Part shown: positions 1 to 64,000 of the stretch, piece after piece | Layout of the letters: the number at the start of each line of letters is the position of its first letter | How positions within the stretch are numbered: position 1 is the first letter of the stretch | DNA from: Candidatus Pyrohabitans jungbluthii | GTDB taxonomy: Archaea; Hydrothermarchaeota; Hydrothermarchaeia; Hydrothermarchaeales; BMS3B | Direction of reading: 5' to 3' | DNA: 64,000 bases | Assembly: GCA_002010065.2 (NCBI GenBank) | Contig: MTMD02000002.1 | Location: forward strand, 1 to 64,000 | Translations under genes and position numbers: made by a program | The notes under the pieces: model-generated | Databases searched by the model: none | What the model was told of the DNA's origin: nothing | Seen by the model: only the letters and a program-made list of their open reading frames with translations

Positions 1-1
1 G

Positions 2-145
2 CTGATAGGCGACCGCCTGGATACCGACATAGCCATGGGCAAGGCGCTGGGGATGCGCACAGCCCTCGTGCTTACGGGCGCAACTAAGCGCGAGGACGTG
101 GATAAGAGCAGAATAAAGCCAGATTATGTGCTGGACAGGCTTTAG
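2..145 (+). CDS. HAD-superfamily hydrolase (NagD/PGP-like), 3' end only
   Basis: The window opens inside this gene; 47 C-terminal residues are visible. The segment reads IGDRLDTDIAMG, then GMRTALVLTG and finally PDYVLDRL, which is the typical end of HAD subfamily IIA sugar- or glycolate-phosphate phosphatases: the GDRxxTDI motif holds the Mg-binding Asp of motif IV. Family knowledge suggests a cytoplasmic phosphatase acting on a small phosphorylated metabolite; the substrate cannot be told from the tail. The stop overlaps the convergent gene that follows by four bases. Confidence 0.8.
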   Translation: MIGDRLDTDIAMGKALGMRTALVLTGATKREDVDKSRIKPDYVLDRL

Positions 146-375
146 TGAGTTTCCACCTTGAGTATCTCACCCTCGTCATTTATCTCCATCTCAAAGGGCA
201 CGCGCTCAGTCTCAAAGAGCCCTTTCCACAGCTCAGCCTCGCCTCTCACAAGCCAAGCCTCGCCGTGCTTCGCCACGATGCCATAGCCCACGCCCATGAC
301 ATTTTTTAAATTCCTGTGCACCCATGTGTCGGCTATGGTCTCAGCGTCCTTGGGAATGACAATTTTCTCCGCCAT
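142..375 (-). CDS. Hypothetical protein, 77 aa
   Basis: I do not recognise this small soluble acidic protein. It begins MAEKIVIPKD and contains a run of alternating hydrophobic and charged residues (AWLVRGEAELW, VPFEMEINDEGEILKVE) that suggests two or three beta strands after an initial helix. It has no cysteine pairs, signal peptide or membrane segment. A TATA-like CCTTATATCC lies about 30 bases upstream on the minus strand (402-410), which supports a short-leader or leaderless transcript. Its end overlaps the HAD gene by four bases. It is probably a real gene because codon use and promoter placement look like the neighbours. Confidence 0.6.
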   Translation of the reverse strand: MAEKIVIPKDAETIADTWVHRNLKNVMGVGYGIVAKHGEAWLVRGEAELWKGLFETERVPFEMEINDEGEILKVETH

Positions 376-432
376 GCTGGTAAGGTAATGCTGAAGGAGG
401 ATATAAGGTTTGCGATGCGCTTAGCACGCTCC

Positions 433-482
433 ATATATATAAGCGCCGTTAACTTTGTATTAAAATGATAGCAATTTAATAC
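433..482 (+). promoter_or_regulatory. Promoter and inverted-repeat operator of the toxin-antitoxin pair
   Basis: An ATATATATAA TATA box lies at 433-442. A perfect 8-bp inverted repeat follows: GTATTAAA (457-464), a 10-bp spacer, TTTAATAC (475-482). The repeat covers the expected start of transcription and ends just before the ribosome-binding GGTGG (482-486). Ribbon-helix-helix antitoxins commonly repress their own operons by binding such repeats, so autoregulation is inferred. Confidence 0.6.
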
Positions 483-492
483 GGTGGCAGAA

Positions 493-795
493 ATGGGCGT
501 TACAATAACCACGAGGGTGCCTGAGGAGATGGATAAGGAAATTGCTCGCATCGCCAGGGAGGAGAAGCTGGATAAGTCGGCAGTCATAAGACGTCTTCTC
601 AGCGAGGCTATAGAGAGGTGGCGAATCGAGAGGGCTTTAAAGGAGTACAGGGAGGGGAATATAACCCTCGCAAAGGCAGCGCGAATGGCAGGAGTATCTC
701 TGAGAAAGATGATGCGGATCGCCGCTGAGGCGGGAGTACCCTTTCAGTACTCTGTGGAGGAACTCAGAAGGGACTACGAGGCTGCCCGGGAATGA
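493..795 (+). CDS. UPF0175-family antitoxin-like protein
   Basis: A 100-residue protein with a ribbon-helix-helix-like N-terminus (GVTITTRVPEEMDKEIARIA, then LDKSAVIRRLL) and a C-terminal helix-turn-helix-like part (EGNITLAKAARMAGVSLRKM) that is the signature of UPF0175. These proteins are the usual partners of DUF3368 PIN toxins and are thought to bind both operator DNA and toxin. The ATG at 493 is chosen over an in-frame GTG at 484 because GGTGG at 482-486 is correctly spaced for it. The stop overlaps the next gene by four bases (ATGA type), which implies coupled translation. Cytoplasmic; autoregulation through the upstream inverted repeat is likely. Confidence 0.85.
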   Translation: MGVTITTRVPEEMDKEIARIAREEKLDKSAVIRRLLSEAIERWRIERALKEYREGNITLAKAARMAGVSLRKMMRIAAEAGVPFQYSVEELRRDYEAARE

Positions 796-1298
796 TTGTG
801 AGCAACTCCACACCCCTGATATACCTCGCCAAGCTGAATAAGCTATACCTGCTCAGGGAATTCTTCGCTGAGGTTTACATTCCGCGAGAAGTTTACAGAG
901 AGGTGGTGGTGAGGGGGAAAGAGGAGGGTTATGCGGATGCTCTGCTGGTGGAGGAAGCGATTAAAGAGGGCTGGATACGCGTGGAGAACGCTCCCTTAAT
1001 GAAGAAGCTGGAGGAGTATGGCATCGACAGGGGCGAGGCTGAGGCGATATCCCTCGCCCTGAAATTGAAATCCAGAGAGATACTTATCGACCAGAGCCAT
1101 GCAAGGTTCGCTGCAGAAGTCGTCGGGCTCATCCCCAGGGGTACTCTGTTTGTGCTGCTGAAGGCCTTAAGAATGAATTTCCTGACCTTCGAGGATTATC
1201 TTGAGCATCTCGAGGCACTGGTGAGAGCGAACTTCAGGATGAGCGATGAGGTTTACATAGAGGCTGTGAGGCTGGGCAGGGAGCTGGCGGAAAAGTAG
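792..1298 (+). CDS. DUF3368 PIN-domain toxin-like nuclease
   Basis: A 168-residue PIN-fold protein. It starts with MIVSNSTPLIYLAKL, the DUF3368 form of the PIN N-terminus in which the usual first Asp is Asn. A GEAEAISLA motif near residue 78 supplies the acidic residues, and LIDQSHARFAAEVVGL near residue 100 matches the third conserved block. Members are predicted Mg-dependent ribonucleases neutralised by the UPF0175 partner. The four-base overlap with the upstream antitoxin gene and co-orientation support a type II toxin-antitoxin operon. RNA cleavage specificity is unknown. Confidence 0.85.
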   Translation: MIVSNSTPLIYLAKLNKLYLLREFFAEVYIPREVYREVVVRGKEEGYADALLVEEAIKEGWIRVENAPLMKKLEEYGIDRGEAEAISLALKLKSREILIDQSHARFAAEVVGLIPRGTLFVLLKALRMNFLTFEDYLEHLEALVRANFRMSDEVYIEAVRLGRELAEK

Positions 1299-1352
1299 AG
1301 TAACTTATCCATGTTGTGAAGTGTTTTATTTCTATCACGCAGTAACTCCTCC

Positions 1353-3935
1353 TCAACTTTTTCCTTTTCTAAATGCTTCTTCCTCTGTAAGAATTTTAAT
1401 AGTACATTCGTTATTCCTAATTATATTTTTGAGGTCTTTCCTCACACCTATATCATCAACATTGCCTGAGCAGGTGTTGTTTTCTATTATATTCCCTGCA
1501 GAATACTCTGTTACTCTAATTGCATATCTATTATTTTCAATCAAGTTGTGTGCAATAGTATTCCCATAAGACTTGTATGTAAGAAATATTCCATCAAGTT
1601 TGTTGTTTTTAACAGAACAGCCTTTTACGGTAATGTTGCTTGCTTCCATCCTTATACCAGCGGTGTTGTCACTTGTTGTGCAGTTAGAGATAACAAAGTT
1701 CTCGCTATTGGAGATACATATCCCTACCAGCTCATTGAAGCTTGTTGTGCAATTTTCGATAACTCCATTGACTGACAGGAAGGGGTAGATACCCCCTGTA
1801 TTATAGTTAGCTATGCAGTTGCGGAGTGTCATATTCTCTACACCCAAGACGAAAAAACCATCAATATGATTGTTTTTAGCTGTGCAGTTGACTATCAGTA
1901 GATTTGAGGAAAAAATTTTCGGCATGGGGCATTTTTCCGGAGCTTCCATCATAGTTGGACACTCCACTTTTTCCCCAGCCGTTAAGCCATTGTCGTTTCC
2001 ATTCAGCACGCAGTTTTCAATCACAACATCTGAGAATGAAGAGATAAAGATTCCATCCCCAGCATTTCCCTCAGCAACAATATTCTCTAGCTTCACATCC
2101 CTTACATTCTCTAAATGAATTCCTTTCCCCCATCCTACAACCTTTATGTTTTTGATGGTCAAATTTTTGATGTTCTCAGCAAATATTCCAGCGCTTTTTT
2201 TGTGTTTATCCTCTTCCAATTTACCTTCTTTACCTTTCAAGGCAAATCCATTACCATCAACAATCACATTGTCAGCGCTGATGGTTATGCAGGTTTTAGA
2301 AGAGGAGAGGGCATTTGAAAGGACGTATACGCCTGGCTTTGTTATCTCTGTGCATGCGTTTATCTCCATTTCTTCTGTTTTAAGCCCCTCCTTATCTTTG
2401 GAAAATTCCACAATTTCCACATAAATTGGCGAGGCTGTGAGCATTACCTCATCAGCATCTACGATTTCCTCATTTCCATAGATGTCCGTAACCTTAACTT
2501 TTCCGTCAATAACTTCCGACAGCTTTCCCTCCCCCCAGAGCACATAGAGGGTTTTATTTCCTATCCTGAACTTGTAGTAGCCGTAGCTGGAAGTTATGCC
2601 TGCATCTTCTTCTTTGTTCTCCACATATTTCTGGTCAACGACCTCCACAGAGTCAAAGCGGTTGAGCTTCGCGACCAGGGTATCGTAAACTTTGAATGTG
2701 CTTTCGGATTTCCAGTTATCAGAGATGAAAAAGATTTTATCTGCCCCAAGAGCAAGGGATAAAACAGTAGCTCTAACTATAAGTCTGTTCATTTCTTCAG
2801 CACTAAGTTCTTTTTTCTTTTCCCATTCAAAGCCAAGAGAACCAAATTGAGCCTCTGTAATCCAGATGGGTTTCTCCACGCCGTGTTTCTTCAGGAATTT
2901 TTTAAATTTTAATACAAACATGTCTTCTCTTCTTTCATCGGTATCTATGCTGTGAATATTTGCTATATCAAAATAATTTCCTGCCTCGCTCATTATTGGA
3001 TCCCAGAATTCCACAAACTGCTCATGCATGCCGGCCATCCCGGCCATCAAAACTTTTGCCTCCGGGTCAGCTTCCTTTATGGTGTGGTAGCTTGCTTTGA
3101 GAATTTCAAGGTATTCTTCAGGGGTGCCGTAGAAGAACTTGAGTCCGCTGGGGTCTTTTCCCTGCATTCCCGGCTCGTTCATTATCTCCCAGTATTTTAC
3201 CGGATAAACTAATCCCGGCATGTCGTCAACGCCATCTCCATCGTAACGCTCCACAAACTTTTTCAAAAATTCTTTATAATCTTCCATGCTACAGGGTTTC
3301 CCCACTTTAATTATCATCTCGCCTCCAGGGGGCGGTGAAGGTGGCGGTGGTGGTGAAAGAGGCATCCCCCGGTGGTATTCCTCGTCCCCGGGCATCGGCA
3401 TTTTTCCGTAATACTCTATGCCTCCCGGTGGCATGGACATTTTCCCCAAAAACTCCTCTACAACACCAGGCATGGGTATCCTTCCATAGTATTCATCTCC
3501 ATGACATTTATCCTGGTCCCATTCGGCAAAAGGCATTATTGTTATGAGAAGCAAAATGCCTTCTTCCCCCGCTTTTCTTATCACGTGGTCACTGTAGCCG
3601 AAGTCATAAACATCATATTCTTTCTCCACTTCCCCCCAAGTAATCCACCACCTGACCCAGTGAGCATTCTTTGACATTCCTTCTCTGGAAAAGTGGGTCT
3701 TTTCGAGCTCCGAAAACGTCTCCTCAGGCATATTAATGCCCGGGAAACTCGGATTTATGGCCTCCTCCTGCGATGCATTAGTCTGCACTTTTTCCTTAAA
3801 CTCAACGACTTTTTCTCCGGTTTTTACACATCCGGATAAAAGTATTACTAGAATTAGAACTGTTATAATTATGCGATTCAGAATATCCTTTGCTTCACCG
3901 TATCGTGCATTCTCACGAATTAATACGCAAGACAT
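1353..3935 (-). CDS. Surface lipoprotein: clan GH-A glycosidase-like barrel plus right-handed beta-helix
   Basis: An 860-residue exported protein. Residues 22-36 are hydrophobic and end in the lipobox LLSGC (Cys36), so a lipid-anchored surface protein is expected. Residues about 70-400 resemble a clan GH-A TIM barrel (GH39/GH5 type): WEIMNEPG supplies a candidate acid/base Glu and KPIWITEAQFG a candidate nucleophile Glu. Residues about 540-850 are NosD/pectate-lyase-like beta-helix repeats (rows such as NLTIKNIKVVGWG, NVTVKG-type turns). A Met/Pro-rich repeat insertion (about residues 150-215) interrupts the barrel. A TATA-like TTTATATC at 3976-3986 and GGGGGAT before the ATG give it its own promoter. 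The substrate is unknown; a cell-surface or exopolysaccharide role is inferred. Base composition is more AT-rich than flanking genes. Confidence 0.75.
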   Translation of the reverse strand: MSCVLIRENARYGEAKDILNRIIITVLILVILLSGCVKTGEKVVEFKEKVQTNASQEEAINPSFPGINMPEETFSELEKTHFSREGMSKNAHWVRWWITWGEVEKEYDVYDFGYSDHVIRKAGEEGILLLITIMPFAEWDQDKCHGDEYYGRIPMPGVVEEFLGKMSMPPGGIEYYGKMPMPGDEEYHRGMPLSPPPPPSPPPGGEMIIKVGKPCSMEDYKEFLKKFVERYDGDGVDDMPGLVYPVKYWEIMNEPGMQGKDPSGLKFFYGTPEEYLEILKASYHTIKEADPEAKVLMAGMAGMHEQFVEFWDPIMSEAGNYFDIANIHSIDTDERREDMFVLKFKKFLKKHGVEKPIWITEAQFGSLGFEWEKKKELSAEEMNRLIVRATVLSLALGADKIFFISDNWKSESTFKVYDTLVAKLNRFDSVEVVDQKYVENKEEDAGITSSYGYYKFRIGNKTLYVLWGEGKLSEVIDGKVKVTDIYGNEEIVDADEVMLTASPIYVEIVEFSKDKEGLKTEEMEINACTEITKPGVYVLSNALSSSKTCITISADNVIVDGNGFALKGKEGKLEEDKHKKSAGIFAENIKNLTIKNIKVVGWGKGIHLENVRDVKLENIVAEGNAGDGIFISSFSDVVIENCVLNGNDNGLTAGEKVECPTMMEAPEKCPMPKIFSSNLLIVNCTAKNNHIDGFFVLGVENMTLRNCIANYNTGGIYPFLSVNGVIENCTTSFNELVGICISNSENFVISNCTTSDNTAGIRMEASNITVKGCSVKNNKLDGIFLTYKSYGNTIAHNLIENNRYAIRVTEYSAGNIIENNTCSGNVDDIGVRKDLKNIIRNNECTIKILTEEEAFRKGKS

Positions 3936-4003
3936 GCAAATCCCCCTATTATCCCCTGATTTACTATCGTGCTAGGAGATATAAATCCCTTTCGTCTCAG
4001 CAA

Positions 4004-5629
4004 CTAACCACCACTCCGCTCATTAGCAAGAAGCTGGCTCACTGCAAAGGCGTAGTTCGCATCCCAGCTTTTAACCTGAGAGGCAGTATAAGTGAGGGCG
4101 TCGCAGCCAGCAGGCATGCCGAAGCTTTCCGCTATTGCGTAAGCCTGGAGCACCATTATGCTCCCATCGCCAGCGAGGGTGTCATTTGCGTAAAGCACGC
4201 CGTAGTAGCCGCCGTCGCCGCGCTTCATAGTCTCGAGGAAGGCTATGCCCCTTTCGGCGCTCTCCTTAAATTTAAGCTTCTCCCCCAGGGGCGAGGCTGC
4301 ATACGCCGCAGCCACACCACTGAGAGCCATGCCCTGGTACCAGGAGCTAACCCTGCGCCATGAATAAATGGGCAGACGGTAGGGGCCGTCGTACCACGCC
4401 CCGCTGCGGAGCTGCATTCTCGCTAAGCCCTCGCCGATTTCCACGGCTTTCCTCCTGTAGCGTTGTGCCCTCGTGACGTCGCCCATCGCCTGCGCTGCCT
4501 CAGCCGCCCTTTCCAGACCCAGCGCTGCGAAGCCTATCGCATTTGGCTTCAAACCAAAGCTGTAGCCGAAAAATGTTAGAAGCTCTGCCTTGCGCAGCAA
4601 AGCATCTCCTGCTTGCGTTATGCTCCTCTCCACCCTCTCGCCTGAGAGAACCCCTGTGGTATACGCCTGGGAGAGTGCCCACGTGGCGACGGCGCTCTCA
4701 AGAAGCGCATAGCTCGACGTTGCCTCGCCCTCTGCTTCATCCCAGCTTCCGTCGCCGCGCTGCTCTCTGAGCAGGTATTGCGCATGCCTCGAAGCTATGG
4801 CGAGGTACCTCTCCTCCCCGGTGGCGTGGTACATGTTCGCAGCGTAAAGAAGCGCATATGCGTTGCGCTTGACTCCGTGCACCTCTGCGGGAGGCTCCAT
4901 GCGCTGCGCTTCCTGGAGCAGCAGTGCCCTGTTCTCGCAGCCCCTCTTCCTCACCTCAAACCCTGCCCAGGAGATGAACTCCTCTAAAAACTCCAGGGAT
5001 TCGTTATTAAGGTAAGCCATGTGGATGCTGAGGCGGTAAACCTCGCTTCTCGTGGCGAGCAGAGAAAGCTTTGCCAGAGGCATAATAAACCTCTGCCCCT
5101 TCCCCAGGGTGAACTCCCGCGTAACGTAAGGCAGGGTGCGATTCCCCGAGACTATCTTATCAAAGAGGTACACCTCTGGAAACTCCGCTGTGAGCACAGC
5201 GTAGCTGGCAGGCGTTACTAGGTAGCGGGGTGGGTAGAATATGGGTGGCGAGAAGCCAGCTTTTCCAAACTCGCCCTTAATCTCCTTCACGCGCCTCTCC
5301 GCGTCCTCACGGGATGTAAAAAGCTCAAATCCCTCATGCGTAAACCCATGCGCCCCTATGGTTGCGCCTCTCGTTTCAGCCTGTTTTAAAAATAAGATAA
5401 ACTCGGGATAATCACTTATCGCCTCCCTGCCGGAGCGATTCGGTATAACAAGTAGCACAACCCGCTCCGCACGCGAGTCGAGGAGCTGGAGAAGCCTATC
5501 AAGATTGTGCAGGGCGTAGCCCGGGGATACATCGTGCACCTCCACCCAGAGCGTGGGGTGAGGTTTCTCGTAGCTTTGCGCTGCCACAACGATGAGCGCT
5601 ATGGCAAATAGGAGCAGCGGGATGCGCAT
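4004..5629 (-). CDS. Exported DUF2334 deacetylase-like protein with alpha/alpha-toroid C-terminus
   Basis: A 541-residue protein with a signal peptide (MRIPLLLFAIALIVVAAQS). Residues 20-230 match DUF2334, a branch of the polysaccharide deacetylase superfamily: LWVEVHDVSPG holds the metal-binding Asp/His region and GAHGFTHEGFE the HxxxH metal ligands. Residues 240-540 are helical repeats with GDGSWDE and GGYYGVLYANDT motifs, typical of (alpha/alpha)6 toroid glycosidases or lyases. A combined deacetylase/hydrolase acting on extracellular sugar polymers is inferred. It lies upstream of and in the same direction as the glycosidase-like lipoprotein, 68 bases apart, and diverges from thioredoxin. 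Confidence 0.7.
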   Translation of the reverse strand: MRIPLLLFAIALIVVAAQSYEKPHPTLWVEVHDVSPGYALHNLDRLLQLLDSRAERVVLLVIPNRSGREAISDYPEFILFLKQAETRGATIGAHGFTHEGFELFTSREDAERRVKEIKGEFGKAGFSPPIFYPPRYLVTPASYAVLTAEFPEVYLFDKIVSGNRTLPYVTREFTLGKGQRFIMPLAKLSLLATRSEVYRLSIHMAYLNNESLEFLEEFISWAGFEVRKRGCENRALLLQEAQRMEPPAEVHGVKRNAYALLYAANMYHATGEERYLAIASRHAQYLLREQRGDGSWDEAEGEATSSYALLESAVATWALSQAYTTGVLSGERVERSITQAGDALLRKAELLTFFGYSFGLKPNAIGFAALGLERAAEAAQAMGDVTRAQRYRRKAVEIGEGLARMQLRSGAWYDGPYRLPIYSWRRVSSWYQGMALSGVAAAYAASPLGEKLKFKESAERGIAFLETMKRGDGGYYGVLYANDTLAGDGSIMVLQAYAIAESFGMPAGCDALTYTASQVKSWDANYAFAVSQLLANERSGG

Positions 5630-5674
5630 GCATTACCCTTGCCTCCGGCAACTTTAACCCTTTCTGCCAAAAAC

Positions 5675-5681
5675 TATATAT
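5675..5681 (+). promoter_or_regulatory. TATA box of thioredoxin gene
   Basis: TATATAT at 5675-5681 would place the transcription start near 5700-5705. This makes the upstream in-frame GTG at 5691 untranscribed and supports the ATG at 5715 with GGTGA at 5704-5708 as ribosome-binding site. Confidence 0.55.
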
Positions 5682-5714
5682 GCTAAGCGCGTGCTTTTAA
5701 ACACGGTGAATGGC

Positions 5715-6038
5715 ATGGCAGGAAAGGTCTTGACCGCTACTGACGATAACTTCGAGAGCATGGTGAAGGAACACCCTCTCATTCTTGTGGACTTCTGGGC
5801 GGCGTGGTGCTTCCCATGCAAGATGGTGGCTCCCACCATAGAGGAGCTGGCAGAGGAATTTGAGGGGAAGGTTGCATTTGCAAAGCTGAATGTGGATGAA
5901 AATCCCAAAACTGCGATGAGGTTTGGAATAACAAGTATACCAACGCTGATACTCTTCAAGGACGGCGAGGTGGTTGAGAAGGTCATTGGAGCCGTGCCCA
6001 AGGAGCACTTGGCTTCGAAGATAAAAGCCCACCTCTAG
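5715..6038 (+). CDS. trxA: Thioredoxin
   Basis: A 107-residue cytoplasmic thioredoxin that reduces protein disulfides. The active site is WCFPC (Cys32, Cys35) rather than the classical WCGPC; Phe in the second position may shift the redox potential. The cis-proline loop (FGITSIPTLILFKDGE) and FWAAW are intact and the length is normal. The start at 5715 is set by a TATA box at 5675-5681 and GGTGA at 5704. The end overlaps the convergent RNA methyltransferase gene by four bases. No thioredoxin reductase is adjacent. Confidence 0.93.
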   Translation: MAGKVLTATDDNFESMVKEHPLILVDFWAAWCFPCKMVAPTIEELAEEFEGKVAFAKLNVDENPKTAMRFGITSIPTLILFKDGEVVEKVIGAVPKEHLASKIKAHL

Positions 6039-6928
6039 AGCTTCTGAATTTTTGCCACAAAGAAACCCTGCGAGTGGTGCTCCCAGGGATAAAATCTCCT
6101 CGCTTTCTTAATTTGCTTATCCAAGGGCATACCATAAGGTTTGCGAAGCGCCGGTGAGCCGTGCTTTATCTTGAGAAGCCTGGCATCTCTGTTCTCCAGC
6201 ACCTCCTGCACCAAAAGCTCATTCTCCTCTGGTAGGAGGCTGCATGTTGAATAAACAAGCACACCCCCTGGCCTAAGAACCTCGTAAACGGCGTTTATGA
6301 GAGCGCGCTGAAGTGGCAGGAGTACCTCCAAGTCCTTCTCATCCTTGGTGAGCGCCTCCCTGGCTTTATGAGCAGTGCCAGTGCCGGTGCATGGAGCATC
6401 GAGGAGGACGCGGTCAAAGCTCAGCCCCAGTTTGGCAACGTCGCGGGTATCCATCCTTATTATTATGGTGTTCTCCACTCCCATTCTCGTTACGCTCGCG
6501 CGCAGTGCTTTAACTCGCTGTCTGTTCACTTCTATTGCGACGACGCAGCCCTGGTTGCGCATAAGCTGCGCTATGTAGGTGGTCTTGCCCCCTGGAGCAG
6601 CGGCAGCGTCGAGCACGAGCTCATTGGCTCTAGGCTCGAGAGCCTCGCACGCGTACATCGAGGCAGGGTCCTGAAGGTAGTAGTAGCCGAGGAGGTATTC
6701 GGGCGTAGCTCCTGGCGAGAAAGGTGCCTCGCGGATAAAGTAGCCGTACTTGACCCAGGGTATCTTTTCCAGCACGAAGCCGCGCTCTTCCAAGCGCGCC
6801 ACCAGCTCATCTTCGGTAATGCGCAGCGTATTTACGCGTAGCGCCTGTGGTAGCGCGCGAGTGAGCATCTCCTCTGTAAGCCCTGGAAAGAGCCTGCTGT
6901 AGCGCTGCTCAAGAAACTGCGAGAGCAT
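6035..6928 (-). CDS. NOL1/NOP2/Sun family RNA (cytosine-C5) methyltransferase
   Basis: A 297-residue SAM-dependent m5C methyltransferase of tRNA or rRNA. Visible motifs are LDAAAAPGGKTTYIAQL (SAM site), LLDAPCTGTGT (motif IV with the releasing Cys) and VYSTCSLLPEENE (motif VI with the catalytic Cys). There is no PUA domain, so the protein is the short archaeal type close to NSUN6/Trm4-like enzymes. The ATG at 6928 lies 36 bases from the divergent CYTH gene, so both use promoters in the same small gap. The RNA target cannot be fixed from sequence alone. Confidence 0.9.
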   Translation of the reverse strand: MLSQFLEQRYSRLFPGLTEEMLTRALPQALRVNTLRITEDELVARLEERGFVLEKIPWVKYGYFIREAPFSPGATPEYLLGYYYLQDPASMYACEALEPRANELVLDAAAAPGGKTTYIAQLMRNQGCVVAIEVNRQRVKALRASVTRMGVENTIIIRMDTRDVAKLGLSFDRVLLDAPCTGTGTAHKAREALTKDEKDLEVLLPLQRALINAVYEVLRPGGVLVYSTCSLLPEENELLVQEVLENRDARLLKIKHGSPALRKPYGMPLDKQIKKARRFYPWEHHSQGFFVAKIQKL

Positions 6929-6964
6929 GAAAAAAGATTTATCGCGGGCAATATAACTATTGGC

Positions 6965-7489
6965 ATGCTCGAGATTGAGATAAAGGCTCGTGTGCCCAGC
7001 TTAGAGGCGATAGAGGCAAGGCTCCGCGAGAGGGGTGCGCGCTACCTTGGGGAGGAGGAGCAGGTTGACGCGTACTTTAATCACCCGTGCAGGGATTTTG
7101 CAGCTACCGACGAGGCGCTTCGCCTGAGAAGGGCCCGTGGCAGGGTTATCCTCACATATAAAGGGAAGAAGCTGGACGCTGTGACAAAGACGCGGGAGGA
7201 GTTGAGTGTTGGTGTGGATGACTACGAGGCTGCAAAGCAGATACTGCTCAGACTGGGCTTTGTGGAGGTTGCCCAGGTTAAAAAGCTCAGGCGTAGGTAT
7301 AGCCTAGGCGACTATCTTGTGGAGCTGGACAGCGTAGCCAATTTGGGAGCCTTCGTTGAGGTGGAGAAGAAAGGCGAGGCGTATTCTCCAGAGGAGCTTG
7401 TGGCATTTTTAGCCTCGCTGGGCATAGGTAGAGAGGCAGTAGAGAGGCGCTCTTACCTGGAGCTTCTGCTAGGTGAAGGCGATGGTTAG
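6965..7489 (+). CDS. cyaB: CYTH-domain protein (class IV adenylate cyclase / CyaB-like)
   Basis: A 174-residue CYTH (triphosphate tunnel) protein. It starts MLEIEIKARV, the ExExK signature that lines the tunnel, and carries RLRRARGRVILTYKGKK and YLVELDSVANLGAFVEVEKK with the conserved basic and acidic tunnel residues. Family members act on triphosphorylated substrates with two metal ions: some make cAMP, others hydrolyse thiamine triphosphate or polyphosphate. In archaea the natural reaction is uncertain. It is the first gene of a run with overlapping beta-RFAP synthase and FAH genes, so cotranscription is likely. Confidence 0.85.
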   Translation: MLEIEIKARVPSLEAIEARLRERGARYLGEEEQVDAYFNHPCRDFAATDEALRLRRARGRVILTYKGKKLDAVTKTREELSVGVDDYEAAKQILLRLGFVEVAQVKKLRRRYSLGDYLVELDSVANLGAFVEVEKKGEAYSPEELVAFLASLGIGREAVERRSYLELLLGEGDG

Positions 7490-8417
7490 GGTTACCACAC
7501 CCTCGCGGGTGCATATGACGCTCATAGACCTCAATGGCGCGCTGGGACGCGTAGATGGCGGCATAGGCTTTGCGCTCCGCTCGCCGGGGATGGTCGTCGA
7601 AGTGGAGCGCAGCAGAAGCTTGAGCGTAAAGGGAGAGCTTGCGGAGCGCGCCCTTGCAGCGGCGAAGCGCGTGCTCGAGGCTTACTCTCTACCAGGGGCT
7701 GAGATTAAGGTGCTGAAAGGCTATCCCCAGCACGTGGGCTTAGGCTCGGGTACACAGCTCTCCTTAGCCGTGGCTACGGGTATATGCAGAGCTTATGACA
7801 TCTCTGCGAGCGTGCGGGAGCTTGCCCGCATAGTGGGCAGGGGTGGTACTTCTGGAATAGGCGTGGCTGCCTTTGAGGGGGGAGGCTTCATCCTGGATGG
7901 CGGGCATTCTAAGCAGGAGAAGCCTGAGTTTCTGCCCTCCTCGGCGAGCAGGGCAAAGCCAGCGCCTCTTGTGATGCGCCACGATTTTCCAGACTGGGAC
8001 GTTGCGCTGGTGCTTCCTGAGCCTAAACGGCGAGTTTCCGGCGAACGAGAGGTGAACATCTTCCAGCGTTTCTGCCCTATTCCGATTAACCAGGTGGAGC
8101 GCCTTAGTCATGTGATTTTAATGAAGCTTCTGCCCGCGCTGGTGGAGGAAGATATAGCAGCCTTCGGCGAGGCTGTGAATGCGGTGCAGAGCCTTGGCTT
8201 TAAGGAGATCGAGGTTATGCTTCAGGCGCCGAACGTTAGGGAGATACTCGCGCTGTGCCAGAGGCTGAGCTACGGCGCGGGCTTGAGCAGCTTTGGCCCT
8301 GTGATTTACGCCTTCCCCAGGGATGCAAAGGAGTTTCTTAGGGCTATGCGCTCTCGCAGCGATGTGCGCAGGGTTTGGCTTACAAAGGCGGACAACGAAG
8401 GAGCGAGAGTGGAATGA
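7482..8417 (+). CDS. Beta-ribofuranosylaminobenzene 5'-phosphate synthase (methanopterin biosynthesis)
   Basis: A 311-residue GHMP-kinase-fold enzyme. It matches beta-RFAP synthase, which joins 4-hydroxybenzoate (or p-aminobenzoate) and phosphoribosyl pyrophosphate with loss of CO2 and PPi, an early committed step to tetrahydromethanopterin. Visible features: PSRVHMTLIDLNGALGRVDGG at the N-terminus, QHVGLGSGTQLSLAVA (glycine/serine-rich phosphate loop), GRGGTSGIGVAAFEGGGFILDGGH and a C-terminal LSYGAGLSSFGPVIYA. The ATG at 7482 overlaps the cyaB stop by eight bases. Together with mch and the mfn genes it indicates H4MPT-dependent C1 metabolism. Confidence 0.92.
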   Translation: MVRVTTPSRVHMTLIDLNGALGRVDGGIGFALRSPGMVVEVERSRSLSVKGELAERALAAAKRVLEAYSLPGAEIKVLKGYPQHVGLGSGTQLSLAVATGICRAYDISASVRELARIVGRGGTSGIGVAAFEGGGFILDGGHSKQEKPEFLPSSASRAKPAPLVMRHDFPDWDVALVLPEPKRRVSGEREVNIFQRFCPIPINQVERLSHVILMKLLPALVEEDIAAFGEAVNAVQSLGFKEIEVMLQAPNVREILALCQRLSYGAGLSSFGPVIYAFPRDAKEFLRAMRSRSDVRRVWLTKADNEGARVE

Positions 8418-9163
8418 TTCTGGGCAGGTTTCGCTACGGTAAGCGCGTGTTGCAGGGCATTGTGGAAGACAACGAGGTAATGGTCACCTCTGGCAAGCTA
8501 AAAGGCAGGCGGATTGCCCTGGAAAGGCTCAGAGTGCTCACCCCTTCTCGTCCTACTAAGATTGTTTGCGTGGGTTTGAACTACAAGGACCACGCGGCAG
8601 AGCTTGGCATGCCTCTGCCCAGCGAACCCGTGCTATTTCTTAAGCCGCCCAGCGCCGCCCTTGCTCATCGTGAGGCAATAGTTTACCCTTCTATGGCGAA
8701 GCGCGTTGATTATGAGGCGGAGCTTGGCGTTGTGATCTCGCGCAGGTGCAGGAATGTCTCCGCAAAAGAGGTGGAGCGCTTTATTCTGGGCTATACATGC
8801 TTCAACGACGTTACAGCGCGCGACCTTCAGCAGAGGGACGGGCAGTGGACGCGTGCTAAGAGCTTCGATACCTTTGCCCCCTTTGGTCCCTACGTGGTTA
8901 CGCCCGATGAAGTGGACGTGGCTCAGCTCGAGGTCAAACTTTACCTGAACCGCAGGCTCAAGCAGCGGGGCTCAACGAAAAACATGATATTTCCGGTGGA
9001 GGAGCTTATCTCTTTCATCTCCCGCATAATGACGCTGGAGCGGGGTGATGTTATTGCCACAGGTACGCCCCCCGGCGTAGGGCCAATGAAGCCGGGAGAT
9101 GAGGTTGTAGTGGAGATTCCGCAGGTGGGGAGGTTGGTGAATAGGGTGACGGAAGCGAAGTAG
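8414..9163 (+). CDS. Fumarylacetoacetate hydrolase (FAH) family protein
   Basis: A 249-residue protein with an N-terminal small domain (GRFRYGKRVLQGIVEDNEV) and the FAH fold: CVGLNYKDHAAELGM, VDYEAELGVVI (metal-binding Glu residues), GYTCFNDVTARDLQ, KSFDTFAPFGPYVV and VIATGTPPGVGPMKPGD. Members are Mg/Mn-dependent acylpyruvate hydrolases or oxaloacetate decarboxylases. The start ATG at 8414 overlaps the preceding stop by four bases; the 13 upstream in-frame codons belong to the beta-RFAP gene region. The link to methanopterin synthesis is only positional. Confidence 0.9.
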   Translation: MILGRFRYGKRVLQGIVEDNEVMVTSGKLKGRRIALERLRVLTPSRPTKIVCVGLNYKDHAAELGMPLPSEPVLFLKPPSAALAHREAIVYPSMAKRVDYEAELGVVISRRCRNVSAKEVERFILGYTCFNDVTARDLQQRDGQWTRAKSFDTFAPFGPYVVTPDEVDVAQLEVKLYLNRRLKQRGSTKNMIFPVEELISFISRIMTLERGDVIATGTPPGVGPMKPGDEVVVEIPQVGRLVNRVTEAK

Positions 9164-9366
9164 CAGTCTAAGGTTCCTACATCTGGGGTTTCAAGCTTTG
9201 ATTGTTTGTTTATTGTCTGCCAATAAAATGGAAATTATCGGATGCTCATCAAAGTTTCAACCAACACATCCTAAGAGGTGAGAGAGGCGACGTAGCCAAG
9301 GTTCACAAACAGGTGGGGGAGGCACCACCTTTTAAACGAAACTTCACTTTTCCGCCGCGCAGGGGA
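9164..9366. other. Intergenic region after FAH gene, no gene seen
   Basis: About 200 bases without a coding frame, more AT-rich than the genes around it. A T-rich run (GTTTGTTTATTG near 9200) may end the upstream transcript. I saw no tRNA fold, no convincing C and D boxes and no long repeat. A terminator-like hairpin lies inside it at 9311-9333. Confidence 0.5.
9311..9333 (+). terminator. Hairpin followed by T-run
   Basis: AGGTGG (9311-9316) pairs with CCACCT (9325-9330) across an eight-base loop, followed at once by TTT (four T in a row counting the stem end). It could end transcription from the left or be the 3' end of a short RNA. Archaeal termination often needs only the T-run, so the role is inferred. 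Confidence 0.4.
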
Positions 9367-9475
9367 AAGGTTTAAAAACCTTCATGCCCTTTTTAATTAA
9401 ACCCCCGAGGGGGTTATACGGAACGAAGTTCCGGGCGACGAAAGTTGGAAATGCTAGCAGAAGAAGGTGGAAAAG
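9367..9475 (+). promoter_or_regulatory. Structured promoter/leader of the spoVG-like gene
   Basis: Three inverted repeats stand in a row. AAGGTTT/AAACCTT (9367-9382, two-base centre) contains the TATA-like TTTAAAAA. AACCCC/GGGGTT with loop CGAG occupies 9400-9415. CGGAAC/GTTCCG with loop GAA occupies 9419-9433. The last is followed by GGCGACGAAAG. If transcription starts about 25 bases after the TATA-like core, both later repeats fall in a leader of some 75 bases before the ribosome-binding AAGGTGG at 9464-9470. A regulatory leader is inferred; no known riboswitch class is recognised. Confidence 0.5.
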
Positions 9476-9730
9476 ATGGAAATTACCGATGTGAAGATAT
9501 ACAGGATGGAAAATTCTGGAAACCTGAAGGCATACGCCAGCGTGACCTTTGACAACGCTTATGTTGTGCACGGGTTGCGCGTAATGGACGGGGAGAAGGG
9601 GCTCTGGGTGAGCATGCCCGCGACGCGAAATAAGCGCGGCGAGTTTAAAGATGTGTTTCACCCGATTTCGAGAGAAGCGAGAGACGCCCTCGTAAGCGCT
9701 GTGCTTGACGCTTACGAAAGCGGGAGGTAG
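9476..9730 (+). CDS. spoVG: SpoVG-family RNA/DNA-binding protein
   Basis: An 84-residue protein with clear SpoVG features: MEITDVKIYRM, GNLKAYASVTFDNAYVVHGL and GLWVSMPATRNKRGEFKDVFHPI. In bacteria SpoVG is a small site-specific nucleic-acid-binding regulator. The ATG at 9476 is preferred over an in-frame GTG at 9467 because AGGTGG sits five bases before it. The gene stands alone behind a hairpin-rich leader, and its last 19 bases overlap the convergent DUF4010 gene. Its target in archaea is unknown; the family is mainly bacterial, so ancient transfer is possible. Confidence 0.88.
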   Translation: MEITDVKIYRMENSGNLKAYASVTFDNAYVVHGLRVMDGEKGLWVSMPATRNKRGEFKDVFHPISREARDALVSAVLDAYESGR

Positions 9731-10968
9731 GTTTTCAGCAGAATTAGCGCCACCCCCGCTGCGATTGCGAGGGAGTAGTATTTCATCACCTTCGCCGCAA
9801 GCATGGGGGTGCCGCTGACTTTTATCAGCGCAATCTTGCTGAGCACACTTGCTATAGCTGAAAGCACAGCACAGTTCGCGGCGACGCTTGCGCTGAGCTC
9901 GCCCTGCGCAGCGAGAGAAGCGAAGCTCGCCACCACGGCGCCGCTGGAAACAAAGCCGGCGAAGAAGGCAGCGGGATACAAGCCCAAGTCTCCGTAGCTC
10001 TGGACAAGTTTTGCAAGCGCCGTAATTGCGGTAAAGAGAAGCGCAAACTTCAACGCGGGCACAATTGCAAAGGGCAGCGCCAGCTCCAGTTTCTTTCCGC
10101 GCAACACCTCTCTCTCTACCCTGATTCGCGCGGGGAGCACGCTTACCAGAGCCATGCCCAGCATCGGTAAAAGCATCTCTTTACCCACTGCCTGGCTTAA
10201 AAGCGCCGCTATCAGCAGACTTCTGAGCAGCGCCACACCACTTGCGAGGAGTATACCCTGAAGTGCAGGCTTCTCCAGCGACGTATCTTCCTTCACCCTC
10301 GATGCAAGCGCTCCGACGGTAGCCTGGCTGTTAACCAGCGCGCCTAAAGCACCGGTCACGGGCAAAGCAAGCTCAGCTCCAAACCAGCGCAGCGCCAGGA
10401 AGCCGGCAAAGCCTATGGTTGAGACCACTACCACCACGAAAATTAAGGTGCGGGGGTTTATTAGGCCGTAGGGGTCTATTGCAGCGTCTGGAAGCAGGGG
10501 GTAGAGTACAAAAGCAACGAGGCCGAACTCCAGCGCATTTGTCATCTCCCGGAAGCTCATCGCCTTAGACAAAGCCTGAGAGTAGCGCTTTCCTGCGAGA
10601 ATTGCAGCCACGAGGATACTCACAGCCACGCCCTGCAGGGCGAAGCCAGCACCTATGATAATGCCTATCATAAATGCGAGCACATACGCCACGAGGGTGG
10701 TAATGCCAATGTCCTCTATGAGAAAGTTCTTAACCACGCCTATAAAGAGGGCGATGAGGGCTACGCCAAGGGTAACGCAGGCTAAAAACAGCTCAGAGCC
10801 GAGGCTCTGCGAGATGCTTACACTCAGCGCTCCCATAAGCGAGGTGAGCATGAAAGTGCGCGTGCCGGCAACGACCTTCTTGCCAATCTCCCTTTCAATG
10901 CCCAGGAGCCCCCCTGCAAGGGAAGCGATTATAAGCGATTCTATTAACTGGGCGTCGAAAACATGCAT
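9712..10968 (-). CDS. MgtC/DUF4010 membrane protein
   Basis: A 418-residue integral membrane protein with roughly a dozen hydrophobic segments. The N-terminal 130 residues match MgtC (GGLLGIEREIGKKVVAGTRT, then FMLTSLMGALSV) and the rest is DUF4010 (GAELALPVTGALGALVNSQA, VASFASLAAQGELSA). Family members are linked to Mg or small-molecule homeostasis but no transport has been proven. ATG at 10968 is favoured over the upstream GTG at 10986 because a TTTAAATA TATA element sits 25-33 bases before it. It is divergent from mfnD and overlaps spoVG at the 3' end. Confidence 0.85.
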   Translation of the reverse strand: MHVFDAQLIESLIIASLAGGLLGIEREIGKKVVAGTRTFMLTSLMGALSVSISQSLGSELFLACVTLGVALIALFIGVVKNFLIEDIGITTLVAYVLAFMIGIIIGAGFALQGVAVSILVAAILAGKRYSQALSKAMSFREMTNALEFGLVAFVLYPLLPDAAIDPYGLINPRTLIFVVVVVSTIGFAGFLALRWFGAELALPVTGALGALVNSQATVGALASRVKEDTSLEKPALQGILLASGVALLRSLLIAALLSQAVGKEMLLPMLGMALVSVLPARIRVEREVLRGKKLELALPFAIVPALKFALLFTAITALAKLVQSYGDLGLYPAAFFAGFVSSGAVVASFASLAAQGELSASVAANCAVLSAIASVLSKIALIKVSGTPMLAAKVMKYYSLAIAAGVALILLKTYLPLS

Positions 10969-10992
10969 AGAAAGAAGTTTTGACACGGGGGC

Positions 10993-11025
10993 TATTTAAA
11001 GCATACACCAGTACTCTTAAAAATT
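10993..11025. promoter_or_regulatory. Divergent promoter region, DUF4010 gene / mfnD
   Basis: TATTTAAA at 10993-11000 is nearly symmetrical and sits 25-32 bases from the minus-strand ATG at 10968. A second element, TTAAAAATT at 11017-11025, lies 21-29 bases before the plus-strand ATG at 11046, as expected for leaderless mfnD mRNA. Confidence 0.5.
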
Positions 11026-11045
11026 CGCCCTGCGTAATCCTAAGC

Positions 11046-12008
11046 ATGGTCTTTCTCTTCGAGTACGCCACCTGCACCCGCGAAGCTCTGCCTGCGAGCA
11101 TCGCTGTAGAAGGCTTGGCGATGTTCCGCGCCCTTTACGATAGCTTCTCTAAGGTTGAGAAGGTTGCCTCTTTCACCGGTAGAGCTCTGCCCTACTTTCC
11201 TGAGCTTCCATGCGCAGAGAACTGGGAAGAGAGCTTTGAAGCCATGCTCGAAGGTGAGGAGCACGCACTGCTTATCGCTCCCGAGAGTGATAACCTTCTG
11301 CTTAACCTTACCCGAAGGCTGGAAAATGCCGGAGCCAAAAACCTGGGCTCTGCTTCGCAAGGCGTAGCCATTGCCGGCGATAAGTACAGGTGCTACCGCG
11401 CGCTAAGCGGCGTGAATCAGCCGAAGACTGAAATTTTCCGCAGCACCACCACGCTCGACTTCCCCCTGGTGGCGAAACCGCGTCTTGGCGAGGGCTGCGA
11501 GGGGCTTCGCATCATCACCAGCGAGGAGGAGCTTGCTGAGGTGCCGCAGGGCTACCTCCTTCAGGAGTACGTTGAGGGCAGAGCCATGAGCGCCTCGCTC
11601 ATAGTGGGCAACGAGGTGAGAGTGCTGAGCGTTAACACTCAGGAATTCAACGGCAATAGCTATGTAGGAGCGGAGCTTCCTCTCAGCTTAGACGCCGAGA
11701 TGGAGGAGGAGATTATCAAAGCGGTGGAGAGCATCCCGGGTTTAGCCGGCTACGTGGGCGTGGATTTTGTTTTAGGTGAGGAGCTGTGGATAATCGAGGT
11801 AAATCCGCGAATCACAACGCCCGCAGCTGCGCTGCACGAGGCTCTTGGAATAAACCTTGGCGAACTTCTGCTGAGAAACTACTACCGCGAGGCTATGCCC
11901 GAGATAAAGTGCAGACGAAGGGTGAAGCTTGAGAAGGTTTACGGCAGCGCTGAGAATGCATTCGTCTCTGTGGGCGAGGCGAGCATAGTGATAAGGGTGA
12001 TAGGATGA
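11046..12008 (+). CDS. mfnD: Tyramine-L-glutamate ligase (methanofuran biosynthesis)
   Basis: A 320-residue ATP-grasp enzyme. MfnD joins glutamate to tyramine through a gamma-glutamyl bond, the start of the methanofuran side chain. Visible ATP-grasp blocks are FPLVAKPRLGEGCEGLRII, GYLLQEYVEGRAMSASLIVG and VGVDFVLGEELWIIEVNPRI followed by TTPAAALHEALGINL. The ATG at 11046 is chosen because a TATA-like element lies about 25 bases before it; the 22 upstream in-frame codons are outside the likely transcript. It overlaps mfnF by four bases, so the three mfn genes form an operon. The assignment rests on family pattern and on neighbours. Confidence 0.88.
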   Translation: MVFLFEYATCTREALPASIAVEGLAMFRALYDSFSKVEKVASFTGRALPYFPELPCAENWEESFEAMLEGEEHALLIAPESDNLLLNLTRRLENAGAKNLGSASQGVAIAGDKYRCYRALSGVNQPKTEIFRSTTTLDFPLVAKPRLGEGCEGLRIITSEEELAEVPQGYLLQEYVEGRAMSASLIVGNEVRVLSVNTQEFNGNSYVGAELPLSLDAEMEEEIIKAVESIPGLAGYVGVDFVLGEELWIIEVNPRITTPAAALHEALGINLGELLLRNYYREAMPEIKCRRRVKLEKVYGSAENAFVSVGEASIVIRVIG

Positions 12009-12976
12009 TTTTAGCTCTGGACATAGGCGGAGCAAACACAAAGCTTTTGCTCTTCGACGAGGCTCGCGAGGAGGTGGTGAGGAACGAGATTCACTACTTC
12101 CCCTTCTGGAAGCGGAAGGATGAGTTCCGCAGCTTCCTGCGCAGTATTGCTCCTCGCGCTGAAAGGGTGGCGGTAACGCTTACCGCTGAGCTCAGCGATG
12201 TCTTTCAGAGCAAGCAGGAGGGCGTTGCCTACGTTACGAGCGTGGTGAGAGAGCTTTTTCCTGAGGCGAGGTTTCTCAGCATGGAGAAGAAGCTTGTGGA
12301 GGAGCCTGAAAGCTTAACCGAGCTTGCAGGAGCAAACTATGTGGCGAGCGTCTACTATTTGGAGCGCTTCTTTGGCGAGGGTGTGCTTTTGGACATAGGC
12401 AGCACCACCTGCGACGTTATACCCTTCAGGCGAGGGGAGGTACTGTACAAAAAGACTGACCTTGAGCGCCTTCTCGCTGGGCAGCTGGTTTACACGGGCT
12501 ACCTGCGCACCCCGCTGAACACCATAGCCGAGAAGGTCCCCTTCCGCGGCTACTTTATTAGACCTGCCAGCGAGTACTTTGCAATAACCGCCGACCTGTA
12601 TCTAATTCTCGGGGAGCTTGAGGAGTACTCCTGCGATACCCCAGACGGCGGCGAGAAGAGCAGAATCGCAGCCCTACGGAGAGTGGCGCGGCTGCTGTGC
12701 GCAGATTTAAACGAAGCCGGCGAAGCTGAGCTTCTTGAGATGTGCCGCTATCTTGCGGAGAGGCATGCGAGCATAATCGCTGAGGCGCTGCGCAGGGTTA
12801 GCGATAGTTATGGCTTAAGCATTGCCTACCTCGCCGGCGTTGGTAGAGCGCTGGGAAAGCGCGCTGCATTGCAGGCAGGCTTGGCGTGGGTTGACCTGGC
12901 TGAGGTTACTCCTGCTTACGACAATCTGCCCTGCCTTGGCTTGGCCTACATGGTGCTCGACGATGCGCGTGGTTAA
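12005..12976 (+). CDS. mfnF: Methanofuran condensing enzyme MfnF (H4MPT-linked C1 transfer family, actin/hydantoinase-like fold)
   Basis: A 323-residue protein beginning MILALDIGGANTKLLLFDE, an ASKHA-type phosphate loop, with GVLLDIGSTTCDVIPFRRGE as second phosphate motif and SIAYLAGVGRALGKRAAL near the C-terminus. This is the family once called one-carbon protein or hydantoinase-like; MfnF couples the aminomethylfuran diphosphate with gamma-glutamyltyramine to make the methanofuran core. It starts inside the mfnD stop (ATGA) and its end overlaps mfnE by 14 bases, a strong sign of coupled expression. Confidence 0.87.
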   Translation: MILALDIGGANTKLLLFDEAREEVVRNEIHYFPFWKRKDEFRSFLRSIAPRAERVAVTLTAELSDVFQSKQEGVAYVTSVVRELFPEARFLSMEKKLVEEPESLTELAGANYVASVYYLERFFGEGVLLDIGSTTCDVIPFRRGEVLYKKTDLERLLAGQLVYTGYLRTPLNTIAEKVPFRGYFIRPASEYFAITADLYLILGELEEYSCDTPDGGEKSRIAALRRVARLLCADLNEAGEAELLEMCRYLAERHASIIAEALRRVSDSYGLSIAYLAGVGRALGKRAALQAGLAWVDLAEVTPAYDNLPCLGLAYMVLDDARG

Positions 12977-13556
12977 GCTGGGCGGAAGCTTGATGGCGTA
13001 TGCTAGGGAGATACTTCCTGTGCTTAGAGAGCATGATGTCTTAATTGTGCCCGGGGGCGGAGTTTTCGCAGATGCTGTGAGGAAGGTGTACAGAGAGCAC
13101 AGCTTAGATGAAAGCGCAGCCCACTTTATGGCAATCGCCGCCATGGATGCCTATGGGGAGTTTCTTTCCAGCGTCTCGGGAATACCTGCGAGGCAGGCAT
13201 TGGAAGGCAGCCTGCCCGCGGTTTTGCTGCCCTACCAGCTTATGCGGGAGCGCGACCCTCTGCCCCACTCCTGGCAGGTCACCAGTGACAGTATCGCGTG
13301 CTACATCGCAGCCTTGCTTGGGGAAAAGCGACTGGTGATACTCACAGACGTGGACGGAATCTACGTTGAGGGCAGGCTGGTAAGCAGGATCTCAGCGGCG
13401 GAGCTGGAGAAGCTTGGCGAGACCTGCGTTGATGCATACTTACCAAAGCTCCTGCAGAAGTATAAAATCACCTGCACTGTTGCGAACGGCAAAAGTGCTG
13501 AGGTGGTAAGGGCAGTGCTGCGCGGCGAGGCGATAGGCACGAGGGTGGTGCCGTAA
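12963..13556 (+). CDS. mfnE: [5-(aminomethyl)furan-3-yl]methyl phosphate kinase
   Basis: A 197-residue amino-acid-kinase-fold protein. MRVVKLGGSLMAYA and LIVPGGGVFADAVRKVY form the nucleotide and phosphate loops, and LVILTDVDGIYVEGRLVSRI is the typical later block. MfnE phosphorylates the aminomethylfuran phosphate to the diphosphate used by MfnF. The ATG at 12963 overlaps mfnF by 14 bases; the longer frame upstream is mfnF read in another frame. The other known genes (mfnA, mfnB, mfnC) are not in this window. The gene ends one base before the convergent Pelota gene. Confidence 0.88.
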   Translation: MRVVKLGGSLMAYAREILPVLREHDVLIVPGGGVFADAVRKVYREHSLDESAAHFMAIAAMDAYGEFLSSVSGIPARQALEGSLPAVLLPYQLMRERDPLPHSWQVTSDSIACYIAALLGEKRLVILTDVDGIYVEGRLVSRISAAELEKLGETCVDAYLPKLLQKYKITCTVANGKSAEVVRAVLRGEAIGTRVVP

Positions 13557-14618
13557 TCAACCAACCTTGAACCTCAAAATCGCAGCCAGCCCACCTATGG
13601 CTTCGAGGCGTTCGCCAGCTTCGTGCTCTGTGCTTACTATGAGCACTCTCGCCTTTATCGCCCTGGCTTTCTCTATAAGCAAGTCGCTCTCCGGATGCTT
13701 TCTGAGAAAGGCGTCGCTTATAAGCAGCGTATCAACGGCACCGTAGTCTATGGCTTTGCTGACTTCCGCAATGCCGTACGCCGCGAGACCGTCCTTCACC
13801 AGCTCCTCATAGAAGCGCTCTACCAGTGCCGTCTCCTCAGAGATACGGCTCTCCTCAAGGATGCGCTCTATAGCGCGGCGCTTAAGCACCTCCTGTACAG
13901 CGCTCCTCCCACCGCAGCCCGTGGCCTGAAGGTAACAGCGCTTCGCCAGCTTCGGGTAGCGCTCTTTAATCACTTCCAGAAGCGACTCCTTCCAGAAGCC
14001 AGGACCAGCGAGTATCACCACCTCCACGCGCTCCTTCTCCACCACCTCGGCTATCTTCTTTGCCACCTCCGCGTAAAACTGCTTTGCACTCGCCTCGTGC
14101 TGCGCCGCGTAACGCTTACCTGCTACGCTGCTCGCTATTCTCGCAACGTAGTCCACGCCGTACCTGCGAACGAGGGCGAGCTCAGCTTCTCCCTCTTCCA
14201 CAGCGACGATGAGCACTCGCGCTTCCTTTGCAGCCTTTTCAGCCTCAGCTAGGCGCTCAAGGTGCCAGCGGCGCCACTCCTGCTTTTGCAGCGTAATCTC
14301 GTCGCCCGGCTTAACCTCCAGCGTTTGATGTGTGCCAAAGGAGATTAAATCTTCTGGGCCTGAGAAGACCTCACCAGTAATGCGCAGGCGCATCGCATAG
14401 GGCGCGAACTCCACCTGCTTTACTTTAATCCCTAAGAACATGCGCACGCGCTCGCCCTTATCGGCGCGCACGCGCTCCTCGTCGCGCACCCTGCGGTACG
14501 CAACGCCGTATACCGCATCGCCCTCCTCTATGATGCTCTTGAGGTACCACAGGTCGTCGATGCTCTCGGGACGAAGCTTGAACTTGCCCTCTTTTAAATT
14601 GCGATGGAGGATCTTCAT
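13557..14618 (-). CDS. pelA: mRNA surveillance protein Pelota
   Basis: A 353-residue protein of normal length. Domain 1 (MKILHRNLKEGKFKLRPESIDDLW) is the Sm-like N-domain; eRF1-like domains 2 and 3 follow, with VEVVILAGPGFWKESLLEVI and VDTLLISDAFLRK. Pelota occupies the A site of stalled ribosomes and, with aEF1A and ABCE1, splits them; it lacks the GGQ motif of release factors, as seen here. It is convergent with mfnE (directly abutting) and divergent from grpE. Confidence 0.95.
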   Translation of the reverse strand: MKILHRNLKEGKFKLRPESIDDLWYLKSIIEEGDAVYGVAYRRVRDEERVRADKGERVRMFLGIKVKQVEFAPYAMRLRITGEVFSGPEDLISFGTHQTLEVKPGDEITLQKQEWRRWHLERLAEAEKAAKEARVLIVAVEEGEAELALVRRYGVDYVARIASSVAGKRYAAQHEASAKQFYAEVAKKIAEVVEKERVEVVILAGPGFWKESLLEVIKERYPKLAKRCYLQATGCGGRSAVQEVLKRRAIERILEESRISEETALVERFYEELVKDGLAAYGIAEVSKAIDYGAVDTLLISDAFLRKHPESDLLIEKARAIKARVLIVSTEHEAGERLEAIGGLAAILRFKVG

Positions 14619-14638
14619 TCACCTAAAAATATACTATT

Positions 14639-14685
14639 GGTTAGATAAAGGTAGCGATGTATTTTCTAACCTTTCGTTATAAAAA
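14639..14685 (+). promoter_or_regulatory. Promoter of grpE-dnaK-dnaJ with inverted repeat
   Basis: TTATAAAAA at 14678-14686 is a clear TATA box. Just upstream, GGTTAGA (14639-14645) and TCTAACC (14665-14671) form a perfect 7-bp inverted repeat with a 19-bp spacer. Placement directly before the TATA box suggests binding of a heat-shock regulator or activator; the protein is unknown. The leader ends in GGTGGTGG, the ribosome-binding site of grpE. Confidence 0.5.
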
Positions 14686-14749
14686 CTTTAATCTCGTTAT
14701 GCAAAGCTTTCGGAGATAGCTTGAAGTTGTTTTTTGTCCCGGTGGTGGC

Positions 14750-17183
<2,434 letters not shown>

Positions 17184-17198
17184 CCCGTGGGTTAGGCG

Positions 17199-18338
17199 AT
17201 GGGAAAGAAGGACTACTATGAAATTCTCGGCGTAAGCCGCGACGCAAGCCAGGCGGAGATTAAGAAAGCCTATCGTAGGCTGGCGCTGAAGTACCACCCT
17301 GATAGGAATAAGAGCAAGGAGGCGGAGGAGAAGTTCAAGGAGATAAGCGAAGCGTATGCAGTGCTTTCCGACCCTGAGAAGCGCAGGCTGTACGACATGT
17401 ATGGCCACGCTGGGATAGACGAGCGCTATTCCCAGGAGGACATCTTCCGCTCAGCGCGCTTCGAAGATATATTCGCAGACCTTGGTTTTGGCGGTATAGA
17501 CAGGATCTTTGACATATTCTTCGGGGGCGGCGCTGCGAGGCGAGCACCTGCACGAGGAGCTGACCTGCGCTTCGATATGGAGATAACCCTTGAAGAGGCG
17601 GCGAAAGGCGCAGAGAAGGTGGTGAGCTACCGCCGCCTTGAAACCTGCGAACGCTGCGGAGGCAGCGGTGCAGAGCCGGGTAGCGGGCGCGTAACCTGCC
17701 CAGCCTGCGGCGGCAGGGGCAGCGTTGGCTTCACCCAGCGCACACCCTTCGGCACCTATTCCACATTTACAACGTGCTCCCGCTGTGGGGGTGAGGGGAG
17801 TATTGTATCTAACCCCTGCCGCGAGTGCGGTGGCGCTGGACGCGTTGAGAGGGTGCGCAGACTGAGTGTGAAGATACCTCCGGGTGTTGACTCTGGTGCT
17901 AGACTTCGCTTAGCTGGCGAGGGCGAGGCTGGCGAGCGGGGCGCACCTCCTGGCGACCTCTATATCGTAATTCACGTGCGCGAGCATGAGATTTTCAAGC
18001 GAGTGGGCAACGACCTTTACATTGAAGTGCCCATAACCTTCTCCCAGGCGGCGCTTGGGGCTGAGATTGAGGTCCCGACGATAGACGGCGATTCTGCGAC
18101 GGTTAAAATCCCTTCAGGGACGCAGACCGGTGAAACCTTCCGCCTTCGGGGCAGAGGAATGCCCCTGCTCAACGGCTACGGCAGGGGCGACATGGTTGTG
18201 AAGGTGGTGGTGAGAACGCCCACGAAGCTGAGCAAAGAGGAACGGGAGCTCTTCGAGAGGTTAGCGGAGCTGGAAAAAGCCAGGGAGAAGGGGATATTCC
18301 AGCGCATCGCCGAGGAGGTGCGCGGGGCATTCAGGTGA
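17199..18338 (+). CDS. dnaJ: Co-chaperone DnaJ (Hsp40)
   Basis: A 379-residue type I J-protein. The J domain has KYHPDRN (HPD at residues 33-35). A Gly/Phe region follows ([15 protein letters not shown]). The zinc-binding domain has four repeats: [24 protein letters not shown] and CRECGGAG. The C-terminal substrate-binding domains include [15 protein letters not shown] and [15 protein letters not shown]. It delivers unfolded clients to DnaK and stimulates its ATPase. Third gene of the chaperone operon, 15 bases after dnaK. Confidence 0.97.
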
Positions 18339-18367
18339 TTTCTCAGATTTTTATGTCACTCCTGCAC

Positions 18368-18381
18368 AACTTTTAAAAGTT
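18368..18381 (+). promoter_or_regulatory. Palindromic TATA element before ferredoxin-GGR genes
   Basis: AACTTTTAAAAGTT at 18368-18381 is a perfect 14-bp palindrome with a TTTTAAAA core. It lies 30-43 bases before the ferredoxin ATG at 18411, so it probably serves as the TATA box of the ferredoxin-geranylgeranyl reductase run, with AAGGTGAT before the ATG as ribosome-binding site. Confidence 0.5.
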
Positions 18382-18410
18382 TCAGCACCATATTTAGAGA
18401 AGGTGATGCT

Positions 18411-18587
18411 ATGCCGAGGAAGGTAGACTACGACTTATGCATGTCATGCGGAGGTTGCGTTGGGGTCTGCCCCTTTCTGGCTCTGACTTTAGAGCACGGG
18501 ATTAAGCTTATTGTGGATGAAGAGAAGTGCACCGACTGCGGGAGCTGCACCAAGTTCTGCCCCGTGGGTGCAATAAAGGAGGCGTAA
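18411..18587 (+). CDS. 2[4Fe-4S] ferredoxin
   Basis: A 58-residue ferredoxin. The two cluster motifs are CMSCGGCVGVCP and CTDCGSCTKFCP, each Cx2Cx2Cx3C followed by Pro. It is an electron carrier; its stop is two bases before the start of the geranylgeranyl reductase gene, so it most likely supplies the electrons for lipid double-bond reduction. The start follows AAGGTGATGCT and a palindromic TATA element. Confidence 0.93.
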   Translation: MPRKVDYDLCMSCGGCVGVCPFLALTLEHGIKLIVDEEKCTDCGSCTKFCPVGAIKEA

Positions 18588-18589
18588 CG

Positions 18590-19774
18590 ATGAAGGATGC
18601 TTACGATGTCGTTGTGGTTGGCGCAGGACCGGGGGGCAGCAATACCGCCAAAGCTGCGGCGGAGAATGGGTTAGACGTGCTGTTGCTGGAGAAACGCCCT
18701 GAAATAGGCGCCCCCAAGCGCTGCGGAGAAGGCTTTAGCGTAAACGGCGCTAAGACGCTGGGGATAAAGCCGGACCCCCGCTGGACAATAAATGAGATAT
18801 GGGGCGCGAACATAGTAGCGCCCAATGGCAAACGCGTGAGTGTGCGCTACGATAACCAGGTAGGCTGGGTGATTGAGCGCAAGATGTTTGACAAGCTTCT
18901 GGCGATTGAGGCGGCGCGTGCCGGCGCCGAGGTTCTAGCTAAAAGCGAAGTTGTTGGCTTAATAATGCAGGACGGCTTTGTTAAGGGCGTCGAGGTGGAG
19001 CGCCACGGGGAGCGTTTCAGCGTGGAGGCGAAGATCGTCGTAGCAGCGGACGGCGTGGAGAGCAAGGTTGCCAGGTGGGCGGGGATAAACTCCACCCAGA
19101 AGCTTGTGGACATAGACAGCGCATACCAGTATGAGATGGTTGTGGATTTAGAGGAGCCGGACATGCTTGACCTGTACTTCGGAAATGATATCGCGCCCCG
19201 GGGCTACGTCTGGGTTTTCCCGAAAGGTAAGGACATCGCAAATGTGGGCATAGGCATAGGGGGCAACGTTTCCACCAAGACGGCGAAGCAGTACCTGGAC
19301 GAGTGGATCGCTAAGCATGAGCCCTTCAATGAGGGCAGGATAATTGAGGTCAACGCGGGGGGCGTGCCCGTGGGCGCACCCCTGGAGAAACTCGTGGGAA
19401 ATGGGTTGATGATCGTAGGCGACGCGGCGCACCAGGTTAATGCAATTCACGGTGGCGGCGTTTTCGAGGCGAGCTTCGCAGGGCAGATCGCTGGCAGGGT
19501 TGCGGCGGAGGCGATAGAAAAAGGAGACGTGAGTGAGGCGGCGCTGATGAAGTACGACAAAGAGTGGCGTGCAGCGCGGGGTGAGATACTCCACCGCATA
19601 TACAAGCTTCGCAGGGCGATTGAGCAGCTGAGCGACGCTGACCTCAACTACTTGGCTGAGGAGCTTACTGGCGAGGACGTCGTCGCCTTTGCCAATGGCG
19701 AGCGCTTGGCCAAGCTGGCGAAGATCCTGATGAAGCGCCCCCATTTGATTAAAGCTGCGAAGGAGCTGATGTAG
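18590..19774 (+). CDS. Geranylgeranyl reductase (archaeal lipid saturation)
   Basis: A 394-residue FAD-dependent reductase. The dinucleotide fold is YDVVVVGAGPGGSNTA, followed by GAPKRCGEGFS (conserved Cys region near the flavin), VVAADGVESKVARW and GLMIVGDAAHQVNAIHGGG. The enzyme reduces the double bonds of geranylgeranyl chains in archaeal ether lipids at the membrane. The ATG at 18590 follows the ferredoxin stop; a longer in-frame start lies inside the ferredoxin gene and is rejected. The next gene (HIT) begins after a single base. Confidence 0.93.
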   Translation: MKDAYDVVVVGAGPGGSNTAKAAAENGLDVLLLEKRPEIGAPKRCGEGFSVNGAKTLGIKPDPRWTINEIWGANIVAPNGKRVSVRYDNQVGWVIERKMFDKLLAIEAARAGAEVLAKSEVVGLIMQDGFVKGVEVERHGERFSVEAKIVVAADGVESKVARWAGINSTQKLVDIDSAYQYEMVVDLEEPDMLDLYFGNDIAPRGYVWVFPKGKDIANVGIGIGGNVSTKTAKQYLDEWIAKHEPFNEGRIIEVNAGGVPVGAPLEKLVGNGLMIVGDAAHQVNAIHGGGVFEASFAGQIAGRVAAEAIEKGDVSEAALMKYDKEWRAARGEILHRIYKLRRAIEQLSDADLNYLAEELTGEDVVAFANGERLAKLAKILMKRPHLIKAAKELM

Positions 19775-19775
19775 C

Positions 19776-20192
19776 ATGGGTGAAGACTGCGTATTCTGCA
19801 AAATTGTGAAGGGCGAACTCCCGTGCTACAAGCTGTATGAGAGCGAGCTTGCTTTAGCCTTCCTGGACATAAATCCTATCACTAAGGGCCATGCTCTGGT
19901 GGTGCCCAAGCGCCATGTGGAGAGGCTGAGCCAGCTCAGTGACGATGAGGTTAGAGAGATTTTTACCGCCGCGGGTAAGCTGGCGGAAGCCTCGCTTGAG
20001 GCTTTAGACGCAAAGGGCATCAACTTCTGGGTGAATCAGGGCAGCATAGCCGGGCAGGTGGTCAGCCACTTCCATGCCCATGTGGTGCCCCGCTATGCAG
20101 AGGACGACCTGAAGATTGAGGTTAGCGCAGAGAAACTCAGCGATAGCGAGATGCGCAGCATAGCTGAGAAGATTAAGGGTAAGGTAGAATGA
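19776..20192 (+). CDS. HIT-family nucleotide hydrolase
   Basis: A 138-residue histidine-triad protein. CVFCKIVKGELP holds half of a zinc site, HALVVPKRHVERL the family block, and QVVSHFHAHVVPRY the HxHxH triad with the nucleophilic His. Members hydrolyse nucleoside phosphoramidates or adenylylated species. It sits in a tight run between geranylgeranyl reductase and NIF3 (four-base overlap), probably cotranscribed; a functional link to lipid reduction is not evident. Confidence 0.93.
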   Translation: MGEDCVFCKIVKGELPCYKLYESELALAFLDINPITKGHALVVPKRHVERLSQLSDDEVREIFTAAGKLAEASLEALDAKGINFWVNQGSIAGQVVSHFHAHVVPRYAEDDLKIEVSAEKLSDSEMRSIAEKIKGKVE

Positions 20193-20941
20193 GGCTTGAG
20201 GAGCTGGTTGGCTACCTGGATGAGCTTTTAAAGCTTGGAGAGTTTTCCGATGACGAGAGCGCCAATGGTCTGCAGGTAGAGGGCAGAGAAAGCGTGAGAA
20301 AAGTTGCTATTGCAGTAGATGCGTGCGGTTACGTGTTTAAGGAGGCGGTGAAGCAGGGCGCCGACCTGCTCTTTGTGCACCACGGCTTAGTATGGGGCGG
20401 TATTAAGAGCATAAGGGGCGTGCTGAAGGCGCGGCTTAAGCTTCTGCTGGAAAATGAGCTATCGCTTTATGCGTGCCATTTGCCACTAGATGCGCACCCC
20501 GAGCTGGGGAACAATGCGCAGCTTTTGCAGGTTCTTGGGATTGAGCGCAGGGGCGAGTTTGGCGAGTATCATGGCAAGCGCATAGGCTACTGGGGTGAGC
20601 TTCCGCAGAGAATGAGCGTGGCGAGCTTCGCAGCGCTGGTGGAGGAGCGCCTCGCTACGAGGTGCAGGAGTATTGACTTTCGCGGCGATGCGAAGCGCGT
20701 GGGCGTGGTCTCTGGTGGTGGGTGGAGCGCCATATTCGATGCAGAGAAGATAAAGATAGACACCCTGCTGACGGGCGAGCCCTCGCACAGCGCCTACTCG
20801 CTTGCGGAGGAGCTTGGGGTTAATCTAATCTTCGCGGGCCACTATGCCACAGAGAAGCTGGGCGTGCTCGCCGTAGGAGAGCACCTCAGGGAGAAGTTTG
20901 GGCTTGAGGTTGTGTTTATAGACCACGACACGGGTTTGTGA
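20189..20941 (+). CDS. NIF3-like dinuclear metal center protein
   Basis: A 250-residue NIF3/DUF34 protein. Metal-binding blocks are LLFVHHGLVWGG (His pair), YACHLPLDAHPELGNNAQL and the C-terminal LIFAGHYATEKLGVLAVGEHL. Some members resemble GTP cyclohydrolase I-related enzymes, but the cell role is unsettled. It starts inside the HIT stop (ATGA) and its stop is overlapped by the longer possible start of the next gene, so it belongs to the same operon. Confidence 0.92.
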   Translation: MRLEELVGYLDELLKLGEFSDDESANGLQVEGRESVRKVAIAVDACGYVFKEAVKQGADLLFVHHGLVWGGIKSIRGVLKARLKLLLENELSLYACHLPLDAHPELGNNAQLLQVLGIERRGEFGEYHGKRIGYWGELPQRMSVASFAALVEERLATRCRSIDFRGDAKRVGVVSGGGWSAIFDAEKIKIDTLLTGEPSHSAYSLAEELGVNLIFAGHYATEKLGVLAVGEHLREKFGLEVVFIDHDTGL

Positions 20942-20970
20942 TTCTCTGCTTATTATATGGATGTGTATCT

Positions 20971-22107
20971 ATGGTTCCAGGAGGAATTAAAGATGGTACG
21001 GAAGGGGTAATAGGGGCGGGGAAGGCGCCCCTATACAGGATAGAAAGGGCGCAGCAGCTGATGCAGCGTGAGGGTGTTGACCTGCTCGTTGTCGCAAGCA
21101 GCGAAAGCTACCGCTACTTTACCGGCGAGGCAAGGGAGCGTATGTGCCTCCTTATACCCCAGGGGGGCGACGCGACGCTGCTTTTACCTGAAAGCGAGAT
21201 TCACAGCTACGGCGGAGAGATTAAAGCGCTGCCCTACGCTGCCTTACCGCAGATGCTCTCCCAGGTTAACGCCTTCGCCTCGCGCCTTGGTTCTAAGCCC
21301 CGAGTGGCGGTGGTGGCTGAGACGTCTACACCTCTGTACATGGTGGAGCACCTGGCGAATGCCCTGCCTGGCTTTGAGATCAAGGTTGCGAGGAGGATAA
21401 TCACAGCGCTGCGTATGCATAAGGACGCCGCCGAGATACGCGCGCTCCGTCAGGCGGGAAAGCTCGCTAAGGAGGGAATGAGCCACGCTATAGAACAGCT
21501 CCGGCAGGGCACAACCGAAGCCCAGCTCGCGGCAGAGGTGGAGTGCTACCTGCGCAGGCAGGGTGCCGAGGTTGCACGTGTGGGGGTGAACTCTGGCGAG
21601 AGAAGCACTTCGCCTGAGCGCACAGCTACGGGTAAAAAGATAAATAAACATGAGGCTGTGGTGATAAGCATCTCTGTCGCCTGGGAAGGCTACTTCGCAG
21701 AGATGAGCAGGGTGGCAACGCTCGGCAGCGCAGGGGAGGAGCTTCACAAGCTTCATGGCGTTTATCTTAAAATGCTCGACTCTGCCCTCGAGGCGCTTAA
21801 GCCCAAGGCAAAGGTGATGGAGGCGGAGAAGCAGGCAACATTTCTTGCGTACGAACATGGCTATGGTGAGCTTTATCCGGGAGGCTTTATACACGGCATA
21901 GGCTTGGGTGTACAGGAGGCTCCTTACTACGAGGCTTACCCTGAGGATGCGCTGCTTGAGCTTGACGCTAATGCAAGCCTCGCCGTGGGGCATGCTCTGC
22001 TCGCCTCGCCTTTGGCGGGAGGGGTGCGCTTAGAGGAGACTGTTCTGCTTCGCGACTCCCGCATAGAGGTGCTCACGCGCTTTCCGCGGGAGATAGCTGA
22101 GGTTTAG
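20971..22107 (+). CDS. M24 (Xaa-Pro aminopeptidase-like) metallopeptidase
   Basis: About 378 residues. The N-terminal creatinase-like domain (RIERAQQLMQREGVDLLVV, SSESYRYFTGEARERM) is followed by a pita-bread fold. The typical dimetal ligands are not all standard: KHEAVVISISVAWEGYFAEMSR occupies the position of the DxG/D motif without clear Asp ligands, while GFIHGIGLGVQEAP keeps His and VRLEETVLL the Glu. It may therefore be a non-canonical or inactive member. ATG 20971 is chosen; GTG 20938 is an alternative that would overlap the NIF3 stop. An AGGAGG at 20979-20984 precedes an out-of-frame ATG. Confidence 0.75.
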   Translation: MVPGGIKDGTEGVIGAGKAPLYRIERAQQLMQREGVDLLVVASSESYRYFTGEARERMCLLIPQGGDATLLLPESEIHSYGGEIKALPYAALPQMLSQVNAFASRLGSKPRVAVVAETSTPLYMVEHLANALPGFEIKVARRIITALRMHKDAAEIRALRQAGKLAKEGMSHAIEQLRQGTTEAQLAAEVECYLRRQGAEVARVGVNSGERSTSPERTATGKKINKHEAVVISISVAWEGYFAEMSRVATLGSAGEELHKLHGVYLKMLDSALEALKPKAKVMEAEKQATFLAYEHGYGELYPGGFIHGIGLGVQEAPYYEAYPEDALLELDANASLAVGHALLASPLAGGVRLEETVLLRDSRIEVLTRFPREIAEV

Positions 22108-22730
22108 CCAACTATCGTCGCGAAGGCTTCAGCGATGCCGTCTATGATGAACTGCACAGCTATCGCTGCGAGAAGAAGACCCATGAGGCGGGTCACCACC
22201 TTTGTGCCAGTGGTGCCCAGGAGACGGTAAACGGCGCTTGCGTGTATGAGGATGAGGTACGAGACCAGAAAGACCAGTACTATAGCCAGGGCGAGCAGCA
22301 TCATCTCAGCCTCACTTGAAGCTCTGCTCAACAGCACTATGCCTGTGGTTATCGCCCCGGGCCCTGTGAGCAGGGGCACGGCGAGGGGAGTAACTGTAAT
22401 CTCCTCCCGGCGCTCAGACTCCTCCTCTGGCGTCAGCTCGGTGCGGGTACGCATTCCGAACAGCATCTCCATCGCTATGACGAAGAGCAGCATTCCACCC
22501 GCGATGCGAAAGGAGTACATCTGTATCCCCAGGTAGGCGAAGATGTAGACGCCTAGGTAGGTAAAGAGCAGAAGCACCACCGCAGCTACGAGCGTTGCCT
22601 TCTTCACAGCTCTGCGATACTCCCCCTTCGTGGCGCCAGAAAGCAGGGAGAGAAAGATGGGCACATTAGCTACGGGATCGATAATTATAAAGAGCGCTGT
22701 GAAAGAGTAGATGAGGAAGTTTAAGTCCAT
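22104..22730 (-). CDS. MarC-family integral membrane protein
   Basis: A 208-residue protein with six predicted membrane segments. DLNFLIYSFTALFIIIDPVA and NVPIFLSLLSGAT at the start and VPLLTGPGAITTGIVLLSR in the middle are the two MarC repeats. It lies in the cytoplasmic membrane; despite its name, no drug export has been shown for the family. It overlaps the convergent M24 gene by four bases. Confidence 0.92.
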   Translation of the reverse strand: MDLNFLIYSFTALFIIIDPVANVPIFLSLLSGATKGEYRRAVKKATLVAAVVLLLFTYLGVYIFAYLGIQMYSFRIAGGMLLFVIAMEMLFGMRTRTELTPEEESERREEITVTPLAVPLLTGPGAITTGIVLLSRASSEAEMMLLALAIVLVFLVSYLILIHASAVYRLLGTTGTKVVTRLMGLLLAAIAVQFIIDGIAEAFATIVG

Positions 22731-22770
22731 TCTGACACCTTCTAATACTCATGCCTGAAATTATATAATT

Positions 22771-23805
22771 CTACCTGTGGCTCCACTTCAGCGTAAGCTG
22801 CTCATCACCCCATTCAAACACAGGCACGCGCGCTCTGAACCCCTCCCGAACCTCATTCAGTGCGTGCACAACTATGGGCAGAGCAATGGTGGCATCGACG
22901 AAGCACTGCACCTTCTTTGAATGGGGCGAGATCTTACCCCAGCTCACCGCCTCCTCGAATGTGCACCCGCTCAGCCCGCCCCAGTGGGGCGCATCTGTGG
23001 TGAACTGCACTGCATAGTCGTGCCCACCCTTATCAATGCCAAGAATCGAGGCGATTACCTCAGTCTGCTGTATGAAGTTCTTGGGCACGCCGCCGCCGAC
23101 GTAAACCACGCCTGTCTTCTCAGCCTTCTCCACTATCTGCGTTATCTCATCCACGTCCTTTAGTTGGTTGACAACAACGCTATGCCCAGAACGCCTTGCA
23201 AGGGTTAGCCCTATTCCTACGGAAGAGTCGCCCAGTGCGGGCACGAACACAGGTACGCGCCTGCGATGCGCAGCCACAACAAAGGAATCACTGGCGGCGC
23301 CTCTCTGCGAGAGCTTCTCACCCAGAAATGCAACTATCTCCCGCGAGGAGTACTCCTTCTCAGCGCTCAGCTCTCTGCTCAGCTCGCTTATCAGCCTATC
23401 TACGTTTCTAAACTCCTCCTCACTCGCAAAAACGTCGTAAATCCTGTCTATGCCGTGCTTGAAAAGCAGAGCATCGTCCGCATTTGGCGAGCCAAGAAAG
23501 TGCTTACCTCCCAGCGCCTCGTGGATGTCGTGAAACACGTTTGCGCCAGTGGTAACGACAACATCAACAAGACGGTGCTCTATCAGGTGCGCAACCACGC
23601 GGCGCATTCCTGCGGGAATCATGGCGCCGCTCATCCCGAAGAAGACGACGCAGCTTTCGTCGCGAAGCATCTCCCGCCAGGCAAGGAAGGCTTCGCCCAG
23701 CTTCCGCCCCTGGAAACCTGTCTTTGCCATCGCTTCCAGAAGCTCGCTGATTCTGCGCTCCTTAACCTCTACAGGCTCTGTGGGATGAGAGAGAATGTGC
23801 GCCAT
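22771..23805 (-). CDS. Deoxyhypusine synthase-family enzyme (DHS-like branch)
   Basis: A 344-residue NAD-dependent aminobutyl-transferase fold. The lysine motif EAVSWGKI, which carries the catalytic Lys in deoxyhypusine synthase, is kept. However, VVTTGANVFHDIHEALGGKH and VYVGGGVPKNFIQQ are the forms typical of the DHS-like branch found in bacteria, where homospermidine synthase activity is known, rather than the TTAGGIEED of classical archaeal DHS. It may modify aIF5A or make a polyamine; sequence alone leaves both open. It stands alone with its own promoter on the minus strand. Confidence 0.8.
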   Translation of the reverse strand: MAHILSHPTEPVEVKERRISELLEAMAKTGFQGRKLGEAFLAWREMLRDESCVVFFGMSGAMIPAGMRRVVAHLIEHRLVDVVVTTGANVFHDIHEALGGKHFLGSPNADDALLFKHGIDRIYDVFASEEEFRNVDRLISELSRELSAEKEYSSREIVAFLGEKLSQRGAASDSFVVAAHRRRVPVFVPALGDSSVGIGLTLARRSGHSVVVNQLKDVDEITQIVEKAEKTGVVYVGGGVPKNFIQQTEVIASILGIDKGGHDYAVQFTTDAPHWGGLSGCTFEEAVSWGKISPHSKKVQCFVDATIALPIVVHALNEVREGFRARVPVFEWGDEQLTLKWSHR

Positions 23806-23899
23806 AACAATCCACCGGGATTTGCTCCCCCTTCACATGGGGCAAATTTTCTGAATAAGGCGATTGACTAACTTTGGAAGAAAAATAAGGAAAAATGTG

Positions 23900-24337
23900 C
23901 TAGATGCTCTGCAGCTCATCCGCCTCCAGCAGCCTTATCCCCTCGCGGGAGAGCACCTCCTCCGCCTTCTTTATGTCGTCGACGCGCGCAATGAGCACCG
24001 CTTTCTCCTTCGCCCTTGCTATGAACGCATAGGCGTAGTCTATGTTCACACCGGCATCGCCCAGGGCGGAGGCTATCTTCGCCAGGCTGCCAGGCTCATC
24101 GCCCATCTCAATCGCAAGCACCTTGTTAACGCCTACAGTGAAGCCGCTGTTGGTGAGCACTGCCTTGGCCTCGTGGGGCTTATCCACGATAAGGCGAATT
24201 ACCCCGAACTCCCCAAGCTCGGCGATGGACAGGGCGCGGATGTTGATTCCCGCCTCGCCCAGAATTTCAGTAACCTTGGAGAGCCTTCCCGGCTTGTTCT
24301 CCACAAACACACTAACCTGCTCCACAACCATTGCCAA
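23900..24337 (-). CDS. Tandem ACT-domain protein
   Basis: A 145-residue protein with two ACT domains (residues 5-70 VEQVSVFVENKPGRLSKVTE and 75-140 LAIEMGDEPGSLAKIASAL). ACT domains bind amino acids or related acids and regulate enzymes. It begins five bases after the stop of the aryl-CoA ligase gene upstream, a pairing that is common in archaea, so it probably senses an aromatic or amino acid ligand for that ligase. Confidence 0.9.
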   Translation of the reverse strand: MAMVVEQVSVFVENKPGRLSKVTEILGEAGINIRALSIAELGEFGVIRLIVDKPHEAKAVLTNSGFTVGVNKVLAIEMGDEPGSLAKIASALGDAGVNIDYAYAFIARAKEKAVLIARVDDIKKAEEVLSREGIRLLEADELQSI

Positions 24338-24342
24338 ACCTC

Positions 24343-25650
24343 CTAAATCTTCCCCTTCCTCAGGTCCACGACGCGCTGCGCCTTGCCAGGGGTGCGCGGA
24401 ATTGTGCCCGGCTCTACAAGCTCCACTTTAGCTCGGACGTTGAGCACCGCCGCAAGCTCCTCCTCAACGCGCCTGCGCAGCGCTTCAAGCTCAGCGAGCT
24501 TATCAGAGAACACCTCTGGCGTTACCTCCACCTTCACCCTGAGCACGTCTAGGATGTCTCTATCCACTATTATCTGATAGTGGTCTCCTATGCCAGGGAT
24601 GCGCATGAGTACGTGCTCCACCTGCGATGGGAACACGTTCACCCCACGTATTATTAGCATGTCGTCACTTCTTCCGAGAATACGGAGCATCCTGGGATGC
24701 GTTCTTCCGCATGCGCAGGAATCCTCTTCTACTACGCTTATATCGCGGGAGCGGTAGCGAAGCAGTGGCATTGCATCTCGCGTCAGGGTGGTGAACACAA
24801 GCTCGCCCTTCTCCCCCGGCTCAAGCACCTCTCCCGTCTCCGGGTCAATGACCTCCATGATGAAGTGGTCCGCCCAGATGTGCAAGCCAGCGCGCTCCTC
24901 GCACTCCATGCCCACGCCAGGACCCCAGATTTCGCTCAAGCCGTAGACGTCGTGAGCGCGGAGGTTGAGTGCCGCCTCTATCTTCTTGCGCGTGGCTTCG
25001 CTCCAGGGCTCAGCGCCGAATATACCTATGCGGAGGCTGAAGTCATTCTCCGGATCTATGCCTTCCTTCTTCGCCTCCTCCGCTAAGTAAAGCGCATAGC
25101 TTGGGGTGCAGCACAGCACTGTGCTGTGCATATCCTTCATTATCTGAATCTGCCTCTTGGTCGGGGTGATGCCCCCACCAGCAGGTATTGTCGCCGCTCC
25201 AAGCTCCTCGCAGCCATAGTGGAATCCCAAGCCGCCGGTAAATAAGCCATAGCCGTAGGCCACCTGCACAATATCCTCGCTTGTTACGCCAGCCGTAGCT
25301 AAGCCGCGAGCCATTATCCTTGCCCAGGTGGAGATGTCCTTCTTTGTGTAGCCCACCACCGTGGGTATGCCTGTGGTGCCCGAACTTGAGTGGAAGCGCA
25401 CCACTTCCTTAAGAGGCTTCGCCAGGATGCCATAGGGATAGTGGTCGCGCAGGTCGTCCTTAACTGTGAAGGGAATCTTCGCCAGGTCGTCTAAGCTCCG
25501 GATATCGCTTGGAGAAAGCTGCGCCTCTTTAAACTTCTTCCTGTAAAAAGGTACGTTCTCATAGCAGTACTTCACAGTAGCCTTCAAACGCTCAAGCTGG
25601 AGCTCCTTAAGCTCCTTCAGGGGCATTGTCTCCATTTCTGGCTCGAACAT
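24343..25650 (-). CDS. paaK: Phenylacetate-CoA ligase family protein, copy 1
   Basis: A 435-residue adenylate-forming ligase. Visible blocks: [20 protein letters not shown] (P-loop), [41 protein letters not shown] and the C-terminal lid [16 protein letters not shown]. It activates an aryl acetate (phenylacetate or indoleacetate) to its CoA thioester with ATP. Start: SD-like GGAAAGGTGG precedes the ATG at 25650 and a TATA-like GTTATATCT lies at 25689-25697. It is followed by an ACT gene and closely resembles the copy at 27371-28669. Confidence 0.93.
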
Positions 25651-25709
25651 TTTACCACCTTTCCCGATATTTCACTCTACGCTGAGAGATATAACTCTTT
25701 CTCATTTCT

Positions 25710-25825
25710 CGAAGAACACTCTTGAGCTTAGCTTAAGCTTACTTTTAAGCTTTATGAGTTTATCTGCTTTTCCACAGAAAATCCTTTCAGCGACTCCCAC
25801 ATTAACCTTAAGCACATCAATTCTA
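25710..25825 (-). pseudogene. Decayed 3' fragment of a third paaK copy
   Basis: Reading the minus strand gives IDVLKVNVGVAERIFCGKAD, KLIKLKSKLK and VFF, which aligns with MDVLQVNVEVTERIF, ELLKLKNRLE and VKFVE in the C-terminal lid of the paaK at 27371-28669. The similarity is also visible in the DNA. The frame has no start, lacks about 85% of the gene, loses a few codons and runs into a stop after VFFEK. The AT-rich hydrolase gene begins its 3' end 30 bases away, so that gene may have replaced the missing part. The exact left and right borders are approximate. Confidence 0.75.
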
Positions 25826-25854
25826 CTCAGACTGTCCACTGAGGTGTTGTGTAT

Positions 25855-26679
25855 TTATCCCCACAGAGAAAGATAATTTCTATAAAATATCCTACTCTTA
25901 TCACGATTGCTTAATTCTAGCTCATTTATTTGGTCTATTTGTGCCTTATATCCTGCCCATGGCTCGTCTGAGCCGAAAAGTACTTTTTCTACATTTGTTG
26001 ACACAATCTCTCCAAACGAGGTATTCCTCGACCTAAAAACCACTTTATAAAACCGCAGAGTGCAGGCACTTGTGTCAACAAATAAATTTGGCAGTTCATC
26101 AAGCGCCTCAATAATTTCAGAAACGCCGTTTGCACAGTGAGCTACTTGGAAATTTATTCCATCAAATTTTTCAACAATTTTGAGGAATTTTTCTGGATTT
26201 TGTTCTGTTTTTTCTGATATGTGTATAATCAAATTCAATTCTCTTTCGTTTAGATATTTGAGCAAATCTCCGGACAGTTTCCCGTATGGTTCATAGTGTT
26301 TCACGCCTTTAATATTCTCGAAATTTTCTAAATCCGAATATTCAAATTTTGAACTTATGAAAGGAACAAATTCGATTTTATCATCCTGTAAATTGCTAAT
26401 TTCTTCATTGGTTTTAGAATAATCGACAGTATAATTGAAAAATTTCTTCCAAATGTCTCTCAAAAGGCTTGAACCAAAAGGATAAAAGATTCCTTCAATC
26501 AAATATTTTTTAAGGCTGCTAGGCAATGGCTGTGGAAAAAGGACGGATTTCTCGACATTATATTTCTCCCAATCGCTTTTAAGGGCTTCGTATGTTTTAT
26601 TAGCCCAGATTTTGGATCGGCACACAGCACCATCAAAACTTTCTCTTCCATAATGGCAATGTGCGTCGTTTATTTTCAT
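25855..26679 (-). CDS. Amidohydrolase-family metal-dependent hydrolase
   Basis: A 274-residue TIM-barrel protein of the amidohydrolase_2/TatD-like kind. MKINDAHCHYGRE carries the HxH metal motif, NLIIHISE and INFQVAHCANG supply further His, and VLFGSDEPWAG the late Asp. The reaction and substrate are not known. The ATG at 26679 is chosen because a TTTTTATAT TATA box lies about 20-30 bases before it; the upstream extension would be untranscribed. The gene is clearly more AT-rich than both paaK genes beside it and uses A/T-ending codons, suggesting recent transfer. Confidence 0.75.
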   Translation of the reverse strand: MKINDAHCHYGRESFDGAVCRSKIWANKTYEALKSDWEKYNVEKSVLFPQPLPSSLKKYLIEGIFYPFGSSLLRDIWKKFFNYTVDYSKTNEEISNLQDDKIEFVPFISSKFEYSDLENFENIKGVKHYEPYGKLSGDLLKYLNERELNLIIHISEKTEQNPEKFLKIVEKFDGINFQVAHCANGVSEIIEALDELPNLFVDTSACTLRFYKVVFRSRNTSFGEIVSTNVEKVLFGSDEPWAGYKAQIDQINELELSNRDKSRIFYRNYLSLWG

Positions 26680-26826
26680 AATTATCAGGTGGATTTGAGA
26701 TATAAAAATCTTTCTTACAGAGGCTGTCAAATCCATATAAGATAATTTTAAACACCTTTTGATTTCGCCAGATATAATCCGACAGACGCAAATTTTTTAT
26801 TGTTTGGAGATAAAATATTAAATAAA

Positions 26827-27303
26827 ATGGGGGATATTCATTTTTTTATCCGGGACCTCAAACAGGAGGACTTAGATAAAATTCTTGCAATTGAGAGGGT
26901 CTCTTTTCGCCTTCCTTGGAGCAAGGAACGATTCCAGCAGGAATTTCAAGCTAATCCCTCAGACTTCAGAATTGTTGCGGTGGTAGATGGGGAGGTAGTT
27001 GGCTATAGCATAGCAAGGATTGAGATTACCATTAATATTCGGCGCTTCAAGTTCTACAGGCGATGTCACCTTCTAAAACTTGCAGTAGAACCAGAGTACA
27101 GGCGCATGGGGATAGGCGATAGTCTTCTCAGGGAAACGATTAGATATGCTCGTAGAGGGGGCGCAAATGAAGTTATTTTAGAAGTTAGGGCTAAAAATAT
27201 CCAGGCAAGGCGCTTCTATAGCAATAGAGGCTTTAGGGAGGTAAAATATAAGAAAGGCTATTACCTGGATGACGATGCAGTAGTAATGACTCTAAAGAGT
27301 TAG
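26827..27303 (+). CDS. RimI/Ard1-like GNAT N-acetyltransferase
   Basis: A 158-residue GNAT protein. FIRDLKQEDLDKILAIERVS and FRLPWSKERF form the start, LLKLAVEPEYRRMGIGDSLL the acetyl-CoA loop, and EVILEVRAKNIQARRFYSNR the RimI-type end. It probably acetylates protein N-termini. The ATG at 26827 is preferred over a TTG at 26800; AATATTAAATAAA lies just before it. It is divergent from the hydrolase and convergent with the second paaK, so it is not part of their operon. Confidence 0.88.
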   Translation: MGDIHFFIRDLKQEDLDKILAIERVSFRLPWSKERFQQEFQANPSDFRIVAVVDGEVVGYSIARIEITINIRRFKFYRRCHLLKLAVEPEYRRMGIGDSLLRETIRYARRGGANEVILEVRAKNIQARRFYSNRGFREVKYKKGYYLDDDAVVMTLKS

Positions 27304-27370
27304 ATTAAGGTTCCTGCCATGCTATCAAAGTAAAATTGGAAGTGCATTTTACCAAAATAGGAGGAATCCC

Positions 27371-28669
27371 TCACTTCTTCCTGAGGTCCACGACGCGCTG
27401 CGCCTTGCCCTGGGACCGCGGTATTGTGCCCGGCTCCACGAACTTAACCCTCGCCTTAACTCCGAGCACACTCTTGAGCTTGGCCTCAAGGCGGTTTTTC
27501 AGCTTGAGAAGCTCCTCGGTCTCGCCCCTGAAGATCCTCTCCGTGACCTCCACATTGACCTGGAGCACATCCATGGTGCCCTGTCGATCTACGACGATCT
27601 GGTAATGCTCCGCCACCTCCGGGAAGGACATGAGCACATGCTCCACCTGCGATGGAAACACATTCACCCCGCGTATTATCAGCATGTCGTCGCTTCTCCC
27701 CATGAGGCGGGCTATCCTCGGGTGTGTCCTGCCGCAGGAGCACTCGTCTTCGAGAAGCATGCTTATGTCCCGGGTTCGGTAGCGAAGCAATGGCATGGCC
27801 TCCTTGGTGAGGGTGGTAAAAACGAGTTCGCCCTTCTCCCCAGGTCCAAGAGGCTCTCCGGTCTCGGGGTCGATAACCTCAAGGAGGAAGTGGTCGCTCC
27901 ACACGTGCATGCCCTCGCGGGCTTCGCATTCAACGGCTACGCCAGGGCCGCAGAGTTCACTCAAGCCGTAGTTGTCGTACGCCACTATGTCGTACGCCTC
28001 CTCTATGCGACGGCGCATCTCCTCGCTCCAGGGCTCGGCGCCGAAGATTCCGCGTTCAACCTCAAACTCGCGAACGTCTATGCCCTGATTGGCTGCGAAC
28101 TCCGCTAGGTAAAGGGCGTAGCTCGGCGTGGATGAGAAGGCTGTAACTCCCAAGTCGCGCATAGTGAGAAGCTGCTTCTCACTGTTTCCCACTCCGCTTG
28201 GTATCACAGCCGCGCCCACACGCTCTGCACCGTAGTGGAAGCCCAGCCCGCCTGTGAAGAAGGCATAGTTGTAGATAAGTTGCATTGTGTCCCGCTTTGT
28301 GATGCCAGCGCTTGTCAGGACGCGAGCCATAAGCTCCGCCCACGTGCCGATATCGCGGCGAGTGTAAGCCACGATGGTGGGCTTACCCGTGGTACCTGAG
28401 GAAGCATGAATTCTGACTATCTCCTCCCGTGGCACAGCCAGCATCCCATAGGGGTAATTGTCCCTCAAGTCTTCTTTCATTGTGAAGGGGAGCTTGGCAA
28501 TGTCAGCGAGGCTGCGGATATCCTGAGGGTAGAGGTTGGCTTCTTTGAACTTGGCACGGTAAAATTGCGAGTTATGAAAGCAGTACTCTACTATGGCTTT
28601 AAGCCTGCGAAGCTGAAGCTTTTCAAGCTCCTCCTGCTTGATAGTCTCCGCCTCTTTGTCCCAGAACAT
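27371..28669 (-). CDS. paaK: Phenylacetate-CoA ligase family protein, copy 2
   Basis: A 432-residue paralogue of the ligase at 24343-25650, with the same blocks: [60 protein letters not shown] and [17 protein letters not shown]. Substitutions in the central region suggest a different aryl-acid preference. A TATA-like TTTTTTTATATCC lies 20-30 bases before the ATG. Unlike copy 1 it is not followed by an ACT gene. Both copies and the decayed fragment point to local gene duplication. Confidence 0.93.
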   Translation of the reverse strand: MFWDKEAETIKQEELEKLQLRRLKAIVEYCFHNSQFYRAKFKEANLYPQDIRSLADIAKLPFTMKEDLRDNYPYGMLAVPREEIVRIHASSGTTGKPTIVAYTRRDIGTWAELMARVLTSAGITKRDTMQLIYNYAFFTGGLGFHYGAERVGAAVIPSGVGNSEKQLLTMRDLGVTAFSSTPSYALYLAEFAANQGIDVREFEVERGIFGAEPWSEEMRRRIEEAYDIVAYDNYGLSELCGPGVAVECEAREGMHVWSDHFLLEVIDPETGEPLGPGEKGELVFTTLTKEAMPLLRYRTRDISMLLEDECSCGRTHPRIARLMGRSDDMLIIRGVNVFPSQVEHVLMSFPEVAEHYQIVVDRQGTMDVLQVNVEVTERIFRGETEELLKLKNRLEAKLKSVLGVKARVKFVEPGTIPRSQGKAQRVVDLRKK

Positions 28670-28790
28670 GCTACCAACTTCTCCATAGGGATATAAAAAA
28701 ATTTGGTGATAAACCGAGGTTTAAGCTACTCCAACAATTTTGCCCCCACAGATAATTTTTTATAATATCCAACTTTTAAAAGCTAAAAAC

Positions 28791-29456
28791 ATGCAGAGCA
28801 CAGATAAGAATATATTGGAAAGCGCTGTTACAGTGGACGAAGACTTCAGCTTCTGCTTTTGCTGCAACAGCGAGGAGTGTAGTCTGGCGTGCTGCCATGG
28901 CCATGCTATTGCTCTGAACCCCTATGAGGTTCTGAGAATCAAAGAGTACCTGAAGCTGAGCTGTGAGGAGCTGGAAGAGGAGTATCTTCTCAGCCTCTAC
29001 GATGAGAGCGGCTTACCTCTGCTCATGCTGGATCGCGACCCATGCCCTTTTCTGAAACATAGGCGGTGCTCCATTTATCCTGCCCGTCCCCTTGCATGCA
29101 GGCTCTTCCCTCTGGGAAAGGTGTGCAACGGCGAAGCTAAGACGGTTTTCATGAAGGACTGCGACTGCTCGGGTATAGGAAAGGGCAGAAGGCTCACCCT
29201 TCGCGAGTACATTGCGGAGCAGTGCGCCGGGGAGTACATAGAGATGTGGGAGAGGTGGGTCAGCTTTGTGGACACCGTAGCTAGGGCCAAGCTCAGCCGC
29301 AAACCCATGAAGCAGGTTTTCCTTAAAATCCTCCTTTACAACTTTGACTTTCAGCCAAAAGTAGCCAAACCTCATGCCACGCTGGAGGAGCAGTTTCTGG
29401 CGAGGCTAATCGCGGCTGAGGAGTTAATCTCCGGCATAGGCTCTGAAGCCGAATAG
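28791..29456 (+). CDS. YkgJ-family cysteine-cluster protein
   Basis: A 221-residue protein of the zinc- or iron-chelating YkgJ family. Cysteine groups are CFCCNSEECSLACCHGHAIAL near the N-terminus and CPFLKHRRCSIYPARPLACR in the middle, with further CDCSG. The family is widely labelled Fe-S oxidoreductase, but its reaction is not known. The ATG at 28791 follows a TATA-like TTTTTATAATAT (28758-28770); the upstream in-frame ATG at 28740 would lie before it. Its last 33 bases overlap the convergent ferredoxin-domain gene. Confidence 0.85.
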   Translation: MQSTDKNILESAVTVDEDFSFCFCCNSEECSLACCHGHAIALNPYEVLRIKEYLKLSCEELEEEYLLSLYDESGLPLLMLDRDPCPFLKHRRCSIYPARPLACRLFPLGKVCNGEAKTVFMKDCDCSGIGKGRRLTLREYIAEQCAGEYIEMWERWVSFVDTVARAKLSRKPMKQVFLKILLYNFDFQPKVAKPHATLEEQFLARLIAAEELISGIGSEAE

Positions 29457-30188
29457 GAGCTGGTTTTTGATTATGAAGGCAGGAAGTTCCTCCAACCTGC
29501 TGGGACCGAAGATTGTACGCCATCCTAAGTTGAGGCGCAACACCCTCGCCTGCCTTGGCAGGATAACACTCCTGTGTGCAAGCTGAGGAGCCTCTCTTTC
29601 GAGCGTCTCCTTCAACTCCTCTGCATTAAAAGTTCCAAGCGTTAAGGCGAGGCGCATGCAGTACCCCTCACTTGGCACCACCGCAAGGTAGGCATCTATT
29701 CCCGCGAATGAGAGAGCGGCTGTAATCCTTGTTACAGTGTACAGGTAGTCGCTTGTTGCGATTAGAGGCGAAGCCTTTCCCGGGCAGCCTACCTCAAACA
29801 CACCGCTCTTTGTTGGAATCACATGCTCTGCTATGGGATACCCGGGGAGATGAGCATCCGGGTTAAACACAAGGCGCAGCGCCCTGCGAAGTTCCTCGCT
29901 CAGGTGGGGGCACCTCTCAAGCTCCTCTTCGCTTTCTACATTCTCTGCAAAGCTTTCGCAGTCCTCAAAGCTGCACTCCGCACAGTCCAGGTGGGGGAGG
30001 TATTCATAGAGCGACGCCCTTGCACTCTCCCGTTCCCTGCACGCCTCAACACAGTTGAAGCACAGGAAGCAGCGCTGGTAGTCTATCTCGGGTTTGCCTT
30101 CTACCAGGCTAACCGCCTTCACAGGGCACGCGTAGATGCAGGCTCCGCAGGCGTCGCAGCTTTCACCAAGAGGTACTCGCATGGACAT
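29424..30188 (-). CDS. Ferredoxin / corrinoid-Fe-S-protein (CdhE/AcsC)-like protein
   Basis: A 254-residue protein with three parts. Residues 11-50 carry a two-cluster ferredoxin (CDACGACIYACP, CFLCFNCVEAC). Residues 69-93 read LDCAECSFEDCESFAENV with a later Cys, the Cx2Cx4Cx15C spacing of the 4Fe-4S site of the large corrinoid Fe-S protein subunit. The C-terminal 150 residues (ASPLIATSDYLYTVTRI, AYLAVVPSEGYCMRLAL) resemble its TIM-barrel end. An electron-transfer or methyl-corrinoid activation role is inferred, not shown. Starts at 30263, 30218 and 30188 are all in frame; 30188 is preferred because the cluster domain begins there and a hairpin fills the longer form. Confidence 0.6.
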   Translation of the reverse strand: MSMRVPLGESCDACGACIYACPVKAVSLVEGKPEIDYQRCFLCFNCVEACRERESARASLYEYLPHLDCAECSFEDCESFAENVESEEELERCPHLSEELRRALRLVFNPDAHLPGYPIAEHVIPTKSGVFEVGCPGKASPLIATSDYLYTVTRITAALSFAGIDAYLAVVPSEGYCMRLALTLGTFNAEELKETLEREAPQLAHRSVILPRQARVLRLNLGWRTIFGPSRLEELPAFIIKNQLLFGFRAYAGD

Positions 30189-30223
30189 TGCCCTAAAGGA
30201 GTGGGGTAACGAGAGCATAGGAA

Positions 30224-30242
30224 CTTCCCGAACGACGGGAAG
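30224..30242 (-). promoter_or_regulatory. Hairpin in leader of the ferredoxin/CdhE-like gene
   Basis: CTTCCCG (30224-30230) and CGGGAAG (30236-30242) form a perfect 7-bp stem with a five-base loop. On the plus strand it is followed by GGACGAGGGAAACGAAA. It falls either in the 5' leader or, if the longest start is used, inside the N-terminal codons. Similar hairpin-GACGA units occur at 9419 and 63302. Confidence 0.4.
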
Positions 30243-30271
30243 GGACGAGGGAAACGAAATCATCTCCGAAT

Positions 30272-30754
30272 TTATGATAAGCGATCTTTCAGAATGCCTA
30301 TCAAAATAATCGCTAAAATTATGCCAAGCATTATTACAGTATCAGTGAATCCGTAATAGGCGATATCTTGTATTATTATAGAAATCAAACTTACTACAAT
30401 AGTAATTACAGCCCATGCAATCACAACTGTTGCGTATAATTCACTTCCCTTTTTCACTTTATAAAACCCAGTAAAATATTCATATAGAGAGACTATCCAC
30501 AGCAGAATCGGAAACGAAAATAACATTATCCATATAATAAGTGGCCATTGTGCAGGGCTATGACCGATAGGTTCTGGCTGTGTTATTATATACCATATAA
30601 ATCCTATTGGGTCTTTCCAGGGAGCTGGAGCATCTTCAAAGGTGACATGTATACCTATAAGAATAATGATAAAAATAAACGCAAACAAAGCTCCAAATGT
30701 TAACTGAATAATTTCATTCCGCTTTTTTCTTTTGGCTTCTTCTTTATTTTCCAT
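30272..30754 (-). CDS. Multi-span membrane protein of an island paralogue family, copy A
   Basis: A 160-residue protein I do not recognise. It starts with a charged stretch (MENKEEAKRKKRNEIIQ) and has four hydrophobic segments (about 17-37, 70-92, 107-128, 136-155). Between the first two it carries EDAPAPWKDPIGFIWYI followed by TQPEP, and SLYEY after the second; both motifs recur in the genes at 31163-31618 and 33454-33924. AT-rich. Location in the cytoplasmic membrane is predicted; function unknown. It ends nine bases before the longest form of the next gene downstream. Confidence 0.75.
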   Translation of the reverse strand: MENKEEAKRKKRNEIIQLTFGALFAFIFIIILIGIHVTFEDAPAPWKDPIGFIWYIITQPEPIGHSPAQWPLIIWIMLFSFPILLWIVSLYEYFTGFYKVKKGSELYATVVIAWAVITIVVSLISIIIQDIAYYGFTDTVIMLGIILAIILIGILKDRLS

Positions 30755-30816
30755 TTTGTAGCACCAGTATTTTTCTTTTTAGTTAAAGAATATAATGGTA
30801 GAAACATAGGCATTTA

Positions 30817-31107
30817 TTACCTTAGATTTTGAATAAATCTATCAATAAAATATACCGCTAAATCCTCCATTGGTTCTCCCGAAAAGGCGCTGAGAATGAA
30901 GATGATTAATAGGAATAGGATGGGCGTAGCTGAGAAGAACATTATAATCAATGTTGTCCTGCTAACGGTAAATTTTGCAATCAAAAAATTGAGTTCAAAT
31001 TCTTCTTTGTCAAGTCCTTTTTCAAAGGCGTTTGCAACTACATAAACATACCACATAAATAAAAACATAAGTATTACGGCGATTGCCATCAATATTGGGT
31101 CCCCCAT
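30817..31107 (-). CDS. Hypothetical two-span membrane protein, 96 aa
   Basis: Two hydrophobic segments (about residues 5-25 and 52-75) enclose a charged loop (EKGLDKEEFELNFLIAK). It does not show the PWxDPxGFIW motif of its neighbours. AT-rich and in the same direction as the rest of the island. I do not recognise it; the protein could be a partner of the paralogous membrane proteins on either side. Confidence 0.65.
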   Translation of the reverse strand: MGDPILMAIAVILMFLFMWYVYVVANAFEKGLDKEEFELNFLIAKFTVSRTTLIIMFFSATPILFLLIIFILSAFSGEPMEDLAVYFIDRFIQNLR

Positions 31108-31162
31108 ACCAACTTTTCTGTAAAGAAAAATAGTATAAATTTTTCTGTTCTGTTACAGTTTT

Positions 31163-31618
31163 TCATTTACCTTTAATATGACTATATACCAATGCAATTA
31201 TAATCAACAGTAATATCATTCCTACTGTTACTAATGTGTCAGAAAGCCCATAATATGCATAATCTTGTAGCATTACGGATATTATTGATAATGGAATGAT
31301 TAATAGAGCCCATATTAAAAAGAATTTTCCGTAATATATTTCTCTCCCTTTTATATACTCATATAGGGATATCCACCACACATATATTGCTAGAATAAAT
31401 AACATTACCCAGAAAGTATTTGGTAAGAAAATTCCGCCCCATGGGCCAGGTTCAGGCTGGGTTAATATAAACCAGATAAAACCTAATGGGTCTCTCCACG
31501 GAGCCGGAGCGTCTTTAAGAATTACAAAAATCATAAAAAATAAAGCAAATATAATACCGAATGTATACTGTATAACTACTTTCCTCTTTCTTCTCCTAAA
31601 TTCTTCTTTACTTTCCAT
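31163..31618 (-). CDS. Multi-span membrane protein of an island paralogue family, copy C
   Basis: A 151-residue paralogue of the gene at 30272-30754: MESKEEFRRRKRKVVIQYT, then KDAPAPWRDPLGFIWFI and TQPEP, WWISLYEY, and a matching third and fourth hydrophobic segment (SVMLQDYAYYGLSDTLVTVG). A TATA-like AATATTTAAAAG on the minus strand near 31687-31698 gives it its own promoter. Function unknown. Confidence 0.75.
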   Translation of the reverse strand: MESKEEFRRRKRKVVIQYTFGIIFALFFMIFVILKDAPAPWRDPLGFIWFILTQPEPGPWGGIFLPNTFWVMLFILAIYVWWISLYEYIKGREIYYGKFFLIWALLIIPLSIISVMLQDYAYYGLSDTLVTVGMILLLIIIALVYSHIKGK

Positions 31619-31833
31619 TTTACATCCCCAATAATTTGCTTCTATTTCTCCACCACTCCTCTACCAAATTATTTTTGCGACCAAACTTTTAAATATTTTC
31701 TTCTATAGATTAGCCTGATTTCAATTTGTTGCAGAGGATTACTTTAGTCTACTTATCAAACTAAAAAATTGGAATAACCAAAAAATATAGCACAAATACA
31801 ATAAATAGTGAAAAAGTGTAAGTAAAGTGTGTA

Positions 31834-32394
31834 TCACATGAAAATATCAGATGGTACGAAATAGGCTAATAATATCCCAAGTAAAACAAAAAAAGCAAAA
31901 AAGAGTATAATCACTAAAATAGATTTACTCCATGATAATTCATGAGCAAATCTAATTGCAAAAATGAAACATAAAATACTCCATAAATCACCAATCACCG
32001 TTCCAAACAGTGGTATTACTCCTAACATAAGAGGAGCATAAGTAAAACCGGCAACTCTAAGGAATCCTATAAGACTTGCTCTTCCACCTACAAATTTTGC
32101 AGGAATATGAGCAATGATGGTAAAAACTAACCAGCTTACTAACATAAAAGTCGGCATAAATATTATATCTATCCAACCAAATAATGGACCTGATAGATTT
32201 TTAAATAATGTATATTTTTGAAATACTGATGCTACATAAATGTTCCCTAACGCGGGAAGAAATCCGCTTAGTAGTACAATAAGGATAGCATATTTCAACA
32301 TTTCCTCATCATCTCTCACCTCTTTATATACCGATTGATCAAGTAGCAGTACGCGTTTCATCCTATTTAGCAAGGATGATTTTGTTAATGGCAT
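31834..32394 (-). CDS. Yip1-domain membrane protein
   Basis: A 186-residue protein with five membrane segments and the Yip1 pattern: an N-terminal cytoplasmic helix (LLLDQSVYKEVRDDEEMLKY), then FVGGRASLIGFLRVAGFTYA and PLMLGVIPLFGTVIGDLWSI. Archaeal Yip1-domain proteins are common but uncharacterised. The ATG at 32394 has GGGGAAG upstream; an alternative at 32361 would follow the stop of a possible 30-codon frame. A 215-base AT-rich gap separates it from the next gene downstream. Confidence 0.75.
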   Translation of the reverse strand: MPLTKSSLLNRMKRVLLLDQSVYKEVRDDEEMLKYAILIVLLSGFLPALGNIYVASVFQKYTLFKNLSGPLFGWIDIIFMPTFMLVSWLVFTIIAHIPAKFVGGRASLIGFLRVAGFTYAPLMLGVIPLFGTVIGDLWSILCFIFAIRFAHELSWSKSILVIILFFAFFVLLGILLAYFVPSDIFM

Positions 32395-32455
32395 TCCTCA
32401 CTTCCCCTATGGGTACATCCTCTTTAAGTATGACAACAGATAAAATTATTCTCAT
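32363..32455 (-). CDS. Possible 30-aa coupled small ORF
   Basis: An ATG at 32455 overlaps the stop of the upstream gene (ATGA), and the frame MRIILSVVILKEDVPIGEVR, NAINKIILAK runs for 30 codons to 32363, overlapping the first 32 bases of the Yip1 gene. The overlap geometry resembles coupled genes, but the length gives little statistical weight. Confidence 0.25.
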   Translation of the reverse strand: MRIILSVVILKEDVPIGEVRNAINKIILAK

Positions 32456-32751
32456 TTCTCCTTTTTGGTTGGTATATTGTAAGTTGGTGGCTCGCTTCTC
32501 TCCACAAAAACCACAAACAGCACTGTTATAATTAGGCTTACAATTAAATACAGTAGAGTGGATAGCAGGATTACTACCCATTTCGGGATGCCGTACTCAA
32601 AGTAAAGATTAGAGAGAGGCTTCAGCAGAAAATATGTCAGCACCAGCGATGAGAAAACAAGGATGACAAACCAGTGCTCTATAAAATCCCTCCAGCCGAG
32701 CTTTTTTATCGCCTTTCTGACCTTCTCCAGCAATGCCATTCCCCCAATCAA
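32452..32751 (-). CDS. Hypothetical two-span membrane protein, 99 aa
   Basis: An N-terminal amphipathic part (LLEKVRKAIKKLGWRDFIEH) is followed by two hydrophobic segments (about residues 27-46 and 57-83) and a polar tail ending IPTKKEK. It begins inside the stop of the upstream soluble gene (four-base overlap), so the two are probably translated together. Not recognised. Confidence 0.65.
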   Translation of the reverse strand: MIGGMALLEKVRKAIKKLGWRDFIEHWFVILVFSSLVLTYFLLKPLSNLYFEYGIPKWVVILLSTLLYLIVSLIITVLFVVFVERSEPPTYNIPTKKEK

Positions 32752-33413
32752 TAGCTCTGCAGCAGCTCAAAAAATTTCAGGTTGAAGTCTATTGCCTCTC
32801 TCAGAAGCCTGCGTCTTTTTTCTTTCCTGTTGCCTACAGCCCAGTAAATTTGGGAAATCTCTCCTATTTCAAGCTTTAATTCTCTATCGTTAAGACGCCC
32901 TTTCCAGAAGGCTTTAAAAATATCAGGTCTCTCAAATGTTTCAAGTAAAGAATTCACTTTATTTGAGAAAAATTGTATTAACTTAGGGACATCTTCAGTA
33001 TTGTCTAAAATCAATAACTTTTTCCCTAAAATACGCTTAACGTAGAATCCTTTTTTGATACTAAATCCCATTTTAAGGTCTCCAAAATTTCTTATTCTTG
33101 GATTGGCATCCTTTGCATCCCATATAAAGGTGAGAGTGTAGTAATTTTCTGTAGGGGTTGAGTAGGATAGAGTCTCTCCAATAAACTCGCAGTTATGCGG
33201 AAGCTTGGCTTTGAGCATCTGATGCTTGTTGGCATCGGTAGTCATCTTAGATGTATTTTTAGGGTGAATTCCAATCCAGATTATTTCTCCATTAAAATCC
33301 TCAACTACAACCCTTGCGAGGTCCTCAATTAAGTCCTTGAGAGTCTCTACTTTAAACATCTCCTTAATGGTTCTGAGGGTATCCAATTTGAATATGCCCC
33401 TAAGGGCTCCCAT
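32748..33413 (-). CDS. Hypothetical soluble protein, 221 aa
   Basis: No membrane segment or known motif is visible. The N-terminal 60 residues suggest helix then strand (LKDLIEDLARVVVEDFNGEI, IWIGIHPKN), the middle is strand-rich (NYYTLTFIWDAKDANPRIRN), and the last 60 residues are charged and helical (RKEKRRRLLREAIDFNLKFF). It overlaps the downstream two-span protein by four bases. It may be the cytoplasmic partner of the membrane proteins in this island; this is inference from position only. Confidence 0.65.
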   Translation of the reverse strand: MGALRGIFKLDTLRTIKEMFKVETLKDLIEDLARVVVEDFNGEIIWIGIHPKNTSKMTTDANKHQMLKAKLPHNCEFIGETLSYSTPTENYYTLTFIWDAKDANPRIRNFGDLKMGFSIKKGFYVKRILGKKLLILDNTEDVPKLIQFFSNKVNSLLETFERPDIFKAFWKGRLNDRELKLEIGEISQIYWAVGNRKEKRRRLLREAIDFNLKFFELLQSY

Positions 33414-33453
33414 AGTTTATTACCCCACTTAATTTTTGTAATTCCTGTAGATC

Positions 33454-33924
33454 CTATGATAAATAATCCTTCAATGTGCTTATCAAAATAATCGCTAAAA
33501 TTATACCCCATACTATTAGAGTGTCCTTCAATCCCCAGTGAACAATAGGTGCTGCGAAGAGAGATGTTACAATCAGCAGAATAGTAATTGCAATCCACGC
33601 CAGAAAGACCTTTTCGCCCAAGTCACTGAATTTGTTTACCTCGTATATTCCATTAAAATATTCATATAAAGACACTATCCAGAATAGAAAAGGTAACAGA
33701 AAAATCATATAAATAAACGCCCAAGGGACTGAACCTCTCTCAGGCTCCGGGTATGCTATTATATGCCAGATAAAACCCAAAGGGTCTTCCCATGGAAAGG
33801 GGGCTCCCTCCAATTTTACATTCATTAAAACTACAAAGGATAATATGAGCAATGATAAGATTGAGAGAATCATGTATTGAATTGTTTCTTTCAGCTTTTT
33901 ACGTTTGGATTTCTCATCCTTCAC
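33454..33924 (-). CDS. Multi-span membrane protein of an island paralogue family, copy G
   Basis: About 156 residues from the GTG at 33924 (KDEKSKRKKLKETIQYM), which aligns with the N-termini of copies A and C; a GTG at 33945 would add seven residues. EGAPFPWEDPLGFIWHI, YPEP and WIVSLYEYFNG match the family motifs. Its last codons share 24 identical bases with the end of copy A (33481-33504 against 30299-30322). Function unknown; membrane location predicted. Confidence 0.72.
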   Translation of the reverse strand: MKDEKSKRKKLKETIQYMILSILSLLILSFVVLMNVKLEGAPFPWEDPLGFIWHIIAYPEPERGSVPWAFIYMIFLLPFLFWIVSLYEYFNGIYEVNKFSDLGEKVFLAWIAITILLIVTSLFAAPIVHWGLKDTLIVWGIILAIILISTLKDYLS

Positions 33925-33977
33925 TATTCTTGCCCATCCTACCACAAGATTTTTTTAAGCCTTTTCTATTACTTTTT

Positions 33978-34253
33978 TTAACTCCTCCAAATTTGATAAT
34001 TTCCTTGTAAGTATTCTTTGAGTTCCCACAAAAACAGGAGAGTAGAAAAAATTCCCAAGATTACAATAATACCTGGTGCCATTCTGGCCCATCCATAACC
34101 GACGCCAGACAATAAATATTTTATCAACTCCCATTTGGTTTCAGCAGGAGCAGTTTTAATTATGTAGTAGGACCATAGGTCAAATATTATAGCTAAAACA
34201 AACATCTGTAATACCTGATTTCTCTTCTTCCTCTTTGCTTCTTTAATATCCAT
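33978..34253 (-). CDS. Short member of the island paralogue family, copy H
   Basis: A 91-residue protein. MDIKEAKRKKRNQVLQMF matches the charged N-terminus of copies A and C and LWELKEYLQGNY their SLYEY block, but the PWxDPxGFIW motif is reduced to APAETKWELIKYLL and the last two membrane segments are absent. It is either a short variant or a decaying copy. It is the first gene of the minus-strand island, with ATTTTAAAT-type TATA sequence before the ATG. Confidence 0.6.
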   Translation of the reverse strand: MDIKEAKRKKRNQVLQMFVLAIIFDLWSYYIIKTAPAETKWELIKYLLSGVGYGWARMAPGIIVILGIFSTLLFLWELKEYLQGNYQIWRS

Positions 34254-34327
34254 ACTGAATTTTATTTAATCACTCATTTAAAATATTTTCTCATTCTCAT
34301 TAACTGACGCTGAATCACGCTATTAAG

Positions 34328-35407
34328 CTACATAAAGTCCTCCAGCGTAACCGCCTGCCTCTTTTTAAGCTTTGAAAGCCTTATACCCAGGAGACGTACC
34401 TTTCTCCCGCGAAGAAAGCTTGAGAGCAGGGCTTCAGCCACTTCCTTTATTGTATCCAGGTCGCCATGGTAGCTGCTCAGGGTTCTAGCATGAGTGTGTG
34501 TTTCAAAGTCGGCAAACCTCACTTTTAACGTCAGGGTTTTGAACAGGAAGCCTTCCTCCTCTAAATCGCGGTGCACGCCTTCAGCGATTTCCTCCAGCGC
34601 AGATTTTAGCGCTTCCTCCTCGCCTAAGTCATGCTCAAACGTCCTCTCCCTGCCTATGGACTTGACCTTTGAGCGTTCCCTTACCTCGCGGTCGTCTATG
34701 CCACGGGCAAGCATAATTAGGCGGTGAGCCCACCTGCCAAAAGCCGGGATTAGCCTCTGCACATCGCAGTTTGCAAGTTCCCCAATTGTGGTTATTCCCA
34801 GCTCCTTCAGCACCTCCTCGCTTCTTGGCCCAATACCTGGAATTTTTCGGACAGGTAGCGGAGAAAGGAACCTCTCAACCTCTTGCGGCTCAACCACAGT
34901 TAAGCCGTCTGGCTTGCGGTGGTCAGATGCGATTTTAGCAACGAGCTTGTTTGGGCCTATGCCTATGGAGCAGGTTAGCTTCTCCTTTTCGTAGATCTCG
35001 GCCTTTATGCGCTTCGCGAGCTTAGCAGCCTCTGCATAGCTTTTAGCGATGCCGGTAACGTCTAAGTAAGCTTCGTCCACGCTCACCTGCTGGAACTTGA
35101 CCGCGTAGCTCCGCAGTATCTGCATTATTCTCCTCGACACCCTCCAGTAGAGTTCGTGGCGCACCGGCAAAAACACGCAGTGGGGACAGAGCTTGTAAGC
35201 CTGGGATATAGGCATTGCGGAGCGAACGCCATACCTGCGAGCCTCGTAGCTGGCGGTGCTCACCACCCCTCTGCCCTTACCTCCCTTTGGGTCAGCGCCC
35301 ACAACGACGGGCTTGCCTCTAAGCTCGGGATTCTCCCTCTGCTCTATCGCAGAGAAGAAGCTGTCCATGTCAACGTGGAGTATTATTCTATTGCGGCGCG
35401 AACGCAT
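34328..35407 (-). CDS. dinB: DNA polymerase IV (Y-family, DinB/Dpo4)
   Basis: A 359-residue translesion polymerase. Palm motifs are ILHVDMDSFFSAIEQRENPE (first catalytic Asp) and VSVDEAYLDVTG (Asp-Glu pair); VVSTASYEARRYGVRSAMPI is the finger block; PGIGPRSEEVLKELGI is the thumb helix-hairpin-helix; a little-finger domain follows. It ends in LKKRQAVTLEDFM, which lacks an evident PCNA box of the QxxLxxFF type. It copies past damaged bases with low fidelity. Single gene next to the flavin-binding protein gene. Confidence 0.95.
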   Translation of the reverse strand: MRSRRNRIILHVDMDSFFSAIEQRENPELRGKPVVVGADPKGGKGRGVVSTASYEARRYGVRSAMPISQAYKLCPHCVFLPVRHELYWRVSRRIMQILRSYAVKFQQVSVDEAYLDVTGIAKSYAEAAKLAKRIKAEIYEKEKLTCSIGIGPNKLVAKIASDHRKPDGLTVVEPQEVERFLSPLPVRKIPGIGPRSEEVLKELGITTIGELANCDVQRLIPAFGRWAHRLIMLARGIDDREVRERSKVKSIGRERTFEHDLGEEEALKSALEEIAEGVHRDLEEEGFLFKTLTLKVRFADFETHTHARTLSSYHGDLDTIKEVAEALLSSFLRGRKVRLLGIRLSKLKKRQAVTLEDFM

Positions 35408-35426
35408 ACCTTAGAGAGTGAGGTTC

Positions 35427-35861
35427 TCAATGGGACTCTTTTCCGAAGTCCCAGGTGGAGATGCTCTCTGGGGTTATCTCCAGGAGAACACCCCGGGGTG
35501 CGTTTGTGGTCTTCAGGTATCTTTTTGCCGGGTCACTCTCCGGGTCTCCCACATACCTTTTCAGGATCTTGGCACGCACATCGCCTATCCTCTCCGGGTC
35601 GTGGCTGAGTTCCGCCCTACCCCTCCCCACGGCGCCCTTATAGGGTTGCTGGCGCAGATCCACGCAAAAGGCAACTTCAGGATTCTCAGCGGCATTTTTT
35701 GCCTTAGCAGAGTTCTCTCGGGTTAGGATAAAAATCTTCCCTCCCTCGTAGAGATACCATACCGGCGACAGGTCGATGCCACCATTTTTATCTAGGGTAG
35801 CCAGGGTGAGAATGTGCCTGCCGTCCCTAAGAAAGTCCTCAAGCTCCTCCCGCTCTATCAT
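35427..35861 (-). CDS. Pyridoxamine 5'-phosphate oxidase-like flavin (FMN/F420) protein
   Basis: A 144-residue split-barrel protein. REELEDFLRDGRHILTLATL, SPVWYLYEGGKIFILTREN, AKNAAENPEVAFCVD and the GRGRAEL block match the PNPOx-like family that binds FMN or, in many archaea, F420. It is probably a reductase or oxidase of unknown substrate. The ATG at 35861 is chosen because GGGGGA lies six bases before it; an in-frame TTG at 35933 and GTG at 35909 would extend it. Confidence 0.82.
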   Translation of the reverse strand: MIEREELEDFLRDGRHILTLATLDKNGGIDLSPVWYLYEGGKIFILTRENSAKAKNAAENPEVAFCVDLRQQPYKGAVGRGRAELSHDPERIGDVRAKILKRYVGDPESDPAKRYLKTTNAPRGVLLEITPESISTWDFGKESH

Positions 35862-35954
35862 AGCTCCCCCAGGAAAAGCCTGGAAAATTTCGAATGTAAT
35901 CCTTATCACCTCCCTAGCATAGTATTTTTCCAAAGAAGTTAATAACTCTTTGGA

Positions 35955-37085
35955 CTAAACCTCAACCAGGCGGTACTCTGCGCTGCCCAAGCCAAGGCGC
36001 TCCGCCTCTTCGAGTTGCACCCTGGTATCCAGGTCTTCAAACAGGGACTCAAACTTCTTAGCCTTAGCTGCTCTCGCCTCCTCGCTCAGGAGCGTATTGT
36101 CCAGACCATGCGAAGCCTCTATTAAATCAAGAGAAGCCCTGTCTATTGCTAAGATATCCCTGGAAGCGAGCACGCCTAAGTCAGCAACAATAGGATTATC
36201 GCTGAAAGCGCAGCAATCGCAGTGGGGGGTTATGTCCAGAAGGAAGTTGAAGAAGAGGAAGTTTTCCCTGCCCTTGGCTTCGAGCACTGCCTTGGCTGCG
36301 GCGACTATACGCTTGCTCAAGTTGGCGTTGCTCGTCCACTTGAGTATAATTGCATCCTCTTCGCAGTACTCCACGCACCCGTTGCATTTTATACACTTCG
36401 CAGCCTCTATGGCAGGCGGCGAAATTGCTCTGCCGGGGCAGCGCTTGGCGCAGGCGCCGCAGCGCGTGCACTTAGCGGCATCTATACTCGGCACCGCGTC
36501 GAGGTGGAGGTCATACTTCGTTGGCTTAGCCACGCACCCCACGCCTATGTTTTTAATCGCCCCTCCAAAGCTGGAGCTGAAGTGCCCTGTAAAGTGGGTA
36601 AGCGCAATCACCTTATCTGCCTCGAGAATCGCCTTCGCCACGTACACTTCCCTGAGCGCTGCATTCTCCAGCTTGTAGGCTATGCCGTCGAAGCCCAGCA
36701 AACCGTCGGCAATAACTATTGGCGCAGCGAGGGTTTCGAAGGTGTAGCCGTTCTCCCGGGCAATCTTAATCCTGCCATGGGCAGTGCTGCGGTCGTACCT
36801 CATGCCCAAGCCGGTGGTTTCGGTGACGAAAGGCTTGCCCCCGAGCTTCTTCACCAGCTGCACAACCTTTCTTACATACACGCTGCGCAGCGTGCGAGTG
36901 GTGCCATGGTCACCGAAGTGGGTTTTTACCGCCACCACGTCGCCCTTCTCGATAAAATTCTCCAGCCCAGCCTCAAAGGCGAGCTTCTCCAGCCTTGTGA
37001 CTAAGCTATAGCTCCTGTTCGCCCAGTGCTCAACACTCCTCACCGGTGCGCGGGAATCCAGGAAGTAAACCTCACTCATGCTCAT
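35955..37085 (-). CDS. DUF362 protein with two [4Fe-4S] clusters
   Basis: A 376-residue protein. The DUF362 domain covers residues 1-190 (GDVVAVKTHFGDHGTTRTL, HFTGHFSSSFGGAIKNIGVG). A ferredoxin insert follows: CTRCGACAKRCP and CIKCNGCVEYCEEDAI. The last part has FLLDITPHCDCCAFSD with a further Cys group. The family is uncharacterised; electron transfer is likely. It starts in the radB stop (ATGA overlap), so it is cotranscribed with radB. Confidence 0.9.
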   Translation of the reverse strand: MSMSEVYFLDSRAPVRSVEHWANRSYSLVTRLEKLAFEAGLENFIEKGDVVAVKTHFGDHGTTRTLRSVYVRKVVQLVKKLGGKPFVTETTGLGMRYDRSTAHGRIKIARENGYTFETLAAPIVIADGLLGFDGIAYKLENAALREVYVAKAILEADKVIALTHFTGHFSSSFGGAIKNIGVGCVAKPTKYDLHLDAVPSIDAAKCTRCGACAKRCPGRAISPPAIEAAKCIKCNGCVEYCEEDAIILKWTSNANLSKRIVAAAKAVLEAKGRENFLFFNFLLDITPHCDCCAFSDNPIVADLGVLASRDILAIDRASLDLIEASHGLDNTLLSEEARAAKAKKFESLFEDLDTRVQLEEAERLGLGSAEYRLVEV

Positions 37086-37798
37086 ATGTCTGCTATCCCC
37101 CGCTCTGTTATCACAAATCTCGCCTTCAAGCCCTCTGGTAGAGAGCGATGACGGCGCAGTATCGCCTCGCGAACATTGCCGTGACGCTTAATCTCAAGAA
37201 TCGCCTTGCTCCAGTACTTCAGCACATCTCCAGCAATTGGTTCAAAGCCTTCGCCGTTCATCGCTGAGTAAACTTGGTTGGTGATTATAACTGGAAGGTT
37301 GAACCTCCTCGCCAGTTCTAAGAGCTTTGCCATCTGCCTGCTCAGCGCACGGTTGAGCATGCTTGCGGTGTCGTCGTCGCGGTCAAGGCGGTATAGGGAA
37401 ACCGCAGAGTCGAGAACAACCAATCCAAAATCCTCGCTTAGCACGTGCTCTATATTCTCCACTATGAAGCACTGCTCCTCAAAGGTGCTCGCCTCATAGA
37501 AGTAAGCCCTCTCAAGCACGCGCTCATAATCCTCGCCGGCGATCTGCCGCACCCTCTCCAGCGAGTGTCCCCCTTCGGTGTCTATGAATATGGCGCGTTT
37601 TCCATGCCTCACAGCGCTCACAGTGTACAGAAGGCACAGGTTGGTCTTTCCCACGCCAGGTGGGCCATAAATCTGGGTTATGATTCTGCTTTCCACCCCT
37701 CCAGAGAGGATTTCATCTAATGCGGAGCCGATGGGAAGTTTCCATGTTTCTGCCCTCGCCCTATAGGCCTCTAGCCTAGCGTCACTGTTCTCAGACAT
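37082..37798 (-). CDS. radB: DNA repair and recombination protein RadB
   Basis: A 238-residue RecA-fold ATPase without the N-terminal HhH domain of RadA, as expected for RadB, a euryarchaeal paralogue that assists RadA. Walker A is GPPGVGKTN (residues 45-53), Walker B is FGLVVLDSAVSLYR, and NLPVIITNQVYS is loop 2 region. The ATG at 37798 is chosen because a TTTATATC box lies about 30-40 bases upstream; an in-frame start at 37882 would include this promoter. Overlaps the DUF362 gene downstream by four bases and diverges from the zinc-ribbon gene. Confidence 0.93.
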   Translation of the reverse strand: MSENSDARLEAYRARAETWKLPIGSALDEILSGGVESRIITQIYGPPGVGKTNLCLLYTVSAVRHGKRAIFIDTEGGHSLERVRQIAGEDYERVLERAYFYEASTFEEQCFIVENIEHVLSEDFGLVVLDSAVSLYRLDRDDDTASMLNRALSRQMAKLLELARRFNLPVIITNQVYSAMNGEGFEPIAGDVLKYWSKAILEIKRHGNVREAILRRHRSLPEGLKARFVITERGIADI

Positions 37799-37911
37799 CC
37801 GTATAAAGATGGTTGTGGAGAAGATATAAACCCTTTCCTCAATCACTTTTCCGGCGCTCTCGGATAAGGGATATTTATGCACCCTTATAAGCTTAAAGTA
37901 GGTGGAAGAAT

Positions 37912-38142
37912 ATGAAAGCCGGAAAGTTCTGCTTCAACTGTGGGGGTGCTCTCGAGTACAGCGGAAGTAACTTGGAGTGCCCCTCCTGCAAGGCGGTTTA
38001 TCATAACCTGATTATCTCAGAATCGGAGTTTGCAGAAGGCGAGGCGAGGGTTGTGGAACTGAGCATCGCCGCGGATATAACCTTTAAACTACCAGCGCAT
38101 GTTACGCAGCACACTCTTGCAAGACCTCTAGCGCATGCGTAG
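37912..38142 (+). CDS. Zinc-ribbon protein, 76 aa
   Basis: Two CxxC pairs (FCFNCGGAL and LECPSCKAVYHN) in the first 45 residues form a zinc ribbon. The C-terminal 30 residues are not distinctive. AGGTGG lies six bases before the ATG at 37912, and TTATAAGCTT is a TATA-like element 20 bases earlier. It ends one base before the convergent ferredoxin gene. A role in nucleic acid or protein binding is likely but unspecific. Confidence 0.75.
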   Translation: MKAGKFCFNCGGALEYSGSNLECPSCKAVYHNLIISESEFAEGEARVVELSIAADITFKLPAHVTQHTLARPLAHA

Positions 38143-38331
38143 CTAGAAATCCTCGTACACCATTATTGCGCGCGGGGTACAGTTTTCAACTACAGCCTCG
38201 CAATCGCACTCATCGCAGGCGTCGGGATTAACCACGTTGGACTTGCCGTTTATAAGCTTAAATACCCCCGGGCAGAGCAACTCGCACTTCCCGCAGCCTA
38301 TGCACGCGCGCTGGTCCACGACGGGAATCAT
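38143..38331 (-). CDS. Monocluster-type ferredoxin
   Basis: A 62-residue ferredoxin. The first motif, CIGCGKCELLCPGVF, is Cx2Cx2Cx3CP; a second group reads CDECDCEAVVENCTP, with unusual spacing, so one regular cluster and perhaps a second or a disulfide-like pair. It lies divergently from the second geranylgeranyl reductase gene, with both promoters in the 64 bases between them. It may deliver electrons to that enzyme, as for the pair at 18.4 kb. Confidence 0.88.
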   Translation of the reverse strand: MIPVVDQRACIGCGKCELLCPGVFKLINGKSNVVNPDACDECDCEAVVENCTPRAIMVYEDF

Positions 38332-38395
38332 ACCTGATTGCGGGGGTTTTAACCTTGGAATAATATTTTAATAATTGCTATGCCGATAATCTCCC

Positions 38396-39586
38396 ATGCA
38401 TGTAGACGTTCTAGTAGTGGGCGGGGGACCCGCTGGCTTAATTGCAGCACGCGATGTGGCAAGGCATGGCCATGAGGTTCTCGTTATTGAGGAGCATCCC
38501 GAGATAGGCGAACCCGTGCAGTGCTCTGGCTTATTCAGCATCCGCGGGCTTAAGCGCCTCGAGGTAAACCTCCCAAAAAGGGCAATCGCGGGCGTTATTC
38601 GCGGAGGGCGCTTTTTCTCTCCGGGCGGAGAAAAATTTGAGGCATACTCAAAGCTCGACCGCGCGTATGTGGTTGAGCGCAGGCTGTTTGATAAGGAGTT
38701 AGCGAAAGAGGCAGCGATGGCGGGCGCAAGAATAACGCTGAAAACAAAGGCAATAGGGTTAAGAATAGCTGATAAAGCGAAAGTGGTACTGGAAAGTGGT
38801 GGAAAAAGAGAGGTGGTTGAAGCAGAGGTGGTTATCGCTGCCGATGGGGTGCGCTCCCGTGTGGCGTCATTGCTTGGACTCAAGACTCCAAGGAAAATAG
38901 TCGCCGCCGCCCAGGTCGAGGTGGAAAGCGCGCGCGTGGAGGATGATGTTGCCGAGCTTTACTTCGGCAGAGAGTGGGCTCCCAACTTCTACGCGTGGCT
39001 TTTACCCAAGGGTGAGGTTTACGAAGTGGGCGTAGGCGTGCGCCAGGGAAAGTATCCGCCCCGTGTTTACCTGGAGAGGTTTATGAGGGAGCACCCCATT
39101 GCAAAGCAGAAAATCACTGGCAGGAGCCAGGTTGAGTACAACATGGGCGGCTTTCCCGTAGCGTCGCCGCAGGATACTTTCGCCGAACGCGTGCTTCTCG
39201 TCGGCGATGCGGGAGGCTTTGTCAAGGCAAGCACCGGCGGAGGGGTTATCACGGGAGGAATCTCTGCAAGGCTTGCTGCGAAAGCAGCTTGCTTAGCAAT
39301 TGAGGAGAAAAACTTCTCTTCTCAGTTTTTCCGGGAGAATTATGAGAAGGCGTGGAAGGCAGAGCTTGGAAGGGAGCTTGAGGTGCACGAGCTGATAAGG
39401 AAGATATTCGACTCTCTGAGCGATGAAGAGCTGGACGCACTCTTTAAAATAGCCATTGAGGAGGATATCGCCTCGCTCATGGTCCAGTATCCCGACACCG
39501 ATCGCCCCTATGATTTCTTCATGCAGCTTCTGGAAAAGGAGCGCTTTGTCAGGGCAATAGAGAGGTTTATATCGCTTGAGCTTTAG
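38396..39586 (+). CDS. Geranylgeranyl reductase, second copy
   Basis: A 396-residue FAD enzyme. VDVLVVGGGPAGLIAARDVA is the nucleotide fold, GEPVQCSGLFS contains the conserved Cys, VVIAADGVRSRVASLLGL and VLLVGDAGGFVKASTGGG the later FAD blocks. It reduces isoprenoid chains of archaeal lipids or quinones. A TATA-like AATATTTTAATAA at 38361-38374 puts the transcript start close to the ATG (leaderless). The last bases overlap the convergent epimerase gene by four bases. Distinct in sequence from the copy at 18590-19774, so a different substrate is possible. Confidence 0.92.
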   Translation: MHVDVLVVGGGPAGLIAARDVARHGHEVLVIEEHPEIGEPVQCSGLFSIRGLKRLEVNLPKRAIAGVIRGGRFFSPGGEKFEAYSKLDRAYVVERRLFDKELAKEAAMAGARITLKTKAIGLRIADKAKVVLESGGKREVVEAEVVIAADGVRSRVASLLGLKTPRKIVAAAQVEVESARVEDDVAELYFGREWAPNFYAWLLPKGEVYEVGVGVRQGKYPPRVYLERFMREHPIAKQKITGRSQVEYNMGGFPVASPQDTFAERVLLVGDAGGFVKASTGGGVITGGISARLAAKAACLAIEEKNFSSQFFRENYEKAWKAELGRELEVHELIRKIFDSLSDEELDALFKIAIEEDIASLMVQYPDTDRPYDFFMQLLEKERFVRAIERFISLEL

Positions 39587-40875
39587 TCTTCATTCAAAAC
39601 CTCAATAAGCTGTCCCTGGCGCAGGCGAAGCTCGGGAGATGGAAACTTTGCTTTACCGGCCTCAATAATCCTGACAACCTGAAAGGGAAGCTCGGCGATG
39701 CGCTTTCCTGCTAATGAGGCGTCAACATTTATGAACTCGCGCCTCTTCTCGCGCAGCACCCGTGAGGGTGGGGTTATTTTCAGTTTACCCTCTTCCTCAA
39801 GTTTAAGAAGTATATCCACAATTTTTTTGGCAGAGTCGCCCTTGCCGAAGGGATTCTCTGCTGCTTTCATGGCCTGGTAAACGCTCTGGTCGCCGAGAAC
39901 GCGCTTTACCGTGCGGACTATCCCAGCTTTCTCAACTCCAGCTAAGACGTTCCCTCCAGCTTCGACGGTTTCTGGCCTCTCCGTCGAGGTTCGCAGGGTT
40001 ATGCATGGCGTGTGGAGCACTATCGCCTCTTCCTGCACCCCACCTGAGTCTGTGAGCACCAGCTTTGCCCTGCTCAGCAGCATGAGGAAGTCCAGGTAGC
40101 CAACCGGCGGAAGGAGGCGAAGCTTCTTCTCCACCTTCTCCAGAAGCCCAAACTCCGCTAACCTTCGCCGTGTGCGCGGGTGCGCAGGGAACACTATCTC
40201 TTCCTCAAGCTCCAGGAGTGCTTCAATTATGCCGGTGAGTCTCTCTTTGCGGTCCACATTCTCAGCGCGGTGCAGTGTGAGTAGGAGAAAATCCTCCGGC
40301 AAAGCTTCAAGAATGCGGGAATTCTGCCTTGCTATCTCGAAATTCTGAAGCGTGGCGTCAACGATGGTGTTCCCAACGATGAATATTTTCTCAGGCAAAA
40401 TGCCCTCATTGATGAGGTTGAGCGCAGCCTTCTCGGTTGGTGCAAAAAGTACATCGCTGGCGTGGTCAGCCAGCACACGGTTTACCTCCTCCGGCATGGT
40501 GCGGTCGAAGCTTCTTAACCCTGCCTCAACGTGGGCAAACGCTACATGGAGCTTGGCACAAGCTAAAGCGGCGCTCAGCACCGAGTTGGTATCGCCCTCA
40601 GCGATAACTACGCTTGGCTTTTCTTTGAGGATTATCTCCTCCAGTGCCTCAAGTGCTCGCGCAGTCTGGTATGCGTGGCTTCCGGAGCCCACCTCCACAT
40701 TGTACTCTGGCCTGCGAAGCCCAAGCTCACGAATAAAATTCCAGAACAGCTCATCGTCGTAGTGCTGCCCGGTGGTGACGAAGGTATAGGCGATGTCGCG
40801 GGAATCCAACTCTCGCATTATGGGGGAGAGCTTTATCACCTCTGGGCGAGTGCTTGCCACGATAAGGGCGTGCAT
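39583..40875 (-). CDS. wecB: UDP-N-acetylglucosamine 2-epimerase with C-terminal RCK_C-like domain
   Basis: A 430-residue protein. Residues 1-365 are a normal non-hydrolysing UDP-GlcNAc 2-epimerase making UDP-ManNAc: ALIVASTRPEVIKLSPIMRE, VIAEGDTNSVLSAALA, FAHVEAGLRSFDRTMPEEVN and LLTDSGGVQEEAI. Residues about 380-430 (DASLAGKRIAELPFQVV, PSPELRLRQGQLIEV) are extra and read like a TrkA-C/RCK_C regulatory domain, comparable with the C-terminus of TrkA at 47538. The stop of the preceding gene overlaps its ATG by one base. It is the last gene of the mch-SUMT-epimerase run. Confidence 0.88.
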   Translation of the reverse strand: MHALIVASTRPEVIKLSPIMRELDSRDIAYTFVTTGQHYDDELFWNFIRELGLRRPEYNVEVGSGSHAYQTARALEALEEIILKEKPSVVIAEGDTNSVLSAALACAKLHVAFAHVEAGLRSFDRTMPEEVNRVLADHASDVLFAPTEKAALNLINEGILPEKIFIVGNTIVDATLQNFEIARQNSRILEALPEDFLLLTLHRAENVDRKERLTGIIEALLELEEEIVFPAHPRTRRRLAEFGLLEKVEKKLRLLPPVGYLDFLMLLSRAKLVLTDSGGVQEEAIVLHTPCITLRTSTERPETVEAGGNVLAGVEKAGIVRTVKRVLGDQSVYQAMKAAENPFGKGDSAKKIVDILLKLEEEGKLKITPPSRVLREKRREFINVDASLAGKRIAELPFQVVRIIEAGKAKFPSPELRLRQGQLIEVLNED

Positions 40876-41594
40876 TAGGCTATGTCCTCCCTGAGCTTGA
40901 CCACCTCGCCTATTACAGTAATCGCCGGAGGCTTGAGCTTCGCTTCCTGGGCACGCTCTATTATGTCGGCAAGCGTGCCAGTGATAACCCGCTGCTCCTC
41001 CAGCGTGCCCTTCTCGATTATTGCAACAGGCGTTGTTGGTGGGCGGGTTTTCCTGAACTCTTCTATTATCTTCGGCAGGTTCTTGACGCCCATGAGGATA
41101 ACCACAGTCTCAGCCTTAAGCGAGGCGTAGTCGAGACGTTCCTCCTTCTTCTCGGCAAGGTGGCCAGTGACCAGCGTTACGCTTGAGGCTATGCCGCGGT
41201 GAGTAACTGGTATACCGGCTAAGGCAGGCACCGCTATGGCGGAACTCACCCCGGGCACAACCTCTACGGCAATGCCGTGCTTGCGCAGAGCCAGAGCTTC
41301 TTCGCCCCCTCTGCCAAAGACAAAGGGGTCGCCTCCCTTGAGGCGAACCACGAGTTTGCCCTCCTCCGCCTTCTTTATGAGCAGCTGATTGATCTCCTCC
41401 TGGGTAAGGGTGTGCTTGCCCGCCTGCTTGCCAACGTATATCAGCTCCGCCCCGGGCTTTGCATAAGCTAGGAGCTTCCTGCTCACAAGGCGGTCGTAGA
41501 TTATAACGTCGGCGCTCTGGATGAGCTTCATACCCTTTACGGTTATCAGCTCCGGGTCCCCAGGACCCCCGCCCACGAGGTACACTTTTTTCAT
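40875..41594 (-). CDS. cobA: Uroporphyrinogen-III C-methyltransferase (SUMT)
   Basis: A 239-residue SAM-dependent methyltransferase that makes precorrin-2, the branch point to cobalamin, F430 and siroheme. Blocks: KVYLVGGGPGDPELITVKGM, VRLKGGDPFVFGRGGEEALA, VVPGVSSAIAVPALAGIPVT, HRGIASSVTLVTGH and TVVILMGVKNLP. Length is normal for the single-domain enzyme. It overlaps mch by one base, so corrinoid synthesis and the C1 pathway are coexpressed. Confidence 0.95.
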   Translation of the reverse strand: MKKVYLVGGGPGDPELITVKGMKLIQSADVIIYDRLVSRKLLAYAKPGAELIYVGKQAGKHTLTQEEINQLLIKKAEEGKLVVRLKGGDPFVFGRGGEEALALRKHGIAVEVVPGVSSAIAVPALAGIPVTHRGIASSVTLVTGHLAEKKEERLDYASLKAETVVILMGVKNLPKIIEEFRKTRPPTTPVAIIEKGTLEEQRVITGTLADIIERAQEAKLKPPAITVIGEVVKLREDIA

Positions 41595-42523
41595 TACCCT
41601 AACCCCAGGCTCTTCTTCAGCACCCCCACGTTAATCTCACCGGCGGTTGCAAGCTTTTTCTCCTCAATGTTGTTGACAATCACCTTCGCAGGGGCGAATA
41701 TCGCAGGGTTTATCTTGTAGAAGTCGTAGTTCGCCTCCTTGAAAATCTCCTCGAAGGTTTTGCCGTACGCCGGCGAGCCGCTGGAGGGGAGCTTCTCGGC
41801 GGGTATGCCTTCGCCCGCGAGGTAGACTTCGCCGCCGTAGATTATCATGTCGTTGGTGACGCCCATCATCTTGGCGTCGCCTCCAACAATAGGCGCCACT
41901 GGTGCAGTGCCGAATGCCGAGTATATCTTTGTGGTGTCGCACCCAATGTGCTGGGCTTTGTAGAGCGCTGTCTCAACAACGCGAGCGGAGATCTGCACCG
42001 CCCCTGCCAGCGAGGCAGTGCGCGCTATGAGTATATAGAGGTTCTCGGTTTCAATTCCACACTGCGAGGCGATGCTGCGCACGACCTCTTCGTCAGGATA
42101 CTTTCCCGCCTCCAGCGCGATGAGCGCCTCCTCGCTTTCCTCGGAGTACCCAAGCTCCTCATAGGTCTCCTTTGGCTTCTTCGCCAGTATCCTCGCGGGT
42201 CCAGAGCCCAGAGAGAAGAATCCCTCGCCCTTTATGCTCCACCCCGCCTTTTGCGAGGCTAAACACGCTATAGCCGGTTTTCGCGCTGTAACCTCGACGA
42301 CAGGCAAGGTAAGAGAACCGTAATCACGTGCGCTTAGCCTAACTTCTCCCAGACCGCCCATGCACGCCTCCGCAAAGAGCACTCCCGCAGCAAAGCTGCC
42401 CTTCGCCTTAACTCCGCAGTCTATCAGCGTAGCGCCGCCAACCTCGGCAACGCTTATCTCCAGCTCCTCCTGGCGACGAACCATCTCTCGCGCAATCTCA
42501 CAAGCCTCGCGGTTGAGATTCAT
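41594..42523 (-). CDS. mch: Methenyltetrahydromethanopterin cyclohydrolase
   Basis: A 309-residue enzyme that interconverts N5-formyl-H4MPT and N5,N10-methenyl-H4MPT in the cytoplasm. Typical stretches: GGLGEVRLSARDYGSLTLPV, FFSLGSGPARILAKKPKETY, YILIARTASLAGAVQISARV and TKIYSAFGTAPVAPIVGGDA. ATG 42523 is chosen because AAGGTGA lies before it; GTG at 42532 is an alternative. First gene of the mch-cobA-wecB run. Confidence 0.96.
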   Translation of the reverse strand: MNLNREACEIAREMVRRQEELEISVAEVGGATLIDCGVKAKGSFAAGVLFAEACMGGLGEVRLSARDYGSLTLPVVEVTARKPAIACLASQKAGWSIKGEGFFSLGSGPARILAKKPKETYEELGYSEESEEALIALEAGKYPDEEVVRSIASQCGIETENLYILIARTASLAGAVQISARVVETALYKAQHIGCDTTKIYSAFGTAPVAPIVGGDAKMMGVTNDMIIYGGEVYLAGEGIPAEKLPSSGSPAYGKTFEEIFKEANYDFYKINPAIFAPAKVIVNNIEEKKLATAGEINVGVLKKSLGLG

Positions 42524-42578
42524 AGCACTCACCTTTCATAAAAAATCCGGCACCGGGTATATAAATTTTGGCTGGACG

Positions 42579-44057
42579 CTAGCACATCATGAGGAAAAGC
42601 CAGAGGGGTGTGAAAACAATCTCATCCCTGTAGTCCAGCGCATCCTTTGTTATAACGATGCCCAAGCATTTGTCGTGCTCCCTCTGGAACTGCCTTATAC
42701 CTTTAAGTTCACTTTTGCGTATTTCATTTCTGTACTTGCACTCTATGGCCACGGGTCTTCTGGATACCTCAAAAACTATATCGACCTCTTTACCCTGCGC
42801 CGTCCTCCAATAAAATAGCTCCAGCCTGCTTCCCGGCTCTAAGTTGAATTTGAGCCTTCTGCAGTGGTCATGAACAATAGTTTCGACGATCTTGCCGAGT
42901 TCAGCTGCATCTTCGAGAAGCGTCTCACGCAACTCACCAACAATGGCGTTTCTTAGTCCCACATTGCTAAGGTAAAGCTTCTTCGCTTTTCTAATCCTGG
43001 ATGCCCTGCTTTTAGAATAAAACTCAGCCCTGCTCGAAAGGAACACCGATTCTAAATAATTCAGGTACTTTATCAGAGTGTCTTTTTTTAGTCCCAATGT
43101 CCCGGATAAACTCGAATAATCAACCCGTTGAGAGGACTGGTCGGCTATCAAAATAACAAGCTCTTCCAGCGCTCTGGGGTCGCGCAGATTGAAAATCCTG
43201 ATAATGTCTTTGTATATTGTAAGGTTTAGGTAAGTTCTGAGCTTTTCAGCACACTCATCTAGTGACTCAATCTCTAAAAGTCCGGGATAACCGTCTTTGA
43301 GAAGATACGTCTGTAGATGAATTTTAATTTCATCCTCATATGGTACAAGGCTTGAGTAGGACTCTCTCAGCGCACTATAAAACAGGCTGGGATTAGATTT
43401 TTTAATAGAATCAACAAAAGCGTCTCTAAGAGTCCTATTGACCATCTTAAAAATAGAGTCCTTCTTGGGCATGTGATACCTCAGGAAATCCAGAAACTTC
43501 AGAGGAAACATAATTTGAATGGTTATTCTGCCCGCTAGGGATTCAGAACTTCCCTGTAGAATGTTTGCGCTTGAGGAGTCTGAGATTATGAACTTTATTG
43601 GGTACTTCAGGTCATACCAACCCTTGAGGACATGGCTCCAGTTTTCAAGCTTGCAAACCTCGTCGAGGAATACATATATCCTGTCACCAAGCTTGGAAAT
43701 GGGTTCTTTAAGAACCTGGGTGGAGTATATCTCAAGGATATCGTTCAGCGGGGTATCCATAATAGTGGTGAGATACGGGTAGTCAAAGGAGACATAAAGA
43801 ATACGCTTTGGATTCACTTTTTTCTCACGTATAAGGTGTTCAATCAGCTGGTATATCATGGTTGTTTTTCCAACCTGTCTCGGTCCAATTATGGCGGTTA
43901 TCTCCCCTTCACCCAACCTTTTATCTCTGATGACGTAAAAATCACGCCTTTTAAATGGTTTTGTTAGGTTCTTAGGCACGCTGGCAGTCTCCCACCAGGG
44001 GTTCTGACGGTGAAGCAACTTTATAACTTTTTGTTCAATGTCTCTTTGCATGACCAT
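42579..44057 (-). CDS. AAA (AAA_14) ATPase with DUF4143 domain
   Basis: About 492 residues. Walker A is IGPRQVGKTTMIY (near residues 57-68) and Walker B is RIYVFLDEVCKL. The C-terminal DUF4143 part contains LFYWRTAQGKEVDIVFEVSR and VAIECKYRNEIRKS, a PD-(D/E)xK nuclease-like motif. Such ATPases are frequent in archaeal genomes, in varying copy number, with unclear role. More AT-rich than both neighbours. The start lies within ATGGTCATG: 44057 or 44051 could be used, and TTTATATA at 44076-44083 suggests a leaderless transcript. The promoter lies between the arms of a 14-bp inverted repeat. Confidence 0.85.
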   Translation of the reverse strand: MVMQRDIEQKVIKLLHRQNPWWETASVPKNLTKPFKRRDFYVIRDKRLGEGEITAIIGPRQVGKTTMIYQLIEHLIREKKVNPKRILYVSFDYPYLTTIMDTPLNDILEIYSTQVLKEPISKLGDRIYVFLDEVCKLENWSHVLKGWYDLKYPIKFIISDSSSANILQGSSESLAGRITIQIMFPLKFLDFLRYHMPKKDSIFKMVNRTLRDAFVDSIKKSNPSLFYSALRESYSSLVPYEDEIKIHLQTYLLKDGYPGLLEIESLDECAEKLRTYLNLTIYKDIIRIFNLRDPRALEELVILIADQSSQRVDYSSLSGTLGLKKDTLIKYLNYLESVFLSSRAEFYSKSRASRIRKAKKLYLSNVGLRNAIVGELRETLLEDAAELGKIVETIVHDHCRRLKFNLEPGSRLELFYWRTAQGKEVDIVFEVSRRPVAIECKYRNEIRKSELKGIRQFQREHDKCLGIVITKDALDYRDEIVFTPLWLFLMMC

Positions 44058-44104
44058 TATATGGGGTGTGTTGGTATATAAATTTAACAAATATAATGGT
44101 CATG
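44049..44104. repeat. Perfect 14-bp inverted repeat flanking the ATPase promoter
   Basis: CATGACCATTATAT at 44049-44062 is the exact reverse complement of ATATAATGGTCATG at 44091-44104. The arms are 28 bases apart and enclose the TATA box (44076-44083, minus strand). The left arm also contains the ATPase start codons. It may be an operator for autoregulation or a trace of a mobile element end. Confidence 0.75.
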
Positions 44105-44121
44105 TTAGAGGTATTTACAGC

Positions 44122-44313
44122 TTAGCGGTCACCAGAAGCCACCGCGTTAAGCTCTTCCAGCAGCTTCTCCAGGTCGAGCTTCCTCAGCTTCGCCTGCTTC
44201 TCGATGGTGGAGAGGGCGTCGCACTCGCATATACCGTAGCGGTTGAGGAGCTCTGCGGCGCGGGGATAGTGCTTGTAAACCTCATAAACGCGCGTCTTTG
44301 CCGTAATCTTCAT
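44122..44313 (-). CDS. DUF1858-like small protein
   Basis: A 63-residue helical protein: VYEVYKHYPRAAELLNRYGI followed by CECDALSTIEKQ matches the DUF1858 pattern, in which a small helical domain carries a short Cys motif after a 'fails to thrive if low' type helix. It overlaps the trmI gene by one base and is probably translated with it. Function unknown; the two Cys (CEC) could bind a metal or cofactor. Confidence 0.8.
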   Translation of the reverse strand: MKITAKTRVYEVYKHYPRAAELLNRYGICECDALSTIEKQAKLRKLDLEKLLEELNAVASGDR

Positions 44314-45041
44314 CAGTACTTCCTCCCGAAGGCCAGGTATCCGGTGTGCCCCAGCATCCTCGTTTTCGGGCGAGTCCCGACTTTCTTAACCTCAATCTCC
44401 CGCTCCAGAATCTCTATAACCCGCTTGTCCTTGAAGTTCGCCTCCTGCATCGCAAGGTAAGCCTTGCGTATCTGCTCTATGTAGGGGTTGTACACCGCAA
44501 TAAAGCCCCCGTGGCGCAGCGCTTCGTAGGCGTGGGGAATCGCCAGCCAGGGATCTGGCATGTCGAAAACTACAACGTCAACCTCGCGCTCCTCTATACC
44601 CTGACGCACGTCAGCGAGCTTCGCCTCAATCCTATCCTCTACGCCAGCCTTGGCGAAGTTTTTCCTGGCAATCTCCAGGTGGTCCTCACGTATCTCGTAG
44701 GTGTACACCTTGCCCTCGCTGCCCACGATGTGGGCGAGGTAGATTGCAAGCGCTCCTGTACCTGTGCCCGCCTCGACGACGCGCGAGCCAGAGCCTATGC
44801 CGGTGTATGCGATTATCGGCCCTATCTCCTTCTTGAGGATTATGCTCCCAGCGCGGGGGAGCTTGTCATAGTAGTCCACTACAGTGGGCTCCAGCAGGTA
44901 GAACTCATGTCCCAGGTGGGAGCGCAGCTTGTCTCCAGGCTTGGCATCGCTGAGCTTCACCACCCCTAGGCTCGTGTGAAACTCCTCCACATCCTCTCGC
45001 AAAAGGTACTTCTTACCCCGCTTGTCTATTAGCAGCTTCAC
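44313..45041 (-). CDS. trmI: tRNA (adenine-N1)-methyltransferase TrmI
   Basis: A 242-residue SAM-dependent enzyme that methylates A58 (and in some archaea A57) of tRNA. An N-terminal beta-rich part (LLREDVEEFHTSLGVVKLSD) precedes the Rossmann fold: SRVVEAGTGTGALAIYLA, VYTYEIREDHLEIARKNF and VDVVVFDMPDPWLAI. The typical C-terminal HTGYLAFGRK is present. Overlaps DUF131 upstream and DUF1858 downstream, forming one operon. Confidence 0.93.
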   Translation of the reverse strand: MKLLIDKRGKKYLLREDVEEFHTSLGVVKLSDAKPGDKLRSHLGHEFYLLEPTVVDYYDKLPRAGSIILKKEIGPIIAYTGIGSGSRVVEAGTGTGALAIYLAHIVGSEGKVYTYEIREDHLEIARKNFAKAGVEDRIEAKLADVRQGIEEREVDVVVFDMPDPWLAIPHAYEALRHGGFIAVYNPYIEQIRKAYLAMQEANFKDKRVIEILEREIEVKKVGTRPKTRMLGHTGYLAFGRKY

Positions 45042-45292
45042 CTAAAACCTCCTCTGTAGAACAGGAAGTAAACAACTAAGATAAGCACAATGGTTAGGAG
45101 GAGCACAGTCTTAACGCTCTGGGCATCGCTCCCGAAAACTATGGGGAAGGGGCCGATAAGCACCACGCCACCGCCGCGGACCTCTGCCTTGCCTTCGCCG
45201 CCCCTGATAACGCCGCTCAGCATGCCCGTGAATATCAGAATCATACCTATGAATACCAGAAGGATGCCCATGCCTATCAGCTCTTCCCTCAT
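45038..45292 (-). CDS. DUF131 membrane protein
   Basis: An 84-residue protein with two membrane segments (GMGILLVFIGMILIFTGML and TVLLLTIVLILVVYFLFY). Between them VRGGGVVLIGPFPIVFGSD is the characteristic DUF131 motif. The family is confined to archaea and has no known role. ATG 45292 follows GGTGGGTAGC, so the upstream TTG is rejected. It overlaps trmI by four bases and is divergent from secF. Confidence 0.88.
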   Translation of the reverse strand: MREELIGMGILLVFIGMILIFTGMLSGVIRGGEGKAEVRGGGVVLIGPFPIVFGSDAQSVKTVLLLTIVLILVVYFLFYRGGFR

Positions 45293-45366
45293 GCTACCCA
45301 CCAAAGCTTTTTATACAACTGCGTATTTAATGACTATGATTTCTTTCTTATTTCCGGAGGTCTAAC

Positions 45367-46230
45367 ATGTCAAAGCTTGATGAATTTCTTGCCATGGATA
45401 TAAGGAAGTTCATGGTATTGCCCATTGGCATGCTCCTCGCGGGCTTGGTAATCGTCATAACGGGCTACACCTCGGGTACGCTTCCCATGAGCATTGACTT
45501 CAAGGGCGGGACGCTGCTCATCGCCCCTGCACAGGGAGATGTTGAGAACATTGCAGAGGAGCTGGCGGCAGAGCTCGGGTATGAGGTCAAAACCCGGGTG
45601 GTAAGCGACGCCTTCGGTAACAAAGAGCTGGAGATATTCATAAACCATGCGCTGAGCAGCGAGGAAGTTAAGAGGGCAAGGGAGGTGCTCTCACACTATG
45701 GGATAGGCGAGGAGAGCATAGCCAGCGACATAATCTCACCTTCGCTGGGAGAAACATTCTTCAGGCAGGCTATCTACGCGCTGCTCTTCGCCTTCGCCTT
45801 CATGGCGGTCACCATCTTCTTAAGGTTCAGGACATTTGTGCCTAGCATAGCGGTGGTTCTCTCAGCCTTTTCAGACATCGTGGTAACCCTGGCGATGATG
45901 TCCCTCTTGGGAATTGAGCTATCCAAGGGCTCGCTACTTGCCCTCCTCCTTCTGGTGGGCTACTCTGTGGATACGGACATACTGCTCACCACCCGCGTTC
46001 TCGTGCACAGAGAGGGCGACTTGGTAGCGAGGATTAAGCGCGCTATGGAGACAGGCTTGACCATGAGCATAACCACCTTCACAGCCATGCTTGTACTTTT
46101 CTTAGTTTCCTCATCCAAAGTGCTGGACGACGTTGCGATGGTGATAATGATAGGCATGCTCGTTGACATAATCAACACATGGATTCAGAATGTGGGAATA
46201 CTTCGCTGGTATGTGGAGCGGAGAGCATGA
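45367..46230 (+). CDS. secF: Protein-export membrane protein SecF
   Basis: A 287-residue protein with six membrane segments: an N-terminal one, a large outer loop, then a group of five. SIDFKGGTLLIA is the substrate-side motif, and LSAFSDIVVTLAMMSLLGIE and LLVGYSVDTDILLTTRVLVH the RND-type membrane core. SecDF uses the ion gradient to pull proteins across the membrane. TTTCCGGAGG precedes the ATG. It overlaps secD by four bases. Confidence 0.95.
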   Translation: MSKLDEFLAMDIRKFMVLPIGMLLAGLVIVITGYTSGTLPMSIDFKGGTLLIAPAQGDVENIAEELAAELGYEVKTRVVSDAFGNKELEIFINHALSSEEVKRAREVLSHYGIGEESIASDIISPSLGETFFRQAIYALLFAFAFMAVTIFLRFRTFVPSIAVVLSAFSDIVVTLAMMSLLGIELSKGSLLALLLLVGYSVDTDILLTTRVLVHREGDLVARIKRAMETGLTMSITTFTAMLVLFLVSSSKVLDDVAMVIMIGMLVDIINTWIQNVGILRWYVERRA

Positions 46231-47534
46231 GCTTCGAGGAGATATTCAGGATTCGTAGGGTGCAGGTTCTTCTAGCCCTTGTGATTCTCTCACTGCTTTC
46301 CATGTTCGCCCATGACCCCCCTCTATCCTTAGGCTGGGACCTGAGCGGTGGCAGCGAGCTCAAGGTGAAGACTGAGCAACCCTTACCCTATGTAACGCCT
46401 GACGGCACCACCGTGACCATGGAGCTCATCGTGGAGATAATGACAAAACGAATGAACGGGCTGGGCATAAAGGACTTCTCAATCTCACCCTGGGGCAACC
46501 AGTATCTAATTATCGACTTCGCGGGCATAGACCCGGAGCAAGCGAGGGAGCTTGTTGAAAGGCAGGGTAAGCTGGTGGTGAAGGTGGGCAACTACACCGC
46601 CTTCACGGGCAGTGAGCTCGTGCGAATTGCGCCGTACACGAAAAGCCTGAGCACAGGAAAGTGGGAGGTGCCCTTTACCATAAGCGAAGATGCAGCGCAG
46701 CGCTTCCGTGAGGTCGCCATTAAGGCGCTTGAAGACGCTGGTATAGACCCGGCGAGTGTTACCAACTTCGAAGCTCTTGCCAACGACCCGCGCGTCCCCT
46801 GGGTAGAGATGTACCTCGACGACATGCTGGTGAACAGCGCGCCCATAGGTGGTAGCCTCTGGCAGGAGTTCATCGTCGCTGGCAAGGCACCCCGCGATCT
46901 GGTACTTGAAACCGGCTCTGACCCAGAGGCTGAGGCTCAGGCGAAGAGCGTTGAGGTGGTGCTCCGCTCAGGCGCGCTGCCCATAAAGCTTGAGGTCGTC
47001 TCAGTCTCAAATGTGCCCCCAGAGCTTGGCTTGCAGTTTGCCAAAAATGCTATGGTCGCGGGCATATTCGCGGTTATCACCGTCGCCCTGGTGATATTCC
47101 TGCGCTACCGCGAAGTTGGGATAGTGCTGCCCATAATCGCAACGGGTATATCTGAGGTGATAATAATCCTAGGCATCGCCTCCCTGATACGCTGGGACCT
47201 CGACCTTCCCGCAATCGCTGGAATAATCGCCGCCGTAGGTACTGGCGTTGACGACCAGATTGTTATAACCGACGAGGTGCTGCTCCAGCGCACATACTCC
47301 ATGCGTTCCCGCATAAAGCGAGCTTTCTTCATAATCTTCTCAGCGTGGTTCACCACCGTCGCTGCCATGGTGCCGCTGTTCATGATAGGCATGGCGGCAC
47401 TGAAGGGCTTCGCTCTAACCACGATAATGGGCGTAACCATTGGAGTCTTCATCACCCGCCCTGCGTATGCAAGAATTGTGGAGCACCTCTTTGGAAAAAC
47501 TAGAAGAGTCAGGAAGAGGAAAGACAAGAGGTAG
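46227..47534 (+). CDS. secD: Protein-export membrane protein SecD
   Basis: A 435-residue protein. LSLGWDLSGGSELKVKTEQP is the conserved D1 motif, followed by a long outer domain and five C-terminal membrane segments with IAGIIAAVGTGVDDQIVITD, the core acidic motif of the SecD RND fold. The ATG at 46227 lies inside the secF stop; the longer frame start at 46179 lies within secF. Works with SecF in protein export. Four bases separate it from trkA. Confidence 0.95.
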   Translation: MSFEEIFRIRRVQVLLALVILSLLSMFAHDPPLSLGWDLSGGSELKVKTEQPLPYVTPDGTTVTMELIVEIMTKRMNGLGIKDFSISPWGNQYLIIDFAGIDPEQARELVERQGKLVVKVGNYTAFTGSELVRIAPYTKSLSTGKWEVPFTISEDAAQRFREVAIKALEDAGIDPASVTNFEALANDPRVPWVEMYLDDMLVNSAPIGGSLWQEFIVAGKAPRDLVLETGSDPEAEAQAKSVEVVLRSGALPIKLEVVSVSNVPPELGLQFAKNAMVAGIFAVITVALVIFLRYREVGIVLPIIATGISEVIIILGIASLIRWDLDLPAIAGIIAAVGTGVDDQIVITDEVLLQRTYSMRSRIKRAFFIIFSAWFTTVAAMVPLFMIGMAALKGFALTTIMGVTIGVFITRPAYARIVEHLFGKTRRVRKRKDKR

Positions 47535-47537
47535 AGC

Positions 47538-48194
47538 ATGTACATCATAATAGTTGGCGCTTCCAAGATCGGCTTGGCCCTTGCTAGGCTCCTCATAGAG
47601 GAGAAGAGCAATGTGGTTATGGTGGAGAAGGACGAGGCGAAGGCAAAGGAGATAGCCGAGGAGATAGACGCTCTGGTGATAAACGGGAGCGGAACTGAGA
47701 TAGATGTGCTCAGGGAGGCGGGGGCTGAGAAGGCGGACGTTATTGTCAGCGCCACAAGTGATGATGCTGTAAATTTAATGGTGTGCGAACTTGCCAGGAT
47801 GCTCGGCATTCAGCGCAGAATCACCCTCTCCCAGAACCCTAAACATGAGGAGATTTTTAAAGAAGTTGGAGTGGAGCAGATAATCTACCCCAGCAGGACT
47901 ATAGCCAAGTACATCCGGAATTTGATACTCCGTCCAGGGGTTAAGAGCGTGCTTACCACCATGCAAGACGCGGACATAATCGAGATTACAATACCCGAGG
48001 ATGCGCTGGTGGTGGGCAAGGAGATTCGCGAGATAGGAATGCCCGAAGGCTCGACGATAGCCGCTATCCATCGAAACGGTGAGCTTATTATACCTCGAGG
48101 AAGCACTGTACTCAAGGCAGGGGACAGGCTCACAATCCTCGCGAAGGTGGGCGTGGTTGAGAAGGTGGCAAACCTTATTAAAGAGAGGGCTTAG
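47538..48194 (+). CDS. trkA: TrkA potassium uptake regulator (RCK)
   Basis: A 218-residue peripheral protein with an RCK_N Rossmann domain (MYIIIVGASKIGLALARLLI) and RCK_C (ITIPEDALVVGKEIREIGMP, LIIPRGSTVLKAGDRLTILA). It binds NAD(H) or nucleotides and gates the TrkH channel. The trkH gene lies right after it in the opposite direction with one base between, so the partners are neighbours but not an operon. Confidence 0.94.
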   Translation: MYIIIVGASKIGLALARLLIEEKSNVVMVEKDEAKAKEIAEEIDALVINGSGTEIDVLREAGAEKADVIVSATSDDAVNLMVCELARMLGIQRRITLSQNPKHEEIFKEVGVEQIIYPSRTIAKYIRNLILRPGVKSVLTTMQDADIIEITIPEDALVVGKEIREIGMPEGSTIAAIHRNGELIIPRGSTVLKAGDRLTILAKVGVVEKVANLIKERA

Positions 48195-48195
48195 C

Positions 48196-49560
48196 TCAGC
48201 TTTTTCTCAGGGCTGTTAAGAGGGTTAGCACTGGGATAATCTCCAGCCTGCCTATCCACATGTGGAATATCATCACCACCTTTTCAATGGGGGTGTACTG
48301 GGTAAGCACCACCAAGCCATTGTTGCCCTGCGCAGAGGATATCATGAAGAGCGCGTCCATGAGGTCATGCCCCAAGAGTATGAAAATAAAGGTGCCCAGG
48401 GTGAGGAAGAAGAGGTAGAGCAGGGCAAAGAGCAGGGTGGAGAACACCTCCTCCTCACTGAAAACCTTGTCCTGGATTTTGAATGGTATCACCTGCCTTC
48501 GCGGGGAGGTTATCTTGCGAATAAACCACTCTATCGCCTTGAGAATTATGACGAACCTTATCACCTTCATCCCGCCCGCGGTTGAGCCGTAGCCACCGCC
48601 GATGTTCAGAAGGAGAAGCAGGTAGTACTTGGAAAGCTCGCTAAGCGAGGAGACATCTATGCTTGCGAAGCCCGTGGTTGTGAGGGCGGAGATTGTGGTG
48701 AACGCCGCATCCACCGCCGGCACGCCGTCGAGGTAGAGAAGGAGGGAGAACACCACAACGATGGCGAGTATCGCCCGAACCTCGATGTTTGAGAAGAACT
48801 TCCTGAAGTCGCCCTCCATCCAGCGCTGGTGTAATGCGAAGCTTATGCCTCCGAGGAGCATGAAGAGCATCGTAACCAGCTTCACCTGGGGAGAGATTCC
48901 CATATAACTGTCATCGTTGGGCGAGAAACCACCTGAGGATAAAGCGGTTAGCGCGTGGTTTACTGCCTCGAAAACGCTGGCGCCGCTGAGGTAGAGTGCC
49001 AGTATAGCGGCGAGGGTTAAGTAGGAGTATATGTAGAATATCTTGCGCGCAGTCCTCGCCATGCTGGGCTCAAGGCGCTCACTCCTCGCCTCTGCCACGT
49101 AGAGCTTCGCCGCCACGTTGGTGGGAGCAAAGATGGCGAGGAAGAGCACCACTATGCCCACGCCCCCAATCCACTCTGTCAAGCTTCGCCAGAAGAGCAC
49201 GCTTTTGGGAAGCTGGCTTGGCGTAAAGACTGAGATGCCCGTCGTGGTGAAGCCGGCCATTGCCTCGAAGTAGGCGTCGAGGAGCTCTGCCTTTGAGGCG
49301 AGCACGTAGGGCGTGCCCCCTATGAGAGCGATTAAAAGCCAGCCCAGGGCGGAGATGATAAAAGCTAAACGGAGGTCAAGCTCTTTTTTTGGCGCAAGCT
49401 TCTGGAGTAGAAAACCTGCGAACATGCTGGCAATCGCCGGCAGAAGAAAAGCTGGAGCAACGCTGTACTCCCTGAGCAATAAACTTGCGAGGCTGGGCAG
49501 GAGGAGCAGCAGACCCATGCTGAGCGTTATAGTGCCCAGATAGTGAAGCACAGTCATCAT
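48196..49560 (-). CDS. trkH: TrkH potassium channel subunit
   Basis: A 454-residue integral membrane protein with the four-fold P-loop design. Selectivity-filter segments visible are TTTGISVFTPSQLPKS, SSGGFSPNDDSY, TTTGFASIDVSSLS and GNNGLVVLTQYTP; GGGYGSTAGGMKVIRF is the loop before the last repeat. It imports K+ with TrkA. The ATG at 49560 is used; a GAGGG sits before it. Confidence 0.93.
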   Translation of the reverse strand: MMTVLHYLGTITLSMGLLLLLPSLASLLLREYSVAPAFLLPAIASMFAGFLLQKLAPKKELDLRLAFIISALGWLLIALIGGTPYVLASKAELLDAYFEAMAGFTTTGISVFTPSQLPKSVLFWRSLTEWIGGVGIVVLFLAIFAPTNVAAKLYVAEARSERLEPSMARTARKIFYIYSYLTLAAILALYLSGASVFEAVNHALTALSSGGFSPNDDSYMGISPQVKLVTMLFMLLGGISFALHQRWMEGDFRKFFSNIEVRAILAIVVVFSLLLYLDGVPAVDAAFTTISALTTTGFASIDVSSLSELSKYYLLLLLNIGGGYGSTAGGMKVIRFVIILKAIEWFIRKITSPRRQVIPFKIQDKVFSEEEVFSTLLFALLYLFFLTLGTFIFILLGHDLMDALFMISSAQGNNGLVVLTQYTPIEKVVMIFHMWIGRLEIIPVLTLLTALRKS

Positions 49561-49649
49561 GGCCAAACCCTCTTCTCATGCCGGGAAAAGAACACCAATA
49601 TAACCTTTTCTGTAATATTAAACCTCTGGCTGTTTCACAGTGCTAAAAT

Positions 49650-50318
49650 TCACCTTATGTGCTTTAAATACTCCTCCAGCATCTTGGGGAAGCTCGCCCC
49701 CTCGACAAAGCGCAGCCCAAGGCGCTCAGCCCACTTCTTAATCCCCTCGTCGCTCGCCACGACGCCTGCATCCATCTCCTTGGCGAGGAGTAGCACGTCC
49801 AGATCAGGGGCGCTATCCAGTGTGCCATAGCGCAACGCGTTGCGATACTTGGCACGGAAGTCCTTAATAATGTAGCCTGTGGATTCGCGTTTTATTGTCT
49901 CGCGATCTACGTTTTTTAGAGTTAAATTGATCGCCTCGCTGGCGCTCAGCCAGATGCTGCTCTCTGCGATCTTCATCCCTCGACTCATGCGCTCCCGCAT
50001 GTCCTTCACGTACTCGTAGAATACCTCCGCGGGGATCTTCACCTCAAAGCGGTTTGGTGTCTTCTTCACCAGCCACGTGTCTACCTCCACGAAAAGCTCC
50101 TCGTCGCACTCGTAGCGCTTCATGAACTGGATTAGCTCGTCGTAAACTGTAGGAAAAGGAATGTGACAGGAGATGTTGAGCTTAATCCTAGCTTCAGCTA
50201 TTAGTGTGAGCATACGCTTTATCGCCTCGCACAGCTTCTCCCCAGTTTCGCGCAGCTCAACGCTGGTTAGCGCGGTGGTGTCCAGAACAAAGCGCTGCTT
50301 TTCCTGCAGTTTTGTCAT
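49650..50318 (-). CDS. RNA ligase partner protein (PIN domain)
   Basis: A 222-residue PIN-like protein: RFVLDTTALTSVELRETGEK gives the first Asp, DLDVLLLAKEMDAGVVASDE the later acidic pair, and a long C-terminal stretch ends FPKMLEEYLKHI. It matches the archaeal family found next to Pab1020-type RNA ligase genes and presumed to be a nuclease partner. No RNA ligase gene is present in this window, so the gene has been separated from its partner here. Confidence 0.85.
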   Translation of the reverse strand: MTKLQEKQRFVLDTTALTSVELRETGEKLCEAIKRMLTLIAEARIKLNISCHIPFPTVYDELIQFMKRYECDEELFVEVDTWLVKKTPNRFEVKIPAEVFYEYVKDMRERMSRGMKIAESSIWLSASEAINLTLKNVDRETIKRESTGYIIKDFRAKYRNALRYGTLDSAPDLDVLLLAKEMDAGVVASDEGIKKWAERLGLRFVEGASFPKMLEEYLKHIR

Positions 50319-50357
50319 GAATATTTATTGCCGGGAGCGCATAAAAAGGCTTTCGGG

Positions 50358-51383
50358 CTATTCCACAACCACATCGTAAACCGCGTGCCAGCGCTTAGGT
50401 GCGTAGGATTTAATTATCCTGCGGTGCGCTATCTTCGCTTTATACCCGAGCTCTGCGATGCGCTTAACCAGCGCCTCACCTTCTTCATCCAGCGCCTCCT
50501 TCGCCACTAGGGTGTGGTAGTGGATTACCCCCTCTCCCCCTTTCAGTGCGGCTAAGGCTTTTGGCAGATACCTCTCGGGTGAGAAGAAGTAGCCCATTAG
50601 TACGCGGTTGGCGAAGTTCTCAGGTGCGATCTCAAGGCAGTCGCCAAGCCTTGCCTCCATAATCCCCTCAAGCCGGTTAAGCGCTATGTTCTCCCTCAGA
50701 AATTCGTAGGTCTCAGGGCGCTTCTCTATCGCAAGCACCTTTCGCGGCGATGCATGCTTCGCCAGGGGTATGCTGAGCTGCCCCACGCCTGCGAACATGT
50801 CCAGCACAACCTCACCCTTAGCCGGAAGCTGCGCCATGCGCTTGCGTTCCTCCATGTTACCCGCTGAAAACATCACCCTGCAGGGGTCAAGCTTGAACAC
50901 ACACCCGTGCTCGCGGTGCAGCGTTGTTGTGTTAGCATCTCCTGCAATAACCTCTGCCTCGGGATAGCGCAGCTCCTCGCTTATGCCGCGTCTGGCGACA
51001 ACGCTCCTGGCGCGAGGGTGAAAGCTGAGGAGGAACTCCCCAATCTCATGGCGCAGGGGATAAAGCTCAGCCGGGATGTTTATAATGAGAACATCCCCTA
51101 TAAGCTCCCAGCCTCCGCGCAGCAGCTCTGCCTTGCTGCCTATGCGCCTGCGAAGCTCCCGCTTGAGCTGGGCAAAGCTCATAGGCGGAGAAGCAAATTG
51201 CGGCGAAGTCTGCTCTACCAGCGTAAAGGGCACGGGTAGCGAGGGCGGCGCCTCAACCACAGGAAGCTCAACCCTATCCCCCTTGGCTAGAATACGGCGC
51301 CTTTTGTCCAGAAGTCCCTCGCGCAGAAGGTGGCGCCTCACGCGTTCTGCATGCCTGCGCTCAACGACGACGGCGAGATTCAT
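50358..51383 (-). CDS. taw2: tRNA wybutosine-synthesis aminocarboxypropyl transferase (Taw2), Met_10 family
   Basis: A 341-residue SAM-binding protein of the Trm5/Taw2 (Met_10) family: LDMFAGVGQLSIPLAKHASP and VLAIEKRPETYEFLRENIAL form the cofactor site. The catalytic region reads RVLMGYFFSPERYLPKAL, then GVIHYHTLVAKE; the GY and HYH motifs are those of TYW2/Taw2, whereas Trm5 has an NLP motif here. Taw2 transfers the aminocarboxypropyl group of SAM to the tricyclic base at position 37 of tRNA-Phe. It starts four bases inside the end of the upstream small gene. Confidence 0.8.
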   Translation of the reverse strand: MNLAVVVERRHAERVRRHLLREGLLDKRRRILAKGDRVELPVVEAPPSLPVPFTLVEQTSPQFASPPMSFAQLKRELRRRIGSKAELLRGGWELIGDVLIINIPAELYPLRHEIGEFLLSFHPRARSVVARRGISEELRYPEAEVIAGDANTTTLHREHGCVFKLDPCRVMFSAGNMEERKRMAQLPAKGEVVLDMFAGVGQLSIPLAKHASPRKVLAIEKRPETYEFLRENIALNRLEGIMEARLGDCLEIAPENFANRVLMGYFFSPERYLPKALAALKGGEGVIHYHTLVAKEALDEEGEALVKRIAELGYKAKIAHRRIIKSYAPKRWHAVYDVVVE

Positions 51384-51565
51384 GGCTTTATAAAGCCCAG
51401 CACCGCACGGATATCCTTAACCTCCACAGGACCAAGAGCCTTGAACAGCCCAGGCTTTGCGCCTTTGCCCAGCTTTAAAATAACCCTGCCCTCGTGCACC
51501 ACCTCTATGGCGTAGCCCTTCTCCTCCAGCCTCTTCGCAAGCGCGAGCAGCTTTTCCAGACTCAT
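51380..51565 (-). CDS. Hypothetical protein, 61 aa
   Basis: MSLEKLLALAKRLEEKGYAI followed by EVVHEGRVILKLGKGAKP and a C-terminal LGPVEVKDIRAVLGFIKP: a helix-strand-strand-helix pattern with no known motif. It overlaps taw2 by four bases and immediately follows the 55-residue gene. The alba-small-small-taw2 order with minimal gaps implies one transcript; the role could relate to RNA binding but is not known. Confidence 0.7.
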   Translation of the reverse strand: MSLEKLLALAKRLEEKGYAIEVVHEGRVILKLGKGAKPGLFKALGPVEVKDIRAVLGFIKP

Positions 51566-51733
51566 CTACACGAACTCCTGAAGGAGGCGCTTCAACGCCT
51601 GAGGGTTGTGGATAACCACCTCAAAACTCTTCTCAGCCTTAGGCTTGAGCTCAAGTATCCTCTCCTCTCCCATAAGCACGTTTATGCTCATCCCTCTACG
51701 CACAAGAAAATCGAGAAGGGAGGTAAAATCCAT
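51566..51733 (-). CDS. Hypothetical protein, 55 aa
   Basis: The frame reads MDFTSLLDFLVRRGMSINVL, MGEERILELKPK and ends LKRLLQEFV, with strand and helix pattern similar to the following 61-residue protein (a GEERILELK strand against EGRVILKLG), so the two may be related by duplication. One base separates its ATG from the alba stop, and its stop abuts the next ATG. Placement between two coupled genes makes it likely real in spite of its size. Confidence 0.65.
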   Translation of the reverse strand: MDFTSLLDFLVRRGMSINVLMGEERILELKPKAEKSFEVVIHNPQALKRLLQEFV

Positions 51734-51734
51734 C

Positions 51735-52007
51735 CTACTTCTCCAGCACTATCTCTATTGAGGACAGCCTCACCGTCTTGCCGTCCTCTGTGGTCACCTC
51801 CTCGGTGCCGATCTTAATATCCTTCACCTTCGCCTCTGGTATAAAGCGGTTCCTGACGATCTCTGCCACGTCCACTGCGCGGGAGATTGCCCTTCCCCTC
51901 GCCTTTATCACCACTTCCTTGGCGTTTCTCGTAAACTGGGTGCTAACTGCAAGCACGTAATTCATCGCTGGCTTATTTCCCACGTAGACCACGTTGTCCT
52001 CCGTCAT
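51735..52007 (-). CDS. albA: Chromatin protein Alba
   Basis: A 90-residue Alba protein. [17 protein letters not shown] carries the conserved Lys that binds nucleic acid and is acetylated in some species; [20 protein letters not shown] is the central helix and [20 protein letters not shown] the C-terminal hairpin. It binds DNA and RNA as a dimer and packs the chromosome. First gene of the alba-small-small-taw2 run; AGGAGG-like GAAGGAGG precedes the ATG. Confidence 0.96.
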
Positions 52008-52036
52008 TTCTGAGACCTCCTTCTGATTTTTATTGA

Positions 52037-52864
52037 CTATTGGAGAGAGGTGATATTTATTTTTTTCTTAAGAACCTCATCCATACTCCCCGGACGGTAC
52101 CCCTCAAGGTCAAGGGTAACGTAAGCAAAGCCCAGCCCCTTGAGATGGGCAACTATCTCCTCGCGCAGCTCAAGAGCCAGAAAAAGCTCCTCCTGCGGAA
52201 GCTCCACCCTCGCAAGCTCGCCATGCACGCGAACGCGCACATTGGTGAACCCCTGCTCAAAGAAGAAGCTTTCAGCCCTCTCCACCATCTCCAGCTTCTC
52301 CCGGGTAATGCGCTCCCCGTATGGTATCCTAGAAGCTAGGCAGGCCATCGCAGGCTTGTCCTTCACAGAAAGCCCGAGCAGTGCCGCAATTTCGCGCACG
52401 TCGCTCTTGTCGAAACCCAGCTCCAGCAGCGGGCTTCGCACCCCGTGCTCTTTAAGCGCCTTTAAGCCTGGGCGATGCTCGCGAGTATCGCCGAGATGAG
52501 CGCCGTCGACGATGACCGCATAGCCCTCGCGCTCGGCAATTTCCTTAAGCGCAAGCGCAAGGCGGGAGCGGCAGTAGTAGCACCTGTTTTCTGGGTTGGC
52601 AGCGAAGCGCTCATCCTCCAGCTCGTCTTCTTTAATAACCAGGTGGCGTATGCCTATCTCGCGGGCAACACGCTTGGCTTCTGAAAGCTCCCGCTTTGAG
52701 AGCGTGGAAGACTCTGCAGTCACCGCCAGCGCTCTATCTCCAAGCGCTCTGCGCGCCACCGCTGCTACCACGCTGCTATCCACTCCGCCTGAAAAGGCGA
52801 TTACCACGCTGCCATGCTGGCGAAACCACTCCACAAGCTTTTCAAGCTTCTCCTCGCTGCGCAT
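52037..52864 (-). CDS. larE: ATP-dependent sacrificial sulfur transferase LarE-like protein
   Basis: A 275-residue PP-loop ATP pyrophosphatase. [20 protein letters not shown] (P-loop at residues 24-30), [20 protein letters not shown] and [18 protein letters not shown] are LarE features; the Cys in the last block is in the region of the sulfur-donating Cys of LarE. LarE builds the nickel-pincer cofactor. The partners LarA, LarB and LarC are not in this window, so a different sulfur-transfer role is possible. Confidence 0.88.
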
Positions 52865-52925
52865 GGTATAAGCTCCAAGCTTCCCGTCGATTATTTTTCT
52901 AATGGGAAGCGTTGTTATTTAAGAG

Positions 52926-54026
52926 ATGCCAAGCATTGAGGAGAAGATACGCGAGCTTGAGGAGGAGATACGCCGCACCCCCTACAACAAGGCTACGCAA
53001 CACCACATAGGAAGGCTTAAAGCAAAGCTTGCGCGCCTTCGCGAGGAGGCGGAGCAGCGGGGCGCAGCTAAGGGGGGAGGGAGAGGCTACGCGGTGCGAA
53101 AGAGCGGCGATGCCACTGTTGCCCTCGTGGGCTTTCCCAGCGTGGGCAAGTCAACACTTCTCAACATGCTCACCAATGCGGAGAGCGAGGTTGGAAGCTA
53201 CGACTTCACAACCCTCGATGTCGTGCCTGGGGTGCTCGAGTACCGCGGGGCAAAGATTCAGATACTCGACGTTCCGGGCTTAATACGCGGCGCCTCTCGT
53301 GGCAGAGGGCGCGGGCGGGAGGTGCTCTCTGTTATAAGGAGCGCTGATTTAATTTTACTTCTCATAGACGTGTTCAACATTGAGCAGTACCGCATTCTTG
53401 TTAAGGAGCTTCACGACGCCGGCATTCGCCTTGACGCCACCCCACCCAAGGTGAAGATAACCAAGAAAGCGCAAGGTGGGATAAAGGTAAGCTCCACAGT
53501 GGAGCTAAAGAGCATTACCGAGGAGACAATAAAGGCGATACTCAGCGAGTACAGGATTCACAACGCAGACGTAGTGATACATGAAGATTTAGACGAAGAG
53601 CGCTTTATCGACGCTATCGCTGGCAACCGCGTTTACATCCCCTCCCTCGTGGTTCTGAACAAGATAGACCTCGTAGGCGATGGGTACCTGAAGGAGGTGG
53701 CTTCAAGGCTCGGGAGGGAGTTTGTGGCAATCTCCGCCGGCAAAGGCATAGGTATAGAGGAGCTAAAGGAGAGGATATACTCCAAGCTCGGGTTTATACG
53801 CGTGTACATGAAGCCCCAGCGGGGCGAGGCTGACCTGGAGGAGCCCCTAATTGTGAGGCGCGGCACCACCGTCGCTGAGGTTTGTCAAAAGCTCCACCGC
53901 GACTTCGTGGAGAGATTCAGGTACGCCCAAGTGTGGGGCAAGAGTGTACGCTTCCCGGGGCAGCGCGTGGGCTTGGAGCATGTGCTGGAGGATGAGGATA
54001 TATTAACCATAGTGGTGAGGAAGTAG
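52926..54026 (+). CDS. DRG-type (OBG family) GTPase
   Basis: A 366-residue GTPase. N-terminal coiled coil (IEEKIRELEEEIRRTPYNKA), G1 GFPSVGKST (residues 70-78), G3 DVPGLIRGASRGRGRGREV, G4 LNKIDLV and a C-terminal TGS domain (DLEEPLIVRRGTTVAEVCQK). Archaeal and eukaryotic DRG proteins associate with ribosomes. The domain insertion between G3 and G4 is typical. One base separates it from the LysE gene. Confidence 0.95.
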   Translation: MPSIEEKIRELEEEIRRTPYNKATQHHIGRLKAKLARLREEAEQRGAAKGGGRGYAVRKSGDATVALVGFPSVGKSTLLNMLTNAESEVGSYDFTTLDVVPGVLEYRGAKIQILDVPGLIRGASRGRGRGREVLSVIRSADLILLLIDVFNIEQYRILVKELHDAGIRLDATPPKVKITKKAQGGIKVSSTVELKSITEETIKAILSEYRIHNADVVIHEDLDEERFIDAIAGNRVYIPSLVVLNKIDLVGDGYLKEVASRLGREFVAISAGKGIGIEELKERIYSKLGFIRVYMKPQRGEADLEEPLIVRRGTTVAEVCQKLHRDFVERFRYAQVWGKSVRFPGQRVGLEHVLEDEDILTIVVRK

Positions 54027-54027
54027 T

Positions 54028-54678
54028 ATGCTCAGCGAGATATCTCAAAGCCTGCTTTCAAGCATAGACAACGCTTCCCTGGGCTTTTTCCTCTTTGCGA
54101 CGGTGGTTATCTCCCTCTCCGGTGTGCTTATGCCCGGCCCTGTGCTGGCGGTGAGTATAGCCAAGGGGCACGTAGATAAGTACGCAGGGGTTAAGGTATC
54201 CCTGGGGCATGCCCTGCTTGAGGTGCCCCTGATACTCCTCATCTACGCGGGTGTAGCCTCGGCGATTAAGGGCGCGCCGCTAAAGGTGCTCTCCATCGCC
54301 GGAGGCGCGCTGCTCTTCTACATGGGTATAGAGATGCTCCGCATGCGCAGAGAGGTGGCGCTTAGAGGGAGAGACCTGCCCTACGGCGCCACATTCGCAG
54401 GCTTTGCCACGAGCTTTGCAAACCCCTACTTCTACCTCTGGTGGCTCACCGCAGGCGCGCTGCTCGTAGCCAAAGCCTCGAGCTTTGGTTTCGCTGGCTT
54501 GGCGCTCTTCATAATTTTCCATGAAGCTTGCGATTTCGTGTGGTACTCCTTCGTCTCCCTTGCAACCCATGCTTCAAAGCAGCTCCTCAGCGCAAGGGTA
54601 CATGAGCTTGTTTTCACCCTTCTCGGAATAATGCTACTCTTCTTTGGGGCGTGGTTTTTCAGCGCTGGGCTTGGGTAG
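54028..54678 (+). CDS. LysE-family transporter
   Basis: A 216-residue protein with about six membrane segments. VVISLSGVLMPGPVLAVSIA, GVKVSLGHALLEVPLILLIY and FAGFATSFANPYFYLWWLTA match the LysE/RhtB exporter family for amino acids or related small molecules. The substrate is unknown. It follows the DRG gene after one base and its last 20 bases overlap the convergent methyltransferase gene. Confidence 0.9.
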   Translation: MLSEISQSLLSSIDNASLGFFLFATVVISLSGVLMPGPVLAVSIAKGHVDKYAGVKVSLGHALLEVPLILLIYAGVASAIKGAPLKVLSIAGGALLFYMGIEMLRMRREVALRGRDLPYGATFAGFATSFANPYFYLWWLTAGALLVAKASSFGFAGLALFIIFHEACDFVWYSFVSLATHASKQLLSARVHELVFTLLGIMLLFFGAWFFSAGLG

Positions 54679-55660
54679 CGCTGAGAAGTGCTCTCAGATT
54701 CTCCACCGGCGCCGTTGGAGGCACGTCGCAACCAGGAGAGAGCACAAAGCCTGAGGTATCCCCAATAGCATTAAGCAGTGCCTTCGCCTCGCGCGCCACC
54801 TGCGCTGGGCTCGCCTTAAGAAGCAGCATGGGGTCTATGTTGCCCGCCACGCAGGCTACGCTAGCGATCTCGCGCTTTACCAGCGGAAGGTTAACCTCCT
54901 GCCCCAAGCTTAGGCAGCTCGGCTTTATGGCAGCGATGTCCCTAACCCTGTCTTCGGTGCTCCCGCAGTGGTGCAGGTAAATCACAACGCCGCGCTTTTT
55001 AAAGTGCTCCACCAGGTGAGAGAGGTAGGGCAGGGCAAAGGTTAAGAAATGCTCTCGCGATATGAGGTTGCCCGACGCCGAGGGTTCAGCGAGGCTCACG
55101 GCTTCTAAACCAAGGTCGAGAAAGGGCGAGTAAAACTCCTCTATGGCGAGGGTGGCTAGCTCCAGCGCCTGCTTCGCAGCCCTGGGGTTCATATACAGGT
55201 CTGTCATTAGCTTTTCCACGCCGACGAGGTTCGCGGCGAGGGTGAAGGGGCCCCAGCTCGTAACAGCCACTAGGTAGCGGTCACCAATCTCCTCATTCAC
55301 AACCTCAAACCCCTGCCTCAGCGTGGCAATTTCCTTAAGCTCGTTTACCTTACCGACTAGCTCCTTCTCCGGCTCAATATGAGTGAGCACCTGCAGCGAT
55401 GTCTGCTCCATCCTCACCTCGCATCCAAGGGCGGCGCACAGGAGGTTGTTCAAGCCCGAGCCCACAAAAACCATGTCGCTTTCAACGGCACGCTGCATTC
55501 CAAGCACAGCCTCAGCGTAGTCATCCCCGCTCCTCAGAAGCTCGCGAAAGCTCTTTCCCGCTCGCCTAGCTGCCCAGAAGCCACCCCCAAATATCAGCGC
55601 CGGCACGCGCGCTGACGCTGAGAGGGAAAAAGCTGAGAGGAGCAGGTCCTTAGGTCGCAT
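54659..55660 (-). CDS. Corrinoid:CoM methyltransferase-like protein (MtaA/CmuA, URO-D superfamily)
   Basis: A 333-residue member of the URO-D superfamily. VVIYLHHCGSTEDRVRDI has the HxC zinc-binding pair and FVLSPGCDVPPTAPVENLRA the third Cys, the pattern of MtaA/MtbA enzymes that move a methyl group from a corrinoid protein to a thiol such as coenzyme M; both contrast with the true HemE at 56700. The thiol acceptor here cannot be told. It is divergent from mrp and supports corrinoid-linked methyl metabolism. Confidence 0.85.
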   Translation of the reverse strand: MRPKDLLLSAFSLSASARVPALIFGGGFWAARRAGKSFRELLRSGDDYAEAVLGMQRAVESDMVFVGSGLNNLLCAALGCEVRMEQTSLQVLTHIEPEKELVGKVNELKEIATLRQGFEVVNEEIGDRYLVAVTSWGPFTLAANLVGVEKLMTDLYMNPRAAKQALELATLAIEEFYSPFLDLGLEAVSLAEPSASGNLISREHFLTFALPYLSHLVEHFKKRGVVIYLHHCGSTEDRVRDIAAIKPSCLSLGQEVNLPLVKREIASVACVAGNIDPMLLLKASPAQVAREAKALLNAIGDTSGFVLSPGCDVPPTAPVENLRALLSATQAQR

Positions 55661-55753
55661 GGTGCTAACCTAGAAGGTTAGTTTCTAAAAATAATTTCAT
55701 AATCTTTTACACCGACAACCTTCCACAGATTGAAAAAATGGCGAGGGATGATA

Positions 55754-56683
55754 ATGGAAAAGAACAACGAGTGCAACACCTGTTCCACAGACAGTGCGGG
55801 AGAGGCATGCTCCGCATGCAGCGCTGGTGGCGATAACAAGGCTGCTGTTGACCCAACCTTCGCAGCCGTAAAGGCGCGCATGAAGAATGTGAAGCACAAG
55901 ATTGCGATAATGAGCGGCAAGGGTGGTGTGGGCAAGACCACGGTGAGCGTGAACCTTGCCCTTGCGCTTGCGAACAAAGGTTACAAGGTGGGACTTTTAG
56001 ACGCCGACGTAACCGCGCCCAACGTGGCGAAGATGCTGGGCATTTCCAACCCGGAGCTCTTTGCAACGCCAGCCGGGCTATTCCCTCCTGAAGCCAAGGG
56101 GGTAAAGGTAATCTCCATGGCATTCCTGGTTGATGATAACCAGGCCATAATCTGGCGTGGCCCTGTGATAATGGGTGTAATTGAGCAGTTCCTTAGCGAC
56201 ATCGTTTGGGGGGAGCTGGACTACCTGCTCATAGACCTCCCTCCGGGCACCGGCGATGAAGCACTGAGCGTTATGCAGCTTATTCCTGATCTAGACGGGA
56301 TAATCACAGTCACAACGCCACAGGAGGTGGCAGTGCTCGACACGAGGCGGAGCATAGACATGGCAAAGGTAATGCGCGTGCCTGTGATTGGCGTGATTGA
56401 GAACATGAGCGGCTTCGTTTGTCCGCACTGCGGCGAGGTTACGCAGATATTCAGGAGCGGGGGCGGTGAGAAGGTTGCGAAGGAGCTGGGCGTTCCCCTC
56501 TTGGGAAGTATCCCCCTCGACTCGAGGATAGCTGAGGCGGGGGACTCTGGTGAGCCCTTCATCGCAAGCAACGAGGGACCTGCTAAAGAAGCTTTTGAGG
56601 CGATTGTGGCGAAGATAGAGGAGATAGTTAAGAAGCGCGCCGAAGAAAAAGAGCGGGAGCTTTCCTCGCTTTTTAAGGAGTGA
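55754..56683 (+). CDS. Mrp/NBP35-family Fe-S cluster carrier ATPase
   Basis: A 309-residue P-loop ATPase. The N-terminus is Cys-rich (ECNTCSTDSAGEACSACSAG). The P-loop is IAIMSGKGGVGKTTVSVNLA (residues 50-69), with LLDADVTAPNVAKMLGI and DYLLIDLPPGTGDEALSVM as Walker blocks. A C-terminal FVCPHCGE supplies the CxxC that bridges the cluster in dimers. It delivers Fe-S clusters to apoproteins. The ATG at 55754 is preferred over the in-frame upstream start at 55730. Confidence 0.93.
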   Translation: MEKNNECNTCSTDSAGEACSACSAGGDNKAAVDPTFAAVKARMKNVKHKIAIMSGKGGVGKTTVSVNLALALANKGYKVGLLDADVTAPNVAKMLGISNPELFATPAGLFPPEAKGVKVISMAFLVDDNQAIIWRGPVIMGVIEQFLSDIVWGELDYLLIDLPPGTGDEALSVMQLIPDLDGIITVTTPQEVAVLDTRRSIDMAKVMRVPVIGVIENMSGFVCPHCGEVTQIFRSGGGEKVAKELGVPLLGSIPLDSRIAEAGDSGEPFIASNEGPAKEAFEAIVAKIEEIVKKRAEEKERELSSLFKE

Positions 56684-56699
56684 GCAAGCTGAGCAAGCG

Positions 56700-57737
56700 C
56701 TACCTGGCGCTCAGCTCCTTTACCATCCTCACCAGCGCGACCACCTTCTCTTCGGGCGTATCCTTGTGCACCCCATGCCCCAGGTTGAATATGTGACCTG
56801 GTCGTGACTCAGCCTTCGCAAGGATGTCGCGCACCCTGCGCTCTATCTCCTCGAGGGGTGCGAAGAGCGCCATGGGGTCTAGGTTACCCTGTATCGCGAC
56901 GTCGTAACCCACGCGCCTCCAAGCTTCGTCGAGGGGTATGCGCCAGTCCACGCCTATAACGTCGCCTCCCGCGGCTCGCACCTTCTCCAGAAATGTGGCT
57001 GCCTGATTGGCGAAGTGAATCACAGGCACTTCGCCCCGCGCATCTAAGCTTGCGAAGATTCGCTGCATGTGGGGCAGAACGTAGCGCTCATAATCCTCCG
57101 GCGCAAGACACCCCACCCAGGAGTCGAATATCTGCAGCGCCTGCGCACCCGCGTGAATCTGAGCATTGAGGTAGTCAATCACAGCATCGGCTATCTTCTC
57201 CATTAGCGCGTGGAAGGTCTCGGGCTGGGAGAACATCATCTCCTTGGTGAAGCGAAAACTTCGCGAACCCTGTCCCTCGATTATGTAGCTCGCCAGCGTG
57301 AAGGGCGCACCCGAGAAGCCTATCAGCGGCACCCTCCCGCGGAGCTTCTCCCTTGCTAGCTTAATCGCCTCCATCACGTAGCCAAGCTCTTTTTCTGCAT
57401 CTGGAACCCGCAGCTTCTCCACACCCTCGAGGCTTCTCACCGGCTCGTGCAAACGTGGTCCCAAGCCCTCGTGAAACTCAAGCTTCATACCCATAGCCTC
57501 AACCAGAACCAAAATGTCGCTGAAGAGTATCGCCGCATCCACGCCAAGCCTCTCCACCGGCTGAAGCGTCACCTGCACCGCAAGCTTCGGATTCTTGCAC
57601 ATCTCTAAGAAAGAGTGCTCTGCCCTCACCTTCTGGTAAGCTGCCATATAGCGCCCCGCCTGGCGCATCAGCCACACCGGGGTGCGCTCCACCTCTTCGC
57701 GACGACATGCGCGCAGAAAAAGGTACTCCTCGCTCAC
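56700..57737 (-). CDS. hemE: Uroporphyrinogen decarboxylase
   Basis: A 345-residue enzyme. TPVWLMRQAGRYMAAYQKVR is the HemE N-terminal signature, AAILFSDILVLVEAMGMKLE carries the catalytic Asp region, LIGFSGAPFTLASYIIEG and VIGVDWRIPLDEAWRRVG the later blocks, ending HGVHKDTPEEKV. It decarboxylates uroporphyrinogen III to coproporphyrinogen III. It is unlike the MtaA-type paralogue at 54659 in lacking the HxC zinc motif. A bacterial-type HemE is not universal in archaea; the rest of the heme pathway is not in view. Confidence 0.93.
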   Translation of the reverse strand: MSEEYLFLRACRREEVERTPVWLMRQAGRYMAAYQKVRAEHSFLEMCKNPKLAVQVTLQPVERLGVDAAILFSDILVLVEAMGMKLEFHEGLGPRLHEPVRSLEGVEKLRVPDAEKELGYVMEAIKLAREKLRGRVPLIGFSGAPFTLASYIIEGQGSRSFRFTKEMMFSQPETFHALMEKIADAVIDYLNAQIHAGAQALQIFDSWVGCLAPEDYERYVLPHMQRIFASLDARGEVPVIHFANQAATFLEKVRAAGGDVIGVDWRIPLDEAWRRVGYDVAIQGNLDPMALFAPLEEIERRVRDILAKAESRPGHIFNLGHGVHKDTPEEKVVALVRMVKELSAR

Positions 57738-57929
57738 AGCTAGCCTCCTGAATAGGGAGTTAAGAGAGGGAGGATTTAAAATTTTCCATTGGCAAAAGGG
57801 TAATGAGACACCTCATAAAAATTAACTCTCTTTTGAGTTATAAAAACTTATAGAGAGTCATAAAAGAAATGTGGTATCCCATCACCATCGCAATAAGTTT
57901 TATATTCCGCCCCATCCCATATTTAAATA

Positions 57930-58115
57930 ATGAAAACTCTGCTCACCGACGAAGATGCCCAAGTAAGCTTGGAATTCATCCTCCTTGCGGGAGGGATTAT
58001 TGTAGGCGCTCTCACAATATTCACTCTTCGCGACTCCCTTAAGAATTTCGCCCAGGTAATAAGCGACTGGGTTGAGGCGGAGAGGAACCTCACTATAGCC
58101 AAGGTGACCAGGTAG
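57930..58115 (+). CDS. Class III signal peptide pilin-like protein
   Basis: A 61-residue protein. DEDAQVSLEFILLAGGIIVG contains the Q-x-S-x-E motif followed by a hydrophobic helix, as in EppA-processed archaeal type IV pilins. Cleavage before Gln is expected, leaving about 50 residues. The tail (LRDSLKNFAQVISDWVEAER) is short, so a minor or core pilin is likely. A TATA-like TTTTATAT at 57898-57905 precedes the ATG by some 25-30 bases, which suggests a leaderless mRNA. No pilus ATPase or EppA gene is near. Confidence 0.75.
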   Translation: MKTLLTDEDAQVSLEFILLAGGIIVGALTIFTLRDSLKNFAQVISDWVEAERNLTIAKVTR

Positions 58116-58116
58116 C

Positions 58117-59019
58117 TTACTCCTTCTTTGAAAAATGCATCCTGCGGTGATGCTCGTCGAAGGGCTCCACGTGCACAAGTGCTGAAGCAACTTCTGGCAT
58201 GTTCTCGGTTATCTTCACCTGAACCTCATGGGCTATCTCATGAGCCTTTTTAAGGGGTATATTCTCATCCACGCACACGTGGAGGTCCACCTTGTTATAT
58301 GCACCCATCGCGTGCACTCTTACGCGGTGCACATCAATGACGCCCTCCACCTCCCTGGTTAGCCTTTTAATCTCCTCCACCATCTCCGGCGAGGGCACTG
58401 TACCCATAAGGCGCTGGATGTTCCTCCAGCTTATGTCCACCGCAACCTTGAAGATGAGCAGGGTAATGCCGAGAGCAACGAGAGGGTCGAGGGCATAGAG
58501 GCCCAACCTGCTCGCTCCAATGCCTGCGAGAATCGCTAGGGAGGTATAGATGTCCACTCTGAAGTTGGCTGCACTTGCTGCAAGGGCAGGGCTATTGATT
58601 TTTTCCGCAACTTTCTTGGTGTAGCCCGCGAGAAACGCCTTTCCCATAAGGTTAACACCAACTGCAAGCAGGGCAACGAGCTTCACCTGCTCAGGTGCAT
58701 GGAAAAGGCGCACAACCGCGTGTTTTGCAAACTCATACGCGAGCAGGGCAAGCATGAGAGAGACGATTAGCCCGGCTATAGCCTCGGCATCGTAGTGACC
58801 GTAAGGATGGCTTTCGTCCGCAGGCTTATAGCTTATCTTAATCCCTATCCAGGTGATCAGGGAGGAGAGCACATCAGAAAAGGAGTCAAGGGCATCTGCC
58901 ACAAGTGCCATGCTCCCTGAATACACTCCCGCCACGAACTTCATCGCCGCAAGAGAGAGGTTTCCAAAGATTCCAACCAGCGAAGCTCTCTCACCAGCCT
59001 TGTACCTCTCCACATCCAT
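58117..59019 (-). CDS. Cation diffusion facilitator (CDF) transporter
   Basis: A 300-residue membrane protein with six segments. ALVADALDSFSDVLSSLITW holds the DxxxD metal site and ADESHPYGHYDAEAIAGLIV the HxxxD site, followed by a cytoplasmic domain (VHRVRVHAMGAYNKVDLHVC). It exports Zn2+, Fe2+, Mn2+ or similar ions against protons. Its stop lies one base from the convergent pilin-like gene, and its start lies 51 bases from atpI in the other direction. Confidence 0.94.
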   Translation of the reverse strand: MDVERYKAGERASLVGIFGNLSLAAMKFVAGVYSGSMALVADALDSFSDVLSSLITWIGIKISYKPADESHPYGHYDAEAIAGLIVSLMLALLAYEFAKHAVVRLFHAPEQVKLVALLAVGVNLMGKAFLAGYTKKVAEKINSPALAASAANFRVDIYTSLAILAGIGASRLGLYALDPLVALGITLLIFKVAVDISWRNIQRLMGTVPSPEMVEEIKRLTREVEGVIDVHRVRVHAMGAYNKVDLHVCVDENIPLKKAHEIAHEVQVKITENMPEVASALVHVEPFDEHHRRMHFSKKE

Positions 59020-59070
59020 GTTCAGCGCTCCCTACTGTTTTATAGTACTCCCGCGTATATATTAATCAGG

Positions 59071-60711
59071 ATGTTCAAACCTGCGCGTATGCTTAAACTT
59101 TTCTGCATAATCCATGAATCCACCCTTGAGCAGGTGGTGGAGCAGCTTCAGCATTTAGCTTGTGTGCAGTTCTTCAATGTGAGGGAGCACTTCCGCTTTC
59201 TAAAGCCAGTTGATACCAGAAAGAAGGAGATTCTCGCCCTCGAGGAGAGAATTTCCGTGTTGCTCGCTGATTTAAAGTCTGAGGCAAGGGCAAGCTTTCT
59301 TGAGAGGCTCATTGGCCCAAAGGTTGTGCCCGTGGAGATAATTGAGAGGGGGGAGAGTTTCGATAAGATAGAGAGGGAAGTAGAGGAGGTTGAGAGAGCC
59401 TACCTTGCCTTCTGTGAGAAACTCTCTGAGATTCACCGCGAGCTAAAAGAGGTGGAGGAGGAGATAAGCAGGGTAAAGAGGGAGGCGATTGACATAGAGG
59501 CGCTGCCAGAGGACAGTGATCTAAAGAGGAGGTACGAAGAGCTTGGGCAGGAGAGGGAGGCAAAGGAGAGGCGCTTGCACGAGGCTGAGGCTGAGCTTAC
59601 CCTCTTTAAAAAGAAGAGCTACTCGCATCTTCTCGCCCTGAAGGAGAGGCTAAAGAACATCAAGATTAGAGTAGAGGCTCTGGAAAAATTCGGACGCTCG
59701 CGCAGCATCATCATCTTTGCTGGCTGGGTACCTGAAAAACACAGGGAGCGCGTACGTAGCGCCATTGAAGAAGCTGCCAGAGGTCTTGCAATTCTGGAGT
59801 TCTATCCTCCTGGTAAAGATGAATCACCGCCCATCCTCCTGGAAAACCCGCGGATTATAAAACCTTACGAGGTGCTGACCACCACCTATGGTTTGCCGGA
59901 GTACAACGGCATAGATCCCACACCTATCCTCGCGATAACTTTCACTGCGATGTTTGGAATGATGTTTGCTGATGTTGGCTACGGGTTAGCGCTTAGCCTT
60001 CTCGGCCTCATCCTCTACTTTCTCACCACCCACCGTGAAAGGGTGCTGAAGGACATAAATCTCATAGTTTTTTACGCTGGCACCGCTTCTGTATTTTTCG
60101 GCCTGCTTGCAGGCGAGTTTTTCGGCGGACTTCTGGAAATTAAGCCCCTCCTTGGTAGCTACATGCAGAACATCCAACTTTTGCTTGCGCTCTCCTTCCT
60201 CCTAGGCATTACTCACATCTCCATAAGTCTCCTTTCGAGAGTGGTATCCCTGAGGGGTGTGAGCTACCCCCTTTCGCTGCTCTTTATCCTCTGGGGCTCA
60301 GTGGTTTACCTGGCACTACCCCAGTTCAAGGCTCCCTCTTCATTAATCCTCATCGCAGGCATCGCCCTGCTCGCAAGAGATAAGGGCTTGGAGGCAATAG
60401 AAGAGCTCATCGCCCTTACGGCTAACATAATATCATACGCAAGAGTCGGTGCACTGGCGGTGATTCACGTTACCATGGCGAGGCTCCTGATGGGGGTGGT
60501 AGAAAGCATACAGGATGGAGTGGTTGGGGTAATCATCGCCACCTTCCTTTTCGCTCTTGGCGCTGCCTTTATCCTCGCTTCAAGCACATTCATAGTCTTC
60601 ATCCAATCGCTGCGCCTTCACTGGCTGGAGTTCTTCCGCAGATTCTACTCTGGGAAGGGGGAAATGTTTAAGCCCTTTGCCTATATACATGAATATATAT
60701 ACCTCCTGTGA
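59071..60711 (+). CDS. atpI: A-type ATP synthase subunit I (short form)
   Basis: A 546-residue protein. Residues 1-260 form the soluble part with long coiled coils (VEEVERAYLAFCEKLSEIHR, QEREAKERRLHEAEAELTL); residues about 285-540 hold eight membrane segments. AFTAMFGMMFADVGYGLALS-like PTPILAITFTAMFG MMFADVGYG and ISYARVGALAVIHVTMARLL are conserved; the Arg near residue 458 is the candidate stator Arg for proton movement. It is shorter than the usual archaeal subunit (about 600-700 residues) and no other ATP synthase genes are near. Confidence 0.88.
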   Translation: MFKPARMLKLFCIIHESTLEQVVEQLQHLACVQFFNVREHFRFLKPVDTRKKEILALEERISVLLADLKSEARASFLERLIGPKVVPVEIIERGESFDKIEREVEEVERAYLAFCEKLSEIHRELKEVEEEISRVKREAIDIEALPEDSDLKRRYEELGQEREAKERRLHEAEAELTLFKKKSYSHLLALKERLKNIKIRVEALEKFGRSRSIIIFAGWVPEKHRERVRSAIEEAARGLAILEFYPPGKDESPPILLENPRIIKPYEVLTTTYGLPEYNGIDPTPILAITFTAMFGMMFADVGYGLALSLLGLILYFLTTHRERVLKDINLIVFYAGTASVFFGLLAGEFFGGLLEIKPLLGSYMQNIQLLLALSFLLGITHISISLLSRVVSLRGVSYPLSLLFILWGSVVYLALPQFKAPSSLILIAGIALLARDKGLEAIEELIALTANIISYARVGALAVIHVTMARLLMGVVESIQDGVVGVIIATFLFALGAAFILASSTFIVFIQSLRLHWLEFFRRFYSGKGEMFKPFAYIHEYIYLL

Positions 60712-60720
60712 GGCTTTGCA

Positions 60721-61137
60721 ATGATATCCAGGATACTCCTCGCCACGGACGGCTCCGCCTTTTCAGAGCTTGCCGGAGAGTATGCCCTGTACTTAGCTGA
60801 GAAGCTTGGGGCAAGGTTGACGGCGCTCCACGTTTTAAAACTCGAGCCTCCAAAGAGGCTCTCGCCAGAGGAAGTGGACGCTGAGAAGGCTAGGGCAGTT
60901 AAAACGATTTTTCATAGCCTTGAGAAGGCTGCCGCTGAGAGGGGTATGGAACTGGAAACAAAGGTGCTCATCTCACGCGATGTTGGTGGGGCAATCGTTG
61001 AGGAGGCAAGGCTCGGGAAGTATGAGCTGGTGGTGATAGGAAGTCTCGGCAAAACTGGCTTAAAGAAACTCCTCATGGGCAGCGTCTCTGAGCAGGTGGT
61101 TAAGCACGCACCATGCCCCGTGCTTGTCGTGAGATAG
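60721..61137 (+). CDS. Universal stress protein (UspA family)
   Basis: A 138-residue protein with MISRILLATDGSAFSELAGE at the start and VVIGSLGKTGLKKLLMGSVS, EQVVKHAPCPVLVVR at the end, which is the ATP-binding G-2x-G-9x-GS motif. Usp proteins bind ATP and are linked to stress and ion-transport control. The gene lies nine bases after atpI and may be cotranscribed; a link to energy status is inferred. Confidence 0.92.
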   Translation: MISRILLATDGSAFSELAGEYALYLAEKLGARLTALHVLKLEPPKRLSPEEVDAEKARAVKTIFHSLEKAAAERGMELETKVLISRDVGGAIVEEARLGKYELVVIGSLGKTGLKKLLMGSVSEQVVKHAPCPVLVVR

Positions 61138-61279
61138 CTAAAAAACTGAAATAAACAAAATTCTTGCGTTTATTGCGGAATAACATACATTTCGTGGGTT
61201 TTATCTATCGCATATAAACGATTTTTAAGGATATTTTAAATCCCCCTATGCCCAAATGTAAACCATGGAGGTGAGCAGA

Positions 61280-62332
61280 ATGAAAAGGTTGGTAATGCTC
61301 TGGATGGTAATCATGTTTTTGATGCCGACCAGTGCTCTCGCACAGGAAACTGGCACAGGCGATACAGCAAACGACACAGTGAGCGAGGAAGAGGCCGGCA
61401 TAGCCCCTGACTCCTTCCTGTACCTATTCGACAGGCTATTTGAGAAGCTTGAGCTTGCCCTCGCCTTGAGCGAGGAGGCAAAGATAAAGGTACGCCTGAA
61501 GCATGCAGAGGAGAGGCTGGCAGAGATTAAGCTGATGCAGAAGAAGAACAAGACCAAGGTCATAGTAAAGCTGAGCAATGAATACCAGAAGGAGATTGAA
61601 GAGGTGGAAAAGGAAATTGAGGAGGCAGAGAAAAAGGGCAAGAATGTAACGGAGATCAAGGTAAAAGCCGTCGAGGCTACGGCAAAGCATCTCGAGGTTC
61701 TGCAGTGGGTTTATCAGCTTGTGCCTCCTGAGGCGAAGCCCGCGATTGAGCACGCGCTCAACGTTTCGCGGAGGGGACATGAGAAGATAAAGATGAAGTT
61801 CGAGACCAACGCCGGCGAGCTGGAGATAAAGGTGGGCAAGAAGGGCGTGAAGATAGAGCTTGAGTCCAAGATTCCAAAAGAGGAGCGCGCAAAAGCAGGG
61901 AAGCAGAAGGATGGACATGGTGAAGAGGGCAAGATAAAGGCGGAGGTCAAGGGCAGCGTAACCGAGGTTGAGGTGGAGCTCGCCGACGAGGAGTACAAGC
62001 TAACACTGAACACAACGCAGAGAGATGAGATAGTGGAAGAGATAGCAAACATCACAGGGTTAACGCCAAACGAAGTGGAGCAGCTTCTGGAGCTTAAAGT
62101 GGAAAAGGAAGAGCATAAACCAAAGACCAAGATGAAGACAGAAGTCGAGGTTGAAGAGGAAGAGTCTGAGACGAAGGTGGAAATAGAAGTGAAGAAGGAA
62201 GAGAGCGAGGAGAAGTCTGAGGTGAAGGTAGAGATCGAGGAAGAAGAGGAAGAGCACAGGGAGAAGCCCAAGGCGGAAGTAGAAATTGAGATAGAGGGTG
62301 CCGGAAGTACCAGAAGAGGCTGGGGCAGGTAA
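61280..62332 (+). CDS. Secreted DUF5667-like protein with acidic/basic repeat tail
   Basis: A 350-residue protein. MKRLVMLWMVIMFLMPTSAL with AQE after it is a signal peptide with an Ala-x-Ala site. Residues 35-160 match DUF5667: PDSFLYLFDRLFEKLELALA and LKHAEERLAEIKLMQKKN, a helical domain. The middle is strand-rich (ELEIKVGKKGVKIELESK). The C-terminal 100 residues are almost all Glu, Lys and Val in repeats such as EVEVEEEESETKVEIEVKKE. GGAGGTGAG precedes the ATG, so a start 15 bases earlier is rejected. Role unknown; surface location likely. Confidence 0.75.
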   Translation: MKRLVMLWMVIMFLMPTSALAQETGTGDTANDTVSEEEAGIAPDSFLYLFDRLFEKLELALALSEEAKIKVRLKHAEERLAEIKLMQKKNKTKVIVKLSNEYQKEIEEVEKEIEEAEKKGKNVTEIKVKAVEATAKHLEVLQWVYQLVPPEAKPAIEHALNVSRRGHEKIKMKFETNAGELEIKVGKKGVKIELESKIPKEERAKAGKQKDGHGEEGKIKAEVKGSVTEVEVELADEEYKLTLNTTQRDEIVEEIANITGLTPNEVEQLLELKVEKEEHKPKTKMKTEVEVEEEESETKVEIEVKKEESEEKSEVKVEIEEEEEEHREKPKAEVEIEIEGAGSTRRGWGR

Positions 62333-62342
62333 TTTCCCGAAC

Positions 62343-63266
62343 CTACCCCTTCCCTCCAAACTCTTTTTTTAGAATAAGCCTGTTTGTCTTGCGGTAAGGC
62401 TCCTTTTTTATTATCCCCTTCTCCTCCAGGTTTCGCACCAGTTTGCTCACCTTCGCCTTGGAAAAGCCGGTCTGCTTGACAATCTCCTCCTGCAGTATTT
62501 CTCCCTTCTCCGCCAGGAGGTCGTATATTTTCTGCTCATCCTCTCTGAGCACTAGCTTGACGATTTTGCTCTGCTCCTCTCCCCGCCTCTTTTTCTGGTA
62601 AGCGAAATATGCATACGTAAGCGCTGCTCCCAAGGCAAGTCCCAAGAACGCCAAGGCATAGGCTGAGCGCTGCTCCTGCCTAACTGTGGTGTACATCACA
62701 AAAATCCTGAAGCTCTCGCGAGGCGAAAGTTCCCACTTCTTCCACATCACTATTATGTGCTCCCCATCGGTGAGAATCTTCTCCGGCGTTGGATAAACCG
62801 CGGCTATCGCCTCGCCGGTGCCCCGCTGCTCCGACACGAGAACGCTGCCCTTAGGGAGCTTGACCATAAAGGTAAAGTTGACCACCCTCACCTCGGGCAC
62901 GTAGCTCATGGTAAGTATGTTATCCCCGCGGTAGCTGGATACCACCTCAGGCAGGGTAAAGACAAATCGCAGCCTCTGGCTTTCGCCCGTCTGGAGCTTC
63001 TTACGCAGGGGCACCACCAGGGTATTGTCTTCAATGAAAACTTCAAGCTCGCCCTCCTCGTCGTACACCTCTACCTGCGAGGGCATCGCAGCAATCGCGT
63101 ACTCCACCGCTGAGATATTGCCCTTTAGATTTACAACGGTGAAGGAGACCTCCTCTACGGCGTTGCCCTGGTAATCAGGCGCAATCGATATGGTGTAGTC
63201 TCTGAAGTGGTACTCTTGAGCGGCAGCTACGGGTATGAGCAGTAGGAAGAGGATTATGAATCTCAT
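62343..63266 (-). CDS. Membrane-anchored winged-helix transcription regulator
   Basis: A 307-residue protein. A signal-anchor (MRFIILFLLLIPVAAA) leads to an outer beta-rich domain of about 190 residues (YHFRDYTISIAPDYQGNAVE), a membrane span near residues 210-228 (ALAFLGLALGAALTYAYFAY) and a cytoplasmic winged helix (EDEQKIYDLLAEKGEILQEE, TGFSKAKVSKLVRNLEEKGI). This design, sensing outside and binding DNA inside, is common in archaea. It is convergent with the secreted DUF5667 gene, ten bases away. Signal and targets are unknown. Confidence 0.82.
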   Translation of the reverse strand: MRFIILFLLLIPVAAAQEYHFRDYTISIAPDYQGNAVEEVSFTVVNLKGNISAVEYAIAAMPSQVEVYDEEGELEVFIEDNTLVVPLRKKLQTGESQRLRFVFTLPEVVSSYRGDNILTMSYVPEVRVVNFTFMVKLPKGSVLVSEQRGTGEAIAAVYPTPEKILTDGEHIIVMWKKWELSPRESFRIFVMYTTVRQEQRSAYALAFLGLALGAALTYAYFAYQKKRRGEEQSKIVKLVLREDEQKIYDLLAEKGEILQEEIVKQTGFSKAKVSKLVRNLEEKGIIKKEPYRKTNRLILKKEFGGKG

Positions 63267-63301
63267 TGACTAAAAATTGATTCGCTGCTCAAATAAAGGT
63301 T

Positions 63302-63322
63302 ACCCGCAACTGTGTTGCGGGT
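63302..63322. promoter_or_regulatory. 9-bp perfect hairpin/palindrome in divergent promoter region
   Basis: ACCCGCAAC (63302-63310) and GTTGCGGGT (63314-63322) are exact reverse complements around TGT. GACGAACTTTG follows. The element lies between the TATA-like sequence of the minus-strand regulator gene and the TATTAAATA box (63342-63350) of the GTPase gene. It could be an operator serving both. Confidence 0.5.
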
Positions 63323-63376
63323 GACGAACTTTGCCAGGGCAGGTATTAAATACAAAGAGAGCGCATACCTTTGGGC

Positions 63377-64000
63377 ATGGAAATTGGTGTTGTGGGCAAG
63401 CCAAACGTGGGCAAGAGCACCTTCTTCAGTGCTGCCACGCTGAGTAAGGCGGAGATAGCTAACTACCCCTTTACCACCGTTGAAGCAAACAAAGCGGTAG
63501 CCTTCGTGCGTGTTCCCGAGCCCGCGGTGGAGCTTGGAGTTACGCCAAACCCGCGCAACTCTCTCACTATGGGAGGCTATCGCTTCGTGCCCGTGGAGAT
63601 GATAGACGTCGCGGGCTTGGTGCCAAAAGCGCACGAAGGCAGAGGCTTGGGAAATAAGTTTCTGGACGACCTGCGCCAGGCGGGGGCGCTCATCCATGTC
63701 GTCGACGCCTGCGGTGCGACGGACGAGGAAGGAAATCCGCTAAAGCCAGGAGAGCACGACCCTCGCAAGGATGTGCGCTTCCTTGAGGAGGAGATTGAGC
63801 TGTGGTTCTTCGGCATATTCCAGCGAAACTGGGAGAAGCTTTCCCGCAGAGTTCAGCTCGCTGGCGAGAGCTTTGAGCACCTCTTCCAGGAGCTCTTCGC
63901 CGGCTTGGGGATACGCGAGGCACATGTGCAGCTTGCGCTCAGAGAGACAGGCTTAGACCCTAAGAAACCGGCACAGTGGAGCCAGGAGGAACTCTTCTCC
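63377..64000 (+). CDS. YchF/OLA1-like GTPase (redox-regulated ATPase), 3' truncated by window
   Basis: 208 residues are visible and the frame is still open at the window end. MEIGVVGKPNVGKSTFFSAA is the G1 loop, FTTVEANKAVAFVR with VEMIDVAGLVPKAHEGRGLG are G2 and G3, and FLDDLRQAGALIHVVDACGA is typical of the YchF branch of OBG-family proteins. The HAD-like NKxE specificity motif and TGS domain would lie beyond the window. Members bind ATP or GTP and associate with ribosomes. A TATA box at 63342-63350 supports a leaderless or short-leader mRNA starting at 63377. Confidence 0.9.
   Translation, partial: MEIGVVGKPNVGKSTFFSAATLSKAEIANYPFTTVEANKAVAFVRVPEPAVELGVTPNPRNSLTMGGYRFVPVEMIDVAGLVPKAHEGRGLGNKFLDDLRQAGALIHVVDACGATDEEGNPLKPGEHDPRKDVRFLEEEIELWFFGIFQRNWEKLSRRVQLAGESFEHLFQELFAGLGIREAHVQLALRETGLDPKKPAQWSQEELFS

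Follow-up and report, generated by a model that had tools for sequence, protein, structure and literature searches.

What kind of system is encoded by a block of small, AT-rich membrane-protein genes inserted between dinB and a 4Fe-4S protein gene of the archaeon Candidatus Pyrohabitans jungbluthii? The original prediction, made from the 64,000-nucleotide stretch that we analysed (the window), described an unrecognised family of four paralogous membrane proteins interleaved with a Yip1 protein, two two-span proteins and one soluble protein, all on one strand, and proposed that it could be a lineage-specific envelope or defence-like system. We find eight minus-strand genes within 30272-34253, at or near the positions first described and of the kinds named, with the start of the two-span gene D (32452) corrected to the ATG at 32739 and a GTG start for the gene at 33454 (Table 1).

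Table 1. Features of the inserted island and its flanks, in window coordinates
Feature	Position	Strand	Remarks
Flank, 4Fe-4S protein	29424..30263	-	G007 homology from 30183
Inserted AT-rich island	30222..34327	.	G007 flanks about 45 bp apart; G+C 34.6% vs 53.4% for the rest
A-long, 160 residues, four spans, modelled	30272..30754	-	A158 gene in the same slot of L002
B, two-span protein, 96 residues (B96)	30817..31107	-	relatives: two in L002, also L013
A-long, 151 residues (A151), four spans	31163..31618	-	L002 protein 99% identical
Relic, 3' end of another (L002-type) Yip1 gene	31761..31829	-	between intact Yip1 and A151
Yip1-family membrane protein, intact	31834..32394	-	PF04893 E 1.5e-12, over cut-off
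D, two-span protein, 95 residues	32452..32739	-	L002 copy 97% identical
C, soluble orphan, 221 residues	32748..33413	-	mosaic identity to L002
A-long, 163 residues (A163), four spans	33454..33945	-	GTG start; L002 has a second short gene and a B gene instead
A-short, 91 residues, two-span, first island gene	33978..34253	-	
Flank, dinB (Y-family DNA polymerase)	34328..35407	-	PF00817 E 8e-55; three congeners 81-85% identical

The island is a 4.1 kb insertion whose composition is, as predicted, unlike that of its flanks: the lowest G+C content among 259 other 4.1 kb stretches was 45.4%, well above that of the island. In the congener G007, the gap between dinB and the Fe-S gene is only about 45 bp, and homology to the window ends at 34328 and restarts at 30183; the true start of the 4Fe-4S gene is therefore probably near 30182. 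Two other congeners carry different contents at this place, an APC permease between dinB and the Fe-S gene in G008 (spanning two overlapping contigs) and a nucleotidyltransferase/HEPN pair directly after dinB in G009. Thus, the dinB junction is a variable site. We detected neither a tRNA nor an end repeat at this site, no RNA family in the island region, and no toxin, effector, nuclease, integrase or known defence protein in the island. Searches of Pfam, PHROGs, NCBIfam and PADLOC assigned a family to only one of the eight genes (Yip1), and the single PADLOC match was weak (E 0.016) and to C only.

The three long members of the A family (151-163 residues; genes at 30272, 31163 and 33454) are 39-48% identical to each other and do share the motifs first noted in them: a KRKKR charged start, APxPWxDPxGFIW, PEP and SLYEY. 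The fourth gene was also said to share the charged start and the SLYEY block. Its 91-residue product is genuinely, though distantly, related to the N-terminal half of A-long (profile-profile E 6e-10; two long proteins matched by BLASTP at 2e-5, the third not significantly), but it has ELKEY in place of SLYEY and lacks the Trp/Pro block; from sequence, A-short is predicted to be equivalent to the first half of A-long. The family is indeed unrecognised, with no known-family match in the four collections. Across all the proteins compared, weak matches to DUF1240 (E 0.03 only), holin, uL24, Rrp7 and Lit were below the cut-off or partial, and we treated them as chance. A long copy and a short copy also lie beyond the window (C14:14850 and C14:61222, respectively).

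A-long is predicted to have its N-terminus inside, with residues 39-71 and 130-139 forming outside loops. Among the four long copies, identity was 58-60% in the outside loops and in both cytoplasmic parts, whereas spans 1 and 3 were most variable (mean identity 32%). The Trp/Pro loop, which had been put forward as a functional site, is conserved and predicted to be extracytoplasmic, but it is one of several conserved parts, since the cytoplasmic parts are equally conserved (58% each). In an AlphaFold2 model of A-long (pLDDT 77), loop 1 contains a short helix in addition to the four long ones of the protein, and a search for fold relatives returned nothing below E 1 in the PDB or in viral structures.

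B is its own family, distinct from the other two-span protein D, and we rejected a relationship between B and A because none was found. C had no convincing relative outside the species group and a structure model that was uninformative (pLDDT 38); D gave just weak matches elsewhere. The intact Yip1 gene in the window is the sole one found in the genome. Together, these results delimit four new protein families.

We searched 394 sampled archaeal genomes for the A family at a threshold of E 1e-4 and found it in only three, which upholds the view of it as lineage-specific. Six copies are in the present genome. A single short copy, close to a B gene, is in G012, a genome from the same order that also carries sulfate-reduction-type genes. 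The third genome, filed as Archaeoglobus sp. JdFR-32, has A genes only on one 3.8 kb contig from Juan de Fuca. The host phylum is represented in the collection by one class of 23 species, and intact copies are absent from 21 of the 23 genomes. This size of the phylum, the Juan de Fuca contig, the G+C content and the sulfate-reduction-type genes of G012 suggest that it is Hydrothermarchaeota (compare PMC6775978). At the sensitivity used, we found no relative of A, B or C among 2.9 million viral contigs, and none of A-long among 50,697 phage and 72,556 plasmid records. Co-occurrence of A with Yip1 and the 221-residue protein is confined to this species group.

The Archaeoglobus-labelled contig (L002; MTMT01000041.1, 1-3831) is the only comparison strain for the array. 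It starts with a tRNA-Ile(GAT), and its positions 1-150 are 98% identical to C14:61607-61755 of the present genome (G000); thus, it most likely comes from a close strain and was misbinned. We rejected a true Archaeoglobus origin, because the Archaeoglobus bin has its own, different tRNA-Ile (89% identical) and misbinning is the simpler explanation. On L002, the tRNA-Ile is followed by an array of short, short, B, C, D, Yip1, A151, B96 and A158 genes. The present genome has the array at dinB, and its tRNA-Ile is followed only by a single short gene and an unrelated gene for a 364-residue protein. The 364-residue product (L012 8557-9651) is a membrane protein with no family and a weak Lit match, encoded convergently with the short A gene. 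We found no end repeat at the tRNA-Ile. In the congener G009, this site holds a 33-bp relic of a short gene, which excludes that it was never occupied; the A family was therefore probably present in the common ancestor and lost in G009.

Comparison of the window with L002 revealed a mosaic, with blocks of 97-99% identity (D, A151 and B96) and blocks of 45-75% identity (short/A163, most of C, and Yip1). The window A-short gene opens with 48 nt that the second short gene of L002 matches exactly, whereas the next 48 nt are 52% identical and the sequence beyond the first 48 nt as a whole is 52-71% identical to the L002 copy. Agreement of synonymous codons was higher in the 48-nt block than elsewhere (69:21 vs 133:86, P 0.008, for pairs that are not independent). 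The A158 gene on C14 has changed promoters: its upstream region is of the A151 type (97% over 99 nt), yet its coding start shares 99% identity with that of L002 A158, whose own upstream region differs (40%). Neighbouring paralogues that crossed over at the start codon would explain this mismatch. Fragments of Yip1 3' ends remain in two places, one ahead of A158 and one behind the intact Yip1 gene in the window, where identity to L002 climbs from 0.56 to 0.94 across the relic. We conclude that recombination between paralogues and strains exchanges genes and promoters, and that relic and broken copies persist, the relics recording loss and replacement.

The C14 copy of A158 adjoins a tRNA-Arg(CCG), within a 3.5 kb stretch (L011 8010-11630) that also encodes a PIN toxin and a nucleotidyltransferase (toxin-antitoxin genes). 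The 3' end of this tRNA recurs 3.5 kb away as a 26-nt direct repeat with 23 of 26 bases identical (score 19, compared to a maximum of 11 in 40 shuffles). Thus, the stretch bears the mark of an integrative element, though without an integrase, none being found among the ORFs of either this stretch or the island. The position of A158 between a tRNA and its 3'-end repeat resembles that of archaeal tRNA-targeted integrative elements; unlike those elements, neither copy has an integrase and the window copy lies at a protein-gene junction without a tRNA.

Related arrays or single genes therefore occupy at least three sites in the species (the dinB junction, tRNA-Ile and tRNA-Arg). We consider the island to be an accessory array of small membrane proteins that varies by strain and is of the archaeal 'dark matter island' kind, with a probability of about 0.5; seven of its eight genes are without a family, and its content varies between strains and congeners. 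A large unexplained share of archaeal genomes lies in islands of small membrane proteins, and movement and variation of such islands can be tested here because flanks, empty sites, relics and crossovers are all readable when two close strains are compared. Makarova and colleagues described islands that cluster Yip1, SpoIIM-like and fast-evolving small membrane proteins, among them a cassette of Yip1 (arCOG02054), SpoIIM-like (arCOG01996) and small membrane (arCOG09673) proteins, and proposed defence or membrane remodelling for them (PMC4158269, PMC5898192). The present island is similar in that Yip1 stands beside small, fast-evolving membrane proteins (A-long, A-short, B and D) without detectable relatives, and in that such cassettes also occur in variable islands of thermophilic archaea. 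It differs in having no SpoIIM/DUF95, AAA+ or ABC component (none of the eight proteins gave a SpoIIM-like, PF01944/arCOG01996, match), in that A has no match outside the group in the 394 archaeal genomes and C and D have marginal matches only, and in that site changes and promoter exchange at a start codon are visible. Because SpoIIM is missing, we do not file the island as a member of these cassettes, although it may work like them.

In line with what Makarova and colleagues proposed for the Yip1/SpoIIM cassettes, Yip1 could be the core of a complex for membrane remodelling or envelope stress in which A, B and D are the fast-evolving partners; we regard this as rather unlikely. Yip1 does lie inside the array, yeast Yip1 has a known two-span partner (PMC5898192), and conservation of the extracytoplasmic loops hints at a ligand or partner that stays constant. 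However, SpoIIM/DUF95, AAA+ and SalXY-type genes are missing from the island, and neither the A genes at the two C14 sites nor those in L013 are accompanied by Yip1. Furthermore, the Yip1 gene of L002 is broken, yet its A and B neighbours are intact; this gene is a divergent allele with frameshifts near T runs, which may be assembly errors.

We also considered that the genes might be decaying cargo of integrated viruses or plasmids, retained by chance and turning over as junk. The tRNA-Arg element with its end repeat and toxin-antitoxin genes would fit such an origin, as would the small size and AT-richness of the genes, the relics and the frameshifted Yip1. In contrast, integrase, replication and virion genes are all absent, and the viral, phage and plasmid collections held no relatives at the sensitivity used. 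Moreover, dN/dS between the window and L002 was low for five gene pairs (A151, 0.13; B96, 0.10; D, 0.15; C, 0.24; short, 0.14; the values for A151, B96 and D reflect just 4-6 synonymous and 2-3 other changes per pair). The intact copies are thus under purifying selection, and we find this origin unlikely. The original prediction held that absence from all relatives together with decay would count against a system; intact copies are indeed absent from most of the phylum and relics occur, but the copies here are intact and selected.

If the array is an accessory system of the kind that we favour, A, B, D and Yip1 would act jointly in the cytoplasmic membrane as an optional complex, with soluble C as a cytoplasmic partner, and conflict with viruses or neighbouring microbes would drive the turnover of its alleles. 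Such a role in conflict is possible, and we propose it tentatively. The pattern in A-long, in which the outside loops are among the conserved parts and the variation is concentrated in spans 1 and 3, counts against it, being the opposite of that expected of a surface target evading recognition. The negative results given above for the island and for the dinB junction count against it as well. For the envelope or defence function first suggested, there was no PADLOC match of note and no linked effector, and the Trp/Pro loop was conserved no better than the cytoplasmic parts.

Arrays of immunity genes acquired by bacteria consist of tandem small paralogues with turnover at the strain level. The island shares this pattern but has no sequence relation to the bacterial arrays. 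If the conflict role took the special form of immunity to secreted, membrane-active toxins, it would account for several small membrane paralogues lying together and being gained and lost strain by strain. This is improbable, given that no cognate toxin was found in the island or its immediate flanks and that no immunity family scored over the cut-off (DUF1240 reached only E 0.03).

A further possibility, which we judge improbable, is that the array represents a new diversification system, in which a conserved promoter and 5' coding block are joined to a variable body and genes are swapped among several chromosomal sites. If true, strains would differ in the membrane proteins that they deploy in conflict with viruses or neighbours.

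Other AT-richer regions occur in the window: a stretch at 25855-26736 (35% G+C) with an amidohydrolase gene inside, and two genes named from sequence only, one at 1353-3935 for an 860-residue lipoprotein-like protein that combines glycosidase-like with right-handed-repeat parts and one at 42579-44090 for a 503-residue ATPase of the archaeal ATP-binding kind. We also noted that three loci have a CxxCxxCC-type metal-binding protein no more than a few kb from an A-family gene, which could be coincidence: window 28740-29456 and L013 3278-4018, both with PF03692, and L011 14715-15593.
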